Both the position numbers and the translations under genes were made by a program. Below are positions 1 to 64,000 of a DNA stretch of 64,000 nucleotides, piece by piece; the first letter of the stretch is position 1, and each line of letters begins with the position of its first letter. Below the pieces are notes generated by a model. The model was not told the DNA's origin. It saw only the letters and a list, made by a program, of their open reading frames with translations, and made no database searches. This DNA comes from Emticicia agri (GTDB taxonomy: Bacteria > Bacteroidota > Bacteroidia > Cytophagales > Spirosomataceae). The DNA lies in NCBI RefSeq assembly GCF_004168285.1, contig NZ_SEWF01000012.1, positions 62,001-126,000 on the forward strand. Reading direction: 5' to 3'.

Positions 1-2300
1 ACAAACCTGTTGAGTTTGCCACGGTCTCACTCCTGAAAGACAGTAAACCTGTAGAAGGTACTACTGCTGACGACAGAGGAAAATTTACCTTGACAAAGGC
101 AAGTCAGGGCGTTTATCAAATCAAAATTACATTTGTTGGCTTCAAAGACAAACTCATTGATAATGTCAGCGTAACTGACGGAGACCTTGATTTAGGTGTC
201 ATTAAGATTTCGCAATCAGTACAACAATTGCAGGAGGTAACAGTAGTAGAGCAAAAAGCCTTATTTGAAGAAAGACCCGACAAGCTGGTGTATAATGCCG
301 AAAAAGACATCACTATCAAGGGTGGGAATGCAGGCGATGTATTAAGAAAAATTCCTTCAATAGCAGTTGACCTCGACGGAAACGTAGAATTAAGAGGAAG
401 TTCTAATATCAAGGTTCTGATTAATAACAAACCTTCAAACCTGATGGCTCGCAGCATTGCCGATGTATTGAAGCAGATTCCGGCCGATGATATTAAGCAG
501 ATAGAAGTGATTACCTCACCATCGGCTAAATACGATGCCGAAGGTACAGCAGGTATCATCAATATTATTACCAAGAAGAATAGCATACAGGGTGTTAACG
601 GAAATGCTGATTTATCACTTGGTAGATGGAACGACCGATTGAATGGTTCTTTGAATTATCGTAGAAAATCTATCGGATTTTCGGCCAGAGGAGGCTTCAA
701 CCGCTGGCGCAACCAGGGTAGCAACGAAACCAATCGTATTACCAATGTTGAGGGTATTTCAAGTGCTTTGTTACAAACTACCTCTTTCAGAGGAAACGGA
801 GAAAATGGCTATGGCACTATCACAGCCGATTGGGATATTGACTCATTAAACCGTATGAGTGCAAGCCTGAACCTCTACGATGGTAAAAACGGCATGTATT
901 TCGATTATCTGAACGATTACTCCACACAAGGCATCACCAACCTTTTCTTTACCCGTAACCTGTATCGTATTTACGACTGGGACGGAAATACTTTAAACCT
1001 TGATTATACCAGAACTTTTAAAAAGCCAAGAAGAGAATTTAATGTACTGACCATGTTTTCGAAAGAAGGGGAAGACAGTTTTTACACGCTCGACCAGGCC
1101 AACGAAAGCAACGTAATTAATTACCGGGAGAAAAGCACTAATTACAGTGCCAATTATGAAGGAACTGTTCAGGTAGATTTTACCAACCCTTTAGACAGTG
1201 TAAGCATAATGGAAGTAGGTGTGAAATCGATTTTCCGCAATGTAAAAAGCGATTATCAGGTGGCCAATGCCGTTGATGGCTCTACCAATTTTGTCGATGT
1301 TCCGGCATTAGCCAATGTGTTTGAATATGCCCAACAGGTTGCCAGCACTTACCTGACTTATTCACGCACTTCAAAAAACAAATGGGGTATCAATGCCGGA
1401 TTGAGATATGAACACACGTTTATTCAGGCTGAGTTTTTGGCAGGTACAGTTCCGTTCTCAAATAATTACGGCAACCTGATTCCGAATGTAAGTTTATCAA
1501 GAAATCTGCCTAAAAATCAGAAGTTGAAACTGAGTTATACGCAACGTATCCAACGCCCGATGTTATGGTTTCTGAATCCGTACGTCAATGCCAGTGAGCC
1601 TCTGATGACTTATTCAGGAAACCCTTATCTGAAACCGGAATTGACCCATAGTGCCGAAATCAATTATAATGTATATATCAAAGAGTCGTCAATTAATACC
1701 TCGCTTTTCATGCGTCAGACCAACAATGCCATTGAGCGTATCAGAACTTTTGATGCAGAAGGGGTAGCGTCTATAAATTTTCAGAACATTGCCCAGAACA
1801 CGTCTTATGGTATGTCGATAAGCGGTAACACGAAAATTAAAAAGAAATTTACAGCCAACGGAGCCATTAATGTGTATTACAACATTCTGAATAGCCCTGC
1901 TTTACAGGCCAAAAACGAAAACTGGATGTACCGTATCAATATGAACTCAAGCTATGATTTTGGCAAAGGCTTTAAAGCACAGTTCTTTGGTTTCTTTAAC
2001 TCACCACGTGTGATGTTGCAAGGAAAAATCAGTGGCTTTGCTTACTACAACATTGCTTTCCAGAAAGAAATCATGAAGAAAAAAGCAACCATAGGCTTAG
2101 GTTTCGACAATTTCCTTGCCCCATATTTTACACAGAAAATGGAGTTTTCGGGACCAACTTTTACACAAACAGGTAAATCAAGATATTATAACCAGGGCTG
2201 GAGAGTCAGTTTCTCTTATCAGTTCGGAAAAATGAGCAGTCAGCCACAACGTCAGAAGAAAAGCATTAGCAATGACGACAAAAAAGGCGGAGATAACTAA
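1..2300 (+). CDS. Outer-membrane beta-barrel receptor-like protein (5' truncated)
   Basis: The reading frame is open from base 3, so the gene begins before the window. The first visible residues (KPVEFATVSLL, then a short beta-sandwich ending in SVTDGDLDLG) are the end of a carboxypeptidase-regulatory-like domain. A plug-like segment follows (VYNAEKDITIKGGNAGDVLRKIP, GSSNIKVLINNKPS, EVITSPSAKYDAEGTAGIINIIT), then about 500 residues of alternating beta-strand sequence ending in an aromatic strand (VSFSYQFGK). This is the TonB-dependent-receptor-like OMP_b-brl family of Bacteroidota, which sits in the outer membrane; the ligand is unknown. It is clearly paralogous to the complete protein at 7469-10105. 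Two small secreted-protein genes follow on the same strand, the first after about 110 bp. The basic, Lys/Asp-rich tail after the last strand is shared with the paralogue. Confidence 0.88.
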   Translation, partial: KPVEFATVSLLKDSKPVEGTTADDRGKFTLTKASQGVYQIKITFVGFKDKLIDNVSVTDGDLDLGVIKISQSVQQLQEVTVVEQKALFEERPDKLVYNAEKDITIKGGNAGDVLRKIPSIAVDLDGNVELRGSSNIKVLINNKPSNLMARSIADVLKQIPADDIKQIEVITSPSAKYDAEGTAGIINIITKKNSIQGVNGNADLSLGRWNDRLNGSLNYRRKSIGFSARGGFNRWRNQGSNETNRITNVEGISSALLQTTSFRGNGENGYGTITADWDIDSLNRMSASLNLYDGKNGMYFDYLNDYSTQGITNLFFTRNLYRIYDWDGNTLNLDYTRTFKKPRREFNVLTMFSKEGEDSFYTLDQANESNVINYREKSTNYSANYEGTVQVDFTNPLDSVSIMEVGVKSIFRNVKSDYQVANAVDGSTNFVDVPALANVFEYAQQVASTYLTYSRTSKNKWGINAGLRYEHTFIQAEFLAGTVPFSNNYGNLIPNVSLSRNLPKNQKLKLSYTQRIQRPMLWFLNPYVNASEPLMTYSGNPYLKPELTHSAEINYNVYIKESSINTSLFMRQTNNAIERIRTFDAEGVASINFQNIAQNTSYGMSISGNTKIKKKFTANGAINVYYNILNSPALQAKNENWMYRINMNSSYDFGKGFKAQFFGFFNSPRVMLQGKISGFAYYNIAFQKEIMKKKATIGLGFDNFLAPYFTQKMEFSGPTFTQTGKSRYYNQGWRVSFSYQFGKMSSQPQRQKKSISNDDKKGGDN

Positions 2301-2412
2301 AAGGGTGATGTTTCTGCCCGATAGTATCTGCAACAGGCCTCATTTTTACTAATCAATCCCGTCAACCAGTAAGCACTTAATTTAAAATATAATACATAAA
2401 CCAATAAAAAAC

Positions 2413-3345
2413 ATGAAAAAAGTAGTTGTAATTGTTTTAGCGTGCATGGCCTATGCAGCGTCTTTCGGGCAGACCAAGCCTTATAAAGTGGCATTCAGTG
2501 GACAAGGAAAAAAAGTACAGGTAGTTATTCAGCAGGCATCTATCAATATTCAGGGTGTTGATGGTAACGAAGTTACGATTGAACAAACCGGAGAAAACCG
2601 CAAAGAATTGCCTAAAGAAGCCGAAGGCCTAAGATTGGTTACAGGTGGCGTAGTGGATAACACGGGGGTTGGTGCCAGTGCCGAAGTAGAAGGGAATGTT
2701 CTGAAAATTATGATTCCGAAAAACCGCTACACAGGTGTATTAACTATTAAAATTCCTAAATCTCTTGATTTAACCGTAATTGAAAGCCAGAACTGGAACG
2801 AGCAAAAAATCATCATCAGCGATATTGCCGGAGAAATTGAATTGAAAACCAATAATTCAAGAGCTTATCTGAATGATATTACAGGCCCATTGGTAGCTAA
2901 TACCGGACATGGAAAGATTTTTGTTACCTACTCAAAACTTTCACAAAGTTCACCAAGCTCTATCAGTGCGTCAGGGGCTATTGACATTACTTTACCGACT
3001 GATGCCAAAGCTAATCTGAAAGTTCGCAGCTATTATGGCGACTTGTTTACCGACTGGGACATTGCAGCTACCAAAAAAGAAAATAAAAGTGTAGCCAGTT
3101 CGGGCACCAAAACCATTACAGGACAAGGAGAATCAGCAGCAGAGCCGGGTATGGCCAAAGCAAAAGTTTATACCCGAAGCGATGATAATTCTGACGAAAG
3201 AGACATCTTTAAAAGAGACCAGTTTGTATATGTAGCTGCTACAGGTAAAGGTGGTGATGCCTTTGAAGGTACTATCAACGGCGGTGGCGTGGTAATTGAC
3301 CTGAAATCGAGCAATGGTAATATCTATATAAGAAAGAAAAAATAA
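2413..3345 (+). CDS. Secreted DUF4097-like beta-helix protein
   Basis: 310 residues. The N terminus is a Sec signal peptide (MKKVVVIVLACMAYAASFGQ). The mature part is a series of short beta strands typical of adhesin-like DUF4097 right-handed helices (VEGNVLKIMIPKN, GEIELKTNNSRAYLNDITGPLVANTGHGKI, and SGAIDITLP further on), closing with VVIDLKSSNGNIYIRKKK. It probably acts in the periplasm or at the cell surface; no catalytic residues are visible. The next gene, at 3507, is a diverged paralogue with the same start (INIQGxxGNE) and the same end (ELKSxxGNIYLRKKK), so the pair arose by duplication. Location right behind a barrel receptor suggests a shared transcript, which is inference. Confidence 0.75.
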   Translation: MKKVVVIVLACMAYAASFGQTKPYKVAFSGQGKKVQVVIQQASINIQGVDGNEVTIEQTGENRKELPKEAEGLRLVTGGVVDNTGVGASAEVEGNVLKIMIPKNRYTGVLTIKIPKSLDLTVIESQNWNEQKIIISDIAGEIELKTNNSRAYLNDITGPLVANTGHGKIFVTYSKLSQSSPSSISASGAIDITLPTDAKANLKVRSYYGDLFTDWDIAATKKENKSVASSGTKTITGQGESAAEPGMAKAKVYTRSDDNSDERDIFKRDQFVYVAATGKGGDAFEGTINGGGVVIDLKSSNGNIYIRKKK

Positions 3346-3357
3346 GGGATGTTTCAC

Positions 3358-3470
3358 CTCATCCCAACCCTTCCGCGCGGCGTCCGCTCCTGGAGGAGAA
3401 GGGCTTGAAGTCTCCCTCTCCTTTTTCAGGAGAGGGAGATTTAGAGCGGTCGCCGCGCGGGGTGAGGAAA
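3358..3470. repeat. Intergenic palindromic repeat with two GC-rich inserts
   Basis: Between the two paralogous genes lies a block of short inverted repeats flanked by CTCA(TC)CC and GGGTGAGG. The inner arms are CCCTTC...TCC with GGAGAAGGG, and CTCCCTCTCC with GGAGAGGGAG. The first arm is broken by 14 nt (3374-3387, CGCGCGGCGTCCGC). Taking it out restores a perfect 9-bp stem with a 4-nt loop. A second 13-14 nt insert (3446-3459, GCGGTCGCCGCGCG) interrupts the closing part before GGGTGAGG. The inserts are members of the family described in the findings. The block is open in frame with the following gene, which misleads start prediction. Confidence 0.7.
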
Positions 3471-3506
3471 AATTATGAAACTTTTACACCACATCCTTAC
3501 TTGATT

Positions 3507-4265
3507 ATGAAAAAACTATTGACTTTACTACTCTTATGCGTTGGGTGGCAAATAACCTTCAGTCAAAACCAGATGAGGTTTGCTACCCCTCTCAAGAGTA
3601 CCTCCCGACAGGCTATTGTCTTAATAGAGCGCAACAATATCAATATACAGGGCTACGAAGGTAATGAAATCAGAATTGAGATTAATGAGCCTATCAAACC
3701 TCCGAAACAAGCCGATGGGCTGACACGAGTAACCATTAAAGGTTTTGAAGACAATACGCAATTAGGTATCAATATTTCACAAGAAGATACCACCTTGCTT
3801 ATACGTGATATATGTAATTGCTATAATGGCACCTATACCATTTACCTGCCTAATAAACTCAACCTGACACTCTATGAAAACTATCCGCAACACGGGCAGC
3901 GCTGGGCAGTAAAAGACATGACAGGTAGCTTTGAAGCCAGTAGTGAGTTCGGGCATATCTATTTACAGAATCTGACAGGGAATATTAAGGCCTATAGTCG
4001 TCATGGCTCTGTCAATGCTTATTTAATTCAGGCAAGCAGTATTTATCTGTCCTGCCTTTATGGGAAAGTGTTTTTAGAAGTACCTGCCACCGTAAAAGCT
4101 GACTTAAAAATAAAAGTTTCAGAGTGGAACGATGTATTTACAGATTTTCAGTTACCTGTGTATGAAAACAAACAGAATATTCTGACTGCGGCATTGAATG
4201 GCGGTGGTATGCCCATTGAATTGAAATCAGAACATGGGAATATTTATCTGCGGAAGAAGAAATAA
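3507..4265 (+). CDS. Secreted DUF4097-like beta-helix protein, paralogue
   Basis: 252 residues from the ATG at 3507. An upstream in-frame start at 3405 would add 34 residues encoded by a palindromic repeat, whereas 3507 opens directly with a signal peptide (MKKLLTLLLLCVGWQITFSQ), so the later start is chosen. The mature part carries the same INIQGYEGNEI start and LKSEHGNIYLRKKK end as the gene at 2413, with a beta-strand-rich middle (GSFEASSEFGHIYLQNLTGNIKAYSRHGS). It is shorter than its neighbour and lacks the neighbour's polar loop. Function is unknown; the pair probably forms extracytoplasmic beta-helices. Confidence 0.72.
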   Translation: MKKLLTLLLLCVGWQITFSQNQMRFATPLKSTSRQAIVLIERNNINIQGYEGNEIRIEINEPIKPPKQADGLTRVTIKGFEDNTQLGINISQEDTTLLIRDICNCYNGTYTIYLPNKLNLTLYENYPQHGQRWAVKDMTGSFEASSEFGHIYLQNLTGNIKAYSRHGSVNAYLIQASSIYLSCLYGKVFLEVPATVKADLKIKVSEWNDVFTDFQLPVYENKQNILTAALNGGGMPIELKSEHGNIYLRKKK

Positions 4266-4633
4266 CTGTAAATTATTGGCATTTGATGCAACATACTTCA
4301 TCTCATAAGTGTCTTTTATGTAGTAGTTTATCATATCAATTCTACCAATAATTAAAAAAAGAGATTTATAAGTACCTGTTTATAAACAGGATATTGATTA
4401 GGAGGCTAATGATAAAGTTTAATCTAATTTCAGGTAAACCAAGCATTGGTCTCGTACTGGTCGACCCCACTCAGGGCAAGTGTTTCGGTAATATGATGGG
4501 TAATGGGTGGGTTCGGCTTTTTGAAGAAGCTATTAACATGAAGAGTATGTAAGGTTAATGAAACGATTTTAATCATACAATTTAGTTTAGGGAGTATAAG
4601 GGCGAGACTTTGTCTTGCCCTCATCTTTTATGG
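4266..4633. other. Gene-free stretch
   Basis: I see no convincing gene in this 368-bp stretch. It contains a perfect 16-bp palindrome, CCTGTTTATAAACAGG, at 4375-4390, which could be an operator or the remnant of a repeat, and the hairpin at 4599-4621 that probably ends the marC transcript. A 64-codon minus-strand frame at 4430-4624 has no signal peptide, domain or plausible composition and is treated as chance. Confidence 0.5.
4599..4621 (-). terminator. Hairpin downstream of marC-like gene
   Basis: AGGGCGAGAC and GTCTTGCCCT pair over 10 bp with one G-U and a 3-nt loop. It lies 12 bp beyond the stop of the minus-strand MarC gene. The T-run is weak, so termination efficiency is uncertain. Confidence 0.5.
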
Positions 4634-5203
4634 CTATACCAGATTGGTTTTAATAAGTTTAATAGCAATTGCTAGTAATATCATCCCAAATACTTTTCTC
4701 AGAATATCTGCCCCAGTTTGCCCCAGTTTATTTTCAATCCATACCGAGCTTCGTAAAACCAGATAGACAATCAGGAGATTCAGCAAAATACCAACAATAA
4801 TATTTTCCTGCTGATAAGCAGCTTTTAGAGAGATAATGGTGGTCATGGTACCCGCACCGGCAATAATCGGAAAAGCCAGCGGCACAATAGAGGTAGCCTT
4901 GCTCGAAGAGGTTTCATGTTTGAAGATATTTCTGCCCAGAATCATTTCCATGCCTATCAGAAAGATAATGATGGCACCTGCTACGGCAAACGACTTTACG
5001 TCCACGCCAAACAGGTTCAGAATACTGATACCTAAAAACAGATATACAATCATGAGCGAACCTGCCACCATAGTAGCTTGCTCGGCATGAATATCTCCGG
5101 CTTTTTTTCTTAAATCTATAATTACCGGAATAGACCCGAGAATATCAATGACAGAAAATAAAATAATGGTAACAGAAATAATTTCCTTAAAACTAAAGTT
5201 CAT
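4634..5203 (-). CDS. MarC family (UPF0056) integral membrane protein
   Basis: 189 residues with about six predicted transmembrane segments, the normal size for the MarC/UPF0056 family. Family hallmarks are the opening VTIILFSVIDILGSIPVIIDLRKK and the central VPLAFPIIAGAGTMTTII. The family sits in the inner membrane. The name comes from an old link with multiple antibiotic resistance that has not held up, and its substrate is unknown. The gene is transcribed alone on the minus strand; a GTGATTTAGTGA-type repeat separates it from the upstream aminotransferase. Confidence 0.88.
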   Translation of the reverse strand: MNFSFKEIISVTIILFSVIDILGSIPVIIDLRKKAGDIHAEQATMVAGSLMIVYLFLGISILNLFGVDVKSFAVAGAIIIFLIGMEMILGRNIFKHETSSSKATSIVPLAFPIIAGAGTMTTIISLKAAYQQENIIVGILLNLLIVYLVLRSSVWIENKLGQTGADILRKVFGMILLAIAIKLIKTNLV

Positions 5204-5212
5204 TCGAATAGT

Positions 5213-5362
5213 ATATTTAGTGAATGAGTGAGTTAGCGATTGAGTGATTAATCTTGAATGAGGAATTAGAGGATGAAAGGTAATCTATAATTGGTTTATT
5301 CGCTAATTCGCGATTTTACAAATCACTCATTCACCGCGCGACGGCCGCTAAATTACTCAATG
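5213..5362. repeat. Intergenic inverted repeat of GTGA/TTAG units with GC-rich insert
   Basis: The left arm is built of TTTAGTGAATGAGTGA and related 6-7 nt units; the right arm carries their complements (AATCACTCATTCAC, TAAATTACTCAATG). The right arm is split by 14 nt, CGCGCGACGGCCGC, at 5335-5348; removal gives an uninterrupted CATTCACTAAATTACTC. Similar repeats lie at 6413-6547, 12984-13037, 15252-15302 and 58196-58262. Confidence 0.65.
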
Positions 5363-5363
5363 A

Positions 5364-6401
5364 TTATACAAGACATGTCTTCAATGCCTCAAATTCCCAA
5401 TCTTCAATAGCCGGGAAATTGGCTATACGAAAGGTGGTTTCTTTCCAGTTGCCGTAACCATTGCCCAATGTTATTCCGGCTTCTTTGGCTTTTTGTTTAA
5501 TATCTTTAATGGCCTCACTTACTCCTTCAATGGCAATCACAGTATCAGACCTCACTGATTCATTGTCAATCAAGAGTTTCCAGATGGTTTTTTCTTCGAT
5601 AAACCGACAAAAATCCAGATTTCTTGCTTTCAGTTTTGCACTGATTACATCAATATCAGCCACTTGTTCCATTACTCTTTTGAGCAGATAAATAGCCAAT
5701 ACGTTGGGTGTATAAGGTGTCTGAAATTTTTCAAAGTTTTCGTGAATAAACAAAAAACTGTTATAATGCTTCCTCTCTCCTACCGTACGGGCATGTTGCA
5801 AAGCTCTTGGTGAGCAAACCATTACACCTAATCCTGCCGGTAAACCCAAGCATTTCTGCACTGATGCCAGCCATATATCACCTTTTGTCCAGTTTAATTC
5901 AATACCTCCGATAGAAGAAGTAACATCAAAAGCAATTAAGGCATCTTCTGCCATTGGTATCTGATTTACATCTACCTGTGTGGCATTAGAGGTTTCGTTT
6001 TGGGTGATACACAATATATCATACTTGGATGTATCTGTTTCTAAAATGGGAATAGTATCTTCATAATCAAAGGAGATATCAAAGGCACTATCGCCTGCCA
6101 TTTTCCGGTTATAATCAAACCATTTCTGCCCGAAAGCCCCGTTATAAATATGTAAACTCCCTTTAGCAGTAAAAGACTGTGCGACGATTTCCCAACACTC
6201 GGTAGCGGATGAGGTAAAATAAACCTGATAATCGGTTGGGATATTGAGTTTTTGTTTAAACAGGCTGATACACTCTTTGAGCATATCCATAAATGCCTGA
6301 CTTCTATGATTCTGGCTAAGAATACCCTCCTTTACTGCATCTTGCAAATATTCGGCTACCTGAGGATAAATTTTTGACGGGCCGGGATAAAAGGTAATCA
6401 T
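5364..6401 (-). CDS. Class-V PLP-dependent aminotransferase (SerC/alanine-glyoxylate type)
   Basis: 345 residues. The start MITFYPGPSKIYPQV is the substrate-gate motif of class-V aminotransferases such as phosphoserine and serine-glyoxylate aminotransferases. Asp159 (IAFDVTSSIGG) should bind the pyridine nitrogen, and Lys183 in SVQKCLGLPAG is the Schiff-base lysine. The fold and length fit the family, but the substrate cannot be settled: this subgroup is annotated as phosphoserine aminotransferase or simply aminotransferase class V in Bacteroidota. No serA or serB lies next to it. It is a single gene bounded on both sides by GTGA/TTAG inverted repeats. Confidence 0.85.
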   Translation of the reverse strand: MITFYPGPSKIYPQVAEYLQDAVKEGILSQNHRSQAFMDMLKECISLFKQKLNIPTDYQVYFTSSATECWEIVAQSFTAKGSLHIYNGAFGQKWFDYNRKMAGDSAFDISFDYEDTIPILETDTSKYDILCITQNETSNATQVDVNQIPMAEDALIAFDVTSSIGGIELNWTKGDIWLASVQKCLGLPAGLGVMVCSPRALQHARTVGERKHYNSFLFIHENFEKFQTPYTPNVLAIYLLKRVMEQVADIDVISAKLKARNLDFCRFIEEKTIWKLLIDNESVRSDTVIAIEGVSEAIKDIKQKAKEAGITLGNGYGNWKETTFRIANFPAIEDWEFEALKTCLV

Positions 6402-6412
6402 ACGTTATCATT

Positions 6413-6547
6413 GAGTGAATGAGTGAATTGGTGATTTAGTGGCCGCCGCTGCGGTGATTTAGTGATTATACTGGAGATACTATTTCCTAATAATTAAAAC
6501 TTCTAAAGAGTACCTAAAGTAAATAAATAAATCACTCAATCACTAAA
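6413..6547. repeat. Intergenic inverted repeat of GTGA/TTAG units with GC-rich insert
   Basis: The left arm (GAGTGAATTGGTGATTTAGT, then GTGATTTAGTGATT) and right arm (AATCACTCAATCACTAAAT) are inverted copies of the family seen at 5213-5362. The left arm is broken by about 15 GC-rich bases (6441-6455, GGCCGCCGCTGCGGT). Without them a continuous GATTTAGTGATTTAGTG results. Confidence 0.62.
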
Positions 6548-6553
6548 TTTTCT

Positions 6554-7342
6554 TTATTGGATTTCGTTCAGAAAATATCTTCTTAATTCTCTTTCTAACT
6601 CAACAGCCGTTAAGATTTTAATGTTCCCATCTATCGCTAATGAAATCTTACCATTCTCTTCCGAAATACAGATAGCCACGGCATCCGTAGCTTCTGAAAT
6701 CCCTAATGCTGCCCTGTGACGGAAACCATAATTAGAAGGCAAATCGTCGCCACTCGCAATGGGTAAGATACAATGAGCCGCCTTGATACGCCCTTTATTA
6801 ATAATGACTGCACCATCGTTCAACAGACTATACTGGCTAAAAATAGTAATGAGCATTTTTTTAGATAAAATGGCGTCAACTACATCGCCTGACTCAACAA
6901 ATTTGCTTAAATCGTCTTCTTTTTGCAGCACTATAATTCCTCCGGTAAACTCGCTCGACATAGTTTTGGAAGCCTCTGCTACTATTTTTAACGGAGAAGT
7001 ATTCTCGGTTTCTAACTGATTGCCAAATAATCTGGCTACAAATTTATTATTGGTCAGAGAAGTAGATTTGCCTATCAACAATAGAAACCGCCGGATTTCC
7101 TGCTGAAAGAGTACAATCAAAGCAATGGCGCCAACCCCCATAAAATATTCGAGTATGCGGGTGAGTAATTCTAAACCAATGGCTTTTACAATTAAGTAAA
7201 AAAGATAAATGAGCAAATACCCCATAAATACCCTGCTCGCAACACTTCCTCTGACCAAATTATAAATATAATACAACAGAAAGGCCACTAATACAACGTC
7301 TAATATATCTGTCCACTTAATTTCAAGGAAGCTGATCTGCAT
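6554..7342 (-). CDS. cdaA: Membrane diadenylate cyclase CdaA
   Basis: 262 residues from the ATG at 7342. The frame is open further up to 7399, but that part contains the terminator of the next gene, so MQISFLEIKW is the start. Three N-terminal transmembrane segments (residues about 15-90) are followed by the DisA_N cyclase domain. The DGA motif (176-178) and RHRAA motif (208-212) that bind and condense two ATP into cyclic di-AMP are both intact. c-di-AMP signals in cell-wall and osmotic/potassium control. In Firmicutes cdaA is followed by cdaR and glmM, but here it stands alone, as is common in Bacteroidota. It shows no sign of degradation. Confidence 0.93.
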   Translation of the reverse strand: MQISFLEIKWTDILDVVLVAFLLYYIYNLVRGSVASRVFMGYLLIYLFYLIVKAIGLELLTRILEYFMGVGAIALIVLFQQEIRRFLLLIGKSTSLTNNKFVARLFGNQLETENTSPLKIVAEASKTMSSEFTGGIIVLQKEDDLSKFVESGDVVDAILSKKMLITIFSQYSLLNDGAVIINKGRIKAAHCILPIASGDDLPSNYGFRHRAALGISEATDAVAICISEENGKISLAIDGNIKILTAVELERELRRYFLNEIQ

Positions 7343-7387
7343 GGTTGGGATTTTTAATGTGTGATTTGCGAAAGTACAAAAAAAACG

Positions 7388-7416
7388 AAAAAGCCACACT
7401 TTTCGGTATGGCTTTT
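7388..7416 (-). terminator. Terminator of the barrel-protein gene
   Basis: AAAAGCCA (7389-7396) pairs with TGGCTTTT (7409-7416) around a 12-nt loop, with a T-run on the minus strand. It lies 53 bp after the stop of the 7469-10105 gene and upstream of the chosen cdaA start. Confidence 0.65.
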
Positions 7417-7468
7417 CATCAGAAATCTTTATTTATTAACAATTTATACTAACTGATAAATGAATCGA

Positions 7469-10105
7469 TTAACGAGGTCGGCCACCGCCACCACCGGCTG
7501 GTGCTTGCGGTTGCCCTTGTCCACCACCTTCACTTTCGCCAGCTTTCACATCATCGTTATTCACTTTCTTTTTGTTGCGGAAAAGGCTACCACCACCATT
7601 GAAATCCATTTTACCAAATGAATAATTGATAGAGAAGCGTAAACCTCTGTTATACATATGGCGTACCGAATTAGACGTAAACGTAGGGTCTTTGGCAAAA
7701 CTCTTGATAGTCATGAATTTTGTAAACGGATTATCTAAACCGAAGTTAAAGCTACCTTTTTTGTTTTTGAAATCTTTCTTTATACCAATATTATAATTTC
7801 TCCACGCTCCTTGGTACCCTTGTAACTGTATCTGACGACTTCCGAAAAACCCGAACGCCTGCGCACCCCAACCCTTGGTAAAGGTATAAGAAGCATTGAA
7901 GTTAAAGTTGGAATTCCAGCCTTTGTTTTCGATTCCTACTACTGTGTTTTTATAAGTATTATCGTTTTGTAATACCGGAATCACAATTGAGCCGTTCAGC
8001 ATATTATAAGTAAAGTTGGCACCACCGCCTAATCTGAAACTCTTGGTTGGTTGAATATTGACAAACAGGTTAGCCCCATAGAAATTGGTTTTACCGATAT
8101 TATCAAAAGTTGTGGTAATTACCCCGGCTTCGTCAATAGACCTTACAGAAGTAATATTGTTGTTGGTTAATCTTCTGAAAACCGATACGTTGATTGAGTT
8201 GGCTTTGAAGTAAGTATTATAATTCAATTCAAAATTATGGCTCAATTCTGGTCTTAACAACGGATTACCATACGAAATATTCAAGGGGTCTGCGTAGTTT
8301 ACAAACGGATTCAGGAAGTCAAGATTAGGACGTTGAATACGTTGCCCATAGCTGAATCTGACTTTGTGGTTCTTTGGAAAATCTTTCGATATAGCCACTG
8401 TAGGCACAATGTTTTCGTAAGGGTCAATGGTAGTTGGTTTGTCTGAACTCTGGAATTTGGCAGTAATTTGTGTATTTTCATAACGAACTCCTGCTTTTAA
8501 GCCCCATTTTTTAGGTAATGCTAAGGTAAATGAAGCATAAGCTGAAGCTACATTCTGCTCATAATTAAAGTTATTGGTTCTGCCCGGAACAATCACATAA
8601 TCGTTTGCCTGTTCGTTGAACTGGAAGAAATCATAACCACTGGTTACATCACGTATCACATATTTTGCTCCTGTCTCAAAAATGTGTTTTTTCAATGGCA
8701 GGTTATAATCGGCCTGAAAAGTAGTTTCAGCGTTTTTGCCATCATTGTTACTTTTGTTGAAAGGCAGGTTATTCTGGTCGGTTGTGAAGTCGGTATTACG
8801 CAGATTTCTACCATGCTGAATCAAAAACTGAAAATCGTGCCCCTGCTCTTTGAAGGTTCTGGTATAGTTGAAGTCAAAATCAATGCTGCGGTTACTACGC
8901 AATTGTTTCACATACCGAGAAAACTCTGTCAGAACCACATTATCAGCCCCGGTTAATAGCGAAGTCTGTGTGCCTCTGGTATTAAAATTACCAACACCCA
9001 GACGACCCGTCAGACTCAATGAGTTTTTAGAATTAATGTCATAATCTACACTCAACTGAGTATTTCCGAATAAACGTCTTACCCTGCTGGCATCTGTTTG
9101 GGCAAGTGTGGTACTTACCCCTCTTACAGAGCTCACACGTGTAGTTGAGCCATCACTTGGCGTATTATAACCCGAGTTACCTCCAAAGTTTAAAGAAGTT
9201 CCAACTTTCTTCTTGCGCAGATTCAAGTTACCAAAAGCATTGGCACCACGCACCCCGGCTCCCGCATTCACAAAACCTGTCAGCCCTTGTAAAGTATTCT
9301 TTTTTGTAATGATATTAATGATACCTGCGGTTCCTTCTGCATCGTATTTAGCCGATGGCGAAGTAATTACCTCTACCGACTTAATCATATCAGAAGGAAT
9401 CTGCTTGATGGCATCTGCAATGTTCGAAGCCAAAATGCTTGAAGGCTTATTGTTTATCAATACCTTAATATTACTGCTTCCGCGCATCTGCACATTGCCG
9501 TCCATATCAACTGTCAGCATGGGTACTTTTCTCAATACGTCTTCTGCGGTACCTCCCCTACTGGTAATGTCTTTTTCAGCATTATATACCAGGCGGTCAA
9601 CTTTGTCTTCAATCAAAGCGGCCTGACCTACCACTGTTACTTCATTTAAAATTTTAGTATCAGTAGCAATCATCAGGTTACCGATATTCACATCAGATTT
9701 ATTGTTGGCAATGTCCACTTTGTTGACCGTTGCATTTTTGTAACCAATAAAAGAAGCCACTACTTTATAGCTGCCTTTGGCAAGGTTTTTAATAGTGAAT
9801 GCACCGTTCATATCGGTCATTGAGCCCTCTACGACTTTATTGTTTTTGTCATATACGGCAATAGAGGCAAATTCTACCGGTTTGTTGGTAGTTGAGTCGA
9901 TTAGTTTGCCACTGATTTTGGCTGAACCTCTCGGAATTTCGTCTTGTGGGATTTGTTGTTCCTGTTGTTGATTCGGTCTCTGAAAACCACCATTTGAGCG
10001 TCCACCCCCACCGAAGCCACCACCGCCGCCGCCACCTGGGAATTGGGCAAAAGTTGTGGTAAGTAAGCCCAGTGAAAGGACTGTAAGTAAAATTCTTTTT
10101 TTCAT
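7469..10105 (-). CDS. Outer-membrane beta-barrel receptor-like protein
   Basis: 878 residues, complete. The signal peptide (MKKRILLTVLSLGLLTTTFAQ) is followed by a Gly/Phe/Asn/Gln-rich linker (residues 22-55) and a carboxypeptidase-regulatory-like domain (about 60-145, ISGKLIDSTTNKPVEFASIAV). The plug region (about 150-270) has SNIKVLINNKPS and SPSAKYDAEGTAGIINII, followed by a large barrel (about 280-840). It ends in a Gly/Gln-rich tail (GESEGGGQGQ). It is a full-length version of the truncated gene at 1-2300 and shares most plug motifs with it. The family is in the TonB-receptor superfamily, but no ligand can be named. A Bacteroidota -7 element, TAATTTTG on the minus strand, lies at 10168-10175, which would give a leader of about 55 nt. 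Confidence 0.9.
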   Translation of the reverse strand: MKKRILLTVLSLGLLTTTFAQFPGGGGGGGFGGGGRSNGGFQRPNQQQEQQIPQDEIPRGSAKISGKLIDSTTNKPVEFASIAVYDKNNKVVEGSMTDMNGAFTIKNLAKGSYKVVASFIGYKNATVNKVDIANNKSDVNIGNLMIATDTKILNEVTVVGQAALIEDKVDRLVYNAEKDITSRGGTAEDVLRKVPMLTVDMDGNVQMRGSSNIKVLINNKPSSILASNIADAIKQIPSDMIKSVEVITSPSAKYDAEGTAGIINIITKKNTLQGLTGFVNAGAGVRGANAFGNLNLRKKKVGTSLNFGGNSGYNTPSDGSTTRVSSVRGVSTTLAQTDASRVRRLFGNTQLSVDYDINSKNSLSLTGRLGVGNFNTRGTQTSLLTGADNVVLTEFSRYVKQLRSNRSIDFDFNYTRTFKEQGHDFQFLIQHGRNLRNTDFTTDQNNLPFNKSNNDGKNAETTFQADYNLPLKKHIFETGAKYVIRDVTSGYDFFQFNEQANDYVIVPGRTNNFNYEQNVASAYASFTLALPKKWGLKAGVRYENTQITAKFQSSDKPTTIDPYENIVPTVAISKDFPKNHKVRFSYGQRIQRPNLDFLNPFVNYADPLNISYGNPLLRPELSHNFELNYNTYFKANSINVSVFRRLTNNNITSVRSIDEAGVITTTFDNIGKTNFYGANLFVNIQPTKSFRLGGGANFTYNMLNGSIVIPVLQNDNTYKNTVVGIENKGWNSNFNFNASYTFTKGWGAQAFGFFGSRQIQLQGYQGAWRNYNIGIKKDFKNKKGSFNFGLDNPFTKFMTIKSFAKDPTFTSNSVRHMYNRGLRFSINYSFGKMDFNGGGSLFRNKKKVNNDDVKAGESEGGGQGQPQAPAGGGGGRPR

Positions 10106-10336
10106 TTTCGTAAATAAATGTTAATCTATATCTGTGGTTGTAATAGCTAAATAATCTTGATTTTGTACAAAATTACCATCTAATCCTGCATTAAATACAT
10201 CAATTCCCATTAAAAGATTTATAAAAAATATCAGTACCGCAAAATAGTAGATGAAAGGTAGATATAAGTAGATGAGAGAAAAACAAAAAACGGCCGATGC
10301 TGATAAACATCACCTATATACGTAGTAGATTAACAC
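10106..10336. other. Upstream region of barrel-protein gene
   Basis: 231 bp without a gene. Apart from the candidate minus-strand -7 element TAATTTTG (10168-10175) I see no strong repeat or hairpin. Confidence 0.4.
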
Positions 10337-10510
10337 TTATAAATAGTATTTTCGTCTGATAGGATTTAAGTAGAATTTCTTGTGCATGGTAAAACTCTCG
10401 GGGTGCATCTGGTCGAATAACACCTTCCACTCTTTAAACATTTCCGGTTCGGCTTTGGCAAATTTTTCCTTGCTTATTTTCTTGCTGATTAAGTACTCTT
10501 CAAATGTCAT
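10337..10510 (-). CDS. Small conserved-looking cytosolic protein, 57 residues
   Basis: A short minus-strand gene. It reads MTFEEYLISKKISKEKFAKA followed by a charged middle and ends PIRRKYYL. Support for a real gene: a well-balanced, amphipathic, helix-forming composition with no low complexity; codon use like its neighbours; and a Bacteroidota -7 element, TAAATTTG on the minus strand at 10528-10535, about 18 bp before the ATG, with a TTTG further up at 10558-10561. I recall similar 55-60 residue proteins (FEEYL start, NPIRRKY end) in other Cytophagales but cannot verify this here. Function is unknown; it has no signal peptide or transmembrane segment. Confidence 0.68.
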   Translation of the reverse strand: MTFEEYLISKKISKEKFAKAEPEMFKEWKVLFDQMHPESFTMHKKFYLNPIRRKYYL

Positions 10511-10704
10511 GGGTTCACGTTTTTGTACAAATTTATTAAAAATTTCTAAATAGCTATCAAAAGAAATTTATTGCCCTGCAATACCCTTCTTCTTCGGTTC
10601 TCTTTGCACCCTGTAAGGAAGGTGGAAAAAGAACAAAATCCCAAATTTGTTATTAGCCGTAAATAGTGTAAATTGACATATATTCCATCTATTTATCTGT
10701 TCAG

Positions 10705-11406
10705 ATGAAAGAAATTGAAAAAAAGCATCCGCTCGCTATCCGGTGGTTTCATTGGATAAATTTTCCTATACTGCTTATTATGATATGGAGTGGTATGCTT
10801 ATTTATTGGGCTAACAGCGTGTATAAAATTCAGTTGGGCGATTGGGTACTATTCAAGTTTTTTCCGCCGGGCTTTTATAAAGCACTTAAAGTACCTTATC
10901 GGTTGGCAGAGGGTATGGCTACGCATTTTGTCTTTATGTGGATATTCTTTCTGAATGGTTTTCTGTATGTCTTGTATACCCTCATTTCGGGCGAGTGGCG
11001 GTATTTAATACCCAACAAACACTCTTTTAAAGAAGCCTGGCAGGTACTTCTGCACGATTTATATATCAGCAAATACCATCCTCCTGTAAAAAAATATAAT
11101 GGTGCCCAACAGATAGCCTATACTGCAATCATTATCATGGGGTTTGGCTCTATCATAACAGGTATAGCTATTTACAAACCCGTGCAGGCTTATTGGCTCA
11201 CATGGCTGTTGGGTGGTTATGGGTTTGCCCGTTTTTTACATTTTATTTTAACTATCGGTTATGTTTTATTCTTCCTGGTTCATATCATACAGGTTATCAG
11301 GGCAGGCTGGAAAAACTTTCAGTCGATGATTACGGGTTTTGAGGTAAAGAAAACAGTAGAAACGCCAAAGCCCGAAAAAGAACCCACACCAGTTATTGAA
11401 CCTTAA
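10705..11406 (+). CDS. Cytochrome b561/b-type membrane subunit
   Basis: 233 residues. It begins EIEKKHPLAIRWFHWINFPILLIMIWSG, the classic N terminus of di-haem cytochrome b subunits of hydrogenase, formate or thiosulfate/sulfoxide reductase type. Four hydrophobic spans follow, with further histidines (MATHFVFMW; FARFLHFILTIGYVLFFLVHIIQV) suited to haem b ligation. The C terminus is a short Pro/Glu/Lys tail in the cytosol. The next gene, 12 bp downstream, encodes a Tat-exported molybdopterin oxidoreductase, so this protein very likely passes quinol electrons to it across the inner membrane, as MsrQ does for MsrP, though from a different family. Confidence 0.87.
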   Translation: MKEIEKKHPLAIRWFHWINFPILLIMIWSGMLIYWANSVYKIQLGDWVLFKFFPPGFYKALKVPYRLAEGMATHFVFMWIFFLNGFLYVLYTLISGEWRYLIPNKHSFKEAWQVLLHDLYISKYHPPVKKYNGAQQIAYTAIIIMGFGSIITGIAIYKPVQAYWLTWLLGGYGFARFLHFILTIGYVLFFLVHIIQVIRAGWKNFQSMITGFEVKKTVETPKPEKEPTPVIEP

Positions 11407-11418
11407 AAAAACTTTATC

Positions 11419-12189
11419 ATGGAAAAGAAAACCGAACAATGGTCGGATAAAAAAATACAGCGAAGAACATTTTTTTCTTTTGCAGGCTTCCTGCTGGCCA
11501 GCGTCGGCGGATGGTTTTCATGGAAATGGTTCAGCGGGTTACCACCCACCAATAACCGATTACCTGAACTTACCAGAGATGTGTTGAGTTTTAATGAGCG
11601 CATAAAGGATAAATTTTTCAGTCATAAGCATTTAGCTAAAACCTATCCAAAAGCCAGAGCCGCCCGAAAACCCAGACTGAATGGATTTATTGGCATTAAA
11701 GATGATATCGACACAGAAAAATGGCGGTTAGAAGTAGTAAGCCCTACGGGTAAGCCTTCTATCTATTTTCAGTTAAAAGACATACAGGCATTACCCAAAG
11801 AAGAAATTATTTTTGATTTCAAATGTATTGAGGGCTGGGACCAGATTGTGCACTATAGCGGTATTAAGTTTTCAGACTTTCTGAACAAATACAAGTTAGG
11901 CAAAAAAGAAGGTACCAACGAATGGTATAAATATGTAGGACTGGAAACACCGGATGCCAAATACTATGTGGGTCTGGACATTGAAAGTGTTTTACACCCA
12001 CAAACCTTGCTATGTTTTGAAGTAAATAACCAACCATTGCCTAAATTGCATGGTGCCCCCTTGAGGTTGATTATTCCGGTAAAATATGGCGTTAAAAATC
12101 TGAAACGCATTGGCAAAATGTATTTTTCAGACACTCCACCCCGTGACTACTGGCATGAGTACGGGTATGATTATGATGTTACGCTGTAG
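11419..12189 (+). CDS. Tat-exported molybdopterin-dependent oxidoreductase (SuoX/MsrP fold)
   Basis: 256 residues. The N terminus carries a twin-arginine-type signal (KIQRRTFFSFAGFLLA, residues 12-27). The mature part is one oxidoreductase molybdopterin-binding domain. Cys136 in FDFKCIEGWDQ is the expected molybdenum ligand, and GAPLRLIIPVKYGVKNLKRIGKM is the other family signature. There is no C-terminal dimerisation domain, so it resembles MsrP/YedY more than sulfite oxidase. Substrate is unknown: sulfoxides or another small oxidised compound are possible. It is co-transcribed with the cytochrome b gene (12-bp gap). The stop codon runs straight into an inverted-repeat element. Confidence 0.87.
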   Translation: MEKKTEQWSDKKIQRRTFFSFAGFLLASVGGWFSWKWFSGLPPTNNRLPELTRDVLSFNERIKDKFFSHKHLAKTYPKARAARKPRLNGFIGIKDDIDTEKWRLEVVSPTGKPSIYFQLKDIQALPKEEIIFDFKCIEGWDQIVHYSGIKFSDFLNKYKLGKKEGTNEWYKYVGLETPDAKYYVGLDIESVLHPQTLLCFEVNNQPLPKLHGAPLRLIIPVKYGVKNLKRIGKMYFSDTPPRDYWHEYGYDYDVTL

Positions 12190-12350
12190 AGCATGTTTAA
12201 ACATTATGATTCGACCTACAAAGCTTATCTTTTTAAGCTACACTGCGTTGCATTTTTTCGATGTAGCTCCTGGCTACATCTGCAAAATGCGCCTTGTTTA
12301 GCTTAAAAATCTGAACTTTTCGGTCAGAATAACAATATTTAAATATGCTC
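12189..12350. repeat. Long palindromic element R1 (TGTTTAAA family)
   Basis: It starts on the last base of the upstream stop codon and ends one base before the stop of the convergent gene. Terminal arms are GAGCATGTTTAAA and TTTAAATATGCTC (one mismatch). Inner arms TTTTTAAGCTA/TTTAGCTTAAAAA and GATGTAGC/GCTACATC give one long imperfect hairpin. It shares terminal arms and a CTGCGTT...CCTTGT core with copies at 20922-21083 and 41805-42009, and the arm type with 19478-19637. Between two convergent genes it may serve as a bidirectional terminator. Confidence 0.72.
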
Positions 12351-12953
12351 TTAGTCAATATTGCGCAACCAGCCTGTCAGGCTTCTACGTTCACGATTGG
12401 CAGGTAACACCTCATGTTCAATTTTGTCACTTTCAAAAACCACTAATCTGCCCCCTATGGGTAATACAATTTCTTCTTTATCAGGCAAATATAAGACTAA
12501 CTCGCCTCCATTATCTGCCTGCCAGTTCTGGTTAAGGTAACAGATGAATGAGAGTTTCCGACCTGAGTCGTTTCTGAATTTATCTAAATGGCGTTTGTAA
12601 AAAGTACCCACCGGATAAGAGGCGTAATGAATTTCGTAAGAACGCAACCCAAGAAAACAGGTATAATTGACATAACTCATAAACGCTTCTAAACGCTCTA
12701 AAAATTTAATCTCAATAGCATTAGCTTGTTCTTTTTCTAACCACAGGATTTCATCTCCACGAATATTTTTTACTACTTCATGTTCCTTACTGATACCTGC
12801 CTGCCTGAATTCCTGTGCCTGATAGTGGGCTAAAAAACTTTCATTCAGTTCAGTAATTTCTTCTTCCGTCAAAAAGTTATCTAAAATGCCGTATCCGTGT
12901 TCAATTATTTGAGAAATTATAGATTCAAATGAAAATGCCAGTGTTTCTTCCAT
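12351..12953 (-). CDS. 2-oxoglutarate/Fe(II)-dependent oxygenase
   Basis: 200 residues. A prolyl-4-hydroxylase-like double-stranded beta-helix: iron ligands His122 and Asp124 (YKRHLDKF), His180 (DKIEHEV), and Arg190 (RERRSLTGWLR) for the 2-oxoglutarate carboxylate. The strand DNGGELVLYLPDKEEIVLPIGGRLVVFES is typical of the 2OG-Fe(II)_3 group. The N-terminal 110 residues are helical. Substrate is unknown; relatives hydroxylate proline in ribosomal protein or EF-Tu, or free substrates. It is a single gene and converges with the molybdoenzyme operon. Confidence 0.88.
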   Translation of the reverse strand: MEETLAFSFESIISQIIEHGYGILDNFLTEEEITELNESFLAHYQAQEFRQAGISKEHEVVKNIRGDEILWLEKEQANAIEIKFLERLEAFMSYVNYTCFLGLRSYEIHYASYPVGTFYKRHLDKFRNDSGRKLSFICYLNQNWQADNGGELVLYLPDKEEIVLPIGGRLVVFESDKIEHEVLPANRERRSLTGWLRNID

Positions 12954-12983
12954 ATTTTATGCGTATTTTTGCACCCGTTTTAT

Positions 12984-13037
12984 GAATTTAGTGATTGAGA
13001 GAATGAGTGATTGAGTGATCAAAATCCCACTAAATTC
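12984..13037. repeat. Short GTGA/TTAG inverted repeat upstream of prfC
   Basis: GAATTTAGTG (12984-12993) and CACTAAATTC (13028-13037) are perfect inverted 10-mers; between them are GATTGAGAGAATGAGTGATT units. It is an uninterrupted member of the intergenic family, without a GC-rich insert. Confidence 0.55.
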
Positions 13038-13110
13038 TCTGAAATTTAACTATACTTTTGAATACAAATCATATTAAGTTGAACGCAAGGGTTCACAAAA
13101 TTAGATAAAA

Positions 13111-14706
13111 ATGTCATTTCTTCAAGAATTACACAAACGTCGTACTTTCGCTATCATTGCTCACCCCGATGCCGGAAAAACTACACTGACTGAAAAACTC
13201 CTGCTTTTCGGAGGTGCCATTCAGACTGCCGGAGCGGTGAAATCTAATAAAATCAAGAAATCTACTACTTCCGATTTCATGGAAATTGAGAAGCAAAGAG
13301 GTATTTCGGTAGCAACCTCGGTGATGACGTTTGAATACCGTAACCTGAAAATCAATATCCTTGATACGCCCGGCCACAAAGACTTTGCGGAAGATACTTA
13401 CAGAACCCTGACGGCGGTTGACAGTGTAATTCTGGTAATTGACTGTGTGAAAGGCGTGGAGGAACAAACAGAGCGATTAATGGAGGTGTGCCGTATGCGC
13501 AATACTCCGGTCATTATCTTTGTGAATAAACTCGACCGTGAAGGCCAAAACCCGTTCGATTTGTTAGATGAATTAGAACAAAAACTCAATATCAAAGTTC
13601 GTCCGATAACCTGGCCTGTTAACGGTGGTTCTAATTTCAAGGGGGTGTATCACCTGCTTGAAAAGAAAATGAACCATTTTGCCGTCAATAAAACACGTCT
13701 GGAAGATGATATTGAAGTAATAGCCTTAGATTCAGCAGTATTAGATAAAAAGGTAGGCGAAAAAGATGCCAACCAACTGCGTGAAGATGTAGAACTGATT
13801 GAAGGCGTATATACTGATTTCAATCAGGCAGATTATTTAGCCGGAAATCTGGCACCTGTGTTTTTTGGCAGTGCAGTAAGTAATTTCGGGGTAATGGAAT
13901 TGCTGAACACCTTTTGTGATGTGTCGCCCATTCCTGTACATCGCATGACCGACAAACGTATGGTTGAGCCGGAAGAAAAGAAATTCAGTGGATTTGTATT
14001 TAAAATCCATGCCAATATTGACCCCCGCCACCGTGATAGAATTGCCTTTTTAAGAATTTGTAGCGGGCAGTTTGAACGTGGAAAATTTTACAAACACGTG
14101 CGTTTAAGCAAAGAAATGCGCTTCTCAAGTCCCTTTGCCTTTCTCGCTGATAGAAAAGATGTGGTAGAAGATGCCTACCCGGGCGATGTGATTGGTTTGT
14201 ATGATACAGGCACTTTTAAAATCGGCGATACTTTGACAGAAGGTGAAGAATTACAGTTTACGGGTATTCCGAGTTTCTCGCCTGAGATTTTCAAAGAGGT
14301 AATTAATAATGACCCGATGAAATCGAAGCAGTTGGAAAAAGGTGTACAACAATTAACTGATGAGGGTGTAGCGCAGTTGTTTACGATTCAGCCGGGTAAC
14401 AGAAAGATTATCGGTACCGTAGGTGAGTTACAGTTTGAGGTAATTCAATACCGATTATTAAATGAGTATGGGGCAAGTTGTCGGTTTGATGCCCGCCCCT
14501 ATTCAAAGGCCTGCTGGATTACGGCAGAAGACAAAATTAAACTGGCCGAGTTTATCCGCTTGAAAAGCAATTTTATTGCCTACGACAAAGACCAGAACCC
14601 AGTTTTTCTGGCAGAAACCGACTGGATTCTGCGAATGAATATTCAGAATAACCCTGATATTCAGTTTCATACTACCTCCGAGTTTAAGACCGTAATGGCT
14701 TATTAG
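13111..14706 (+). CDS. prfC: Peptide chain release factor 3
   Basis: 531 residues, the usual RF3 length. The GTPase motifs are intact: G1 [13 protein letters not shown] (17-29), G3 DTPGHKDF and G4 NKLDRE. The switch region has [14 protein letters not shown], and the C-terminal RF3 domain includes [16 protein letters not shown]3 releases RF1/RF2 from the ribosome after termination using GTP. The start ATG follows an AT-rich leader with a -7-like TACTTTTG at 13053-13060. It is a single gene closed by a strong terminator. Confidence 0.96.
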
Positions 14707-14718
14707 ACTGATTATATA

Positions 14719-14742
14719 AATGCCCCTTTTCGGAGGGGCATT
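14719..14742. terminator. Bidirectional terminator prfC/nuoC
   Basis: AATGCCCCT pairs with AGGGGCATT around a 6-nt loop and is followed by T-runs on both strands. It lies between the convergent stops at 14706 and 14747. Confidence 0.85.
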
Positions 14743-14746
14743 ATTT

Positions 14747-15247
14747 TTAATATTTCACTTTGATACCGTGGTATCTTTCCTGCTCCTGATAGTCTTTTCT
14801 TAATGGGTGCCCTTCCCAATCGGCAGGCAACAAAATTCTTCTTAAATCCGGATGTCCTACAAAATCAATTCCTACCAAATCGTAGGCTTCACGCTCATGC
14901 CAGTCGGCTGTGCGCCAGATAGGTGTTACAGAAGGCACTTTGGGTAAAGGTTCGCCTTCGGCATTTCGAGGCACTTCTACTTTCAACACAAAATTATGGC
15001 CGTATGGAATAGAGGTAAGGTGGTAAATCACTTCTATGGTACCTACCTCGGCACCGTTATCAATGCCCGTAATACAAGTTAGGTAATCGAAATACAATTT
15101 AGGTTGTACATGCAAAAACTGGCAGATTTCTAATATCTTATCAGCTGGTACGGTCAGGCTTGGCTGTGGAGACGTTTTATCTTCTTTCAGAACTACGTCA
15201 TCGCCAAACATACTTATAATTAACAGTCTTATCAGGTCAAAATCCAT
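14747..15247 (-). CDS. nuoC: NADH-quinone oxidoreductase subunit C
   Basis: 166 residues, the normal size of a stand-alone NuoC. The complex I 30-kDa signature is complete: PIWRTADWHEREAYDLVGI, then HPDLRRILLPADWEGHPLRKDY. NuoC is part of the peripheral arm of respiratory complex I at the inner membrane. It stands alone: no nuoB, nuoD or other subunit flanks it, and both neighbours are unrelated, so the complex must be encoded in scattered pieces. Upstream is a GTGA/TTAG repeat rather than another nuo gene. Confidence 0.93.
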   Translation of the reverse strand: MDFDLIRLLIISMFGDDVVLKEDKTSPQPSLTVPADKILEICQFLHVQPKLYFDYLTCITGIDNGAEVGTIEVIYHLTSIPYGHNFVLKVEVPRNAEGEPLPKVPSVTPIWRTADWHEREAYDLVGIDFVGHPDLRRILLPADWEGHPLRKDYQEQERYHGIKVKY

Positions 15248-15251
15248 AGTA

Positions 15252-15302
15252 ATAATTGAGTGAATGAGCCTACGCGGCCCGGTGATTTAGTGATTTAGTG
15301 AT
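15252..15302. repeat. GTGA/TTAG repeat with GC-rich insert upstream of nuoC
   Basis: TAATTGAGTGAATGAG and TGATTTAGTGATTTAGTG are separated by 14 nt (15269-15282, CCTACGCGGCCCGG). Without the insert the units join as GAATGAGTGATTTAG. The insert is the most diverged of the GC-rich set, but equals them in length and position. Confidence 0.5.
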
Positions 15303-15536
15303 TTTAAATATCAAGTACAAGTTTTTCAGAAACTTATTCTTACTAATCACTTTAATTTCTAAAAATCAATGATTTATTCAAAAAAACATTATCGATAGTA
15401 AAGGTAAAACATATTCTGTTATCTTTGAAAACAAATAAGTTTATTTAGGGTTTTAAACCTTTTGCCTACATTTCGTTCTAAGAACCACAACGTTGTAGAA
15501 ATATTCACAGTTAATACAATCAATCTTATTAAAACA

Positions 15537-15935
15537 ATGAAAAAAATCCTTTTAGTGTGTACGCTTGTAGGTGGGTTGATTTCCGGAGCTTTTGCCCAGA
15601 ATGATAAAGCAACTCGTGGAGAGAGGACAGAAAGAACACCTGAACAACGCGCCGAATTAAGAACCAAACGCATGCAGGAATCGCTTGCTTTGAGTAATGA
15701 CCAGTATCAGAAAATATTAGCCATCAACCTTGACCAGGAGAAAAAGAGAGAGGAAGCCAGAAAAGAGCAAAAAGAAAAAATGGCAGCTAACCGTGAGCAA
15801 CTAAAAGCAAATCGTGCAGCCATAATTAAAAGCTACGAAAGTGTACTTACACCAGAGCAAATGAATAAGCTGCATGAGGACACCAAGAAAAGAAGAGAAG
15901 AAATGCGAGACAAGATGAGAGGTAGAAAGAAATAA
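15537..15935 (+). CDS. Small periplasmic LTxxQ/Spy-like protein
   Basis: 132 residues from the ATG at 15537, which opens with a signal peptide (MKKILLVCTLVGGLISGAFAQ). The frame is open 75 bp further up but without a signal sequence there, so the later start is chosen. The mature protein is almost all charged helix: TPEQRAELRTKRMQESLALSNDQYQKI and VLTPEQMNKLHED, each with an L-T/S-x-x-Q turn as in Spy/CpxP-type periplasmic chaperones. Length and repeat layout fit that group, but Bacteroidota homologues are uncharacterised. A -7 element, TATCTTTG (15420-15427), gives a leader of about 100 nt. Confidence 0.75.
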   Translation: MKKILLVCTLVGGLISGAFAQNDKATRGERTERTPEQRAELRTKRMQESLALSNDQYQKILAINLDQEKKREEARKEQKEKMAANREQLKANRAAIIKSYESVLTPEQMNKLHEDTKKRREEMRDKMRGRKK

Positions 15936-15955
15936 TTTGCATGTGTCTGTCTATA

Positions 15956-15997
15956 AAAACGAGAGCCATCCACAAAGTAGGAATGGCTCTCGTTTTT
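15956..15997. terminator. Bidirectional terminator
   Basis: AAAACGAGAGCCAT (15956-15969) pairs perfectly with ATGGCTCTCGTTTT (15983-15996). It lies between the convergent LTxxQ and ELWxxDGT genes. Confidence 0.88.
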
Positions 15998-16007
15998 TTG
16001 TAGCATT

Positions 16008-19000
16008 TTAATACCTGATAGCCGACTCATACTTTTTACCTGCCGCATAAATCGTCAGGTCATAGCCCAATTTTTCGCCTTGCTGATTTCTGACTGGGTT
16101 AATAAAATAATTATACTTCCCTGCCTCTTGTCTGGCTATTTCGTATGCTTGCTCCTTGCTATTGCTGGCATTGTAATGGTTTACTAATGCCTCCTGATTT
16201 TTGTTGGTTTTTACTTCGCTTTTTTGTTCATTCAGGATTTTAAGTTCGTTTTTTAACTGTTGCTCTTTATCTATTAACACTCTGCTGTCTTCAAGATATT
16301 TTGCCCATATCTGTCTTAAATCGCTGTTATTTCCTTTGGTTATAAAATCATCAATGCTCGGGGCATCCTGCATATCTTGTATATATTCTTCTGTTCGGTT
16401 ATCTGTTTTTTGTGTAGTGGTATTATCTGCATTTCCCGTTAGTGGAGCATTGTTACCACAGCCCTCAAGCAATGTCTGAAAAACTGCGCCATCGTTGGTA
16501 CTAAAACCGGGTTGCAATAAAACATAATTGGCCGCATCATAAGTAATGTTTGCCGTACCATCAATGGTGTTGGCTTCTGCCCCAACAATAATTTTACTTG
16601 CCTGATATTTTTCAGTACCAGTCAAAGCACTATTGATGTAAAGACTATCAGCACAAGGGGTAAGGCTCCACAATTCAATGCCATGTATGCCATCGTTGGC
16701 TGTAAAATACAATACATCATTGAAGGCAAAGAATTTTGATGGGTATGAACTGGAAGTGCCCTTAAAAATATCTTTTACCATACTTGTTCCGGCAACCGTT
16801 CCATCGCTTTTCCATAATTCATAACCTTGTGGATCATTATAATCTACCCCTCTGAAATACAACTGATTGTTAAACTTAATCATGGCTTCGGGGTCTATAG
16901 CCCTATTAAACATAGAAACAGTATTACCGTCAGTCCAGTAAAGCCTGAAACCAAAGTTTCCGTATGCCTCAAAGTAAACTTTGTTATTGAGTATAGCAAA
17001 CTCTCCCATTTCATAAGATGATGGATACGAACCTGAACTTCCACTGTTAATATCTGCCACCATGTAAGTACCTGCCTCTGTGCCATCGCTTCTCCACAGC
17101 TCGCTACCATACGAATTATTATAGGCTGAAAATATCAGTAAGTTATCATTCAGGTTGGTTAAATTATAAGGCGACGAACTATTAAACCCCGGATTAATAT
17201 CTTTTACCAGATAAGTACCTCCCTCGGTACCATCAGTTACCCATAGTTCTGTCCCGAAATTCACATCGCTATATACTGTAAAAAATAACTTATTCCCTAC
17301 TTTTTTGAAAATGCCAAAACTGGTTGGGCTACTACCATAGTTAATATCTCTTACCATCCAGGTGCCCCCGGCAGTACCATCTGTTCGCCATAATTCAGTA
17401 CCATTACTATACGTACTGTATAAAAAATAGGTAATTCCGTTTATATCGGCCGCAAGATAACTACTGTAATAATTATAGTCGTTGAGCGAAGCAATCAGTT
17501 TTATATCATCACCATCGCTTTCGTACAACTGATTAGTGGTTACCCAACGGATTTTGTTATTTGACAAAATCATTGAATAGATGTAGCTACTGCTACCGGC
17601 AAAAATTTCCATATTCTGCCCATTTGTACGCCAGATTGAACCATTTGATAGAAAATAGGAATAATTTTTAAAGGTAACAAGGCTACTGATGCTGCTCGAA
17701 TTTGAATAATAAGAAGACCCAATCGTAGGGTATTTGGTCATTTCTTTGATAATACCTGTATTGCTCGCACCATCGGTTTTCCAGAGTTCTAACCCATGCA
17801 GGTTGTCGTTATAGGTAAATAAAAGGTTATCACCTAAACCTATTTTTGTGCTGAAGTCGGCACTATTGCTATAAAAATTTGGCTCAATGTCTTTTATCAG
17901 ACTGATGGTAGTGCCGTTGGTTCTGAATAACTCATAGCCCACCTCTTTGTTATAGGCAGCAAAGTATAAATAGGTATTTGAGAGATTTAACAAAGGGAAC
18001 ACACTTTCAACAGGCAAACCCGGGTTCATATCAGAAACCGATACTGTTCCGGCATTGGTACCGTCGGTTTTATAATAAACATATTTCCCTGCATTATCAG
18101 TAGCAGAAAAATACAGATTTGAACCGAAAGCCTGGAGATTATATAATTCAGAACTTACCGGCCCCGGTACAAACTCTTTCACCATTGATGTACCTGCGGT
18201 AGTACCATCGCTTTTCCATAACTCAAAACCGTCAGGGCCATTATTGGCAATAAAAAACAGTTTCCCGTTAGCATCTACAAATTTTCTGCGAGTACTATTA
18301 CTACTGAACGTATAACTCTCGTCTAAACTGCTGGTAAGGTTAATGTCTTTTACCAGACTTGTACCTGCGATTGTACCGTTGGTTTTCCAAAGTTCTCTAC
18401 CGTTTACTCCATCTGTTGCACTAAAAAAAATATTATTACCAGACTTAATAAAATCCTGCGGGGAAGAAGAGGCATAACCCGGATAAATGTCTTTCAGTAA
18501 GGTTGTACCTGCGTTGGTTCCGTTTGATACAAATAATTCATAGCCAGTGCCACCATTATCAGCCCTGAAAATGAGTTTCCCGTTTAATTCCATAATATTA
18601 GATATATAACTGGAATTTGGCCCGGAATAAATGTCTTTAAATACTGTAGTGCCATAATCTGTACCGTCGCTCACCCATAGTTCAGTACCATTAGTCCCAT
18701 CATTGGCTGAAAAATAGAATTTATTGCCAAGAAGTGTAAAATAGCCTGGACTTGACGAATTGCTACCGGGATAAATATCCTTAATCATGTATGTTCCCCA
18801 CGGATTTCCATCACTCACATAAAGTTCATAGCCATTATTCGGAGAATAAGAACTGAAATATAATTTAGAATTAAGGATTACTACATCTGCCGGATTATTA
18901 ACAAACGAACTACTGGAACCTGGATTCAGGTCATTTAATAAAAATGTACCCTCTGGTGTACCATCAGTTACCCAGGGTTCGGTTCCGTTTACTCCATCAT

Positions 19001-19448
19001 TCGCCCAGAAAATCGCTTTACTGCCTAATTTAATAAAAGAGCCCGGATAAGAGCTACTATTACTATTAGTATTAATCTCTTTCAGCAGTTTTGTACCGGC
19101 TACTGTTCCGTCGCTAATCCAGAGTTCACTCCCCTGATAGTTATTGTTCAAATAATAATAAGCACTGAATAAGATTTTATCACCAAAACTAAAAAGGGCT
19201 CCGTCCAGATAAGGACCTGAATTAGAACTTGAATTGGTTAATTGTACTGTTCCGGCATTGGTGCCATCCGTTACAAAAAGCTCAGAATTTGACTGAGCTC
19301 CCTTGGCTATAAAAAAATACTTACCATTGGCATTCACCATCGCTCTCGGATGAGAACTTGCATTGCTGGTAACAATGTCTTTGAGGAGTTTCTGAGCAGG
19401 AGAAACAAAAGAAATAACTGTAAACAGAATCACATAGAGTTGCTTCAT
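16008..19448 (-). CDS. Giant secreted ELWxxDGT-repeat protein with 3-coathanger domain
   Basis: 1146 residues. After a signal peptide (MKQLYVILFTVISFVSPAQ) come about sixteen repeats of roughly 45-60 residues built on ELW-x-S/T-DGT-x-x-GT-x-x-V-K-D-I, with strings of Ser/Asn between them (NSNSSSYPG, SGSSGSYPSS). Such repeats form beta-propeller-like surface structures. At about residue 930 a 3-coathanger stack domain begins (CADSLYINSALTGTEKYQAS, then LQPGFSTNDGAVF). It is followed by about 145 unusual charged residues (KEQQLKNELKILNEQKSEVK) instead of a recognisable type IX secretion sorting domain. Probably exported and cell-surface attached or released. Single gene. Confidence 0.85.
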   Translation of the reverse strand: MKQLYVILFTVISFVSPAQKLLKDIVTSNASSHPRAMVNANGKYFFIAKGAQSNSELFVTDGTNAGTVQLTNSSSNSGPYLDGALFSFGDKILFSAYYYLNNNYQGSELWISDGTVAGTKLLKEINTNSNSSSYPGSFIKLGSKAIFWANDGVNGTEPWVTDGTPEGTFLLNDLNPGSSSSFVNNPADVVILNSKLYFSSYSPNNGYELYVSDGNPWGTYMIKDIYPGSNSSSPGYFTLLGNKFYFSANDGTNGTELWVSDGTDYGTTVFKDIYSGPNSSYISNIMELNGKLIFRADNGGTGYELFVSNGTNAGTTLLKDIYPGYASSSPQDFIKSGNNIFFSATDGVNGRELWKTNGTIAGTSLVKDINLTSSLDESYTFSSNSTRRKFVDANGKLFFIANNGPDGFELWKSDGTTAGTSMVKEFVPGPVSSELYNLQAFGSNLYFSATDNAGKYVYYKTDGTNAGTVSVSDMNPGLPVESVFPLLNLSNTYLYFAAYNKEVGYELFRTNGTTISLIKDIEPNFYSNSADFSTKIGLGDNLLFTYNDNLHGLELWKTDGASNTGIIKEMTKYPTIGSSYYSNSSSISSLVTFKNYSYFLSNGSIWRTNGQNMEIFAGSSSYIYSMILSNNKIRWVTTNQLYESDGDDIKLIASLNDYNYYSSYLAADINGITYFLYSTYSNGTELWRTDGTAGGTWMVRDINYGSSPTSFGIFKKVGNKLFFTVYSDVNFGTELWVTDGTEGGTYLVKDINPGFNSSSPYNLTNLNDNLLIFSAYNNSYGSELWRSDGTEAGTYMVADINSGSSGSYPSSYEMGEFAILNNKVYFEAYGNFGFRLYWTDGNTVSMFNRAIDPEAMIKFNNQLYFRGVDYNDPQGYELWKSDGTVAGTSMVKDIFKGTSSSYPSKFFAFNDVLYFTANDGIHGIELWSLTPCADSLYINSALTGTEKYQASKIIVGAEANTIDGTANITYDAANYVLLQPGFSTNDGAVFQTLLEGCGNNAPLTGNADNTTTQKTDNRTEEYIQDMQDAPSIDDFITKGNNSDLRQIWAKYLEDSRVLIDKEQQLKNELKILNEQKSEVKTNKNQEALVNHYNASNSKEQAYEIARQEAGKYNYFINPVRNQQGEKLGYDLTIYAAGKKYESAIRY

Positions 19449-19477
19449 ATAATAGCAATTAAAGGTTTAGATATATA

Positions 19478-19637
19478 GAACCTGTTTAAACTTATTACTT
19501 TTGGCTGCAAATGAATCTTTTCCGATTAGAAGGGAAGAAAAAATTCGTCCGTAGTTCTACTACGAACTCAATTTTTCTTCCCCTCTAATCAAAAAATTTT
19601 TCATTTTCGCTATAAAATTAAAAGTTTAAACAGGTTC
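19478..19637. repeat. Long palindromic element R2 (TGTTTAAA family)
   Basis: The terminal arms GAACCTGTTTAAACTT (19478-19493) and AAGTTTAAACAGGTTC (19622-19637) are perfect 16-bp inverted repeats. Inside, GATTAGAAGGGAAGAAAAA pairs with TTTTTCTTCCCCTCTAATC around a small hairpin, CGTAGTTCTACTACG. It has the same length and ends as R1 and R3 but a different core. Confidence 0.75.
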
Positions 19638-19932
19638 ATAGTAACACAGCGCCGGATATACCTATATCCGGATTTCTTTTGTTTTCAGGCTTCAATAAAT
19701 ACTGGTGGTTTTGATACAGAGAAGTTTTAGCAACAGCAATATCTCATATCAAAAAAATTATAATTTGGCTATCATAACGTGAAGCATACGAGGACAAACT
19801 CAGTCACAGCGAATTTATTCCGGTTATCACGGGTTTGTTTTCTTGACTACAATATTACGTAAAATATTTGAATCACAACAAATATCTGAGATACTTTAGA
19901 GTCAATTCTTCTATATTTACCTATTTACATAC
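19638..19932. other. Gene-free stretch between R2 and pyrB
   Basis: No gene is seen. CCGGATATA (19652-19660) and TATATCCGG (19663-19671) form a perfect 9-bp inverted repeat with 2 nt between the arms; it could terminate leftward transcription from pyrB. The rest is AT-rich without visible structure. Confidence 0.4.
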
Positions 19933-20856
19933 CTATATTTGCTGCGATAAGAGGTAAAGCACTGCCATTCTTACGGCCACGCCATTTTCAACCTGGTCGA
20001 GAATAATTGAGTGGTGTGAGTCTGCGGCATCGCTCGACAATTCCACTCCCCTGTTGATAGGGCCAGGGTGCATCAATACAATTTCTTTATCCAATTCGTC
20101 AAGCATCTGTTTGTTGATACCAAAATACAGCGAGTACTCTCTCAATGAGGGGAAATACTTAATTTGCTGACGTTCTAACTGGATTCTTAATACGTTAGCT
20201 ACATCGCACCATTGCAAGGTATCTTTTACACTATGCGAAATCTTTACGCCAATCTCACTTATGTATTTCGGCAGAAGGGTATTAGGGCCGCAAATGGTAA
20301 TTTCGGCACCTAATTTCTGTAAACAGAATATATTTGAAAGGGCTACTCTTGAATGAAGAATATCGCCGATAATGGCAATTTTTTTACCTGCCAAATCGCC
20401 TAATTTTTCCTGCATCGAAAACGAATCTAACAAGGCTTGCGTTGGGTGTTCGTGCGTACCGTCTCCTGCATTGACAATATTGGCTTTGATTTTTTTAGAC
20501 AGGTAATGAGGAGCACCTGGACTTGCGTGCCGCATCACAATCATATCTACTTTCATGGCCAGAATATTATTGACCGTATCAAGCAGGGTTTCTCCTTTCT
20601 TTACTGAACTACCAGAAGCAGAGAAATTAACAACATCGGCCGAAAGTCTCTTTTCTGCCAATTCAAATGACAAGCGGGTACGGGTAGAGTTTTCAAAAAA
20701 AACATTGGCAATCGTTACATCTCTCAATGAGGGGACTTTCTTAATCGGTCGGTTAATTACCTCTTTAAACTCCTTGGCTGTTTCTAAAATAAGTTGAATA
20801 TCGTTTGTAGAAAGGTCTTTTATACCGAGTAGATGTTTGGTACTCAATGATTGCAT
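19933..20856 (-). CDS. pyrB: Aspartate carbamoyltransferase catalytic subunit
   Basis: 307 residues from the ATG at 20856. The frame is open to 20970, but that part overlaps the aroA terminator, and MQSLSTKHLLGIKDL is the family's usual start. The carbamoyl-phosphate loop STRTR (57-61, FFENSTRTRLSFE) and the HPTQALLD motif are intact, as is the C-terminal LMHPGPINRGVEL. It catalyses carbamoyl phosphate + L-aspartate to carbamoyl aspartate, the first committed step of pyrimidine synthesis. No pyrI regulatory gene is adjacent. Confidence 0.95.
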   Translation of the reverse strand: MQSLSTKHLLGIKDLSTNDIQLILETAKEFKEVINRPIKKVPSLRDVTIANVFFENSTRTRLSFELAEKRLSADVVNFSASGSSVKKGETLLDTVNNILAMKVDMIVMRHASPGAPHYLSKKIKANIVNAGDGTHEHPTQALLDSFSMQEKLGDLAGKKIAIIGDILHSRVALSNIFCLQKLGAEITICGPNTLLPKYISEIGVKISHSVKDTLQWCDVANVLRIQLERQQIKYFPSLREYSLYFGINKQMLDELDKEIVLMHPGPINRGVELSSDAADSHHSIILDQVENGVAVRMAVLYLLSQQI

Positions 20857-20895
20857 CTTAATTTGAGAAGTATGTTTGGCAAAATTATAAAAAAA

Positions 20896-20918
20896 AGCCC
20901 CAATACACAAAAGGGGCT
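20896..20918 (-). terminator. Intrinsic terminator after aroA
   Basis: On the minus strand AGCCCC, an 11-nt loop and GGGGCT are followed by eight T. It is downstream of aroA and the R3 element, and 40 bp before the pyrB start. Confidence 0.82.
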
Positions 20919-20921
20919 GGA

Positions 20922-21083
20922 AGAAACTGTTTAAATTAATCTTGTTTCGTTCAAAATGACTATTTTTCACAAATACTGCGTTACTACAATCCTCATTTAG
21001 CTCTGCTAAACTGCGGTTGTAGAGCCTTGTCTTTGTAAAAAATATTTCATTTTGAATCGTAAAATTTAATTTAAACAGTTTCT
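20922..21083. repeat. Long palindromic element R3 (TGTTTAAA family)
   Basis: AGAAACTGTTTAAATTAA (20922-20939) and TTAATTTAAACAGTTTCT (21066-21083) are perfect 18-bp inverted repeats. Inner arms TTCAAAATGA/TCATTTTGAA continue the hairpin. The core reads CTGCGTTACTACAATCC, TCATTTAGCTC, GCTAAACTGCGG, GCCTTGTC. The join AATCCTCATTTAGCTC is uninterrupted here but split by a 14-nt GC-rich insert in R4. The element lies 6 bp after the aroA stop. Confidence 0.78.
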
Positions 21084-21088
21084 GAAAA

Positions 21089-22408
21089 TCATTTGGGCTG
21101 TTGTTCTATTTGAACAACTTTTTTCAAATCCTCCCAGAAACTCGGATAAGATTTTACTACTACATGTGGCTCTTCAATGGTTACATCGGTCAGCATAGCT
21201 AATGGGGCAAACGCCATAGCCATCCGGTGGTCGTCGTAGGTAGCAATGCTGATGGGTGCACTCCCAAATTCAAAACCTGAACCTGCAACTTTATATTCGG
21301 TGTTGGTTACTACTTCGGTCAGGCTACCTCCAAACTTCCTCAGTTCATTCTGCAAAGCTAATATACGGTCTGTTTCTTTAATTTTAAGGCTTTCAATACC
21401 CGTAAAAGTAGCCTCTATTCCTTTAGCAACGCAGGTAACAGCTACTGTTTGAGCCAGGTCTGGGCAATTGGTAAAATCCCAGTTAAGTGATGCCTGCGCA
21501 GGAATTTTTGTTAATAATACCCCCTCTTTGGTAAAAGTACTTTTCACACCCAATTGCGTCATGATGTCAACAATGGCACTATCACCTTGCAGCGAGTTTT
21601 CTTTTAGGCCCAATAGCTCAACTTTGGTCGCTTCATCAGTAGCCAATGCTACTATACTATACCAGTAGCTCGCACCAGACCAGTCAGATTCTATCTGATA
21701 GGCTGTTGGCGCATAGCTTTGCGGAGCAACACTGATTACTTTTTTATCCCATTCGGCTTTTGCTTCTACGCCAAAGGCTTTCATCTGGGCAAGTGTCATT
21801 TTAATATAAGGTATTGAACCTAAATCTCCTGTCAGATGAATGGTTAATCCTTGTGGCAGTGTCGGGGCTATCATCACAAGGGCAGAAATATACTGGCTGC
21901 TTACATCGCCTCTGATGGTTACTTCATTGCTTTTCTGTTCACTAAGTCCATGAATCTGCAGGGGCGGATAACCCTCTTTTTGCAGATAATCAATTTCTGC
22001 TCCGATAGTTTTCAGTGCCTCTACGAGAATCCCGATTGGGCGCTCACACATACGGGCAGTGCCTGTCATGGTTTTGCTTTGTCCGGTTGCTGTAAAATAA
22101 GCCGTAAGAAAACGCATGGTTGTTCCGGCATCAATTACATCAGCTATCGGTTCGTTCGATTGCAACAGGCGAATCATGGTTTGTGTATCACGGGCAGAAG
22201 AAAGATTCTGTAAATCTCCTTTAAAACCTGATAAAGCGTTGATAATTAAAGCTCTGTTACTTTCTGATTTAGAGGAGGCTAACTGGATTTTAACGTCAAA
22301 TACCTGAGAGTTTTTGTAGAGGGTAACTTTTTCCAAAATATATGCTGATTTGTCTTCTAATCTGATTTCACTGCAAAAGTAGGGTTTTCTATTAAATGTC
22401 AGAAGCAT
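21089..22408 (-). CDS. aroA: 3-phosphoshikimate 1-carboxyvinyltransferase (EPSP synthase)
   Basis: 439 residues. Characteristic segments: SKSESNRALIINALSG near the N terminus, DAGTTMRFLTAYF, ISALVMIAPTLPQGL, and near the C terminus KIKETDRILALQNELRKFG and DDHRMAMAFAPLA. It joins shikimate-3-phosphate and phosphoenolpyruvate in the sixth step of aromatic synthesis. The first about 25 residues are not typical of the family, so the true start may be later, but no other ATG precedes the conserved core. The usual LPGSKS is replaced by ASSKS, a variation I believe is seen in Bacteroidota enzymes. aroK lies 10 kb away. Confidence 0.93.
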   Translation of the reverse strand: MLLTFNRKPYFCSEIRLEDKSAYILEKVTLYKNSQVFDVKIQLASSKSESNRALIINALSGFKGDLQNLSSARDTQTMIRLLQSNEPIADVIDAGTTMRFLTAYFTATGQSKTMTGTARMCERPIGILVEALKTIGAEIDYLQKEGYPPLQIHGLSEQKSNEVTIRGDVSSQYISALVMIAPTLPQGLTIHLTGDLGSIPYIKMTLAQMKAFGVEAKAEWDKKVISVAPQSYAPTAYQIESDWSGASYWYSIVALATDEATKVELLGLKENSLQGDSAIVDIMTQLGVKSTFTKEGVLLTKIPAQASLNWDFTNCPDLAQTVAVTCVAKGIEATFTGIESLKIKETDRILALQNELRKFGGSLTEVVTNTEYKVAGSGFEFGSAPISIATYDDHRMAMAFAPLAMLTDVTIEEPHVVVKSYPSFWEDLKKVVQIEQQPK

Positions 22409-22586
22409 AATTGTGAAATTATCTCTTATGCTTTATTCTCGACTCATTTTATGGTAATCACACAATTTTCGGGGAAAATTTTCCTCAATTATTTGAAAAT
22501 TTTTATTTATTGCTTTCAGATTATATATTGGAATAAATTTTTAAATACTACTGTTAGAATCACTTACACACAATTACAATAACTTT

Positions 22587-23543
22587 ATGAAAAATCTCAT
22601 ATATGCCTGCTCAATCATCATCTCTGTGTTATTCAGTTCATGCGAGGTGATAGAAGACTTGAAACCCTCATCAGGAGACAAGACACAAACCGATAGTACT
22701 ACTACCGGTACTACCAATCCGACAACCCCGACTACTCCCACGAATCCGACTACACCAACCGAGTCAGATTATATTGAAGCGACCGCACAGGATCTAAATC
22801 ATCAGTCGTATGGACCTGATGAATTACAGAAGTTTGACATTCATATTCCAGCCAGACGGTCGCTAACCAAAACCAAAGTGGTAATTATTCTGCATGGTGG
22901 CTCGTGGAAAGAGTTAGACAAAGGGTTCATGAATAATTATGTAAGCCAGATTAAATCTAAAGGGGATAACTGGGTCATTGTGAATGCCAATTATCGTCTG
23001 ACTTTCCAGAATGGTATCAGATACGACCAGCAGATACAGGACTTAGGTTCGCTTATCACCAAAGTTCTTTCAATGCGTCAGCAATATAACTTCTCAGATA
23101 AAATTTACTTTATAGGTGCCAGTGCAGGCGGACATTTAGCCCTTGCTTATTCTTATACCGTTGATAAATCTAAAAATGTAAAAGGAGTTTCGGTAATTGC
23201 CGCACCAACCGATTTAACTTCGGATAAAATACGTGTAGGTGAATTCGGGCAAGATATAGAAAACTTAATCGGTCAACCATATAGCAGCAATCCTGATGCC
23301 TTTAAAAGAGCCAGTCCACGCTATCAGGTTACAAGAGTAGCCCCTCCTACTATACTTTTCTATGGTGGTAAAGATGAGTTTATTCCATCAGACCAGGGCG
23401 AAGTACTCAGACAACAGTTACAAGCCAATGCGGTGATTAACTCTTACAATTTCTATCCGGAGCAGGGTCATGAATGGATGATATTAAGCGAAACCATTGA
23501 CAAAACCCTTGTTTTCTTCGGAGACGATAATACAAGAAAATAA
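22587..23543 (+). CDS. Alpha/beta-hydrolase lipoprotein (BD-FAE/esterase type)
   Basis: 318 residues. A lipoprotein signal (SVLFSSCEV, Cys19) is followed by a Thr/Pro/Asn linker (about residues 30-60) that should hold the enzyme away from the membrane. The hydrolase domain has the oxyanion motif HGGSW, nucleophile Ser in GASAGGH, Asp in GGKDEFIPS and His in EQGHEW. It matches carboxylesterase/feruloyl-esterase-like enzymes. Likely an extracytoplasmic, membrane-anchored esterase; substrate unknown. Single gene ended by the hairpin at 23570-23603. Confidence 0.85.
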   Translation: MKNLIYACSIIISVLFSSCEVIEDLKPSSGDKTQTDSTTTGTTNPTTPTTPTNPTTPTESDYIEATAQDLNHQSYGPDELQKFDIHIPARRSLTKTKVVIILHGGSWKELDKGFMNNYVSQIKSKGDNWVIVNANYRLTFQNGIRYDQQIQDLGSLITKVLSMRQQYNFSDKIYFIGASAGGHLALAYSYTVDKSKNVKGVSVIAAPTDLTSDKIRVGEFGQDIENLIGQPYSSNPDAFKRASPRYQVTRVAPPTILFYGGKDEFIPSDQGEVLRQQLQANAVINSYNFYPEQGHEWMILSETIDKTLVFFGDDNTRK

Positions 23544-23569
23544 CTATCGATATATATATATAAAAGCAT

Positions 23570-23603
23570 AAAAGCCTCTCTGATTGATTTCGGGGAGGCT
23601 TTT
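23570..23603. terminator. Bidirectional terminator
   Basis: AAAAGCCTC (23570-23578) pairs with GAGGCTTTT (23595-23603). It lies between convergent stops at 23543 and 23624. Confidence 0.8.
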
Positions 23604-23623
23604 GGGTATTTAGTGATGAAAAA

Positions 23624-25033
23624 TTAGTATGGAGTGAAAGAAGGTTTTTCGTTAATCTGACAGTCTTCAACAATGGTATAAGAAGCTAGTACACCCTTGG
23701 TGTTGTAACGTTTCATTAAATACATATTACCATTCTTATCAAAATATTCTTCTGTATGATTTCCTTCTATAGGTAACCCTGGCTGAATACCCTCATAAAA
23801 ATAATACGTTTTGTTGCGGGCTGCAAATATGAAAGTCATATAACTCACTACCCGGCCTTTAGTATCATATATTTTCTCACTCCTTACTACACCACCATCA
23901 TAGGTAACCTCTTTTTCTATTCTACCTGAGGCATCACGAAAAATAACTCCCGAATATTTTTCGCTGAGCACTTTGGTATAAAAATCATTACCGGAGTATT
24001 TTTTTTCTATAAATGTATCATCCCGTTTATACACTACTGATGTCTCAACAAATAACTGACCTTCACTCGAAATAAATCGGTCATTAATCTTTCTTTTTAA
24101 ACTATCATATTGAAATAAAAAGGTATAATTTGGTACACCTTTAGGCCCACCAATAGTCTTTGTCTTATTCAAATGCTTATCGTAGAAGAAAAGTTCTTCA
24201 TCTTCTCTTATCCGAATTGTTCCATTGTCGTTTACTTGTTGGCTGTATTTTATTTTCATAGCCAAGCCATCTTTGTTCAGATAAGTAGTATTGAACACCG
24301 TAGAAATAAACGATTTATTTGGCTGTCTCTCAAATAAAGAAGTATATCTGAGGTTAGTGATTGTAGTATCTGTTTTAACAAGTGGAACAGCTGTATCTAC
24401 AGCAAATTCAACCGGAATAATATTAGTCAAGAACTCCTTTTCATCTATATTCAAGTAGCTGATAATAAATAAAAAGTTCTCTTTGATAAAGAAAAAATAA
24501 GTCTCCTGCTGATTGAGTTGTTGATTAATTCCGTTGATAATCAGGAATTTCGTAGTTCTTATAATAGTATCTCTCCTGCTTGTTGCATTAAAAATGCTTT
24601 TATGAATAAAACGATAAGTAGTTGAGTCAGACCAGGGATTAATAAAAAAGGGAGCAATACCTCTTAAAACACCACGGTTAAAACTTCCGGCATTGGCATC
24701 ATGCTTTACTTCTTCGCTAATAGGGCTTTTAGGGTTGGTGAAAATACCAATGTCAAAGGCACGCACCGTAATTGCTTTTTTATTTTTCTCGTCTATATTC
24801 CTGAATATTACCTCTGATTCCTTTACTTCTTTTGCAATAGTAAATTGCTTCATTTTCAATTCAAAAAGCTCACTTTTAAAAATCAGTGTATCTTCATTCG
24901 GCTTGGTAATATTAAATGTATACCGTTCAGGTATATAGGGCTGAGCTAAAGCTTCAGCTTGCTTTTTGGTTTGAGAACAGCCAGTAAGAGATATGGAAAA
25001 AACAAAAAATATGACGGTAATATACTTGGACAT
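23624..25033 (-). CDS. Hypothetical lipoprotein with YD-like C-terminal repeats
   Basis: 469 residues from the ATG at 25033; a GTG four codons upstream is less likely. The lipoprotein signal is MSKYITVIFFVFSISLTGCS (Cys19). The N-terminal half (about 30-250) has no motif I recognise. The C-terminal half consists of short repeats such as LFFYDKHLNKTK, FLFQYDSLKRKINDRF, IYDTKGRVVSYMTF and EEYFDKNGNMYLMKRYNTKG. They resemble the YD/MORN-type beta-hairpin repeats of Bacteroidota surface proteins. Probably anchored in the outer membrane facing the periplasm or outside. Function unknown; single gene. Confidence 0.75.
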   Translation of the reverse strand: MSKYITVIFFVFSISLTGCSQTKKQAEALAQPYIPERYTFNITKPNEDTLIFKSELFELKMKQFTIAKEVKESEVIFRNIDEKNKKAITVRAFDIGIFTNPKSPISEEVKHDANAGSFNRGVLRGIAPFFINPWSDSTTYRFIHKSIFNATSRRDTIIRTTKFLIINGINQQLNQQETYFFFIKENFLFIISYLNIDEKEFLTNIIPVEFAVDTAVPLVKTDTTITNLRYTSLFERQPNKSFISTVFNTTYLNKDGLAMKIKYSQQVNDNGTIRIREDEELFFYDKHLNKTKTIGGPKGVPNYTFLFQYDSLKRKINDRFISSEGQLFVETSVVYKRDDTFIEKKYSGNDFYTKVLSEKYSGVIFRDASGRIEKEVTYDGGVVRSEKIYDTKGRVVSYMTFIFAARNKTYYFYEGIQPGLPIEGNHTEEYFDKNGNMYLMKRYNTKGVLASYTIVEDCQINEKPSFTPY

Positions 25034-25250
25034 TGTAAAGTGCACACTAATAAATTGACGAGTGATTTGTTGATTGAAATTATTCTGGAATTAGCCATTC
25101 TTATGTACCTCTGTCATAATAAAATTTACTGTAAAAGAATTGATAATACCGTAAACAGGAAGCGTTCGTCCTCCGTTTGCGGCATAAATAATTCAATTAT
25201 ATATTAATCTTTTATTAACTAATTGGCTTTACAAAATTTCAAGAAATAAA
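25034..25250. other. Gene-free stretch
   Basis: No gene is seen. A GC-richer island (AGCGTTCGTCCTCCG at about 25161-25175) stands out in very AT-rich sequence and resembles the ACGTTCGCCGAAG insert at 27986. I could not find an intact copy to compare it with. Confidence 0.3.
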
Positions 25251-25398
25251 TTTTGGCTAAAGCCAAATATGGATGATTGACTGACTGTTAACCCCATTTG
25301 AAAATGGGCGGACGCCGCGCGGGGCTATTGATTCAATTGCCGCCAGCTTTAGCTGGTGGAATATTAAATTGTATAATCCTAATTGGCTTTAGCCAAAA
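25251..25398. repeat. Composite palindromic repeat (GGCTAAAGCC/AGCTAAAGCT type) with GC-rich insert
   Basis: The ends are TTTTGGCTAAAGCCAAA (25251-25267) and TTGGCTTTAGCCAAAA (25383-25398). Between them are two more palindromes, CCCCATTTGAAAATGGG and CCAGCTTTAGCTGG. A 13-14 nt GC-rich insert (25308-25321, GCGGACGCCGCGCG) sits between ATGGG and GGGCTATT. A second copy at 52711-52858 has the same ends, its inner part inverted and no insert. Confidence 0.75.
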
Positions 25399-25500
25399 TG
25401 TATTTGCAAATTTTAAAGGACGCTTATTGTTGAATCTTAATCAAAGCAATTATCATCCGATAGAATAAGCAGTAAACTTCTATTCACTCATTCACAATTA

Positions 25501-27960
25501 CTACACCAGATAGCTACTGATACTCATAATATCGGCGAAAACGCCTGAGGCAGTTACTTCTGCTCCGGCACCCGGGCCTTTAATCACTAATGGATTATGC
25601 TTGTAGCGCTCGGTAGTAAACGAAACAATGTTTTCTGAACCTGCCAGATTGAAGAACGGATGTTTACGACCCACAGTTTTCAGTTCTATGGTTACTTTAT
25701 CGTCATCTAAAGTGGCAATATATCTCAATACTTCATCTTTAGCCTCTGCATCTGCCAGTAGTCTTTCAAACCTCTCATTGTCTTTTTCCAGTTCCACAAA
25801 AAACTCATCTACTGTTTTTGCTTGCAAACAAGCATCGTTCAATAGATTGATAATTTTTACATCATCCGGTTCCAGTTTCAAGCCACATTCTCTCGACAGA
25901 ATCAAGATTTTACGGGCTACATCTTGTCCGCTTAAATCGTCTCTTGGGTCTGGTTCAGTATATCCTTTGGCTTTTGCCTCTCTCACCACATCCACAAATC
26001 TATCTCCGGCTTTAAAATTATTGAAGATGTAAGCCAGTGTACCCGATAAAACGGCTTCAATGCTATGTATTTTGTCGCCACTGGTTATCAGCCCTTGCAG
26101 AGTATTAATAATCGGCAAACCTGCCCCTACGTTGGTTTCATACAAAAATTTTACCCCATGCTTTTGTGCCGCTTTCTGCAACATAAAATACTGGTCAAAC
26201 TTACCCGAATTGGCTACCTTATTAGGTGTAACAATAGATACACTCGCACTCAGTAACGAATAGTAGTACTGCACTATATTCTTATCAGCAGTACAATCAA
26301 CAAACACGCTGTAAGGCATATTTAAGTCCTGCACATCAGATACAAACGAACCGATATTGGCTATCTCGCCGTTTTCTAACAATTCTTCTTTCCAGTTTTC
26401 AAGGCTGATACCGCCTTCCTCTAACAACATTTTTCGGGTATTGGTAATACCAACCAGCCTGATATTCAGATTTTTGCGTGATTTGAGGTAATCTCTCTGC
26501 TCACGAATCTGACGCAGCAATGTACTGCCGATCAAACCTGTTGCGCCTACTAAAAAAAGATTAAGCGTAAGACCATCTACCTGAAAGAAAGTCTCATGAA
26601 TAGCATTCAAGGCTTTACCAATGTCTTTTTTGTAGATAACTACCGAAATATTCAGTTCGGAAGAACCCTGCGCAGTAGCCACTACATTGATACCGTTTTT
26701 ACCTAAGACTGAAAACAATTTGCCTGATATACCCGAGCTTGATTTCATGCCCTCTCCTACTACCGCCAATACCGACAGATTTTGCTCTATGGAAATATTA
26801 TCTAATAAACCCTGAGAAATTTCGGTAGCAAAGCCTTCTTCTAAAATCTCTTTTACGCCATAAGCCGATTTAGGGTCAACCGCAAAACAGATTGAATGTT
26901 CAGAAGATGCCTGAGAGATAAGTATCACACTGATTTTATTCTTCGCCAGTATAGAGAACAATTTGGCTGAAATCCCTGCCACACCAATCATTCCTCCTCC
27001 TTGAAGGTTCACCAACGCAATGTCGTCAATAGACGAAATACCCGTAATTGAATACTCTTTGGTTTCGGCAGTTTTACTGATAAAAGTACCCGGATGCTTA
27101 TGGTTAAAGGTATTTAAAACCCTGATTGGGATACTTTTATAAAAAGCAGGTGTAAGACTTGGCGGGTAAATGACTTTTGCCCCGAAGTGCGACAACTCCA
27201 TCGCTTCAGCATATGTAATGGTCGGAATCGTAAAGGCGTTTTTTACCTTGCGGGGGTCGGCGGTCATCATCCCATTTACATCTGTCCATATTTCAATGAC
27301 AGCGGCATTCAACGCTGCGCCAAAGATAGAGCCTGAATAATCAGAACCTCCACGCCCGAGGGTAGTAGTAACCCCATCAATGGTAGAGCCGATAAAACCT
27401 GTAATACACTGTAATTTATTGGTCTGCGCAAAATGCTTGCGAATCAGTTCATTGGTCAGTTCAAAATTTACATCGGCATAACCAAATACATCGTTAGTTT
27501 TAACCACCTTACGGGCATCCAGAAATTCAGCATCAATACCTCTGTTTTTCAAGGTTTCGGTTATTACAATGGTTGATAATCTTTCGCCGAAACTCACAAT
27601 CAAATCAAGGGTACGCAGCGACAATTCTTTAATCAGATAAACCCCTCTTAACAGGTCTTCTAATTCATTGAATAAACCTTTTACTTTGGCAATAGCCCCA
27701 CTCTGGTTTTTTATATCTATCAGGCCCCTTATGGCATTGAAATGACGTTCTTCTACAGTTTTTAACTGTTCCAGGTACTCAGAGTCAGACTGCGAGGCCA
27801 TTTTACCAATTTCAATCAGGCGGTTGGTTACACCTCCCATTGCCGAATACACTACTGCAATTTTACGACCTTCGTCAAGGTTTTCTTTGATAATCTGAAT
27901 GACCTGATTTATACTTTCTACTGTACCAACTGAAGTACCTCCAAATTTTAAAACTTTCAT
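25501..27960 (-). CDS. thrA: Bifunctional aspartokinase / homoserine dehydrogenase
   Basis: 819 residues, the normal length for ThrA/MetL fusions. The aspartokinase domain starts at MKVLKFGGTSVG (catalytic KFGGTSV) with TTLGRGGSDYSG. Two ACT regulatory segments follow (about 300-460, ISVILISQASSEHSICF; INVVATAQGSSELNISV). The homoserine dehydrogenase domain begins near 465 with a Rossmann motif (VGATGLIGSTLL) and contains GAGLPIINTLQ and EPDPRDDLSGQDVARK. It catalyses the first and third steps from aspartate toward threonine and methionine. No thrB/thrC or leader-peptide attenuator is adjacent; the upstream region holds repeats. Confidence 0.96.
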   Translation of the reverse strand: MKVLKFGGTSVGTVESINQVIQIIKENLDEGRKIAVVYSAMGGVTNRLIEIGKMASQSDSEYLEQLKTVEERHFNAIRGLIDIKNQSGAIAKVKGLFNELEDLLRGVYLIKELSLRTLDLIVSFGERLSTIVITETLKNRGIDAEFLDARKVVKTNDVFGYADVNFELTNELIRKHFAQTNKLQCITGFIGSTIDGVTTTLGRGGSDYSGSIFGAALNAAVIEIWTDVNGMMTADPRKVKNAFTIPTITYAEAMELSHFGAKVIYPPSLTPAFYKSIPIRVLNTFNHKHPGTFISKTAETKEYSITGISSIDDIALVNLQGGGMIGVAGISAKLFSILAKNKISVILISQASSEHSICFAVDPKSAYGVKEILEEGFATEISQGLLDNISIEQNLSVLAVVGEGMKSSSGISGKLFSVLGKNGINVVATAQGSSELNISVVIYKKDIGKALNAIHETFFQVDGLTLNLFLVGATGLIGSTLLRQIREQRDYLKSRKNLNIRLVGITNTRKMLLEEGGISLENWKEELLENGEIANIGSFVSDVQDLNMPYSVFVDCTADKNIVQYYYSLLSASVSIVTPNKVANSGKFDQYFMLQKAAQKHGVKFLYETNVGAGLPIINTLQGLITSGDKIHSIEAVLSGTLAYIFNNFKAGDRFVDVVREAKAKGYTEPDPRDDLSGQDVARKILILSRECGLKLEPDDVKIINLLNDACLQAKTVDEFFVELEKDNERFERLLADAEAKDEVLRYIATLDDDKVTIELKTVGRKHPFFNLAGSENIVSFTTERYKHNPLVIKGPGAGAEVTASGVFADIMSISSYLV

Positions 27961-27970
27961 TATTCTTAAA

Positions 27971-28012
27971 TTATTGAGCGATTGAACGTTCGCCGAAGTG
28001 ACGAATTAGTTG
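27971..28012. repeat. GTGA-type repeat with probable insert
   Basis: TTGAGCGATTGA and GTGACGAATTAG, units of the intergenic GTGA/TTAG family, are separated by ACGTTCGCCGAA(G) (27986-27998). The insert shares the CG.TCGCCG core with the copy at 3446 and has the same length class, but is less GC-rich. Confidence 0.4.
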
Positions 28013-28043
28013 TTAGAAAATAGAATCACTCTTTGTATAGAAT

Positions 28044-28215
28044 TGTAGAATATATTATCCCTACGGGATACCAGACTTTAAAATTGCTAAATTTCTACTG
28101 ATATATCGTCCCTACGGGACTTCAAGTCGATGATAAAAGTATCCCGTAGGGATAATATATCGGTAGAAAAAGCAATTAAAATCAGTGTAAAGTCCCGTAG
28201 GGACGATATATTAAG
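28044..28215. repeat. Cluster of four TCCCTACGGGA palindromes
   Basis: Two copies in one orientation (ATATTATCCCTACGGGAT near 28052; ATATATCGTCCCTACGGGAC near 28101) and two inverted copies (ATCCCGTAGGGATAATATAT near 28141; GTCCCGTAGGGACGATATAT near 28192) pair in nested fashion. The pieces between them also match (TTAAAATTGCT / AGCAATTAAAA). The whole block of about 170 bp is one long inverted repeat. I recognise this unit as common between genes in Bacteroidota. Confidence 0.75.
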
Positions 28216-28513
28216 AAAATCTATTTCACCAAAGAATAATTAACTACTATTTCTTTATTTCTTAAAAAAATACCCCACTTCTGTTAAGAATGGGGTTGTA
28301 TATCAATGAAGTGTCTGCAAATATAATGATTTATATACGAATCCAACAGATATTGCGATAAAATTGTGTTTTTCAAAGATTGAGGTTTCTAACATTTCAT
28401 CATTTAGAAGATTATCTAAATATTTAATCAAGAAAATTTGGCTATCCGATTTTTTTTTTCATTACTTCGTACTTACAACAATTGTTCAATAAACTTATTT
28501 ACTTTTTCAGGTA
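28216..28513. other. Upstream region of the SdpR-like gene
   Basis: No gene is seen. Around 28264-28296 AATACCCCACTTCTGTTAAGAATGGGG forms a short hairpin (ACCCCA...TGGGGT) that could end leftward transcription or serve as a leader structure. The remainder is AT-rich. Confidence 0.35.
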
Positions 28514-28822
28514 ATGAATAATTTATTTAAAGCTTTAAACGACTCTACTCGTCGCGAAATATTAGAGATGCTGAAAGATGGCGATATGACTGCAGGCGAC
28601 ATTGCCGACCGCTTTGACATGACCAAACCAAGTATTTCGCACCATCTTGATTTATTGAAACAGGCCGACCTGGTAGCTTCTGTAAAAAAAGGACAGTTTA
28701 TCTATTATTCATTGAATATGACTGTGATGGATGAAATTCTGGCGTGGTTTATCCAGTTTAAACCAACTCCTGCCGAAAAACCAAGAATACGTCTTCAAGT
28801 AAATCCTCGTACGATTGATTGA
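28514..28822 (+). CDS. ArsR-family transcriptional regulator (SdpR-like autorepressor)
   Basis: 102 residues. A winged-helix HTH: LFKALNDSTRREILEMLKDGDMTAGDIADRFDMTKPSISHHLDLLKQADLV, then wing SVKKGQFIYYSLN. The HTH spans about residues 25-60, and metal-binding cysteines of classical ArsR proteins are absent. The DMTKPSISHHL helix is typical of the SdpR autorepressor subgroup. An SdpI-like membrane protein gene follows 27 bp downstream, the same pair order as sdpR-sdpI in Bacillus. There SdpI sequesters SdpR at the membrane when the toxin SdpC is present. Confidence 0.88.
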   Translation: MNNLFKALNDSTRREILEMLKDGDMTAGDIADRFDMTKPSISHHLDLLKQADLVASVKKGQFIYYSLNMTVMDEILAWFIQFKPTPAEKPRIRLQVNPRTID

Positions 28823-28849
28823 AAAACCAAAATTTAAGTGTTGTCTGTC

Positions 28850-29467
28850 ATGAAACGCAAATTATTATTCGAAATGCTAATTATTGGCGTTGCATTAGCT
28901 CCTTTTATTTATTTGTTTGTCAGTTGGAATCCTGAAACATTATCCGGCCAAACGAGAGTGATTCTTTTGTATTGCTTTGCGGCACTGCTTTTCTACTTTT
29001 TGCCTTTAATTATGCAATATTTAGACAGCAAGAAACCTAATGCCGAATTTCTGGTACGGAGCGACAAACGCATCAGGCTTATCTGGTCTTCTTATTTATC
29101 AGCACTGGGTTTTATTCTCTTTTATTATATCCTGCATTTTTCCGAAGGTGAGAGTATTCCGCCACGCTATTTAGGGGTAGCTTTATCTTTATTCTTGTTT
29201 GCCAGTGGTAATTTTCAGTCTAATCTGCACCCAAGCAGTGCATTTGCCGGAAATGGGTGGTTTTCGAGAGGTTTTGAGGAGAAAAATTACAAACGGTTAC
29301 AGCGTTTCACGGCTCGTTTGTTCTTTTGGGTAGGCATTGCAGGTACTGTATTTTTCTTGTCATTCACCGAAAGCCGACTTGTGTCGTGGGGGCTTGTCTT
29401 TATCGGGGCTGTTATTTTCTACGGCATTGTGATACGCCTTATCAGGAATATTGTGGCAAGTAGGTAG
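28850..29467 (+). CDS. SdpI-like membrane protein (DUF1648/SdpI family)
   Basis: 205 residues from the ATG at 28850; an upstream TTG at 28838 is possible. Six hydrophobic segments are visible. The SdpI-family block is present in diverged form: FASGNFQSNLHPS (GN and L-x-P), then a charged loop before the next helix (RGFEEKNYKRLQRFTARLFF), replacing the GIRTPWT...W..TH of Bacillus. It could act as immunity protein and signal transducer for the upstream regulator. No SdpC toxin gene is nearby. The 3' end overlaps the 3' end of folP on the other strand by 26 bp. Confidence 0.72.
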   Translation: MKRKLLFEMLIIGVALAPFIYLFVSWNPETLSGQTRVILLYCFAALLFYFLPLIMQYLDSKKPNAEFLVRSDKRIRLIWSSYLSALGFILFYYILHFSEGESIPPRYLGVALSLFLFASGNFQSNLHPSSAFAGNGWFSRGFEEKNYKRLQRFTARLFFWVGIAGTVFFLSFTESRLVSWGLVFIGAVIFYGIVIRLIRNIVASR

Positions 29468-30314
29468 CTTCAAACAACTTCACGGTTTCTACGGCTTCTT
29501 TTACATCGTGCACTCTTAATATACTGGCTCCTTGCATCAGTGCCATCATATTCAGGGCTGTAGTGCCGTTTAAAGCTTCATTGGCCGAAATACCGAGCGT
29601 TTTATAAATCATTGATTTTCTTGAAATACCCACCAGTAAAGGCAGGTCTAATACCTGAAAGGCTGTCAGCTTACGCATCATTTCAAAGCCTTGTTTCGGG
29701 CCTTTGGCAAAACCAAAACCGGGGTCTATGATAATATCTTTTACGCCTGCCTGCCTAAGTTCAAAAACTTTCTTTTGCAATTCACTGATAATGTCAATCA
29801 TCAGGTCGTTATACTGATTCAGGTTGGTCATGGTTTCCGGGTTTCCTCGGCTGTGCATCAATATATAAGGTACATCTAAATCCGCAACAGTCTGAAACAT
29901 ATCAGCATCAAGATTTCCTCCGGCAATGTCGTTAATGATAGTTGCGCCTGCCTTCACCGCTTCTTTACCCACCTTACTGCGGAAAGTATCGATAGAAATA
30001 ACCGCATCAGAGAAATGCTTCCTGATTGTTTCAATAACCGGCAAAACCCTGTCAATCTCTTCTTCAATACTGATTTCTTTAGCCTGTGGACGGGTTGAAT
30101 ACCCCCCTACATCTATCATTTTGGCACCATCTTTCAGCATTTCTCCTGCTATGTCTGCAATGGTTTGTGTATCGGCTTTGTAGCGGCTTGCTGCATAAAA
30201 AGAATCCGGTGTGATATTCAGTATTCCCATCACAACAGGTCTCGATAAATCCATGAGTTTTCCGCCTGGTAGCTTCAATTGACAGGCTTTTATTGGGGTA
30301 ATCTGAAATGTCAT
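29442..30314 (-). CDS. folP: Dihydropteroate synthase
   Basis: 290 residues. The two pterin-binding signatures are GILNITPDSFY and DGAKMIDVGGYSTRP. Further conserved parts are ISIDTFRSKVGKEAVKAGATIINDIAGG, PYILMHSRGNP, DIIIDPGFGFAKGPKQG and the C-terminal RVHDVKEAVETVKL. It condenses p-aminobenzoate with dihydropterin pyrophosphate in folate synthesis and is the sulfonamide target. Its stop codon lies inside the SdpI-like gene on the opposite strand. Divergent from DUF1599. Confidence 0.96.
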   Translation of the reverse strand: MTFQITPIKACQLKLPGGKLMDLSRPVVMGILNITPDSFYAASRYKADTQTIADIAGEMLKDGAKMIDVGGYSTRPQAKEISIEEEIDRVLPVIETIRKHFSDAVISIDTFRSKVGKEAVKAGATIINDIAGGNLDADMFQTVADLDVPYILMHSRGNPETMTNLNQYNDLMIDIISELQKKVFELRQAGVKDIIIDPGFGFAKGPKQGFEMMRKLTAFQVLDLPLLVGISRKSMIYKTLGISANEALNGTTALNMMALMQGASILRVHDVKEAVETVKLFEATYLPQYS

Positions 30315-30403
30315 TTGCTTATAGTGCCGAAGTTTTATAGTTTTGCAATAATAGAATATAATATTCAGAATTCCTTAAAATTATCCTTTTTTGGATTGCG
30401 TGC

Positions 30404-30955
30404 ATGAACCAAACTGAAATAGAATACCGAAAGATTATACAGATTTGCCAGGACCTTTTTGAGAAGAAAAACAAAGACTACGGAACATCCTGGCGGATAC
30501 TCCGGCTGCCCAGCATCACCGACCAGATTTTTATCAAAGCCCAGCGTATCAGAACCATTCAGGATAACGGATTCAGTAAAGTAGAAGAAGGAGAAGTGCC
30601 TGAATTTATAGGCATTATTAATTATTGTGTCATGGCTTTGATACAGCAAAAACTCATTGACGATACCAAAATTGAGATTCCGTTTAATGAGTTGCACGAG
30701 TTGTATAATCAGGAAATTGCAGAAGTAATGGCATTGCTCTTCAACAAAAACCATGATTACGGTGAAGCGTGGCGGGATATGCGTGTGAGTTCCATGACTG
30801 ATATTATTCTGATGAAACTGTTCAGAATTAAACAGATAGAAGATAATCAGGGTAAAACCATTGTTTCAGAAGGAATCAAATCCGGTTATCAGGATATTAT
30901 CAATTATGCTGTTTTTTGCTTAATCAAGCTCGGACAGGCACAAGCACAACAGTAA
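30404..30955 (+). CDS. DUF1599 (nucleotide-modification-associated domain 1) protein
   Basis: 183 residues made of two tandem copies of one domain. CQDLFEKKNKDYGTSWRILRLPSITDQIF, followed by a charged helix, recurs as MALLFNKNHDYGEAWRDMRVSSMTDIILMKLFRI. The repeated KNxDYGxxWR and SxTDxI motifs identify DUF1599/Nmad1. Sequence relatives occur near nucleotide-modifying enzymes in phages, but the chromosomal Bacteroidota version has no proven function. It is divergent from folP with an 89-bp gap, so a link to folate or nucleotide metabolism is possible but only inferred. Confidence 0.88.
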   Translation: MNQTEIEYRKIIQICQDLFEKKNKDYGTSWRILRLPSITDQIFIKAQRIRTIQDNGFSKVEEGEVPEFIGIINYCVMALIQQKLIDDTKIEIPFNELHELYNQEIAEVMALLFNKNHDYGEAWRDMRVSSMTDIILMKLFRIKQIEDNQGKTIVSEGIKSGYQDIINYAVFCLIKLGQAQAQQ

Positions 30956-31063
30956 TACCCGTTGCTTTAACAAGTAATTAACAAAAGGCGTTTGGGTCTG
31001 ACACTATATTTGCAATATATACACAAATCCATTCCTGGTCTTTAAACATCACCTTATTATTTT

Positions 31064-32173
31064 ATGAAACTCATTGCACAAATCTCACGCATCGTTGTAG
31101 GTGTCATATTCATTTTTTCCGGTTTTGTTAAAGTGGTAGACCCTGTCGGAACAGGCATTAAATTAGAAGAGTATTTTGAGGTTTTCTCGCAGGATATTCC
31201 TGCCTTGCAAGGCTTTTTTATGTTCTTTGCCCATAACTCCCTTACTCTTTCGCTTATTTTCTGTGCTTTAGAGGTTATTTTAGGGGTAGCTACTTTGTTG
31301 TCTTATCGCATGAAAATTACTTCATGGCTATTGTTAGGCATTATCGTATTTTTTACCTTTTTAACTTTCTATTCGGCTTATTTCAATAAAGTAACCGATT
31401 GCGGTTGTTTCGGTGATTTTTTGAAACTAAAGCCCTGGACGTCTTTTAATAAAGATATATTTCTGACGATTCTTATCATTGTTATTTTTATATTCAGAAA
31501 ACAATACAAAGACTCAAACCTCCATGCGGTTATGGCTGTTGTGAGTCTGGTTTCGTTTGGTATTGGTATCTATGCTATCCGTTACCTGCCTCCTATCGAC
31601 TTCTTGCCTTACGCAATTGGCAAGAGTATTCCCGAGCAAATGAAGCCTACCGGCATAAAACCAATCTTCGAATATACTTTTCTGAATAAGAAAACCAACA
31701 AAGAAGAAAAATCGAGCGAGTTTTTGTTAGATACCACCACTTATAAATATGTGTCATCTATCACGCTCAACGATGATAAGGTAAAACCCAAAATTACCGA
31801 TTATTTTGTGAATGATGCGCAAGGTAATGTTTATACCGATTCTACTTTTATAGGCAATAAACTGTTGCTTATCTTTAAAAATATCAAAGATGTAGATGCC
31901 GATGAAATTGCCGAAATAAAGGCGTTGGCAAAAAGTGTAGAGGGTAGTAATATTGAGCCGATTATAATGACTTCGGCTATTCAAAGCGAATTTGAACAGT
32001 TTCGTCAGGCCAATGCCATCACAACTCCCTATTTTACGGCAGATGCCACAGTTTTAAAGACAATGGCACGAACAAATCCATGCGTGATTTTGTTACAAAA
32101 TGGAGTAGTAAAAGGGAAATGGGGGAATCATAGCATACCGGATAAAGCAACACTCGCTGATACATTAAAATAG
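31064..32173 (+). CDS. BT_3928-type DoxX/MauE membrane protein
   Basis: 369 residues. The N-terminal half holds four to five transmembrane helices of the DoxX/MauE fold (RIVVGVIFIFSGFVKVVDPVGTGIKLEEYF; CALEVILGVATLL; DCGCFGDFLKLKPWTSFNKDIFLT). The CGCFGD motif with paired cysteines is the mark of MauE-like proteins linked to thiol chemistry. The C-terminal half (about 190-369) looks like a thioredoxin-like domain facing the periplasm. A -7 element, TATATTTG (31005-31012), precedes the gene. It probably shares a transcript with aroK (38-bp gap). Role unknown. Confidence 0.85.
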   Translation: MKLIAQISRIVVGVIFIFSGFVKVVDPVGTGIKLEEYFEVFSQDIPALQGFFMFFAHNSLTLSLIFCALEVILGVATLLSYRMKITSWLLLGIIVFFTFLTFYSAYFNKVTDCGCFGDFLKLKPWTSFNKDIFLTILIIVIFIFRKQYKDSNLHAVMAVVSLVSFGIGIYAIRYLPPIDFLPYAIGKSIPEQMKPTGIKPIFEYTFLNKKTNKEEKSSEFLLDTTTYKYVSSITLNDDKVKPKITDYFVNDAQGNVYTDSTFIGNKLLLIFKNIKDVDADEIAEIKALAKSVEGSNIEPIIMTSAIQSEFEQFRQANAITTPYFTADATVLKTMARTNPCVILLQNGVVKGKWGNHSIPDKATLADTLK

Positions 32174-32211
32174 ACACATATACTTAATTCAATTACGCCC
32201 AAACAGACAGA

Positions 32212-32736
32212 ATGACTACGAATATTTTTTTAGTTGGTATGCCTTCTTCCGGTAAAAGCACTCTGGGGAGGCAGTTAGCCAAGAGTTTAGGATACGAATT
32301 TGTTGATTTAGATGCCCGTATTGAAATTGCAGAAGGGAAGAAAATTTCGGAAATTTTTGCCTTGAATGGTGAAGAGTATTTTCGGAAAGTTGAGAATCAA
32401 CAGTTGAAAAAAATACAGAAAGATATGCGTTTGGTAGTAGCAACCGGAGGGGGCGTGCCTTGCTTTCTTGATGGATTAGAATACATCAAAAACAATGGTA
32501 TCAGTATTTTTCTTGACGTAAAACCTGACAGGCTGCTTGAAAGAATGCAGGTGTCGAAGAAAAACGAGCGACCTTTGTATGACCTCGAAAATAAAGACTT
32601 ATTAAGCACACTGTCAGACAAATACAACGAACGTCTGCCTTTCTACACGCAGGCTGATATTACCATTGAGGGCGATACCGACCCCGCTGCCATACTGTGG
32701 ATTCTGGAGGCAGAATTTGCAAGAAAGATTCATTAG
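32212..32736 (+). CDS. aroK: Shikimate kinase
   Basis: 174 residues, the family length. P-loop GMPSSGKSTLG (9-19), shikimate-binding Asp32 and Asp34 (VDLDARIE), FALNGEEYFRKVE, and VVATGGGVPC. It phosphorylates shikimate at the 3-OH with ATP, supplying the substrate of AroA encoded at 21089-22408. It follows the DoxX-type gene by 38 bp and ends at a strong hairpin. Confidence 0.95.
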   Translation: MTTNIFLVGMPSSGKSTLGRQLAKSLGYEFVDLDARIEIAEGKKISEIFALNGEEYFRKVENQQLKKIQKDMRLVVATGGGVPCFLDGLEYIKNNGISIFLDVKPDRLLERMQVSKKNERPLYDLENKDLLSTLSDKYNERLPFYTQADITIEGDTDPAAILWILEAEFARKIH

Positions 32737-32794
32737 TCGTCTTGCCAAAGTATTTTAAGCCGTAAATTACTTTCTCAGGAAGTCTATAAAAAAA

Positions 32795-32824
32795 GAAATG
32801 ACAACTCGATTGGGTTGTCATTTC
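32795..32824. terminator. Bidirectional terminator aroK / porin
   Basis: GAAATGACAACTC (32795-32807) pairs with GGGTTGTCATTTC (32812-32824) around a 4-nt loop, with one G-U at the top. An A-run lies on its left and T-rich sequence on its right. Confidence 0.83.
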
Positions 32825-32880
32825 ACTTTCAATCTATTTGTATTTCATTAGTTAAGGCAAATCTTTGTGCAGGCCCCTTA

Positions 32881-34413
32881 TCAGAAGAAAGTACCAATTG
32901 ATACCACAAAGCTCGTGCCTTTGGTAGTCAGGTTGGCTGAACCATAATTCTGAGGGTTGCTTAACTGATAAGGCGTAAATGCGCCTTTAAACTGGTTGAA
33001 GACCCCTGCCAGATCGATAAAGAATTTCGCTGAACGATACCCTACACCACCTGTAAATAAGGTTTGCGAACGGCTCAGGTTATCAGATTTTTCCTTATAA
33101 GGGTCTGGCATATATTTGGCACCTGCTCTTACACGTATGCTCTGAATACGATACTCTGCTCCTACTTTTAAATTTACCACATCGTTATAGGTACTCTGAA
33201 TACCTCTTTTCTGGTCTTCGCCCCAGGCATTATCTTCAGGGTCTTTTATACCCATGCCTCTGTAACCTACATATTCGGCATCTGCTGTAATAAACCCGGC
33301 TTTATTAGGGAAGAAAAATGTTGCTCCACCACTGGCTTTCAAAGGCGTGGTTAATGAATACGAAAAAAGGTTTTCATCGGTAGCAATATTGGTAATGGCC
33401 GAAGTCGGCACAACCGGATTACCTGCTTTAGGGTCAATAATAATATGAGAATTATAAAGCTCGGTTACACTTATCCACGAAGGTGTAGTTAAACTGGCAC
33501 CTATGCTGATATTCTCGTTAGCTTTAAAAATAGTTCCCAATGAGAAATTCACTCCGCTTCCACGCACATATAAATCTTCGCCGTATTCAAATCCGTTAAA
33601 GACTACTCCATTGGCAAATCTTTCGTTATGGGTGTTTATATTTTCATAATTCAACCGAACAAACCCTATGCCTAAGCCAATATAGGTTCTGTCGTCAAAA
33701 TTAATTCCATACCCTAAATTCCACTGGCTGGTTGAGCCCGTTGAAGAAATATCTCCTGTTTGTTCTACCGGCAATGCTTTTTCAATTTTGGTATAAGGCG
33801 CTCCACCACCCGACACAGGGTCAATCAGATAAGCCTGATAATACATAGCTGTGGCGGTAGCGGCGGTTCCAGAATTTGGGTCAAACTCCTCGTCAAGCAT
33901 ACCCGAGTCTGCGCCTCTCAGGGTAGCTCTTTCGGCAAAGAAATCGGCCATTGAACTACGCTGATTGACACCTGAGTAACGGTAGTCAGACAAAAAGCTG
34001 TTTTGTCTTGAATACGTAATGGCAAAAGCCGAACGTTTTTTGCGTGTTCCGGTGCCACTATTGCTGAATATCAAACCTAACTGGCCTATATTCGGGCTTG
34101 TAGTACTTCTGCTGAATTGGGAACCAGCATATACTGAAGAAGTATTAACTGAGTTCAGCACAGGCGTAATGCTCAATTCAGAACGGTTATAAAATCCTAA
34201 ACCTGCGGGATTGGTATAGTTATTTGTAGCATCGGCACCTAAAGAAACATATCCGCCACCTAAACCCTGCATACGAGCAGAGCCGGAAATTTTTGTTTCA
34301 GAGAATCTGAAGGCATCTTCACCATAAAAGTGCCCACCTAAATTCAATTGCGCCTTAGCTCCGATTCCTCCCAACAGTAAAGAGGTGGTAATCAGAATGC
34401 GTGAGATTTTCAT
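32881..34413 (-). CDS. FadL/OmpP1-like outer-membrane protein
   Basis: 510 residues. The signal peptide (MKISRILITTSLLLGGIGAKAQ) is followed by EDAFRFSETKISGSARMQGLGGGYVSLGADATNNYTNPAGLGFYNRSELSITP. The A-x-x-G-G-x-x-x-AxD-x-x-x-x-x-NPAGL pattern is the N-terminal plug of the FadL/TodX/OmpP1 transport family. The rest alternates like a 14-strand barrel and ends in phenylalanine (VVSIGTFF), the usual barrel sorting residue. It probably takes up hydrophobic compounds. Single gene. Confidence 0.85.
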   Translation of the reverse strand: MKISRILITTSLLLGGIGAKAQLNLGGHFYGEDAFRFSETKISGSARMQGLGGGYVSLGADATNNYTNPAGLGFYNRSELSITPVLNSVNTSSVYAGSQFSRSTTSPNIGQLGLIFSNSGTGTRKKRSAFAITYSRQNSFLSDYRYSGVNQRSSMADFFAERATLRGADSGMLDEEFDPNSGTAATATAMYYQAYLIDPVSGGGAPYTKIEKALPVEQTGDISSTGSTSQWNLGYGINFDDRTYIGLGIGFVRLNYENINTHNERFANGVVFNGFEYGEDLYVRGSGVNFSLGTIFKANENISIGASLTTPSWISVTELYNSHIIIDPKAGNPVVPTSAITNIATDENLFSYSLTTPLKASGGATFFFPNKAGFITADAEYVGYRGMGIKDPEDNAWGEDQKRGIQSTYNDVVNLKVGAEYRIQSIRVRAGAKYMPDPYKEKSDNLSRSQTLFTGGVGYRSAKFFIDLAGVFNQFKGAFTPYQLSNPQNYGSANLTTKGTSFVVSIGTFF

Positions 34414-34601
34414 TTTTTTATTTAATCTTTATAATTGAAGAATTTGAAACCGGGATAAAATCCGAGTAGTTGTTTAATCATTCTTCCTGTTTAAAGGTAC
34501 TGTAATTTTAATTGCTGAACTTCAAACTATTTCCTTATATGTCATCATGCCGGGCATTTTGCAGGATTAAAGTAATAGCGTAACCATTCATTGTACTTAA
34601 T
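34414..34601. other. Gene-free stretch
   Basis: This holds the leader of the FadL-like gene and otherwise AT-rich sequence. No further gene or repeat was seen before the hairpin at 34602-34641. Confidence 0.4.
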
Positions 34602-34641
34602 AGAAAACCTCGCCAAACAATGATGATTCAGCGAGGTTTCT
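34602..34641 (-). terminator. Terminator of the Gly/Ser-rich lipoprotein gene
   Basis: AAACCTCGC (34605-34613) and GCGAGGTTT (34631-34639) pair perfectly, and the minus strand continues with TTTCTATT. It lies 87 bp past the stop at 34728. Confidence 0.68.
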
Positions 34642-34727
34642 GAATATTTTTGCAATAAATAACGTAATTACGTTTACTCTTATGAGCTTAACAAACCAGT
34701 GGCATCAATTGTTTCAGAATGCTGTTC

Positions 34728-36014
34728 TTATCTTGGTCCACGGCTACCACCGCCGCCACCGCTGCTGCTACCTCCACGAGAACCGCCACCACTGCTGCTT
34801 GAGCTACTACTGCTCGAACTACGGCTTGGGCTACTCCAGGTTGAGTTAGATGAAGATGACGAACCTCTTGACCAGCTATCAGAACCTCTTGAGTTACCAC
34901 TACCTCTTGAATACTCACTGCTGCTACGGCTTGAGCTACTTGATGGGCGGCTGTAATCGTATGATCTTGATGAACCACCGTTGCTGTTACCGCTATCGTA
35001 CCCACCATTTCTGCGTGGACGTGCATAGTAAGTATCGTTAGATGAACCTGAAGCACGAGAACTGTTTGGTGTGTTGTTGAAAGATGAGTTACTGCTCGAA
35101 CCGTTTCTTCTTGGTGTAGCATAGTAGCCATCATTACCTGAATAGCTTCTGCCAGTACCTGTACCTGTAGTTCTTACATTTCCATCAGCACGACGGCCAC
35201 CATCGTTAGTTCTGATAGCAGTATTGTTGAAGCGGTCGTTATAGAACGCTGAACCTCTGCCACCATCACGTGGGCCATACGTACGGGTTTTGCCCAAGCC
35301 ATCTACACCAGAGGTTACATTGTAAACATAACCCGGATATCCGAATCTGCCATAACCGTAACCATAGTAATCGTATGGGCTATAGAATGAATTATAACCC
35401 CAAGGGCTATAGAATGAACTATAATAAGGGCTGTAGAAGCCACCACCCCAGAATGGGTCATAGAAACGATTGCCGAAACCACCGCCCCAGAATGGGTCAT
35501 AGAAACGATTACCAAAACCACCGTAGCCCATTCCGTATCCTAAACCAAGGCCAATGCTGAAACCACTACCGAAACCGCCGAATGAATTAAACCCAAATGG
35601 TGAATAATAACCGAAACGGTTGAATGGACTTGCCCAACCCATTGGCTGGCTCCATGCGTAATCGTTCCAACCTGACTGATAGCCATCTGAGAAACCAGAA
35701 GAATAACCCGGGTCTGAAGAATAGCTACGTTGTACTTTACGTGAGTTCACATAGTTCTCGTCGTAATACTCGTCTGTCCCTTCAGTCTGAACAGGTGTTT
35801 CTTCTCTCTGATAACGAAGGTTATCGGTATAGTCAGGATTCTGATAAGTTGTTGAAGGCTGCGTAGATGTTTTGTAAGTTACCTGAGGCGCATCTTTCGA
35901 CGAGCCGTAAAGGTCATCGTAATCACCTTTCGTAGCAACTTGCTTTTGACTACAACCCCAGGTACCTAAAAGCACTGCGACCGACAGGTACCTGAAAGAT
36001 TTGAAAGTGTTCAT
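34728..36014 (-). CDS. Gly/Ser/Tyr-rich low-complexity lipoprotein
   Basis: 428 residues. Lipoprotein signal LLGTWGCSQ (Cys21). Residues about 30-110 are acidic and Tyr-rich. The middle (about 115-225) is Gly/Phe/Tyr/Trp-rich and contains a tandem 13-residue repeat, GGFGNRFYDPFWG. The last 170 residues are Arg/Ser/Asn/Gly-rich and end in polyserine and polyglycine (GGGSRGGSSSGGGGGSRGPR). No catalytic fold is visible; the composition suggests a disordered or sticky envelope protein. Out-of-frame shadows of the polyserine part produce open frames on both strands, which are not genes. Function unknown. Confidence 0.75.
   Translation of the reverse strand: MNTFKSFRYLSVAVLLGTWGCSQKQVATKGDYDDLYGSSKDAPQVTYKTSTQPSTTYQNPDYTDNLRYQREETPVQTEGTDEYYDENYVNSRKVQRSYSSDPGYSSGFSDGYQSGWNDYAWSQPMGWASPFNRFGYYSPFGFNSFGGFGSGFSIGLGLGYGMGYGGFGNRFYDPFWGGGFGNRFYDPFWGGGFYSPYYSSFYSPWGYNSFYSPYDYYGYGYGRFGYPGYVYNVTSGVDGLGKTRTYGPRDGGRGSAFYNDRFNNTAIRTNDGGRRADGNVRTTGTGTGRSYSGNDGYYATPRRNGSSSNSSFNNTPNSSRASGSSNDTYYARPRRNGGYDSGNSNGGSSRSYDYSRPSSSSSRSSSEYSRGSGNSRGSDSWSRGSSSSSNSTWSSPSRSSSSSSSSSSGGGSRGGSSSGGGGGSRGPR
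35440..35517. repeat. Tandem 2 x 39-bp duplication inside a gene
   Basis: Two consecutive 39-bp units (35440-35478 and 35479-35517) differ at only a few bases and encode two copies of a 13-residue Gly/Phe/Asp/Trp motif in the lipoprotein. Confidence 0.75.
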
Positions 36015-36346
36015 TTTATCTCTGAATAATTAATTGTGAACTAAAAATACAATCATTTATGTAAATGATGCGTGAGCCTTGAAAAAGGTTGTATGAGTAT
36101 TAAAAAAAAATAACAAATTTTTTACTGACCTCTTCTTACTACCCTTGCATTTGTTTGCTGATGGCCCTGCTACCGAAAAGTAACAGAATTATCTATGACA
36201 AACTTAATATAAAAACTTATCTTTGCAAGCCAATCTGAATGAAAGTTTGATTAAAATCAGACAGGATTGTGCTTTTCATAGATATTAACGAAAATAACAT
36301 CTATTAGATTCATCGCAGGTCAAAAAGTTTAATATTATCAACAATT
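36015..36346. other. Divergent promoter region of lipoprotein and proS
   Basis: 332 bp without a gene between divergent starts. A Bacteroidota -7 element, TATCTTTG (36218-36225), faces proS and would give a leader of about 115 nt. No clear riboswitch or T-box-like structure was seen. Confidence 0.45.
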
Positions 36347-37822
36347 ATGAGTAAAGGGCTTCCAAAACGTAGTGAGAATTATTCGGAGTGGTACAACGAA
36401 TTAGTGAAACGAGCAGATTTAGCTGAAAATTCGGCGGTAAGAGGATGTATGGTTATCAAACCTTACGGGTATTCAATCTGGGAAAAAATGCAACGTGCTT
36501 TAGACGATATGTTTAAAGAAACCGGGCATACCAACGCCTATTTCCCACTTTTTGTACCCAAAAGTTTGTTTGAAGCAGAAGAGAAAAACGCCGAAGGATT
36601 TGCTAAAGAATGTGCGGTGGTAACACATTATCGTCTGAAAAACAACCCCGAAAAACCCGGTACACTGATGGTTGACCCGGATGCTAAACTTGAAGAAGAA
36701 CTGGTAGTGAGACCTACAAGTGAGGCTATTATCTGGAGTACCTATAAAAACTGGATTCAATCTTACAGAGATTTACCTATACTGATTAACCAATGGGCCA
36801 ATGTGGTTCGCTGGGAAATGCGTACCCGTATGTTTTTACGTACGGCGGAGTTCCTATGGCAGGAAGGACACACGGCTCATGCGTCAAGTGAGGAAGCCAT
36901 TGCCGAAACCAAACAAATGCTTGAGGTATATGCCACTTTTGCCGAAGAGTTTATGGCTGTGCCGGTAGTGAAAGGTTTCAAATCGGCCAATGAGCGTTTT
37001 GCAGGAGCCGAAGAAACCATGTGTATTGAAGCGATGATGCAGGACGGCAAAGCATTGCAGGCGGGTACCTCCCACTTTTTAGGACAGAATTTTGCCAAGG
37101 CATTTGATGTAAAATTCCAGTCGAAAGAAGGGAAACTTGACCATGTATGGGGTACCTCATGGGGTGTAAGTACCCGTTTGATGGGTGCCTTGATAATGGC
37201 GCACTCTGACGATAACGGCCTTGTATTGCCTCCTAAATTAGCTCCTATCCATGTGGTAATTGTACCTATTTATAAAGGAGAAGAAGATCTGGCTACAATT
37301 AGCGAAACCATTAAGCCGATTATAAAAGAATTGAAGTCGTATGGCATTACCGTAAAATTTGATGACAGCGATGCGCAACGTCCGGGCTGGAAATTTGCTG
37401 AATACGAATTGAAAGGCGTCCCAGTACGTATGGCTATCGGGATGAGAGATTTACAGAATGGTGTAATTGAAGTAGCCCGCAGAGATACTTTAAGTAAAGA
37501 AACTCGTCCGATTGAAGGCATTGCTGCTTATGTAAAAGATTTGTTGGAAGAAATACAGGTAAATATCTATAACAAAGCTTTAAATTTCAGAAAAGAAAAT
37601 TCGTTTGAGGTAAATACCTGGGATGAGTTTTTAGAGCAAATCGAGAAAGGTGGGTTCTTACATTGCCACTGGGATGGGACTTCTGAAACTGAAGAGAAAA
37701 TAAAGGAATTGACCAAAGCAACTATCCGTTGTATTCCTTTAGATGCCAAAGAAGAAGAAGGAACTTGTATCCTGACTGGCAAACCATCTGGCAAGCGAGT
37801 AATATTTGCCAGAGCATATTAA
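36347..37822 (+). CDS. proS: Prolyl-tRNA synthetase, archaeal/eukaryotic type
   Basis: 491 residues, the short ProS form without the bacterial editing insert. Class-II motifs are seen: [14 protein letters not shown], then [38 protein letters not shown] (motif 2), [10 protein letters not shown], and [28 protein letters not shown] (motif 3). The anticodon-binding domain follows, and the C-terminal zinc-like domain ends in Tyr (IFARAY), as in the eukaryote-like group. It charges tRNA-Pro. This type is normal in Bacteroidota. Confidence 0.96.
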
Positions 37823-37839
37823 TACAAAGTTTGAATATT

Positions 37840-37881
37840 AAACAAAACACCCCTGAAAAGACTTTCGGGGGTGTTTTGTTT
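37840..37881. terminator. Bidirectional terminator
   Basis: AAACAAAACACCCC (37840-37853) pairs perfectly with GGGGTGTTTTGTTT (37868-37881). It separates proS from the convergent monooxygenase-like gene. Confidence 0.88.
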
Positions 37882-37915
37882 AAGGCTAAATAATATTTAC
37901 GGTGGCAACTAAAGA

Positions 37916-38221
37916 TTACTCTTTATTGAATACTTTAACTATTTCATACATTCCCATGTCAAATTTAGCAAATTGTAACGCTTCTTCAAGATAAGGCGAG
38001 GCACCTGTATTTTTTCTCATGTTCTCATAATCTTCTCTGCTACGCCATTGCGCATACATAGTCACTTTTGCTCCATCAATACTTTTATGAAGCGTTGAGG
38101 AGATAAAACCTTCAATGAATTTCACACTTTCATCTGTGGCTTTTGTTAGTAATTCTACTAGTCGCTGCTGATTTTCAGGTGCAACAGTAAATACATTAAT
38201 TAAAATAAGGGGACTATTCAT
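37916..38221 (-). CDS. Antibiotic biosynthesis monooxygenase (ABM) domain protein
   Basis: 101 residues, a single ABM ferredoxin-like domain: LILINVFTVAPENQQRLVELLTKATDESVKFIEGFISSTLHKSIDGAKVTMYAQWRSREDYENM. Such proteins form dimers. Some are haem-degrading or quinol monooxygenases, but many have no proven activity, and no haem-binding Asn/His/Trp set is evident here. A possible partner, the DUF1003 gene, lies 58 bp upstream on the same strand. Confidence 0.85.
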   Translation of the reverse strand: MNSPLILINVFTVAPENQQRLVELLTKATDESVKFIEGFISSTLHKSIDGAKVTMYAQWRSREDYENMRKNTGASPYLEEALQFAKFDMGMYEIVKVFNKE

Positions 38222-38279
38222 TTTAATAAAATTTAGAATGTTTTATCGAATACTATTCCGTTGAATTATCTGACGAGTA

Positions 38280-38678
38280 TCACTCCGTTTTACGCATTTC
38301 CCTGCGAAACTCCTCATGTTGTTTAATCAGTAAATCTAGTTTTTTATGAAGGCTTCTGATTTCTTCTTCTGCCTTCTGATTAATTCTTAAATCTTCTTTG
38401 GCCCGTTCCCTGTCTTTTTCTTCCTGCCTGTTCTGACTCATCATAATCACAGGTGCCTGCAAAGCTGCTATGCAAGACAGAATAAGATTCAGCAGGATAA
38501 ATGGATATGGGTCGAAGCCCTTGTTGCTTAACCAATAAATATTGAATAAAATCCAGATTAATAGGAAGCCCATAAAAGATAAAATGAAAGTCCAGCTACC
38601 ACCGAAATCCGCAATTTTATCAGCCATTCTATCGCCAAAGCTAAGAGGTTTGCTATCCTCTATCAGTTGTTTTTTCAT
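38280..38678 (-). CDS. DUF1003 membrane protein
   Basis: 132 residues. The DUF1003 pattern is clear: LSFGDRMADKIADFGGSWTFILSFMGFLLIWILFN, then DPYPFILLNLILSCIAALQAPVIMMSQNRQEEKDRERAKEDL. There are two transmembrane helices followed by a charged coiled-coil tail. It is an inner-membrane protein of unknown function found across bacteria. It is transcribed toward the ABM gene. Confidence 0.88.
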   Translation of the reverse strand: MKKQLIEDSKPLSFGDRMADKIADFGGSWTFILSFMGFLLIWILFNIYWLSNKGFDPYPFILLNLILSCIAALQAPVIMMSQNRQEEKDRERAKEDLRINQKAEEEIRSLHKKLDLLIKQHEEFRREMRKTE

Positions 38679-38998
38679 GTAGTGTCCAGTTTTTTGCTCT
38701 AAATTAAATGCTTTTTATTAATATTTTTTTAGAATGCGTGTGATAAGTTAGCTCATATTTGAAAACCTCAAAATTGACAAGACTTTATTAAACAGGCGTT
38801 AAATACAGCTTAACAGACAATTAAATAGAGCAATTTATAAATAACTGACAATCAACCCATTACACAATTCCCTTATAAATAAAACTGTATTTTTCCAGCG
38901 GCATACATTAAAAACAAAAACATTTATAGAACTTTGTCGCTTAATTTGGTGTACATATAATTCAGATTATTACGTAAGATATAAGCAAAAATACAACT
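38679..38998. other. Gene-free divergent region
   Basis: 320 AT-rich bases between the DUF1003 and FKBP genes. I see no repeat, hairpin or clear promoter pair beyond AT-rich -7-like strings. Confidence 0.4.
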
Positions 38999-39418
38999 AT
39001 GGTAAAATCAGGCGATACAGTACAGGTACATTATAAAGGTACATTAAGCGACGGAACAGTTTTTGATAGTTCGGAAGGACGCCAGCCCTTACAATTCACT
39101 GTGGGTAGTGGAATGGTGATTCCCGGTTTCGATACAGGCGTAACAGGCATGAAAATCGGTGATAAAAAGACAGTTTTTATTCCGGCAGAAGAGGCGTACG
39201 GTCCGGTAAAAGAAGAAATGATTTTCACTTTCAACCGTCTGGATATTCCAGATAATATACCATTAGAAGTAGGTGGCACCCTGAATATGCACAACGGACA
39301 TCAGGCCGTTCCGGTAATCATCAGAGAAATCTCTGCTACCAAAGTAAAATTAGACGCCAATCACGAATTAGCCGGAAAAGATTTAATTTTCGAAATCGAG
39401 TTAGTATCGGTTAAATAA
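38999..39418 (+). CDS. FKBP-type peptidyl-prolyl isomerase (SlyD-like)
   Basis: 139 residues. The isomerase half is VQVHYKGTLSDGTVFDSSEGRQPLQFTVGSGMVIPGFDTGVTGMKIGDKKTVFIPAEEAYG. An insert-in-flap chaperone segment follows in place of the short FKBP flap, and the chain closes with NHELAGKDLIFEIELVSV. Both are SlyD features. There is no His-rich metal tail and no signal peptide, so it is a cytosolic folding helper. Confidence 0.92.
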   Translation: MVKSGDTVQVHYKGTLSDGTVFDSSEGRQPLQFTVGSGMVIPGFDTGVTGMKIGDKKTVFIPAEEAYGPVKEEMIFTFNRLDIPDNIPLEVGGTLNMHNGHQAVPVIIREISATKVKLDANHELAGKDLIFEIELVSVK

Positions 39419-39428
39419 AAGTCTGAAA

Positions 39429-39460
39429 GCAGGTTTCCTCTTTGCTCAGAAGAAGCCTGC
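39429..39460 (+). terminator. Hairpin after the FKBP gene
   Basis: GCAGGTTTC (39429-39437) pairs with GAAGCCTGC (39452-39460) with one G-T pair. The following T-run is short, so some readthrough into the HD-domain gene is likely. Confidence 0.45.
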
Positions 39461-39504
39461 CGCTCTTTCAAGTTAACATCTGCAATTACCAATCATTCAG
39501 AAAA

Positions 39505-40137
39505 ATGGGAATGGGCTTAGGTCTTGTAAAGGAGACATACATCGGTTTGCTCCAGAATTATACTTCAGATACGCATTTGATAAATACGTACTGGAGTGAA
39601 ATTGAGAAAGCCTATATGAATAAAGACCGCCATTACCATACACTGGCACATCTGGAAAATATGCTCAAAGAACTGACAGAAGTTCAAGACCAGATGAATG
39701 ACTGGCACACAGTGCTGTTTTCGTTGTATTATCATGACATTGTGTATCATGTAATGAAGAGTAATAACGAAGAACAAAGTGCCGAACTGGCACAAAAAAG
39801 ATTGCAGGCGCTGTCAGTTCCCACAACTGTAATTGAAAACTGTTACAAACAGATTATTGCTACTAAAAAACACATCCTCAGTCAGGAAAGTGATACCAAC
39901 TTTTTTATTGATGCTGATTTATCAATATTAGGTAAGGATTGGTTGTATTATGAAGAATATACCCAAAGGGTAAGAAAAGAGTACAGTTTTTTCCCTGATA
40001 TGGTTTATAAACCGGGCCGAAAAAAAGTATTACGCCATTTTCTGGACATGGAACAAATCTTCAAGACCCCCTATTTTTTTGATAAATATGAAGCCAAAGC
40101 CAGACAAAATATACAGAAAGAAATAGACCTGCTGTAA
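39505..40137 (+). CDS. HD-superfamily metal-dependent phosphohydrolase-like protein
   Basis: 210 residues from the ATG at 39505; the longer frame from 39442 starts inside the upstream hairpin. Motifs: RHYHTLAHLENML (first His pair), LFSLYYHDIVYHV (HD), NEEQSAELAQKRL, and NFFIDADLSILG (second Asp). This is the predicted HD-superfamily hydrolase group seen as a stand-alone gene in many bacteria. Substrate is unknown, possibly a nucleotide. Confidence 0.85.
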   Translation: MGMGLGLVKETYIGLLQNYTSDTHLINTYWSEIEKAYMNKDRHYHTLAHLENMLKELTEVQDQMNDWHTVLFSLYYHDIVYHVMKSNNEEQSAELAQKRLQALSVPTTVIENCYKQIIATKKHILSQESDTNFFIDADLSILGKDWLYYEEYTQRVRKEYSFFPDMVYKPGRKKVLRHFLDMEQIFKTPYFFDKYEAKARQNIQKEIDLL

Positions 40138-40306
40138 TTTTGTTTTGCTCATAAACCCCTCAATTACACATCTTTATTAATTCATTTTCCCTTCTTTTCC
40201 TATTGCATTACACTTTTCTTTAGCTAAAGTGTGCAACCCTTCTATTGTTTTCATTCGTCATTCAGACAAAACACCGATAATTAAACACCAGATTGAATCA
40301 AGGATA

Positions 40307-41806
40307 ATGATGAAAAAACCACAATTGGCACTGCTGCTGAAGACTTTCCTATTGTCATTAATTTTTATGGCTTGCAGCAAAAATACAGACCCATCTCCTA
40401 CGGGTACAGATGAAGAAGAGAGTGCAGAAGTTCATGAAGCCGAAGGAGATTATACCTGGGCAAGTACAGATGTAGTTCCTATTACGCTCAATGGTAGTTC
40501 TATTATCGTAGGTGGCACAGGCGCAACCGTATCTGGTACTAAAGTAACCATTACAAAAGCCGGAAATTACAGCATCAGCGGTACTTTAAGCAATGGACAA
40601 ATCATTGTCAATACAGAGGATAAAACCATTGTCCGACTGATTTTAAATGGTGTGGATATTACCACCTCCAACAGTTCGCCTATTTACATCAAAAAATCAG
40701 AAAAAACGCTGATTGTACTGGCAGAAAACACCCAGAACAAGCTAACCGACGGCACTTCTTACGTGTATGATGATGTGGCAGAAGAAGAACCCAATGCTAC
40801 TATTTTCAGCAAAGACGACTTATCTTTTTATGGTTCGGGCTCATTAACCGTCAATGGAAATTTTGCCGATGGCATAGCCAGCAAAGACGGGTTGATTATT
40901 AAAAGTGGTAATATAACCGTAAATGCTGCCGATGATGGTATCAGAGGCAAAGATTACCTGATACTGAAAGATGGAAACATAACCATTAATTCGAAAGCAG
41001 ATGGATTAAAATCTTCTAACGATACTGATACTGCCTTAGGCTATGTCATAATTGAAAAAGGTACTTACACCATAGCTGCCGGAGACGACGGGATTCACGC
41101 AGAAACCAAACTGACTATTGAGGGTGGAACCATCAATATTACAAAATCTTACGAAGGACTTGAAGGAAAACAAATAACCATTAATGATGGCACCATCCAT
41201 CTTGTATCCAGTGATGACGGGGTCAATGTAGCTGATGGCACTGGCAATGAAGGCGGTTTTGGTGGTATGGGTGGTGGTGCCTCATCAAGTGGTTTGAATC
41301 TATTTATTAATGGCGGCTACTTATACCTGAATGCCGGAGGCGATGGCTTAGATGCCAATGGCTCTATTACCATGACAGGCGGTACTGTCATTGTAGATGG
41401 CCCTACTGCCAATAACAACGCTTCTTTAGATTATGATGGCTCGTTTAAAATTACCGGAGGCTTGCTGATAGCTGTTGGCAGTTCGGGCATGGCGCAGGTA
41501 CCCGGTACTACTTCTACACAAAATTCTGTACTGGTTAATTTTACGGCCGCCCAGAATGCGGGTTCTTTAATCAATATTCAGAATGCAGATGGAAAATCAA
41601 TAGTAACTTATAAACCTGCCAAGCGGTATCAGTCTATCGCTTTTTCGTCGAAAGAACTGGCAAATGGTACATATAATGTATTTTTAGGGGGTAGCTCAAC
41701 AGGAGCAGAAAAAGATGGTTTGTACACCGAAGGCACCTATACATCAGGTACTAAAAACACCAGCTTTACGGTATCAGGAGTGGTTACCAAAGTCAATGCA
41801 CGTTAG
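40307..41806 (+). CDS. Carbohydrate-binding-domain (DUF4353-like) beta-helix lipoprotein
   Basis: 499 residues; ATG at 40307 or the adjacent ATG at 40310, which has AAGGA at a better distance. The lipobox is LSLIFMACSKN. The mature protein is mostly a repetitive parallel beta-helix: ITITKAGNYSISGTLSNGQIIVNTEDK-type strands at the N terminus, then many -DDGI-x-x-K/GL-x-I-x-x-G-x-I-x-I- turns (AADDGIRGKDYLILKDGNITI, AGDDGIHAETKLTIEGGTINI). This is the carbohydrate-binding domain-containing family of surface proteins. Likely exposed at the cell surface; binding partner unknown. It ends directly in repeat R4. Confidence 0.85.
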   Translation: MMKKPQLALLLKTFLLSLIFMACSKNTDPSPTGTDEEESAEVHEAEGDYTWASTDVVPITLNGSSIIVGGTGATVSGTKVTITKAGNYSISGTLSNGQIIVNTEDKTIVRLILNGVDITTSNSSPIYIKKSEKTLIVLAENTQNKLTDGTSYVYDDVAEEEPNATIFSKDDLSFYGSGSLTVNGNFADGIASKDGLIIKSGNITVNAADDGIRGKDYLILKDGNITINSKADGLKSSNDTDTALGYVIIEKGTYTIAAGDDGIHAETKLTIEGGTINITKSYEGLEGKQITINDGTIHLVSSDDGVNVADGTGNEGGFGGMGGGASSSGLNLFINGGYLYLNAGGDGLDANGSITMTGGTVIVDGPTANNNASLDYDGSFKITGGLLIAVGSSGMAQVPGTTSTQNSVLVNFTAAQNAGSLINIQNADGKSIVTYKPAKRYQSIAFSSKELANGTYNVFLGGSSTGAEKDGLYTEGTYTSGTKNTSFTVSGVVTKVNAR

Positions 41807-42009
41807 AAACTGTTTGAGTTAATCTTATTGAATTAAAAAAGGCGATTTTTGTTCAATCCTGCGCTTTAAAAATCCCGCGCGGCGTCCGCTCATTTAGCTC
41901 AGTTCCACTGCGGCTGCTAAACTCCGGTTTTTAAATCTTGTCTTGAAGCAAAAACCGCCGCGCGGCGGACCGCTCTTTTTTACCTTCAAAATTTAACTCA
42001 AACAGTTCT
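41805..42009. repeat. Long palindromic element R4 with two GC-rich inserts
   Basis: The ends are AGAAACTGTTTGAGTTAA and TTAACTCAAACAGTTCTT. The core matches R3: CTGCGC, then AATCC and TCATTTAGCTC, GCTAAACTCCGG, ATCTTGTC. R4 is about 40 bp longer than R1-R3, largely because of two inserts: 41876-41889 (CGCGCGGCGTCCGC) inside AATCC|TCATTTAGCTC, and 41959-41973 (CGCGCGGCGGACCGC) in the right arm. It starts within the stop codon of the upstream gene. Confidence 0.78.
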
Positions 42010-42041
42010 TAAATTTCTTATTTCATATTCGTTAGTTTGGA

Positions 42042-42070
42042 AAGGCTGCCCAGTTTGGGTAGCTTTTTTT
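42042..42070 (+). terminator. Terminator before the retron operon
   Basis: AAGGCTGCCCA and TGGGTAGCTTT pair with two G-U/G-T pairs around a 3-nt loop, followed by TTTTTT. It isolates the retron operon from upstream transcription. Confidence 0.65.
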
Positions 42071-42123
42071 ATGGTGGTTAAACCACACTTTTTTTGCCAC
42101 TAAAAAACATTTAGTAGATAAGT

Positions 42124-42153
42124 TTTGTGGTTCTTTTGAAAATAATTATTTTG
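42124..42153 (+). promoter_or_regulatory. Candidate promoter of the retron accessory operon
   Basis: TTTG at 42124-42127, a 19-nt spacer, then TATTTTG at 42147-42153. This is close to the Bacteroidota -33 TTTG / -7 TAnnTTTG pattern with normal spacing. The layout is identical to that in front of the msr-msd RNA at 48538-48567. Predicted transcription start near 42160, about 30 nt before the first gene. Confidence 0.5.
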
Positions 42154-42188
42154 CCACCGCAACAATGTGACACGGATAAATTCTTAGT

Positions 42189-45100
42189 ATGAAGCTCGTC
42201 AAGCAGTCAAAGTTATTCTTCAAAGAAGGCAATTCTGATAAAGTTTATGAAATAGACTTATGTGAGGTTGGAAGTAATCAATACGTCGTAAATTTTCGAT
42301 TTGGTAAGCGTGGCAGTACCCTGAAAGAAGGTACCAAGACAGATAAACCTGTTAGTCTGAATAGCGCCCAACAGGTTTTTGACACCCTGGAAGCTGAAAA
42401 ACGCCGCAAGGGTTATCAGTCAGAACAGGAAATGTTTCAGGCATTGCCAACGCTCGCAGAATTAGCTTCTACAGCCAGTATTGAAAATGCCCTGCTGAAA
42501 AGATTACAGGGTTTTATTGATGGCAGAAACCCACTCAAATCTCAATGGAAGCCCTCAAGGGTTATCTGGAAAGTCGGGGAGTTAAAACTCAAAGAAGCAG
42601 TACCTTATATTATAAGACTGACCGACAGAGGCGACGAAATGCAAAGATATACCGCTTTGTGGGCTTTAGGTCGCATAAGCGATGCAGCGGCCATTCAAAC
42701 CCTGAAATTCTACTTTTCTAATCCCAAATACTCTGATAAAGTCCGTCGCATTGCAGGTGCATCATTATTGCAGATGCTCACCGGCGATGAACGAAAAGAA
42801 CATATTGCTTTTTATACCGAACGTTTACCGGAAGATTTAAAAACAGCGATTCAGAATCCGGCAATTTTACAGGAAATTCTTCCTCAGAAAGTCTTACAGC
42901 AAACACAAACCACTTATGATTTTCTGGAAGACCTCTATCTGATTTCGGTTGAGTATCCGGCTATTAAACCCATCCTAATAAACCTACTGAAAGAAATTCC
43001 ATTGAAGCCAGGCTATTTCAGGGCTGTGAGGCATATTCTGAAAATAGCTGAACTTAGAGACGATTTTGAGGTATTGGGTCTGCTTTCCTACCGATTTGAA
43101 AGAACACTGCAGATGTTTGATAAGCCTGTGAGCTACGGGTATGACGATGAAGAAAGCCGTGAGAGCACCCTATACGTAACAGCAATTGGCAAATCTGTAA
43201 AGGTAAAATCGGAACTCAAAAAAAATGACAGCCGATTGGCTTATTCAGACAGAACAAGGGGCTATCTGATTCGCAAGTCCTTACGATTACTGAAAGAATC
43301 GGGGGCTAATCAACAAGACGAATATATAAAATTAGCCTTAGCGATTTTACTCTCTTATGATTCAGAAAAAGATTATAGAGACGGGTATTCAAGAGACAAT
43401 TTCCGATATTTAAACAATTATCAGAACTGGGAAAATGTCCGTACTTTTTACCCGCCTTATGCCAATGCGGTTTTAATGAATCTCATTCTGTACGGTGGTG
43501 GCACTCGATTGACCTTTGCCGGAAATGCCTGGGCACTTTCAGAAAAACAGTTGATTGGTTCAAGCCAACCGAATTTAGTCAGAAATACAGTTCAGCCCAA
43601 TCAGGAAAACAACCTGGTGAACAGGGTTTTTAACTCTATCTTCTCTTTATTTTCAAAGCCTGACCAACCCAATGACAGTTCCAATCGCCCGTCTATAGAT
43701 CAACAATTGGAACCTATGAAAACTGAAGTTGCCAAAATACGTCGGGAAGAACTCTATCCTGAATTATGGGATAAATTTCCGCAGGCTTATATTCAGCTTT
43801 TGCTGAAAGCTAAGGTTGATAATATACACCTGTTTGCTTATAAAAACCTTACACAGCACCCCGATTACGAAAAAATAAAAGCTAAAATAGACTGGCGATT
43901 ATTAGAACTGCTTCTTTCGTCAAAATATACACTTCCGGCTACCTATGGATTAGAGATTGTTAAGGAGAAACTGGAACAGAACGCCGAAAGAAGCATTATT
44001 CTTGCGTTACTGAACAGCCCTTTTCAGGCCGCAAGAGAATTGGGACAGGGATATATCAGTAAAGACTTAGCGGCTTATTTCAATGAAACAACTCTGTTGA
44101 GCAACCTGATTTTCTCTAAATATTCAGATGTAAGACAATGGGTAAATAAAACCCTAAGCACATATCCGCTTTCTGATAGCCAGAAACAGGTATTGGTTGG
44201 CAGAGGCTTAGGTCTGATAAATACCTTACAGGAAAATACGGAAGAGAACAATCTTATTATTAAAGATGGTACAGCAGTATTATTAAACGTTTGTGCAGAT
44301 TTACTGAAAGGACTCAATGACTCCATGATAGTTGACCTGCTCAAAACTCCTGTAGAAGCTACACAGGTTTTTGCCGTAAAAATCATCACCCTAAAAAATA
44401 CACAGCCACCTGCCGAAATTTTATCTTCATTGCTGATAAGCCCGTTTGAACAGGTACGCAAAGCCGGAGCCGAATTGTTGAGCAAATTAAAAGAAGTACT
44501 GGCTACAAATAAGGATTACGCTACCGGATTAGTCAACTTCCTTGTCCCTTTCATGACCCGCAAAGAGCCGTATGAGGGGCTGCATGAAGACATCAGAAAA
44601 ATTCTGACTCATCAACTGGTGAATTACCTCCAGTCTGTTGATAGTACTACCATTATCCGGTTGATTCATGCCAATTACAGACCTGCGCAGGATTTGGGAC
44701 TGGTGTTGCTCAGACAATATATAAACCCGGATATACTCACTATCAGACATATTATCGACATTGGCAATCATGAAATGATAGCCTACCGTGAATGGGTATG
44801 GAGCTTTTTTAACGAGTCTGTGGCTCGCATTAAATATGAAAGAGACGAGGCTATTCGCCTGTTAGACTCCAAATGGGACGATAACCGTGCTTTTGCCATT
44901 CATTTCTTCCGTACGAATTTCACACAGGACGATTGGAGCCCTGAAGTATTGGCAGGTATTGTTGATAGTGTGAAACCAGATATTGAAGCCTTTGGTCGGG
45001 AGTTAATCAGCAGATTTTTTGATGAAGAACAGGGAGAAGAATATCTGCTTAAACTCAGCCAGCACCCAAGTGTCAGTGTACAATTATTTGCCACTAATTA

Positions 45101-45416
45101 CCTGCAAAGATTTGCCACAGGAGATGCCAGTAAATTAGCCGGCCTTGCCACCTATTTCCGTTCTGCCCTCACAAGGGTCAACAAAGGCAGAAGTGCTAAA
45201 GCAAGAATATTTGCTTTTTTACATCAGGAAGCCATGCAGTCAGCCGAAGCAGCAGAGATAGTTGCCGATATACTAAGGGATATTTCTGCAACCGTATCAA
45301 TAGAAGACAAAGCCATTTGTATAACCATCATGCGAGATTTGCAGAAAAAATACAATAATTTATCTGTGCCGATTAAGGTACTTGATTTCCCGACAAAAGC
45401 AGTAAACGTTCATTAA
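42189..45416 (+). CDS. WGR-domain / HEAT(ARM)-repeat protein, retron accessory
   Basis: 1075 residues. A WGR domain occupies residues 1-80 (KLFFKEGNSDKVYEIDL, then VNFRFGKRGSTLKEGTKT). In PARP-type proteins WGR domains bind DNA or RNA ends. Residues about 110-200 are HEAT repeats (EAVPYIIRLTDRGDEMQRYTALWALGRISDAAAIQTL), and about 560-1050 is a second long alpha-solenoid (FAYKNLTQHPDYEKIK; EQVRKAGAELLSKLKEV). No nuclease or ATPase motif is visible. It resembles MolR-like WGR/HEAT proteins and, by context, the ARM component of type XIII retrons as I recall them. First gene of the operon; 14 bp to the next. Confidence 0.8.
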   Translation: MKLVKQSKLFFKEGNSDKVYEIDLCEVGSNQYVVNFRFGKRGSTLKEGTKTDKPVSLNSAQQVFDTLEAEKRRKGYQSEQEMFQALPTLAELASTASIENALLKRLQGFIDGRNPLKSQWKPSRVIWKVGELKLKEAVPYIIRLTDRGDEMQRYTALWALGRISDAAAIQTLKFYFSNPKYSDKVRRIAGASLLQMLTGDERKEHIAFYTERLPEDLKTAIQNPAILQEILPQKVLQQTQTTYDFLEDLYLISVEYPAIKPILINLLKEIPLKPGYFRAVRHILKIAELRDDFEVLGLLSYRFERTLQMFDKPVSYGYDDEESRESTLYVTAIGKSVKVKSELKKNDSRLAYSDRTRGYLIRKSLRLLKESGANQQDEYIKLALAILLSYDSEKDYRDGYSRDNFRYLNNYQNWENVRTFYPPYANAVLMNLILYGGGTRLTFAGNAWALSEKQLIGSSQPNLVRNTVQPNQENNLVNRVFNSIFSLFSKPDQPNDSSNRPSIDQQLEPMKTEVAKIRREELYPELWDKFPQAYIQLLLKAKVDNIHLFAYKNLTQHPDYEKIKAKIDWRLLELLLSSKYTLPATYGLEIVKEKLEQNAERSIILALLNSPFQAARELGQGYISKDLAAYFNETTLLSNLIFSKYSDVRQWVNKTLSTYPLSDSQKQVLVGRGLGLINTLQENTEENNLIIKDGTAVLLNVCADLLKGLNDSMIVDLLKTPVEATQVFAVKIITLKNTQPPAEILSSLLISPFEQVRKAGAELLSKLKEVLATNKDYATGLVNFLVPFMTRKEPYEGLHEDIRKILTHQLVNYLQSVDSTTIIRLIHANYRPAQDLGLVLLRQYINPDILTIRHIIDIGNHEMIAYREWVWSFFNESVARIKYERDEAIRLLDSKWDDNRAFAIHFFRTNFTQDDWSPEVLAGIVDSVKPDIEAFGRELISRFFDEEQGEEYLLKLSQHPSVSVQLFATNYLQRFATGDASKLAGLATYFRSALTRVNKGRSAKARIFAFLHQEAMQSAEAAEIVADILRDISATVSIEDKAICITIMRDLQKKYNNLSVPIKVLDFPTKAVNVH

Positions 45417-45430
45417 ATTCCACATAAACT

Positions 45431-46876
45431 ATGACCAAAACCTATCTTGAATTATCGGAAGAGCAAGGCTCTGCCCATAAATTTTATGAAGTAACCATCG
45501 ACGACGCCAATACTGTATCCGTCAGATTTGGCAGAATCGGCGATAGCGGACAATCGCAAAGCAGTTCGTTTGCTACCCTTACTGAAGCACAGGCTTTTGC
45601 CGACAAAAAAATAAAAGATAAACAGAAAAAAGGCTATGCGGTTGCTGTTCAGGGGCAAGGTCAGAAACGTTCCATTACCCGAAGAGCCGTGGAGAGTCGC
45701 CCTGCGCAAATCAAATATAGCTTACCTATTGTCTGGCGTTTTAAAACCGAATCATCGGCTTTTGGCGTGTATGTTGACGAAAGAAGTTGTTGGGTAGGTA
45801 ATGAAAAAGGAGACGTGTTCAGGCTGAATCATACCGGAGAAGTAGATTTACACCACCGCCTGCCTGATGGGGTAAAATGTATTGTAGCCGATAACGACTG
45901 GATTTATATAGGTTGCGATGATGGCAATGTATATGACCTGACCGGAAAGAGGCCAAGGTTATCTTACGAAATTCAGGAGAAAATAGAAATCTACTGGTTA
46001 GATATTAACGATGGTTTGTTGGGAGTATCAAGTGCCAATGGTTCGGCCACTGTTATCAACTACGAAGACGAGGAGCAATGGAGCAACAAACAAGATGGCA
46101 CAGCGGCCTGGATGATGCGTTGCGACGACCGTGGCAAAGTATTCTGTGGGGATTCGGTGGGAATTGTGTGCTATAATGGCCCTGACGGACGATTTGAATG
46201 GAAAACTCCTACTGAAGGGGCAGTATTATTCGGCTGGATTCAGAATAACAATATCTATGCTGCCACAGGGCGTAATATGGTGCAGGCTTTCTCAAAAGAT
46301 GGAACTCATCTGAAAAACTATCGTACTGATGCAGTGGTATATTCCTGCGCTACATCGCCTGACGGTGCTTATATTTTTGCCGGAGACAATTATTCTTCTA
46401 TCTATTGTTTTGATGAAGCAGGCAATCGTCTATGGAAATTAGCCTCGGGTTGCGGTTCGGCCTTATCTATGCAATATTTCAATGAGCATCTGTACATTGT
46501 AACTACCGACGGCTCTATTGCTTGTATTGATGCCAGACAGGAATCTATTACACAGGCACAGGCAGGTGTATTACCGCAAGTAAAAGATGTGAAAATTGCT
46601 GCCACACAATTGTCAGAAGCAATGGCTTTGAGCGATACGGCCATTGTAGAAACAGCTGCCGCCAATGCCACAGGTATATTGGTGAAATGTATAAAAGAAG
46701 GTAGCAGCCTTCGGGTGAAACCATTGAGTGATGGGTATCATAAAGACTGGTACGTACAGTTCCCTAAGAACCTTCGGGAAGAAAATGCCATTTACATTGT
46801 TGATGATTTAAGAGAAGCCACCCAGGGAGGATTCTATAGAGTTTTTGGGAATATCCTAAAATATAACCAGAATTAA
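45431..46876 (+). CDS. WGR-domain / beta-propeller protein, retron accessory
   Basis: 481 residues. The N-terminal WGR domain (1-75: YLELSEEQGSAHKFYEVTI, VSVRFGRIGDSGQ) carries a lysine-rich end. A WD40/PQQ-like propeller follows from about 100 to 375, with repeated blades such as CWVGNEKGDVFRLNHTGEVDLHHR, WIYIGCDDGNVYDLTG, YIFAGDNYSSIYCFDEAGNRLWKL and LYIVTTDGSIACIDARQ. The last 100 residues are a separate small domain. It looks like a recognition or scaffold protein; no enzyme motif is seen. It begins 14 bp after the HEAT gene and ends 2 bp before the SWIM gene, so translation is probably coupled. Confidence 0.8.
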   Translation: MTKTYLELSEEQGSAHKFYEVTIDDANTVSVRFGRIGDSGQSQSSSFATLTEAQAFADKKIKDKQKKGYAVAVQGQGQKRSITRRAVESRPAQIKYSLPIVWRFKTESSAFGVYVDERSCWVGNEKGDVFRLNHTGEVDLHHRLPDGVKCIVADNDWIYIGCDDGNVYDLTGKRPRLSYEIQEKIEIYWLDINDGLLGVSSANGSATVINYEDEEQWSNKQDGTAAWMMRCDDRGKVFCGDSVGIVCYNGPDGRFEWKTPTEGAVLFGWIQNNNIYAATGRNMVQAFSKDGTHLKNYRTDAVVYSCATSPDGAYIFAGDNYSSIYCFDEAGNRLWKLASGCGSALSMQYFNEHLYIVTTDGSIACIDARQESITQAQAGVLPQVKDVKIAATQLSEAMALSDTAIVETAAANATGILVKCIKEGSSLRVKPLSDGYHKDWYVQFPKNLREENAIYIVDDLREATQGGFYRVFGNILKYNQN

Positions 46877-46878
46877 TT

Positions 46879-48519
46879 ATGCTATTCAATTATAAATACG
46901 GCGGTACTACTTCGGTAGTAAGTAATGCAAATTCCGTCGGAATGTCTTTTGCGCCTGACACCTTAAGAGAACCTACTTTTTTTGTAGGCAAACTGAATAA
47001 AAAAATTGCATTCAGAGAAGCCATATCAGCATTGCACGATGTGGTGGTATCTGATATGCGGTTTAAGCCTAAAGATAAAACCGCCTATAAAGAATGGGCG
47101 GCTCAACAGGAAAAAATCTGGCTTTCGGAGTTTGTAGCCGATTTGCAGATAGAAAGTGTGAAAGAGCGCATGGCGGTAGTAAGAGAAGAACTGCAACAAA
47201 TCTATAAAGAAAGAAGCAGAGTAACAGGCCCTTTTCAGACGGCTACCAGACAGTATTTCGATTTTCTTTATCAGAAAGACAGAGACCGCTGGTTTGTGTT
47301 AGACCCGGTAATTACGGTTCATCCTGACGAGGTTTTCTTCGAGTGTTTCAGTCAGGACGAATCGACTTATGGGAAGTTAGAAACCAATTATAATGTCTTT
47401 AAAGAAATCAATGAGTTTGAATGTGGCACAACCAATATTGATTATTCATCAGCCTTATATAACGAGTTTCAGAAGATAAGAGAATATAAAGAGACTGATT
47501 TCAAGATAGACCCTTCAGGGTTTACGGTAAAAACCACCAACGAAGAAGAATATAAAGAGGTAAAAATTGATTTGCCCGATAGTTGGGTACGTGGTTTTTT
47601 ACAGGTAAGTTCGGCTATGACGTTACCCACTACCAGTTTTGAGCTTCATCCGATGGATGTTTATAATATCTGTCTTTTATTACGGCGGTTCAAAGAAAAA
47701 GTAGGGCCTCGCTCAATCAAATTTATTTTAAGACCAAACGAACCCGTAACCCTGCTTTTTGAACCCTTTAATAAAGAAATTATCTGTGCAAGGTCTGTTT
47801 ATACCGGAAACGAAGTTAAAACTATCAGAATCTGGGGCAGACGACGCCTGTTGATTCTGGAAAGGCTGATTCCGGTTGCCAGAAAATTCACGGTGTATCT
47901 GGTAGGTTCGGGGCTCCCCTCTTTTTATATTGCAGATTTAGGCGATATGACCTATACATTGGGTTTATCGGGCTGGTCAGCCAACGACTGGTCAAGAGTC
48001 GGCAATTTTGACCTGATGGCTCCAAGAGCCGAGGTAGATGGTTTTACAGCACAGAATATCTATAATGCACTTAGGGAAAACTGGTTTGAAAAACCAAAGG
48101 CTCTGGCTAAAAGACTGAATACGGATACCAAAACTGTATTCGGAGCTTTGGGGACATTCACACAGGCAGGTAAAACCATTTATGACCTAAATCAAGGCGT
48201 GTATAGAATCCGAGAATTATCAAGAGAACCTCTGCCAATTCATCAGTTACGCTTTGATAACCCCAGAGAAGAGCAGGCGAATACGCTGGTAAAAGAAAAA
48301 AAAGTACAAATCAGTACAGAAAAGACCGCTCAAGGCTTATCTATTACCGGAAACATCAAAGGACATTACCGTAATTTCAATGCGTCGGTATTCATTGATA
48401 ACGACGAGCGGATTGCCCAGGCTACCTGCAATTGTGAGTTTTATATCAAAAACAAACTTTACAAAGGACCCTGCGAGCATATTATTGCCTTGCGGATTGA
48501 GCAAAGGCAAAAGCAATAA
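46879..48519 (+). CDS. Winged-helix + SWIM zinc-finger protein (WHSWIM), retron accessory
   Basis: 546 residues. The SWIM zinc finger is at the C terminus: Cys517-x-Cys519 (ATCNCEF) and Cys532-x-His534 (GPCEHI), the CxCx(n)CxH pattern of nucleic-acid- or protein-binding SWIM domains. A winged-helix segment precedes it (about 395-445: YNALRENWFEKPKALAKRLNTDTKTVFGALGTFTQAGKTIYDL). The N-terminal 380 residues are unassigned, with a helical region about 85-130. The combination matches the WHSWIM protein I recall for type XIII retrons. The gene ends 53 bp before the a1 repeat of the msr-msd RNA. A DNA-binding or msDNA-sensing role is inference. Confidence 0.8.
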   Translation: MLFNYKYGGTTSVVSNANSVGMSFAPDTLREPTFFVGKLNKKIAFREAISALHDVVVSDMRFKPKDKTAYKEWAAQQEKIWLSEFVADLQIESVKERMAVVREELQQIYKERSRVTGPFQTATRQYFDFLYQKDRDRWFVLDPVITVHPDEVFFECFSQDESTYGKLETNYNVFKEINEFECGTTNIDYSSALYNEFQKIREYKETDFKIDPSGFTVKTTNEEEYKEVKIDLPDSWVRGFLQVSSAMTLPTTSFELHPMDVYNICLLLRRFKEKVGPRSIKFILRPNEPVTLLFEPFNKEIICARSVYTGNEVKTIRIWGRRRLLILERLIPVARKFTVYLVGSGLPSFYIADLGDMTYTLGLSGWSANDWSRVGNFDLMAPRAEVDGFTAQNIYNALRENWFEKPKALAKRLNTDTKTVFGALGTFTQAGKTIYDLNQGVYRIRELSREPLPIHQLRFDNPREEQANTLVKEKKVQISTEKTAQGLSITGNIKGHYRNFNASVFIDNDERIAQATCNCEFYIKNKLYKGPCEHIIALRIEQRQKQ

Positions 48520-48537
48520 ATAAATTAGATTAATCTA

Positions 48538-48567
48538 TTTGTAAACAAAAACAATTCAACTATTTTG
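48538..48567 (+). promoter_or_regulatory. Candidate promoter of the retron ncRNA
   Basis: TTTG (48538-48541), 19-nt spacer, TATTTTG (48561-48567), followed by CAACA. It has the same elements and spacing as the promoter at 42124-42153. Transcription would begin 6-8 nt downstream, at about 48573, which is the first base of repeat a1. This supports an independent ncRNA start. Confidence 0.55.
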
Positions 48568-48572
48568 CAACA

Positions 48573-48802
48573 GCAAAGTGAGAAGTACTGAATACCTTGC
48601 ATTCCGAAAGGAAAGAACGATGTATCGTCGTTCATGACACAAGACTTCACACGCATCACTAAATACAATCTTTACTGTGAGGGGGGCTACTATAATACCT
48701 TTTACAGTAAAAGCTCCGGGAGCTTAAAAGGTATTATAGTAGCCCCCCTCTTGGAGTTGATTGATTTAGTCTGGAGTACCATCGAAGGTTTTCTCACTTT
48801 GC
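48573..48802 (+). ncRNA. Retron msr-msd non-coding RNA
   Basis: About 230 nt. Repeat a1 is GCAAAGTGAGAA (48573-48584) and a2 is its exact complement TTCTCACTTTGC (48791-48802). The msr part has two stem-loops: TTCC-GAAA-GGAA (48602-48613) and GAACGA/TCGTTC (48615-48633). The msd part is a perfect 25-bp hairpin, 48679-48703 with 48726-48750, containing a G6/C6 run at its base, topped by an inner hairpin AAGCTC-CGG-GAGCTT (48711-48725). The G just after a1 (48585) is a candidate branch nucleotide. The reverse transcriptase gene begins 15 bp after a2. The order a1-msr-msd-a2-RT is that of known retrons. Exact RNA ends and the extent of the cDNA are predicted only. Confidence 0.87.
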
Positions 48803-48817
48803 CAAATTAACCCTGCT

Positions 48818-50320
48818 ATGACTGAACGTCTTACCCGCCAGGAAATCTACGACCGCATACGTGCGACCTCCAGAGATGAGTTTATCCTTTCAGAAATGAA
48901 AAAATTAGGATTCTGGCCTTCTGATGAAGAAAAGCCCAGCGTATCCGAACAGTTAATCAAACATGAAGGCGAACTCAGCCGTGAATTGCAGGAGCTTTCT
49001 CAGAAACAAAGAAAATTTGACAATCAACAGGCTATGCTTGCTGAAATGCGGAAGGCAAGAATGGCGGCTGCCAAGAAAAAGCGTGTAGAAACCAAAGAAA
49101 AAAACGAGCAGAAGCGGAAAGACAAAGCCGAGCAATGGAAACAGCAGAAGCAAAATGAGATTGTTTACCTGGGCGAAGATGTTTCACACGAATTAAACAA
49201 CACCGAAGCAGATACCGCTAAACTGGCTCAATTCGGGCTACCTCATTTTGCAGATGCTTTAGCTTTGGCAACTGCCATGAATATCAGTTTAGGGAAACTC
49301 CGTTTTTTAGCCTACAACCGCAAAGTTTCTACTACTACCCATTACAAAAGATTTTATCTGGCAAAAAAAACGGGTGGCAAACGGTTGATTTCGGCACCTA
49401 TGCCTAAGCTGAAAGAAGCTCAGTACTGGATATTGGATAACATTCTGTATAAACTCAAAAATACCGACTCGGCGCATGGGTTTGTGCCTCAGCGTTCAAT
49501 CCTTACCAATGCCAGCAATCATATCGGGCAGGATGTAGTCATTAATATTGACCTGAAAGACTTTTTTCCATCAATAGATTACAAACGCATTAAAGGTCTT
49601 TTTGCTGCGTTAGGCTATTCAAAACAGATTGCCTCTATTCTAGCGCTTGTCTGTGCAGAGCCAGACGTGGACATGATTGACATAGACAAGAAAACCTATT
49701 ATGTAGCCCATACCGAGCGAAAACTCCCACAGGGAGCACCCACAAGTCCGGCCATCACTAATCTTATCTGCTACAAATTAGACCATCGCTTTGAGGGTAT
49801 TGCCCGTAAATTCAATTTCAACTATTCCCGCTATGCCGATGATATTACGTTTTCAGCCAAAGGAGACGGTAAAAAACTGGTAGGTCAGGTATTATGGGCT
49901 ATCCGTCAGATTATTGAAAGCGAGGGTTTCCAGATTCACCCTGATAAACTGGCTGTGATGCGCAAAGGCAGACAGCAGGAAGTAACAGGTATAGTAGTAA
50001 ATGATAAACCTGGTATAGACCGCAAAGAATTACGCAGATTCAGAGCATTACTACATCAGATTGAACTTAATGGTACAGAGGGAAAATCGTGGAGAAACGG
50101 GGTTGATTTAGAAAACTCCATGCGAGGTTATGCCAGCTTTGTAGGCATGGTAAAACCCGAACAAGGCATTCAATTCAAGGCGCAATTAGATCAGATTTTT
50201 GGAGTGAGGGCTAAAGTGAAACCAGTTCCTGCCCCTGAAATTAAGATAGTTCCTCCAACTATTCAGGATACCCCACCTAAGCCTGACAATGATGAAAAAC
50301 CCTGGTGGGAAATCATTTAA
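48818..50320 (+). CDS. Retron-type reverse transcriptase
   Basis: 500 residues. The retron-specific marks are complete: NAxxH motif in region X (NASNH, 231-235), catalytic Asp245 (INIDLKDFF), LPQGAPTSP (303-311), YADD (339-342) and the VTG triplet of region Y (389-391). The RT core is about 140-465. An unusual N-terminal extension of about 130 residues contains a long Lys/Glu/Gln coiled coil (about 45-115). The last 35 residues are a Pro-rich tail ending WWEII. It makes msDNA from the adjacent msr-msd RNA, probably as part of an anti-phage tripartite system with the three upstream proteins. The ATG is 15 bp from a2, so it is translated from a transcript that also contains the ncRNA. Confidence 0.93.
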   Translation: MTERLTRQEIYDRIRATSRDEFILSEMKKLGFWPSDEEKPSVSEQLIKHEGELSRELQELSQKQRKFDNQQAMLAEMRKARMAAAKKKRVETKEKNEQKRKDKAEQWKQQKQNEIVYLGEDVSHELNNTEADTAKLAQFGLPHFADALALATAMNISLGKLRFLAYNRKVSTTTHYKRFYLAKKTGGKRLISAPMPKLKEAQYWILDNILYKLKNTDSAHGFVPQRSILTNASNHIGQDVVINIDLKDFFPSIDYKRIKGLFAALGYSKQIASILALVCAEPDVDMIDIDKKTYYVAHTERKLPQGAPTSPAITNLICYKLDHRFEGIARKFNFNYSRYADDITFSAKGDGKKLVGQVLWAIRQIIESEGFQIHPDKLAVMRKGRQQEVTGIVVNDKPGIDRKELRRFRALLHQIELNGTEGKSWRNGVDLENSMRGYASFVGMVKPEQGIQFKAQLDQIFGVRAKVKPVPAPEIKIVPPTIQDTPPKPDNDEKPWWEII

Positions 50321-50387
50321 GAGTATATTTTTGAAAAATCGTGTTTTTTTAGAGATATTTGTTAAAGAGTATATTTGAAGATACTCT
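50320..50387 (+). other. Direct repeat and hairpin after the retron RT
   Basis: AGAGTATATTT occurs twice, at the RT stop codon (50320-50330) and at 50366-50376. The second copy is the left arm of a hairpin AGAGTAT/ATACTCT (50366-50387). It may be a weak terminator or the remnant of a duplication at the system's 3' boundary. Confidence 0.4.
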
Positions 50388-50414
50388 ATGATTATCTCTA
50401 ATTAACGCTATTGT

Positions 50415-50963
50415 GTGAAAAACAACTACCTTAAAACACTCGTGCTGCTATTAATCAGCATCAATCTGTATGCACAGGATAAGACCGCCTTTGGTCTTTC
50501 GGCTATTTATAATTTCCCTTTGCAGACAGTCGGTGCAGGTTTCAGAATACAGATGCCTGTTGCCAACAGATTCGCTCTGGTTCCTCAAATCAAGTATATG
50601 CCCTCATTCAACAACATTCATGAGGCTTACGGCGGCATTAACCTGCATTACTTTATTCTGAACAATACTTTTTCTTTAGGACATAAAAAAGTGGTTAATC
50701 CTAAGCGCCCGGTGCTTTATCTGGCCGCAGGAGTAGAATATAACCGATGGATAAATTATGAAAGAACGGTGAATACAAAAGCCAACCGGAATAATGTATT
50801 ACCCGAAGCAGGATTGGGTTTATCTGCCGGAGGTAACTTTATCCGCCTGTTTGCCGAAGCAAAGTATAATATACTCTGGAACGAAAGTTATGGGGAAGTA
50901 GGCGTATTGTTTTTCCCTTTTAACGACCGGTTATCACGCAAAAACGTTTGTCCTAAACCGTAA
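50415..50963 (+). CDS. Small outer-membrane beta-barrel protein
   Basis: 182 residues with a GTG start (GTGAAAAACAAC), fixed by the signal peptide MKNNYLKTLVLLLISINLYAQ. The mature part is alternating amphipathic beta strands (TAFGLSAIYNFPLQTVGAGFRI; VLYLAAGVEYNRW; NFIRLFAEAKYNILW), typical of 8-stranded porin-family barrels, ending GVLFFPFNDR. It probably forms an operon with the lipoprotein 12 bp downstream. It is unlikely to be part of the retron: a hairpin and about 95 bp separate them. Function unknown. Confidence 0.72.
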   Translation: MKNNYLKTLVLLLISINLYAQDKTAFGLSAIYNFPLQTVGAGFRIQMPVANRFALVPQIKYMPSFNNIHEAYGGINLHYFILNNTFSLGHKKVVNPKRPVLYLAAGVEYNRWINYERTVNTKANRNNVLPEAGLGLSAGGNFIRLFAEAKYNILWNESYGEVGVLFFPFNDRLSRKNVCPKP

Positions 50964-50975
50964 CACCACTCTGTC

Positions 50976-51920
50976 ATGAAAAAAATTACGATTGCTATAT
51001 TATCCGTTATTCTGTTCGCTGCCTCCTGTTCTAAAGACAGGTCTATCCTGCTTGGCGACGGAAATCCTGAACCAGACCCTGTTGAGCAAAAAGATGGCTT
51101 TGTAGCACCCGACCCTACTACTTTTGATAAATTAGGTACACAACCCGAAAAGAAAACGATTAAAAGTGATAACGATTTGCCTTTTATCGGCAAACAGGGC
51201 ACAAGAGTCTGGCTTTATACCAGAGACCTGAAATTACCTAACGGGGGTGCAGTTACTTATCCTTTTGAGATTGAGGTATTAGAGTTGTTCACGCCTAAAG
51301 ATATGATTCTGCATCAGATGCCAACAGTGTCTAATGGCCGATTACTCACTACCGCCGGAGAGCTTCTGATTAAAGCCTATAAAGACGGCCAGGAATTATC
51401 TATTGCCAATAGAGTGAATAGTACCCAGATAAATGTACCTGCCAAAGGCGGCAGAGTGGATGGTTTCATGGGTCTTTTCTATGGGGAAGAATTGAAAAAC
51501 GGAGTGGTAGACTGGGTTCCGGCTGATACTTCAAGAGATGGCCAGGGTGGTGTTATTTTTGGCGAACAAGATAAATATACTATTTTTCCAAGCCGCATTG
51601 GCTGGATAAACTGTGATAAGTTCTACGATTTTACAGAGGCTAAAACCACTATTTCATTTACATCTGAAACGCCATCCATCGATAAAATATTGGTATTTCT
51701 TTATTTCCCTGATTTAAAATCAGTGATGCAGGTATATAAAAGTGTTTCCGGACAGGTTCCGGTTGGCAGAAATGTAAAAATTGTAGCCTATGCCGTAACC
51801 GAAGATGAAAAATACCATTCGTTTCTACAGGAAGTGGTTGTAGCCGATAAGCATAAAGTCGAATTAAAACTCACACCTACTACCAAAGAGGCTCTGATGA
51901 AATACCTTGACGGTTTGTAA
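50976..51920 (+). CDS. Hypothetical lipoprotein
   Basis: 314 residues. Lipobox LFAASCSKD (Cys18). A Pro/Asp-rich linker is followed by beta-rich sequence (GTRVWLYTRDLKLPNGGAVTYPFEIEVLELFTPKDMILHQMPTVSNGRLLTTAGELLIKAYKDGQELSI) resembling extracellular domains of Bacteroidota surface lipoproteins. No enzyme motif is recognised. It starts 12 bp after the barrel gene, so the two are probably a surface pair. Confidence 0.68.
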   Translation: MKKITIAILSVILFAASCSKDRSILLGDGNPEPDPVEQKDGFVAPDPTTFDKLGTQPEKKTIKSDNDLPFIGKQGTRVWLYTRDLKLPNGGAVTYPFEIEVLELFTPKDMILHQMPTVSNGRLLTTAGELLIKAYKDGQELSIANRVNSTQINVPAKGGRVDGFMGLFYGEELKNGVVDWVPADTSRDGQGGVIFGEQDKYTIFPSRIGWINCDKFYDFTEAKTTISFTSETPSIDKILVFLYFPDLKSVMQVYKSVSGQVPVGRNVKIVAYAVTEDEKYHSFLQEVVVADKHKVELKLTPTTKEALMKYLDGL

Positions 51921-51974
51921 TGCTTTTAAAGCCCAAAAAAGTAAGTTTGCTATCTATTAAAGTGTGACTAAAAG

Positions 51975-52664
51975 ATGAAGGTTTTCTTCACTATCAGCCT
52001 ATTGCTTGTTTGTGCCTGTCATGCAATGGCGCAAAAAAAATGCAGTTGTAAAGACTACATAGAAAAGGTATATGACTGTAACCCTATTAAGCTTAAAACG
52101 GGTAGTAAACTCTATTGGAATTACACTTGTGATTCAGTATGGTTTACCTTTGAGAACAAGTATAAAAAGAAGCGAATAATTTATAGTTCTACGCTAATAG
52201 ACCCCAGAATAGGCTACACCCTTGAAGTTGAGTATGAACGTCTATTTCTGATTCGCCACGAAATTATTTCGGGTTGTTGCACCCCGCCTATATTTTTCGC
52301 CCATGATAGCCGAACAGGGAAATTGTTGAAAGACTATGGCAAGATTTTATATTTTTCTGAAAAAGCCAATGACCCGCTTATAGTGAAGTTTAAAGACTCT
52401 GATTATGAAAAAATGTATAGTGGCAAACCTTTAGATTTATCCATTCAGGTAATAAATCCTGTTACAGGTAAGACCGTTACCATTCCATCAAACCAGAAAC
52501 AATTAAATGCAATAGGGGTTGCTATTAAAGCCTTGTCGCCTGAGCAAATTATCAGCCAGGTAATTGTAAATGCCAAAACCATTACAATTATTTATCCACT
52601 GAGTGAGAAGAAAGACGCAAAAACTCAGAAAATAATTATTAATCGTGGGAAATATGCGATTTAA
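51975..52664 (+). CDS. Hypothetical secreted protein
   Basis: 229 residues with a signal peptide (MKVFFTISLLLVCACHAMAQ) followed by KKCSCKDYIEKVYDCNPIKLKTGSKLYWNYTCDSVWFTFENK. Several cysteines (CSCKD, C in VYDC, C in YTCDS, SGCCTPP) suggest disulfides in the periplasm. The C-terminal third is beta/alpha without a known motif. It lies 54 bp after the lipoprotein gene on the same strand. Unrecognised family. Confidence 0.62.
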   Translation: MKVFFTISLLLVCACHAMAQKKCSCKDYIEKVYDCNPIKLKTGSKLYWNYTCDSVWFTFENKYKKKRIIYSSTLIDPRIGYTLEVEYERLFLIRHEIISGCCTPPIFFAHDSRTGKLLKDYGKILYFSEKANDPLIVKFKDSDYEKMYSGKPLDLSIQVINPVTGKTVTIPSNQKQLNAIGVAIKALSPEQIISQVIVNAKTITIIYPLSEKKDAKTQKIIINRGKYAI

Positions 52665-52710
52665 TGTGATTAGCGCATCTCGTTTATTATGATTGAAGAA
52701 GTAAAGTTCG

Positions 52711-52858
52711 TTTTGGCTAAAGCCAAATATGAAGATATAATTTAATATTCCACCAGCTAAAGCTGGCGGCTATTGAATCAGCAGGCTTTTTTCATTCAAT
52801 AGCCCCCATTTTTAAATGGGGTAACAGTAAATTAATCATTATTTGGCTTTAGCCAAAA
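52711..52858. repeat. Composite palindromic repeat (GGCTAAAGCC/AGCTAAAGCT type), intact copy
   Basis: The ends TTTTGGCTAAAGCCAAA (52711-52727) and TTTGGCTTTAGCCAAAA are the same as in the copy at 25251-25398. The internal palindromes CCAGCTAAAGCTGG and CCCCATTTTTAAATGGGG are present in reversed order and orientation. The junction between ATGGGG-type stem and GGCTAT carries no GC-rich insert. Confidence 0.75.
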
Positions 52859-52980
52859 CCATGCACAATTTCTAAAGAACTTAAAACATAATTAAGGCTA
52901 AACAATCATCCCACAAACCAAGGTTAAAACCCAAACAAACACGTGCCTGAAAAAATTTTGAAAAATATTTCAAAAAACAC

Positions 52981-53013
52981 TTGACTCTTACCTTACGTCA
53001 TAGCCTATGTTTG
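52981..53013 (+). promoter_or_regulatory. MerR-type promoter with 19-bp spacer
   Basis: TTGACT (52981-52986), 19-bp spacer (52987-53005), TATGTTTG (53006-53013). The long spacer is the hallmark of promoters activated by MerR-family proteins through DNA distortion, and TATGTTTG also fits TAnnTTTG. It lies 26 bp before the MerR/TipAS gene, so autoregulation is likely. Confidence 0.68.
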
Positions 53014-53038
53014 CATGGTCAATCAATAAAGACAGTAA

Positions 53039-53812
53039 ATGATGAGTTATTCTGTGCAAAAAATGGCAAAAATAGCAGGGGTAAGCATACGCACCTTGCA
53101 TCTTTATGACCAGATAGGATTACTGAAACCATCTATCCGTACCGAGGCCAGGTATAGAATGTATGGCGAAAAGGAGTTATTAAGATTACAGCAGATTCTG
53201 TTCTATAAGGAACTGGATTTTCCGCTCAAAGAAATACAGGGTATTCTTGATAACCCCGCTTTTGATTTAGTTGAAGCGCTGCTAAGTCATAAAGTATCCT
53301 TACAGGCACGTAAAGACAGAATAAGCACGCTGTTGGAAACGATTGACAAAACAGTTAATCATTTAAAAACAGGAACGATTATGTTAAAACCAGAAGAATT
53401 ATATGCAGGCATGGCTAAAGAAACAGCCGAAGCCTACAGAGCAGAAGCCTCTGAAAAATATGGAAAGGAAGTGGTAGAACGCTCAGAAAAAGCATTGGGT
53501 AGTATGAGCAAAGAACAGTTTGAAGTTCTAAAAAGCGATTTAAAAGAAAACGCAAGCGCTTTAGCAGCACTGAAAAACGAAGACCCTGCCAATGAGTCTG
53601 TCCAGAAACTGATTGCCCGTCATTACGAAATCATCCGAATTTTCTGGGGCACATTTGGTTCGGCAGATAAACAGGCAGACGCCTATAAAGGGCTTGGACA
53701 GTTGTATGTAAATGACGAGCGATTTACCATGGTTGATGGCACACCGCAACCAGAATACGCTTTGTTTTTAAGTAAAGCAATGGCTCATTTTGCCGATACA
53801 CAATTGAAATAG
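53039..53812 (+). CDS. MerR-family regulator with TipAS effector domain
   Basis: 257 residues (a second ATG follows directly at 53042). The MerR HTH comprises residues 4-75 (YSVQKMAKIAGVSIRTLHLYDQIGLLKPSIRTEARYRMYGEKELLRLQQILFYKELDFPLKEIQGIL), followed by a dimerisation coiled coil. The C-terminal TipAS-like domain (about 120-257) includes ARHYEIIRIFWGTFGSADKQADAYKGLGQLYVNDERFTMVDG. TipAS domains bind thiopeptide or other hydrophobic ligands. It is the Mta/TipAL type of drug-responsive activator. The 19-bp-spacer promoter in front suggests it activates itself. Confidence 0.93.
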   Translation: MMSYSVQKMAKIAGVSIRTLHLYDQIGLLKPSIRTEARYRMYGEKELLRLQQILFYKELDFPLKEIQGILDNPAFDLVEALLSHKVSLQARKDRISTLLETIDKTVNHLKTGTIMLKPEELYAGMAKETAEAYRAEASEKYGKEVVERSEKALGSMSKEQFEVLKSDLKENASALAALKNEDPANESVQKLIARHYEIIRIFWGTFGSADKQADAYKGLGQLYVNDERFTMVDGTPQPEYALFLSKAMAHFADTQLK

Positions 53813-53821
53813 TGGTTTTTT

Positions 53822-53854
53822 ATGAGAGAATACTCAAGGTGAGTATTCTCTCAT
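53822..53854. terminator. Hairpin after the MerR/TipAS gene
   Basis: ATGAGAGAATACTC (53822-53835) pairs perfectly with GAGTATTCTCTCAT (53841-53854) around a 5-nt loop. T-richness after it is modest. Confidence 0.7.
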
Positions 53855-53924
53855 TTCAAATACTAATCTCTAATTTTAAGCCAAATTTCACACATTGTCT
53901 TTAAGCAAATTTCTACTTTCTGTG

Positions 53925-54015
53925 TGTCGTAAATAGCCCTAAAAAACTTGTCGCAAATAACCCTTTTATTGGCGTATTTACCCTCTCTATATACGGTTTC
54001 TTTGCCGTAAATTTG
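53925..54015 (+). promoter_or_regulatory. Three direct repeats and a dyad upstream of the VOC gene
   Basis: TGTCGTAAATAGCCCT (53925-53940), TGTCGCAAATAACCCT (53949-53964) and TTGGCGTATTTACCCT (53969-53984) are imperfect direct repeats about 20-24 bp apart, two helical turns. They are followed by a dyad, TACGG-N8-CCGTA (53992-54009), overlapping a -7 element TAAATTTG (54008-54015). This looks like a regulated promoter with several binding sites. Confidence 0.45.
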
Positions 54016-54088
54016 TATTGTAATCAACCAGCAGATTTAAATAAGATGATTACTCAATCCATTAAACAACACATAAACAATCAACACA

Positions 54089-54499
54089 ATGGCAGCTAAA
54101 ATTTTTGTAAACCTACCGGTAAAAGACCTACAAAAGTCAATTGATTTTTTCACAAAATTAGGGTACACGTTCAATCCGCAATTTACTGATGAGAACGCAA
54201 CCTGCATGATTATTGAAGAAGGGAGCATTTACGCCATGCTTCTGACCCATGCACATTTTAAAACATTTATTGATAAAGGCATCTCCGACGCCACCGAATC
54301 GACTGAGGTAATTCTTTCGCTCGAAATGCCAAGCAAAGAGAAAGTTGATGAGATAGTAAAAAATGCAGTAGAGGCAGGTGCTACCAAATACAGAGACCTG
54401 ACAGATATGGGTTGGATGTATCAGGATAGCTACGCCGACTTAGATGGCCACAAATGGGAAGTCTTCTGGATGGATCCTAATGGTTTTCCGCAAGAATAG
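54089..54499 (+). CDS. VOC-family (glyoxalase/bleomycin-resistance-like) protein
   Basis: 136 residues. IFVNLPVKDLQKSIDFFTKLGYTFNPQFTDENATCMII is the start of a vicinal-oxygen-chelate domain, and YRDLTDMGWMYQDSYADLDGHKWEVFWMD is its second half with the usual Glu near the end (WEVFWMDPN). Members bind or modify small molecules; exact activity is unknown. It leads a small cluster with DoxX-like and GyrI-like genes. Confidence 0.9.
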   Translation: MAAKIFVNLPVKDLQKSIDFFTKLGYTFNPQFTDENATCMIIEEGSIYAMLLTHAHFKTFIDKGISDATESTEVILSLEMPSKEKVDEIVKNAVEAGATKYRDLTDMGWMYQDSYADLDGHKWEVFWMDPNGFPQE

Positions 54500-54509
54500 T
54501 AAAAAAAAC

Positions 54510-54597
54510 GTGAATCAGCGAATGGTAAACTGACTGACGCCACAGGTATCAGTAAGGGAATCTATTGCCTTAAAGCACCGGAAATCCGCTGATTCAC
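54510..54597. repeat. Inverted repeat GTGAATCAGCG
   Basis: GTGAATCAGCG (54510-54520) and its exact complement CGCTGATTCAC (54587-54597) enclose 66 nt with a further small dyad (ACTGA...TCAGT). It lies between the VOC and DoxX genes. It may reduce readthrough or be a small palindromic repeat. Confidence 0.5.
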
Positions 54598-54658
54598 AAT
54601 CATTTATTCACTTAATTTATCAAAACACATACCTTTTAATTTTTAAATTACTACAATC

Positions 54659-55051
54659 ATGAAAAAGAACAAAATCATTTTTTGGGTAGCAACAACCATC
54701 ATTTTTCTTTGGGAAGGTTTAATGCCCGCCTTGTTTTCGCAATCAGAATTAGGCAAAGAAGGTGTCAGACACTTGCAATATCCCGACTACTTTGCTGTTA
54801 TGCTAACCATTTATAAAGTATTAGGCTCTGTTGCCATTATTTTACCGATAGTTCCGGCCCGTATCAAAGAATGGGCGTATGCCGGGTTGAGTTTTTCGCT
54901 GATTTCAGCTTTTATCAGCCACTGGGCTATTGATGGGTTCAATGAACAAACGGTATTCCCGCTTTTCATCTTGGCTATTTTAATGGTGTCTTATGTCTAT
55001 TTCCACAAACTTCAAGAATCGGTAACACATGGAAGAGTATCAATTGCTTAA
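54659..55051 (+). CDS. DoxX-like membrane protein
   Basis: 130 residues with four transmembrane helices (IIFWVATTIIFLWEGLMPALF; YFAVMLTIYKVLGSVAIILPIV; EWAYAGLSFSLISAFISHWAI; TVFPLFILAILMVSYVYFHKL), the DoxX_2-like layout. Inner-membrane protein of unclear role, often found near VOC and effector-binding-domain genes. Its end overlaps the next gene by 23 bp. Confidence 0.87.
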   Translation: MKKNKIIFWVATTIIFLWEGLMPALFSQSELGKEGVRHLQYPDYFAVMLTIYKVLGSVAIILPIVPARIKEWAYAGLSFSLISAFISHWAIDGFNEQTVFPLFILAILMVSYVYFHKLQESVTHGRVSIA

Positions 55052-55442
55052 CGACATTTCAGCGATGTATATAACCGCCAGTTCGTTTCCTGAGGGTGTG
55101 CTGGCGGCACATCAGAAACTGCACAGCCTTGTACCTATGAATGATAACCCGGAAAGAAAATACTTTGGTATCTCTTTTCCGATTGACGGTACAATTGTTT
55201 ATAAAGCAGGTGCAGAAGAACTGACTGCAGGCGAGGCAGAGAAATTAGGCCTGGAGAAGTATCTTATCAGAAAAGGGACTTATACAAGCGTGGATATTCA
55301 TGATTATATGAAAGATACATCAGCTATTGGAGATACCTTTAATGAGCTTTTAGAAAATCCACGTATAGACCCTAACGGTGCCTGTATTGAATGGTATATC
55401 AGCAACGATACCGTAAAATGTATGGTAAGATTGGCTGATTGA
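55029..55442 (+). CDS. GyrI-like / effector-binding-domain protein
   Basis: 137 residues. YITASSFPEGVLAAHQKLHSLVPMNDNPERKYFGISFPIDGTIVYKAGAEELT and GLEKYLIRKGTYTSVDIHDYMKD match the GyrI-like/AraC effector-binding fold without a DNA-binding domain. Stand-alone versions bind small hydrophobic compounds. Overlapping translation with the DoxX gene points to one transcript and one pathway, perhaps handling the same small molecules sensed by the nearby TipAS regulator (inference). Confidence 0.78.
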   Translation: MEEYQLLNDISAMYITASSFPEGVLAAHQKLHSLVPMNDNPERKYFGISFPIDGTIVYKAGAEELTAGEAEKLGLEKYLIRKGTYTSVDIHDYMKDTSAIGDTFNELLENPRIDPNGACIEWYISNDTVKCMVRLAD

Positions 55443-55493
55443 TTTTAGCCATAATTTTATTCCACACACCCATACAAATTTATGAAACAAGAA

Positions 55494-55514
55494 AGGCGAA
55501 CGTGATGTTCGCCT
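55494..55514. terminator. Bidirectional terminator
   Basis: AGGCGAAC (55494-55501) pairs with GTTCGCCT (55507-55514), with A-rich and T-rich flanks. It lies between the convergent GyrI-like and alaS genes. Confidence 0.75.
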
Positions 55515-55535
55515 CTTCGTTTATACTAAGCTATT

Positions 55536-58181
55536 TTATACTAAACTTTTCCCTTTTTCAATGGCCTTATCCAGACCGCTTAAATCGCTTCCTCCGGCAG
55601 TAGCAAAGTAAGGTTGCCCACCGCCGCCGCCTTTCATTTCTTTGGCTAATTCTTTAACAATATTGCCTGCATGCAGGTTTTTGTCTTTCATAACCGCTTC
55701 ATCAATAATTACGGCAATTTGTGGCTTCCCTCCTATTTCTGCACCTAATACTCCATAGAAACTGTTTACCTGATTTCTCAATTCAAAAGCTAATTGTTTC
55801 AAAGCATCAGCCGATGGTATCGTTACTCTCGCAGTCAATACATTGATGCCATTAATCGCTTCTACTTTTTCAAGCAATTGTTTTTTCAAATCCTGCAATT
55901 TCTCATTCTCTAAAACTTCTACTTTCTTCTGCAAAGATGCTTTTTCAGCAAGCAGGTTTTCGATAGCTTTTATTAAATCAGATGGATTTTTAAGCAGCGT
56001 AGCTATTTCATCTTTTACTCTTAAATCTTCCTTGATTTTCTCAATTGCTTTTTCGCCCGTCAATGCCTCTACTCTACGCACCCCTGCGGCTACCGAACCC
56101 TCTGAAACAAATTTGAAGATACCAATCTGGCCCGTTGATGGCACGTGTGTACCCCCACACAATTCAACCGAGAATTGTGGGTCAAAAATTACGACACGTA
56201 CAAAATCGCCATATTTTTCGCCAAATGTAGCCGTAGCACCCAAAGCAATGGCCTCGTTAATGGGCATATTTACTTTAGTTTCTAAGGCAATATTCTGACG
56301 GATTTTTTCATTCACTATGTCTTCAATTTTTGCCAGTTCTTCGTCTGTTACTTTAGCAAAATGCGAGAAGTCAAAACGGGTTACGTTATCATCCTGATAA
56401 GAGCCTTTCTGTACAATATGGCTACCCAATACCTGACGCATAGCCGCCAGCATTAAGTGAGTGGCCGTATGGTTTGCCATAATTTTCCGATGGCGAGCTT
56501 CATCAACATGCGCCACTACCACATCGGCAGTATTCAGAATCTCCTCTAAATCTTTATCTCTTGAAATATGAATGAATAAATCGTTTTCTTTCTTGGTATC
56601 GGCAATGTTAATGGCATGGTTACCAATTACAATGGTTCCGGTATCACCTACCTGTCCACCCATTTCTGCATAGAAAGGGGTTTTGTCTAACACGATATGA
56701 TACTCCTGTCCTGCTTTAGTTTTTACCTTGCGGTATTTTACAATCTGTGCTTCAGTTGATAGTTGGTCGTAACCTACAAACTCAAAATCCTCTCCCTCAT
56801 TCAAATCAACCCAGTCGGTAGCTTCTTTGGCAGAATCCTTCTTCGACAGGTCTTTTTGCACCTGCAAGGCTTTAGTATAACCATCATTATCAACGCTAAA
56901 GCCTTTTTCTTTAGCAATCAGTGCCGTTAAATCTAACGGGAAACCGTAGGTATCACTCAGTTCAAATGCCTGGTCTCCTGCTATCACTTGGTCGCTTGCG
57001 CTGCTCATAATCATGTCCAGGCGTTTTAAACCTGTTTCAAGCGTACGTAAGAATGTTTTTTCTTCTTCCTCTATCACTTTACTCACAAAATCCTGCTGAG
57101 ATTTCAACTCAGGGAAAACATCAGCAAACTGGTCGGCTAATACTGGCACCAGTTTATTCATAAATGGCTCTTTAAACCCTAAGTATGAATAGCCGTAACG
57201 TACTGCACGACGTAAAATACGACGGATAACATATCCGGCTTTATTGTTGGAAGGTAATTGACCGTCGGCAATGGTAAAAGCCACAGCACGGATATGGTCG
57301 GCAATCACACGCATGGCAACATCTACATAACTATCTGACGACAATGTGCCGTTTTCGCCGTATTTCTTGCCCGACATTTCTTCTAATACCTGAATAGTAT
57401 TCTGGAAAATATCAGTATCGTAGTTTGACTGTTTGCCCTGAATAGCCATACATAGGCGTTCAAAGCCCATCCCAGTATCTACGTGTTTGGCAGGCAATAA
57501 AACCAACGATTTATCGGCTTTACGCTCAAACTGCATAAATACGTTATTCCAGATTTCGATTACCTGCGGATGGTCATTGTTCACCAATTCTTTTCCGCTT
57601 TTGGCGGCTACTTCCTCCTCACTGCGTAAATCTATATGAATTTCTGAGCAAGGGCCACATGGACCTGTATCGCCCATTTCCCAGAAATTGTCTTTTTTAT
57701 TTCCTAAAATAATGCGGTTTTCATCACCTATCAATTCTTTCCAGATATCATAAGCCTCCTGATCGAAAGGGACGTTGTCCTCTTTGCTCCCTTCAAAAAC
57801 CGATACATAGATTCTGTCTTTAGGCAATTTATAAACTTCTGTCAATAACTCCCACGACCATGTCAAGGCTTCTTTCTTGAAATAATCACCAAACGACCAG
57901 TTACCCAACATCTCAAACATGGTGTGGTGGTAGGTGTCAAACCCTACATCTTCCAAGTCGTTGTGTTTACCGCTTACACGAAGGCATTTCTGAGTATCCG
58001 CAATACGCTTGGCGGGTGGTGTACCATTGCCTAAGAAAAAATCCTTAAACTGTGCCATACCCGAGTTGTTGAACATCAGGGTTGGGTCATTTTTTGCCAC
58101 CAATGGAGCCGAAGGGACAATCAGGTGCCCTTTACTACGGAAAAAATCTAAAAAAGCCTTACGAATTTCGTGCGAAGTCAT
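55536..58181 (-). CDS. alaS: Alanyl-tRNA synthetase
   Basis: 881 residues, full length. Class-II core: IRKAFLDFFRSKGHLIVPSAPLVAKNDPTLMFNNSGMAQFKDFFLG, with FDTYHHTMFEMLGNWSFGDYFKKEA. The editing domain contains zinc ligands in HTATHLMLAAM and in SVELCGGTHV. The C-Ala oligomerisation domain carries GGGGGQPYFATAGG. It charges tRNA-Ala and edits Ser/Gly mischarging. A minus-strand -7 element, TAAATTTG (58337-58344), lies upstream beside a small dyad TAGTCT/AGACTA. Confidence 0.97.
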   Translation of the reverse strand: MTSHEIRKAFLDFFRSKGHLIVPSAPLVAKNDPTLMFNNSGMAQFKDFFLGNGTPPAKRIADTQKCLRVSGKHNDLEDVGFDTYHHTMFEMLGNWSFGDYFKKEALTWSWELLTEVYKLPKDRIYVSVFEGSKEDNVPFDQEAYDIWKELIGDENRIILGNKKDNFWEMGDTGPCGPCSEIHIDLRSEEEVAAKSGKELVNNDHPQVIEIWNNVFMQFERKADKSLVLLPAKHVDTGMGFERLCMAIQGKQSNYDTDIFQNTIQVLEEMSGKKYGENGTLSSDSYVDVAMRVIADHIRAVAFTIADGQLPSNNKAGYVIRRILRRAVRYGYSYLGFKEPFMNKLVPVLADQFADVFPELKSQQDFVSKVIEEEEKTFLRTLETGLKRLDMIMSSASDQVIAGDQAFELSDTYGFPLDLTALIAKEKGFSVDNDGYTKALQVQKDLSKKDSAKEATDWVDLNEGEDFEFVGYDQLSTEAQIVKYRKVKTKAGQEYHIVLDKTPFYAEMGGQVGDTGTIVIGNHAINIADTKKENDLFIHISRDKDLEEILNTADVVVAHVDEARHRKIMANHTATHLMLAAMRQVLGSHIVQKGSYQDDNVTRFDFSHFAKVTDEELAKIEDIVNEKIRQNIALETKVNMPINEAIALGATATFGEKYGDFVRVVIFDPQFSVELCGGTHVPSTGQIGIFKFVSEGSVAAGVRRVEALTGEKAIEKIKEDLRVKDEIATLLKNPSDLIKAIENLLAEKASLQKKVEVLENEKLQDLKKQLLEKVEAINGINVLTARVTIPSADALKQLAFELRNQVNSFYGVLGAEIGGKPQIAVIIDEAVMKDKNLHAGNIVKELAKEMKGGGGGQPYFATAGGSDLSGLDKAIEKGKSLV

Positions 58182-58195
58182 ATCTGTGATAAATT

Positions 58196-58262
58196 AGTGA
58201 ATTAGCGAATGAGTGAATTAGTGATTAGATGGCTAAAGCCATATAGTAAAAATTCATTCATT
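58196..58262. repeat. GTGA/TTAG repeat upstream of alaS
   Basis: AATTAGTGAATTAGCGAATGAGTGAATTAGTGATT, then GATGGCTAAAGCCAT and ATTCATTCATTCAAC. It combines GTGA/TTAG units with a half copy of the GGCTAAAGCC palindrome and lacks a GC-rich insert. Confidence 0.5.
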
Positions 58263-58426
58263 CAACTTAAGAGTCTATGAGATTTGCCCATAAACTCCTT
58301 TTTTCGATAAATATTTTGCTTTATTTATTGAGGGTGCAAATTTAGTCTAAATTACAGACTATTTGAAGCGTTCTTTTAATAAAAACAGCACAGGAGTTTC
58401 AATTATTAATACTTACAGACAGAAGC

Positions 58427-59959
58427 CTAAACATTTGTATCAAAGACACGACCGAAATAGTCGCTTATTTCTTTTATCAGCATGTCCTTTTGTCGCTTTT
58501 TAATGCCTGCCAGTTCTTTGGCTAATTGTTTCTTAAAATCCAGTTGCATTTGCCGGGCTATCTGTATGCGTTGGGCTTGCGGACTACCTGCGCCGTGCAT
58601 ACTTTCGGTCAGGTATCCAACAGCATTTCTGCCTAATGTCATGTTTTCAATCAGTCGTAGAATTCTCATCCGGTGTTCTGTCGGCACATCTGCTCTGCCT
58701 TTCAGGTATTTCTCTAACAAATGCCCTACTGTTTCGCTTCTGAAATCCTGTTCAGATGGCAGCGTAACCATCAATCCACCTGCTAAATCCTGCGCCAGAC
58801 GACTGATTTCATAAGGTAGTCTGGTTACATGGTGCTTGCACACATTGGCCAGCATATCATCGGCCAGATAAGTCCCTGATAGCGTAGGTTTTGACTGATA
58901 AGAGGCCGCTATACCTGTGGCATAAATAGTCTCGTTCAGATGCGTCATTTCCACTAATTTATCTTTAATATGGCTGGCCTTGTCTGCCCCGTTAAATTCG
59001 GCGATGGTAGCTGCTGCGCCAATCAGCACATCGCCTACTCCACTTTTGCAGACATAGCTCCGGCGATGGTAACAGGTAAAACGCTCTACCAGCATAGAGG
59101 CAAATTCATATTCGCCGTCCATAAAAATCAGTTCGTTGGGTATAAACACCTCTTCAAAAATCACCATTGCCTCTTGTCCGCCATAGTGTGCATTGCCAGA
59201 ATCAATATCTCCGGTCTCCATACTACGTGTATCGCACGACTGCCTGCCATAAATATAGGTAATACCCTTAGCATCTACCGGAATTGCGCCTACAATAGCA
59301 TAGTTCCGGTCATTATCTGTCAGGCGCATGGTTGGCATTACTAAAAGCCAATGAGAATTGAGACAGCCTGTCTGATGTGCTTTAGCTCCCGTGATATATA
59401 CTCCTTCACTGGTTCGCCTCGTAATATGTACAAACAAATCAGGGTCTGCCTGTTGGTGTGGTGCAAGGCTTCTGTCTCCTTTTACATCAGTCATAGCTCC
59501 ACCAATCACAAAATTATGGTTCTGGGTATAAGCAATAAACTTTCTGAAGCGTGTATGATAGTTGGTATGATAACAGGCATCTATTTCAAAAGTAGTCGAA
59601 TATAAGGCATTGAAGGCGTCCATACCCACACAACGCTGAAAACAAGTACCTGTCAGTTGTCCTAAACGGCGTTGCATTTTGTTTTGTAAAACTACATCTT
59701 CACGTTTCTGGGCTATGTGCAGAAAACGATTGACCCGCTTGCCTGTAAACGGAGAAATAGCCGTAGCCAATTCAGGCTCCTGTAATGCCAACTGAAAAGT
59801 TTCGGCAACCGCATTGATAGAAGGGCGAATCATAGGATGTTCTACAATATCGGCTACCAACTCTCCAAAAAGATAGACTTTCAAAGCACGACCCCGAAGA
59901 CTTTCGATATACGCTTCGGCTGTACTGATGCCTTCTGTTACTTCGTCAATGGTTTGCAT
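58427..59959 (-). CDS. 4-hydroxybutyryl-CoA dehydratase / HpaB-family protein
   Basis: 510 residues, the family length. It belongs to the FAD-dependent HpaB/4-hydroxybutyryl-CoA dehydratase superfamily. The cluster-binding residues of the dehydratase are present: Cys106-x3-Cys110 (TCFQRCVGMDAF), His298 (CYHRRSY) and Cys304 (VCKSGVGDVLIGAA). The simple hydroxylases lack the cysteines, so a [4Fe-4S]/FAD dehydratase or vinylacetyl-CoA isomerase is favoured. His to Cys spacing is six residues, whereas I recall seven in the Clostridium enzyme. It forms an operon with the alpha/beta hydrolase 13 bp upstream, and a crotonase gene is next. The product would be crotonyl-CoA from 4-hydroxybutyrate. Confidence 0.82.
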   Translation of the reverse strand: MQTIDEVTEGISTAEAYIESLRGRALKVYLFGELVADIVEHPMIRPSINAVAETFQLALQEPELATAISPFTGKRVNRFLHIAQKREDVVLQNKMQRRLGQLTGTCFQRCVGMDAFNALYSTTFEIDACYHTNYHTRFRKFIAYTQNHNFVIGGAMTDVKGDRSLAPHQQADPDLFVHITRRTSEGVYITGAKAHQTGCLNSHWLLVMPTMRLTDNDRNYAIVGAIPVDAKGITYIYGRQSCDTRSMETGDIDSGNAHYGGQEAMVIFEEVFIPNELIFMDGEYEFASMLVERFTCYHRRSYVCKSGVGDVLIGAAATIAEFNGADKASHIKDKLVEMTHLNETIYATGIAASYQSKPTLSGTYLADDMLANVCKHHVTRLPYEISRLAQDLAGGLMVTLPSEQDFRSETVGHLLEKYLKGRADVPTEHRMRILRLIENMTLGRNAVGYLTESMHGAGSPQAQRIQIARQMQLDFKKQLAKELAGIKKRQKDMLIKEISDYFGRVFDTNV

Positions 59960-59972
59960 AGCTATCAGGTTT

Positions 59973-60875
59973 TCAGTTAAATTTATTGGTTTGTAAGTGC
60001 GTAATAATGGCAGGCATCACCGTTTCTAACACAGGTTTAGGCAACTGGTGTCCCATGCCTTCTACCCAGAGCATTTTTGCATTTGGTATTTTAGGTGCAT
60101 AAATGGTAGCATGTATAGGCGGAATAAGCGGGTCTTCAGTGCCATGAATCACCAGAGTGGGAGCTTTGATTTTTGGTAGCTCATGCAAGCGTGAACCAGA
60201 CGCAGCAATGCCGCAGAATTGCTGAAATCTGGCTCTCGGGTTCTGCCCTTTTCTTTGTTCTATTCCTTCAATAAAAATAGTTCGTAAATGCTGATGGTTA
60301 AACGGGAATGTCTTGCCGTTGAGTCGGCGATAGGTTTTCACATAACCTTCAACCGTAATGGCCGGAAATGCCAGTTTACTTTTAATTGTAAAATTCCGCA
60401 GAAAAAACGGAATCAATCGCACAAATGGTTTTCCTCTGAAAAAAGGTACTGCAGCAGGGTCTAATATAAAACCTGACGACATAATAGAAACCAGACATAA
60501 TACCCTTTCAGCATGAGAAATGGCGATACGCTGGGCTATCATGCCCCCCATGGATACCCCAATGATATGCGCCTTGCTGACAGACAGGTAATCTAATAAT
60601 CCGATACTGTCTTTTGCCATATCTTCGAGCGTATAGGGCCGCTTCCGGTGCCAGGTATCGTTTAACCAGGTTGAAAGCCCAATATCCCGGTTATCAAAAC
60701 GAATCACATAATACCCAGCTTCTACTAATGGTTCAATAAAATCGTTGGTAAACATGATGCTTTGCGCATCAAGCCCCATAATGAGCAGAATGGCCGGATT
60801 TTCCTGCTGTCCGAAAGTTTCAAAATAAATTTCAATAGTATTGCAGGGGGCTTTACCTGCTAAAGTCGGTTTCAT
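59973..60875 (-). CDS. Alpha/beta-fold hydrolase
   Basis: 300 residues from the ATG at 60875; an earlier in-frame start at 60908 is less likely. Motifs: PAILLIMGLDAQSIMFTNDFIEPLVEAGYYVIRFDNRDIGLST, nucleophile Ser in GVSMGGMIAQ, Asp in VIHGTEDPLIPP, His in GMGHQLPKP. The FDNRDIGLST stretch is typical of the proline-iminopeptidase/aclacinomycin-methylesterase-like group. Single-domain cytosolic hydrolase, likely co-transcribed with the dehydratase-like gene (13-bp gap). It may hydrolyse an ester or CoA thioester of that pathway (inference). Confidence 0.87.
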   Translation of the reverse strand: MKPTLAGKAPCNTIEIYFETFGQQENPAILLIMGLDAQSIMFTNDFIEPLVEAGYYVIRFDNRDIGLSTWLNDTWHRKRPYTLEDMAKDSIGLLDYLSVSKAHIIGVSMGGMIAQRIAISHAERVLCLVSIMSSGFILDPAAVPFFRGKPFVRLIPFFLRNFTIKSKLAFPAITVEGYVKTYRRLNGKTFPFNHQHLRTIFIEGIEQRKGQNPRARFQQFCGIAASGSRLHELPKIKAPTLVIHGTEDPLIPPIHATIYAPKIPNAKMLWVEGMGHQLPKPVLETVMPAIITHLQTNKFN

Positions 60876-60937
60876 GACATTTTTATAACAGCGAACGAGT
60901 AAATACAATCAATGTGCAATAATAAAAAGACATTCTT

Positions 60938-61026
60938 ACCACGGAGTTGCACCGAGTTTTGCACGGAGATTCACGGAGGTTTCAACTCAGCGTAACTCTG
61001 TGCAAAACTTCGTGTTACTTCGTGGT
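60938..61026. repeat. CACGGAG-type palindromic repeat
   Basis: Left part TTACCACGGAGTTGCACCGAGTTTTGCACGGAG, right part CTCTGTGCAAAACTTCGTGTTACTTCGTGG. The arms ACCACGGAGT..CACCGAGTTTTGCAC and GTGCAAAACTTCGTG..ACTTCGTGGT pair along most of their length. A dispersed intergenic repeat type that I recognise from many bacteria. Confidence 0.6.
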
Positions 61027-61044
61027 TAAATAAAATAATTTACT

Positions 61045-61803
61045 CTACTTATTCTTCTCAAAATTCTTTAAAAACTCTGCCCTGTCGGTGATTTCGGTCA
61101 GGAACTCCTGTTCAATAGCTAAACCTTCTTCTAAAGTTTTAGAAAACCCTTCGTTATAAAGGTGCTTCATGGCAGCTATGGTCTGGGCTGAATTCTGTAA
61201 AATCTCATGGGCTAACTCAAAAGCGGTTTCTTCTAATTTTTCCAAAGGTACAGCCCTGTTTACTAATCCTATGCTCTCTGCCTCTTTGCCTGTAATGGGT
61301 TTAGCCGTAAACGAAAGTTCTTTGGCTTTCAATAAACCCACCAATTTTGGTAAACGTTGGGTCATTCCCCATTTGGGTAATATGCCCCATTTGGTATGTG
61401 TATCTCCGATTTTAGCATTTTCTGCGGCCACAATCAAGTCAAAAAATAGCATCAGTTCGGTTGCCCCTGTATAGCAATACCCATGCACCAATACAATACC
61501 CGGTTGGGGCATGGTACGTAAGATGTGTGCAATGTCGTTGCCATCTTGCAATATATCTGATGCCTTGAACTGCCCGCCCTGAATACCTTCATTCAATGCC
61601 TTTAAATCAACTCCTGCCGAAAAAGCCCTGCCTGCCCCTTTTACCACTACTACTTTTATATCGGCACGTTTTGCTATAGCGGTTAAAGCATGCTTTAATT
61701 CTACTATCATCAGCGGCGTAAGGGCATTGAGCGAAGCAGGTCTGTTTAAGGTAATGATACTTATTGCTTCTTTCTCTTCTACAATTATATCGTGGTACTC
61801 CAT
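61045..61803 (-). CDS. Enoyl-CoA hydratase/isomerase (crotonase family)
   Basis: 252 residues. ITLNRPASLNALTPLMIVELKHALT; the oxyanion and CoA site VVVKGAGRAFSAGVDLKALNEG; VHGYCYTGATELMLFFDLIVAAENAKIGDTHTKWGILPKWGMTQRLPKLVGLLKAKELSFTAKPITGKEAESIGLVNRAV. The glutamate usual in the first catalytic position of hydratases (GGCEL) is replaced by GATEL, keeping Glu. Cytosolic. With the dehydratase-like enzyme it could carry crotonyl-CoA on to 3-hydroxybutyryl-CoA, although a repeat separates the genes. Confidence 0.88.
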   Translation of the reverse strand: MEYHDIIVEEKEAISIITLNRPASLNALTPLMIVELKHALTAIAKRADIKVVVVKGAGRAFSAGVDLKALNEGIQGGQFKASDILQDGNDIAHILRTMPQPGIVLVHGYCYTGATELMLFFDLIVAAENAKIGDTHTKWGILPKWGMTQRLPKLVGLLKAKELSFTAKPITGKEAESIGLVNRAVPLEKLEETAFELAHEILQNSAQTIAAMKHLYNEGFSKTLEEGLAIEQEFLTEITDRAEFLKNFEKNK

Positions 61804-61941
61804 AGTATCGTATCTGATTTGTTAAACAAATGTAGTTAATTCTCTTATGCCTGCATACTGACTTTAGAGAAAATTAATCTTCCAAAATTACCGTTAAAAA
61901 ATTTTCTTCCAGCAAATAAAATATACAACTAAAAACTTAGT

Positions 61942-61949
61942 TATATTTG
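61942..61949 (+). promoter_or_regulatory. -7 element before the LRR gene
   Basis: TATATTTG, a perfect TAnnTTTG match, 20 bp before the ATG at 61970. No clear TTTG was seen at the -33 distance. Confidence 0.4.
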
Positions 61950-61969
61950 TAAATAAAAAAACTAAATCT

Positions 61970-63430
61970 ATGAAAAACCTATTCTGCCTCCTCTTATTTG
62001 TTTCTTTTTACTCGCTTGGGCAACAAAAAGTGTATCAGGCTAAAGATTTTGAAAGAGACATATTTCCACCAAAAATTATACAGGAGGGTAAAGCCACTAT
62101 CCGTCAATCGACAACCCCCTATAAGCGTCTGAATATTACTACTGCCGATGATAAAAATAGAACGGTCATTTTAGATGTAGAAGTAAAAAAAATCTATACT
62201 GACCTTTACCGTTTCGCCAGCAAACGCAATGTAAAGTTTTATCAGTTTAACGAAGCGAAATCTTTTCCTGTTGAATTAATGGTTCAACCCAATGGCACAA
62301 TTGATTATTTTGTGTATGGGTTTCAGGGTTCTGTTGTGATTAATAATAATAGACCGAGTATGTTTAATGACTCTCTCAATCCTGAAAACAGACAAAAATT
62401 CCATGCAGTCGTAGAAGAGTTCTGCAAAACTTATCGGTTACCTGATAATCTGAGTAAAGAGCCGTTTAGTATGTCTTTCTTAATAACTCTGGGCAGTCAG
62501 CCTAAAAAGCCAAGCAAAATGTATATTTACAACATGGAAATGGCACAAGCCTGTGATAAACCGGATACTGTCAAGACCTTGATGCTGAATAATCTGGCTC
62601 TTGAGTCGTTTCCGATGGTGGTATTCAGGTTTAAGAATCTCGAAAAATTAGATTTATCGGATAACTATATCGAAAAAATACCAAAGTCTGTATCTAAAAT
62701 AAAGAATCTGAAATTTCTGAGTATCAGCAACAATCCCATTTATGATAACAAGCTGAAATTTAAGAAAAATACCCACATAAAAGACCTTAATTTACAATAT
62801 ACAGGTATCTCCTACCTACCAAGAAGCCTCGCTAAAAATCGGAACTTAGAAGTATTATTTTTAGGTAATAACCGCTATAAAGGTTTCAGAAAACGTGATT
62901 TCAGAAAGATGGCTCATCTGAAAGCCCTGAACTTATACAATGCCAATCTTTCAGCAGTACCTATTAATATAACCAAACTGCCTGCTTTAGAAGAGTTAGA
63001 CCTCTACTATAATAATCTGAAACAATTACCCAACGAAATATGTAATATGCCCAAGCTGAAAACCCTGGCAGTATCTAATAACGAACTCTGGAATCTTCCG
63101 GCACACATAGCCAAAATCAGGACTTTAGAAACCCTTTATGCGCACCACAACCGACTGAATGATTTGCCTACGCTGCCTGATTTGAAGCTGCTGCATATCA
63201 GTTATAATATGTTTAAAAGAGTTCCTGAAGAAATCTATCAGTTAGAAAATCTCATTGAAATTGACATGAGCAAAAACCAGATTATGGAAGTACCTGTTCA
63301 GTTAAGAAAGTTTGAAAAATTACAAAGAGTCTTTTTTGTAGAGAATGATTTTAACAGAATTGCTGAGAAGAAAGAAGAATTAGCTAAATTGGTAACTGAT
63401 TTAGAGAAAAAAGATATTTTAGTACGCTGA
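61970..63430 (+). CDS. Secreted leucine-rich-repeat protein
   Basis: 486 residues with a signal peptide (MKNLFCLLLFVSFYSLGQ). Residues about 20-200 form an unrecognised N-terminal domain. From about 205 to 470 there are around eleven LRRs of 22-24 residues with the LxxLxLxxNxLxxLP pattern (LEKLDLSDNYIEKIPKSVSKIKNLKFLSISNNPI; ALEELDLYYNNLKQLPNEICNMPKLKTLAVSNNELWNLP). LRRs bind proteins, so a surface interaction role is likely. The stop overlaps the start of the next MerR-type gene (TGATG). Confidence 0.87.
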   Translation: MKNLFCLLLFVSFYSLGQQKVYQAKDFERDIFPPKIIQEGKATIRQSTTPYKRLNITTADDKNRTVILDVEVKKIYTDLYRFASKRNVKFYQFNEAKSFPVELMVQPNGTIDYFVYGFQGSVVINNNRPSMFNDSLNPENRQKFHAVVEEFCKTYRLPDNLSKEPFSMSFLITLGSQPKKPSKMYIYNMEMAQACDKPDTVKTLMLNNLALESFPMVVFRFKNLEKLDLSDNYIEKIPKSVSKIKNLKFLSISNNPIYDNKLKFKKNTHIKDLNLQYTGISYLPRSLAKNRNLEVLFLGNNRYKGFRKRDFRKMAHLKALNLYNANLSAVPINITKLPALEELDLYYNNLKQLPNEICNMPKLKTLAVSNNELWNLPAHIAKIRTLETLYAHHNRLNDLPTLPDLKLLHISYNMFKRVPEEIYQLENLIEIDMSKNQIMEVPVQLRKFEKLQRVFFVENDFNRIAEKKEELAKLVTDLEKKDILVR

Positions 63431-63735
63431 TGAAACTTTTCTATACTACCAACGAAGTGTCCGAGATTTTAGGTGTTACGGCATCAAAGATCCGGTTTTA
63501 TGAAAAAAAATTCAAACTAAGGTTTGAGCGTAATGGGCGTGACCGAAAACTGACACAAAAAGACATTGACAAACTTCGGGAGATTATAGAGGTAAAAAGC
63601 AAAGGTACGCTTACGCTGAAAGGTACCGAACGTAAGATTAATAAAAAGACCGATCTCAATAAAAGTAAAAATGCTCTGAAAACGAGGTTACTCACAATCA
63701 GAGCGTTTTTACAGCAAACTTTGAATGAGCTTTAA
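63430..63735 (+). CDS. Small MerR-family HTH regulator
   Basis: 101 residues. FYTTNEVSEILGVTASKIRFYEKKFKLRFERNGRDRKLTQKDIDKLREIIEVKSKGTLTLKGTERKI is a MerR HTH-1 domain with the typical wing; there is no effector domain, only a short basic helix. This small type is common in Bacteroidota and is often encoded near bacA/peptidase genes. Here its start codon shares a base with the LRR gene's stop. Its 3' end overlaps the RNA methyltransferase gene on the other strand by 4 bp. Confidence 0.88.
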   Translation: MKLFYTTNEVSEILGVTASKIRFYEKKFKLRFERNGRDRKLTQKDIDKLREIIEVKSKGTLTLKGTERKINKKTDLNKSKNALKTRLLTIRAFLQQTLNEL

Positions 63736-64000
63736 ATCCGTTGCCTTACCACTTCATATAATATTACTCCGGTGGCTACCGACACATTCAATGAGCCTAT
63801 TTTCCCTACCATCGGAATTTTAGTAGCGTGGTCGGCCTGTTCGAGCAGGTTTTCAGAAATACCATCTTCCTCTGAACCCATCAGAATGGCTGTCGGAACG
63901 GTAAAATCTATACTATATAATTGTTCGGTAGCTTTTTCGGTACAGGCTACTATCTGAATACCCGATTGTTTCAATTCATCTAAAACCTGTGAAAGGCTAT
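63732..64000 (-). CDS. TrmH/SpoU-family RNA 2'-O-methyltransferase (5' part missing)
   Basis: The frame is open to the window edge, so the gene starts outside; about 89 C-terminal residues are visible. SPOUT motif 2 (AILMGSEEDGISENLLEQAD) and motif 3 (IPMVGKIGSLNVSVATGVILYEVVRQR) form the deep trefoil knot that binds S-adenosylmethionine. The conserved Asn-Val-Ser triad of 2'-O-methyltransferases is present. It could be RlmB- or TrmL-like; the N-terminal domain that would decide is not in view. Confidence 0.9.
   Translation of the reverse strand, partial: SLSQVLDELKQSGIQIVACTEKATEQLYSIDFTVPTAILMGSEEDGISENLLEQADHATKIPMVGKIGSLNVSVATGVILYEVVRQRI

Follow-up and report, generated by a model that had tools for sequence, protein, structure and literature searches.

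Does the run of inverted repeats in front of a reverse transcriptase (RT) gene of Emticicia agri encode the msr-msd RNA of a retron, and of which retron type? We addressed this question in a window of 64,000 nucleotides (nt), the whole stretch of DNA that was analysed; all window features given below are on the forward strand. A sequence-only reading had proposed that the msr-msd RNA of a retron and the cognate RT gene lie here. Its observation is confirmed nearly to the base and its interpretation is supported. We conclude, with a probability of about 0.97, that the locus is the RNA-RT unit of a type XIII retron.

The msr-msd non-coding RNA as a whole extends from 48573 to 48802, as judged by base-by-base reading, its fold and a covariance-model match. 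At its ends are a1 (48573-48584) and a2 (48791-48802), described before as a perfect 12-bp repeat; re-reading of the same coordinates gave 12/12 complementarity, with 206 nt between the repeats. In the MFE fold, ACCTT (48594-48598) pairs as an inner part of this stem with AAGGT (48785-48789), which belongs to the CGAAGG conserved in the alignment. Due to this pairing, the a1/a2 stem, after an internal loop, terminates immediately 5' of G48599. An excerpt of PMC6868368 places the priming guanosine of retrons inside the a1/a2 stem or just 3' of its end. The position of G48599, directly 3' of the stem, fits this rule and makes it the candidate priming (branch) guanosine; the TTGC that contains it is invariant among 21 aligned RNAs (alignment A3).

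Two msr stem-loops follow, both at the places given by the sequence-only reading: a small one, TTCC-GAAA-GGAA, read directly from the sequence (48602-48613), and a conserved one of 8 bp (48615-48633), which is present in the MFE fold and corresponds to helix 2 of the consensus. Beneath the msd hairpin, the folded window RNA has a middle helix of 12 bp; its 5' strand (48658-48670) comprises consensus helices 3 and 4, and its 3' strand (48759-48770) agrees with the MFE fold and the consensus pairing. The msd hairpin (48679-48750) has arms at 48679-48704 and 48725-48750, and its helices 5 to 8 covary. Its stem is indeed perfect, with a length of 26 bp instead of the 25 bp counted before. CAGT (48705-48708) follows the 5' arm and precedes the small apical hairpin (48712-48716 with 48720-48724), which is present as described and has about 5 rather than 6 bp. 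Folding of 48573-48802 yielded -98.2 kcal/mol, compared to a mean of -50.95 (SD, 4.5) for shuffled sequences; with a z score of -10.5 and none of 200 shuffles equally good, the fold is therefore far beyond chance. Just 5' of a1, TATTTTG (48561-48567) resembles the -7 promoter box of Bacteroidota and could set the RNA start near 48573.

To find out how widely this RNA occurs, we collected relatives of the RT from 98 related genomes, from 395 genomes of the window's phylum and from genome_contigs, where the best 80 of 470 candidate stretches encoding an RT relative were used. A hairpin scan with a single-base-shuffle null served solely to find candidates. Covariance model R1 was built from the 21 aligned RNAs of A3; its consensus has 47 pairs, 37 of which show two-sided changes among these 21 sequences. 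When R1 was run over 92 sources (1.42 Mb), 94 matches of 190 to 217 nt were obtained in 77 sources (weakest E value, 1.9e-13), and all 94 were located upstream of an RT, on its strand. In the window, which is among the training sequences, the match comprises 48591-48791 and scores 170.2 bits. A covariance search upstream of homologous RTs had been suggested along with the original observation; it detected the RNA at 69 of the 80 RT_XIII loci (best 80 of 470). Since 16 of these 80 were training loci, the held-out count is 53/64, or 53/61 without L053, L077 and L084, which have less than 250 nt upstream. The loci are not all independent: some sources, such as L008/L079, represent one organism fetched twice, and several held-out loci are closely related to training loci, as L066 and L074 are to L064.

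Could such a hairpin lie before an RT gene by chance, as an unrelated palindrome (a terminator, an insertion-sequence end or a repeat)? Perfect palindromes of 26 bp can arise otherwise, and Rfam 15 gave no match above the gathering score in the 64-kb window and only sub-threshold ones, such as mir-2985, in 48450-48850. Against this stands the compensated same fold in 77/92 sources, always upstream of the RT and on its strand, while R1 has a single match in the window's own 6.65-Mb genome and none in 34 control loci of other RTs. We regard an unrelated palindrome as extremely unlikely. In the 395 genomes of the phylum, scored with stricter filters and few candidates each, R1 matched in 5 and not in 390; those 5 are five of the six phylum genomes with RT_XIII above 500 bits, and the sixth, G371, is divergent.

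The pairing itself was evaluated in 91 distinct sequences. Paired cells amounted to 95.7%, in contrast to 65.4% after shuffling and 34 to 44% after sliding, and covariation was 0.779, in contrast to 0.194 and 0.09 to 0.13, respectively; the 91-row alignment was fitted to the R1 structure, and the pairing figures lean that way. Two-sided changes were found at 43/47 pairs. By helix, the paired cells in alignment A4 were 95.1% (helix 1), 98.8% (helix 2) and 94.5 to 95.2% (helices 3 and 4). Of five measures, one, the number of further pair types, was 118 and thereby below every one of the 500 shuffles (mean, 131.2), in which letters are mixed freely. The repeats a1 and a2 lie outside R1. In 81 of the 98 copies (the 94 R1 matches plus four more), they pair over 8 bp or more, compared to 6% with shuffled partners. 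Alignment A6 excludes L069 and L119.

By record title, the R1 matches come from Bacteroidota, Pseudomonadota, Cyanobacteria, myxobacteria, Verrucomicrobia, Acidobacteria and others, several of these labels being from MAG bins and possibly wrong. The RNA is conserved across several bacterial phyla. The 15 of 92 sources without an R1 match are L004, L005, L011, L035, L053, L060, L068, L077, L084, L085, L087, L096, L103, L116 and L121. Among the best 80 of 470 loci, 11 had no match at the RT: 3 have less than 250 nt upstream, 6 have the RNA elsewhere in the genome, and for 2 (L060 and L085) none was detected in the genome.

The type assignment follows from the genes around the RNA. The order on the one strand is WGR-HEAT, WGR-propeller, SWIM, msr-msd RNA, RT. 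A 1075-amino-acid (aa) WGR and HEAT-repeat protein (42189-45416; Pfam WGR and HEAT) matches the type XIII partner model WGR_XIII of PADLOC with 1102.8 bits. It is followed by a 481-aa WGR and beta-propeller protein (45431-46876; Pfam WGR, 64 bits, and propeller families), which we propose as a fourth partner, and by a 546-aa SWIM zinc-finger protein (46879-48519; PADLOC SWIM_XIII, 784.6 bits; Pfam SWIM). These three genes are separated by 14 and 2 nt. The 500-aa RT (48818-50320; Pfam RVT_1) matches RT_XIII with 620.7 bits, compared to 314.2 bits for the next-best PADLOC model. Since the RT_XIII, WGR_XIII and SWIM_XIII models match strongly and over most of their length, the locus is a type XIII retron. 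The type name stems from the classification of Mestre et al. 2020 in the form carried by PADLOC-DB 2.0.0. The upstream genes (42189-48519), which the first account of the locus had left out, belong to the retron and make it type XIII; the window differs from the type XIII definition in its additional WGR-propeller gene inside the operon.

Also with respect to the RT, the first account held: the ATG lies 15 nt after a2, and NASNH (residues 231-235), YADD (339-342) and VTG (389-391) are present. The retron RT motifs NAxxH and VTG are invariant in 16 aligned RTs; at YxDD, 14 of them have YADD and the other 2 have YVDD. Identity of the 15 other RTs to that of the window is 35 to 84%; the nearest named relatives are from Runella (62%), in keeping with a host from the Bacteroidota. 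An AF2 model of the RT shows a long N-terminal helix (residues 42-113) followed by the RT domain, the N-terminal helical extension comprising about 120 residues. The closest PDB chains are those of the Ec86 RT (1.4e-66), and the RT domain is shared with Retron-Eco1 (Ec86) and other solved retron RTs. The Ec86 RNA has an a1/a2 stem terminating at a guanosine, then msr loops and then the msd hairpin, a layout shared by the window RNA. The window retron differs from Retron-Eco1 in its N-terminal extension, its partners and the middle helix that joins msr and msd. According to the excerpt of PMC6868368, the usual context of the retron priming guanosine is TAGC, unlike the TTGC of the window, and an extended RT N-terminus, as in the window RT, is found in the myxobacterial retrons Mx162/Sa163; Mx162 differs in its msDNA of 162 nt and in having its priming G within CAGC. 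Myxobacterial records with type XIII retrons are L109, L127 and L130. Two plasmid records have RT matches at E ≤ 1e-50, in one case over 97% of the RT length, and eight phage records match 46 to 59% of the RT.

We also considered a decayed or inactive retron. All four operon ORFs are open and both the a1/a2 and the msd stems are perfect; moreover, a congener with 84% RT identity has the same operon order, and its msd stem, of different sequence, is still paired. Decay is thus very improbable, and an intact type XIII operon with complete RNA stems is, with high confidence, the best explanation as a whole. The locus is a further type XIII retron; what surprises are three features described below, namely the predicted clamp, the occurrence of tandem RNAs and the split layout.

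Which parts of the RNA are kept? Even across phyla, a scaffold is retained with variation: CCTTGC, one msr loop, CACT...AATC, GAGTTGA...AGTC and CGAAGG. Two landmarks of the sequence-only reading, the G6/C6 tract and the first small msr loop, turned out to be no general features of the RNA family, and of the G-rich stem it is the pairing and the overall length that are kept, not the sequence. In the core of the msd stem, 11 columns of the 5' arm carry only 0.01 to 0.28 bits, yet pairing is retained; the poorly paired cores in A4 (L106 and L107, 2/11 each, and one L007 copy, 3/11) were kept in the counts. We compared the core to the fourfold sites of the RT in 78 locus pairs with a scaffold identity of at least 0.84 and an RT identity above 0.6. 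In 61/78 pairs, the core was at least as conserved as the fourfold sites, and in 17/78 it was less conserved. For example, the window and L002 share 13/22 core, 66/163 fourfold and 117/127 scaffold positions, and L111/L112 share 22/22 core positions, compared to 0.69 of the fourfold sites; the opposite was seen for L102/L108 (0.27 versus 0.59) and for the window and L052 (0.18 versus 0.30). Because of the 61/78 pairs, we do not claim accelerated evolution of the stem, and diversifying selection was unsupported in those pairs. Two other candidates were dismissed: a stem motif, TACYAKA, noticed by eye in A3, proved weak when all loci were considered, with no column above about 0.3 bits, and a search for a host target of the stem with a 20-mer in the window's own genome returned the stem itself twice and one site with three mismatches (control, 1).

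We lean towards free drift of the stem, in which only double-strandedness and length matter, as for a shape sensor or a clamp seat, over a set of diversified sensors. Both the low information of the core columns under retained pairing and the comparison with the fourfold sites are consistent with this. The 17/78 pairs with a less conserved core point the other way, as does the strong core divergence of tandem copies within one locus.

Such tandem RNAs, two to four before one RT, were found in 12/77 RNA-bearing sources: L100 and L057 have four copies each, L055 has three, and L007, L009, L010, L062, L067, L082, L110, L113 and L115 have two each. Tandem copies share 61 to 99% of the scaffold (0.83 to 0.99 in 21/24 copy pairs and 0.61 to 0.78 in three) and 0 to 68% of the stem core. 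In 28/29 copies, 9 to 11 of the 11 core pairs are kept, the exception being a poorly aligned L007 copy with 3. Most copies carry their own a1/a2: the longest a1/a2 match averages 9.55 bp within a copy (n = 29) versus 5.83 bp across copies (n = 48), with a cross-copy match longer than the own one for at least one copy in L010, L055, L057, L062, L100 and L110. Tandem RNAs could be read as a repertoire of sequence-specific sensors in which the stem of every msDNA recognizes a different phage protein. Their recurrence, their own a1/a2 pairing and their similar scaffolds with dissimilar cores would suit such a repertoire. However, drift under a pairing constraint also explains the pattern, and the window has a single RNA copy; we consider a sensor repertoire improbable and retain free drift of the stem as the preferred reading. 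A literature search by title and abstract opening returned no report of tandem or multiple retron RNAs.

The SWIM protein is the most conserved partner, with 46 to 77% identity of 51 others to that of the window; the samples differ between the proteins, and the identity is 28 to 43% for WGR-HEAT (36 proteins), with the 35 to 84% of the 15 RTs given above for comparison. An AF2 model was obtained from 52 SWIM sequences (alignment A5, a subset of those found), with a pLDDT of 78.8 and a pTM of 0.75; residues 1-16, 18-28, 59-66 and 134-140 are below a pLDDT of 50. When this model was compared to the PDB by Foldseek, the best match was PCNA (E value, 1.0e-9), and ranks 1 to 6 were aligned over 242 to 251 columns. 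All of the best 50 of 1269 matches are clamps or clamp complexes, with mostly 3.2 to 5.3 rmsd, a TM score by target of 0.61 to 0.75 in 48/50 and a TM score by query of 0.30 to 0.37. In total, 478/1269 matches had E values of 0.001 or lower. Viral PCNAs were on top in a search of viral structures and, together with phage clamps, made up most of the named rows. Judged by secondary structure, the clamp part probably comprises residues 141-365 or so, followed by a winged-helix-like stretch and the SWIM zinc finger. Basic residues are present in 52/52 members at K199, R201, R238, R321-R323 and R329 and in 85 to 98% of the members at R269, R270, K272 and K274. They are located in or just past four predicted helices, K199, R201, K272 and K274 being beyond the helix ends. 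At the sequence level, no clamp was among the Pfam families listed for the 52 members (25 of 47), and a profile search against the PDB at E ≤ 1 gave two other proteins and no clamp. The predicted fold of part of the SWIM protein resembles that of PCNA or 9-1-1 clamps; the protein differs from them by the fused winged-helix-like stretch and SWIM zinc finger and has no detected sequence similarity to them. Based on the one AF2 model and the structure search, the clamp-like fold is likely to be real. Among the papers listed by a literature search, none linked a retron with a sliding clamp, SWIM or a PCNA-like fold in its title or abstract opening.

The WGR-propeller protein scores at most 16 bits (WGR_XIII) against the PADLOC type XIII models. 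At E ≤ 1e-20, it was detected in 7/98 related genomes: in 6 of the 11 with a near-full-length RT match and in 1 of the 87 others (G067). In the surrounding 18 kb of the latter (L136), no RT, SWIM or RNA is present. G002 has the same order as the window, from WGR-HEAT to RT; in G037, the contig ends inside the propeller gene, and the order is the same onward. Further loci have the gene near type XIII genes in varying order (L006, L052, L059, L100, L109, L125, L127 and L130) or adjoining the RT, with no SWIM gene in the stretch (L004, L005 and L068). It was not seen in most of the 80 genome_contigs loci (best 80 of 470). We propose that it serves some type XIII retrons as an accessory. WGR domains occur in PARPs, and the WGR of the propeller protein weakly matches PARP3 in the PDB (E value, 0.0042).

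What happened at loci where the RNA is not next to the RT? Eight of them, each with at least 365 nt upstream (L060, L068, L085, L087, L096, L103, L116 and L121), lack both an RNA match close to the RT and an intact SWIM gene in the surrounding stretch. The genomes of these eight and of L117 were searched with R1 and the SWIM protein. Both RNA and SWIM were found in 7/9 genomes, in six of the eight elsewhere than at the RT. For L068, L096, L103, L116 and L121, an RNA follows the SWIM gene at a distance of up to about 100 nt, outside the RT stretch; for L087, the two are on different contigs, and for L117, they are on one contig, 4.6 kb apart. The genomes of L068 and L087 contain a second RNA. 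In the L060 and L085 genomes, neither an R1 match nor a SWIM gene was detected. We therefore list L068, L087, L096, L103, L116 and L121, with the further stretches L140-L148, as split type XIII retrons. Within the reach of R1, the RNA and the SWIM gene are mostly either both retained or both lost, in support of the RNA as part of the system. Exceptions are the divergent L011 and L035, whose SWIM-like genes (38% and 34% identity) are not accompanied by an R1 match; in L055, the RNA is present and the contig stops before any SWIM gene. That the RNA and the SWIM gene lie apart from the RT gene in split retrons suggests that the RT of these retrons may act in trans. Within L085 (983-2386), similarity to SWIM covers residues 1-42 and is directly adjoined by similarity to the RT from residue 66 on; most of SWIM, the region of the RNA and the beginning of the RT appear to have been deleted. 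Another order, RNA-RT-(WGR-HEAT)-SWIM, was observed in L064, L066, L074, L078, L089 and L095, which are Flavobacterium, Pedobacter, Chryseobacterium and Bacteroides records.

How would such a retron work? The RT would bind the RNA, start synthesis at the 2'-OH of a guanosine immediately inside the a1/a2 stem (candidate, G48599) and copy the 3' part from about 48784 toward and through the msd hairpin. The product would be a branched RNA-DNA with roughly 110 to 130 nt of DNA, carrying the perfect 26-bp stem. By analogy with established retron biology, the retron very probably makes msDNA. According to an excerpt of PMC12548924, RT, RNA and RT-DNA restrain a toxic effector until a phage trigger. 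By analogy with these retrons in general, RT, msDNA and partners would assemble into a complex in which the partners stay inactive; once a phage perturbs this complex, the released partners would stop growth or replication. An antiphage role is probable, given the type membership. Our literature search turned up no study of the mode of action of type XIII retrons; in an excerpt of PMC11953036, the type is named in a PADLOC call for a Variovorax strain.

In the division of roles that we favour, the SWIM protein, with its predicted PCNA-like fold and its conserved basic residues, would wrap or ring duplex DNA, at rest the msDNA stem and once released other DNA, and the two WGR proteins would bind DNA ends or scaffold the complex. 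That the predicted clamp acts on the msDNA stem is tentative and less likely than not. Still more speculative, and rather unlikely as a whole, is the idea of type XIII retrons as clamp-based sensors, in which SWIM would form a PCNA-like ring or half-ring on the msDNA stem, phage attack or titration would free it, and the freed clamp would seize replication. A clamp reading the shape of the duplex would explain a stem kept in pairing and length and nearly free in sequence, and a clamp-based sensor would explain why RNA and SWIM gene are retained together where the RT gene has moved. One RT could serve several tandem RNAs.

A model of the type XIII RNA may already exist within PADLOC, which, according to an excerpt of PMC9252829, has its own msr-msd covariance models. 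What is gained here is a covariance-tested RNA model with defined parts and a conjecture on the structure of the most conserved partner. Two layouts, tandem RNAs and an RT unlinked from its RNA, lend themselves to direct tests. Retron RNAs serve as genome-editing tools, and a scaffold that tolerates almost any stem sequence could be useful in genome editing.
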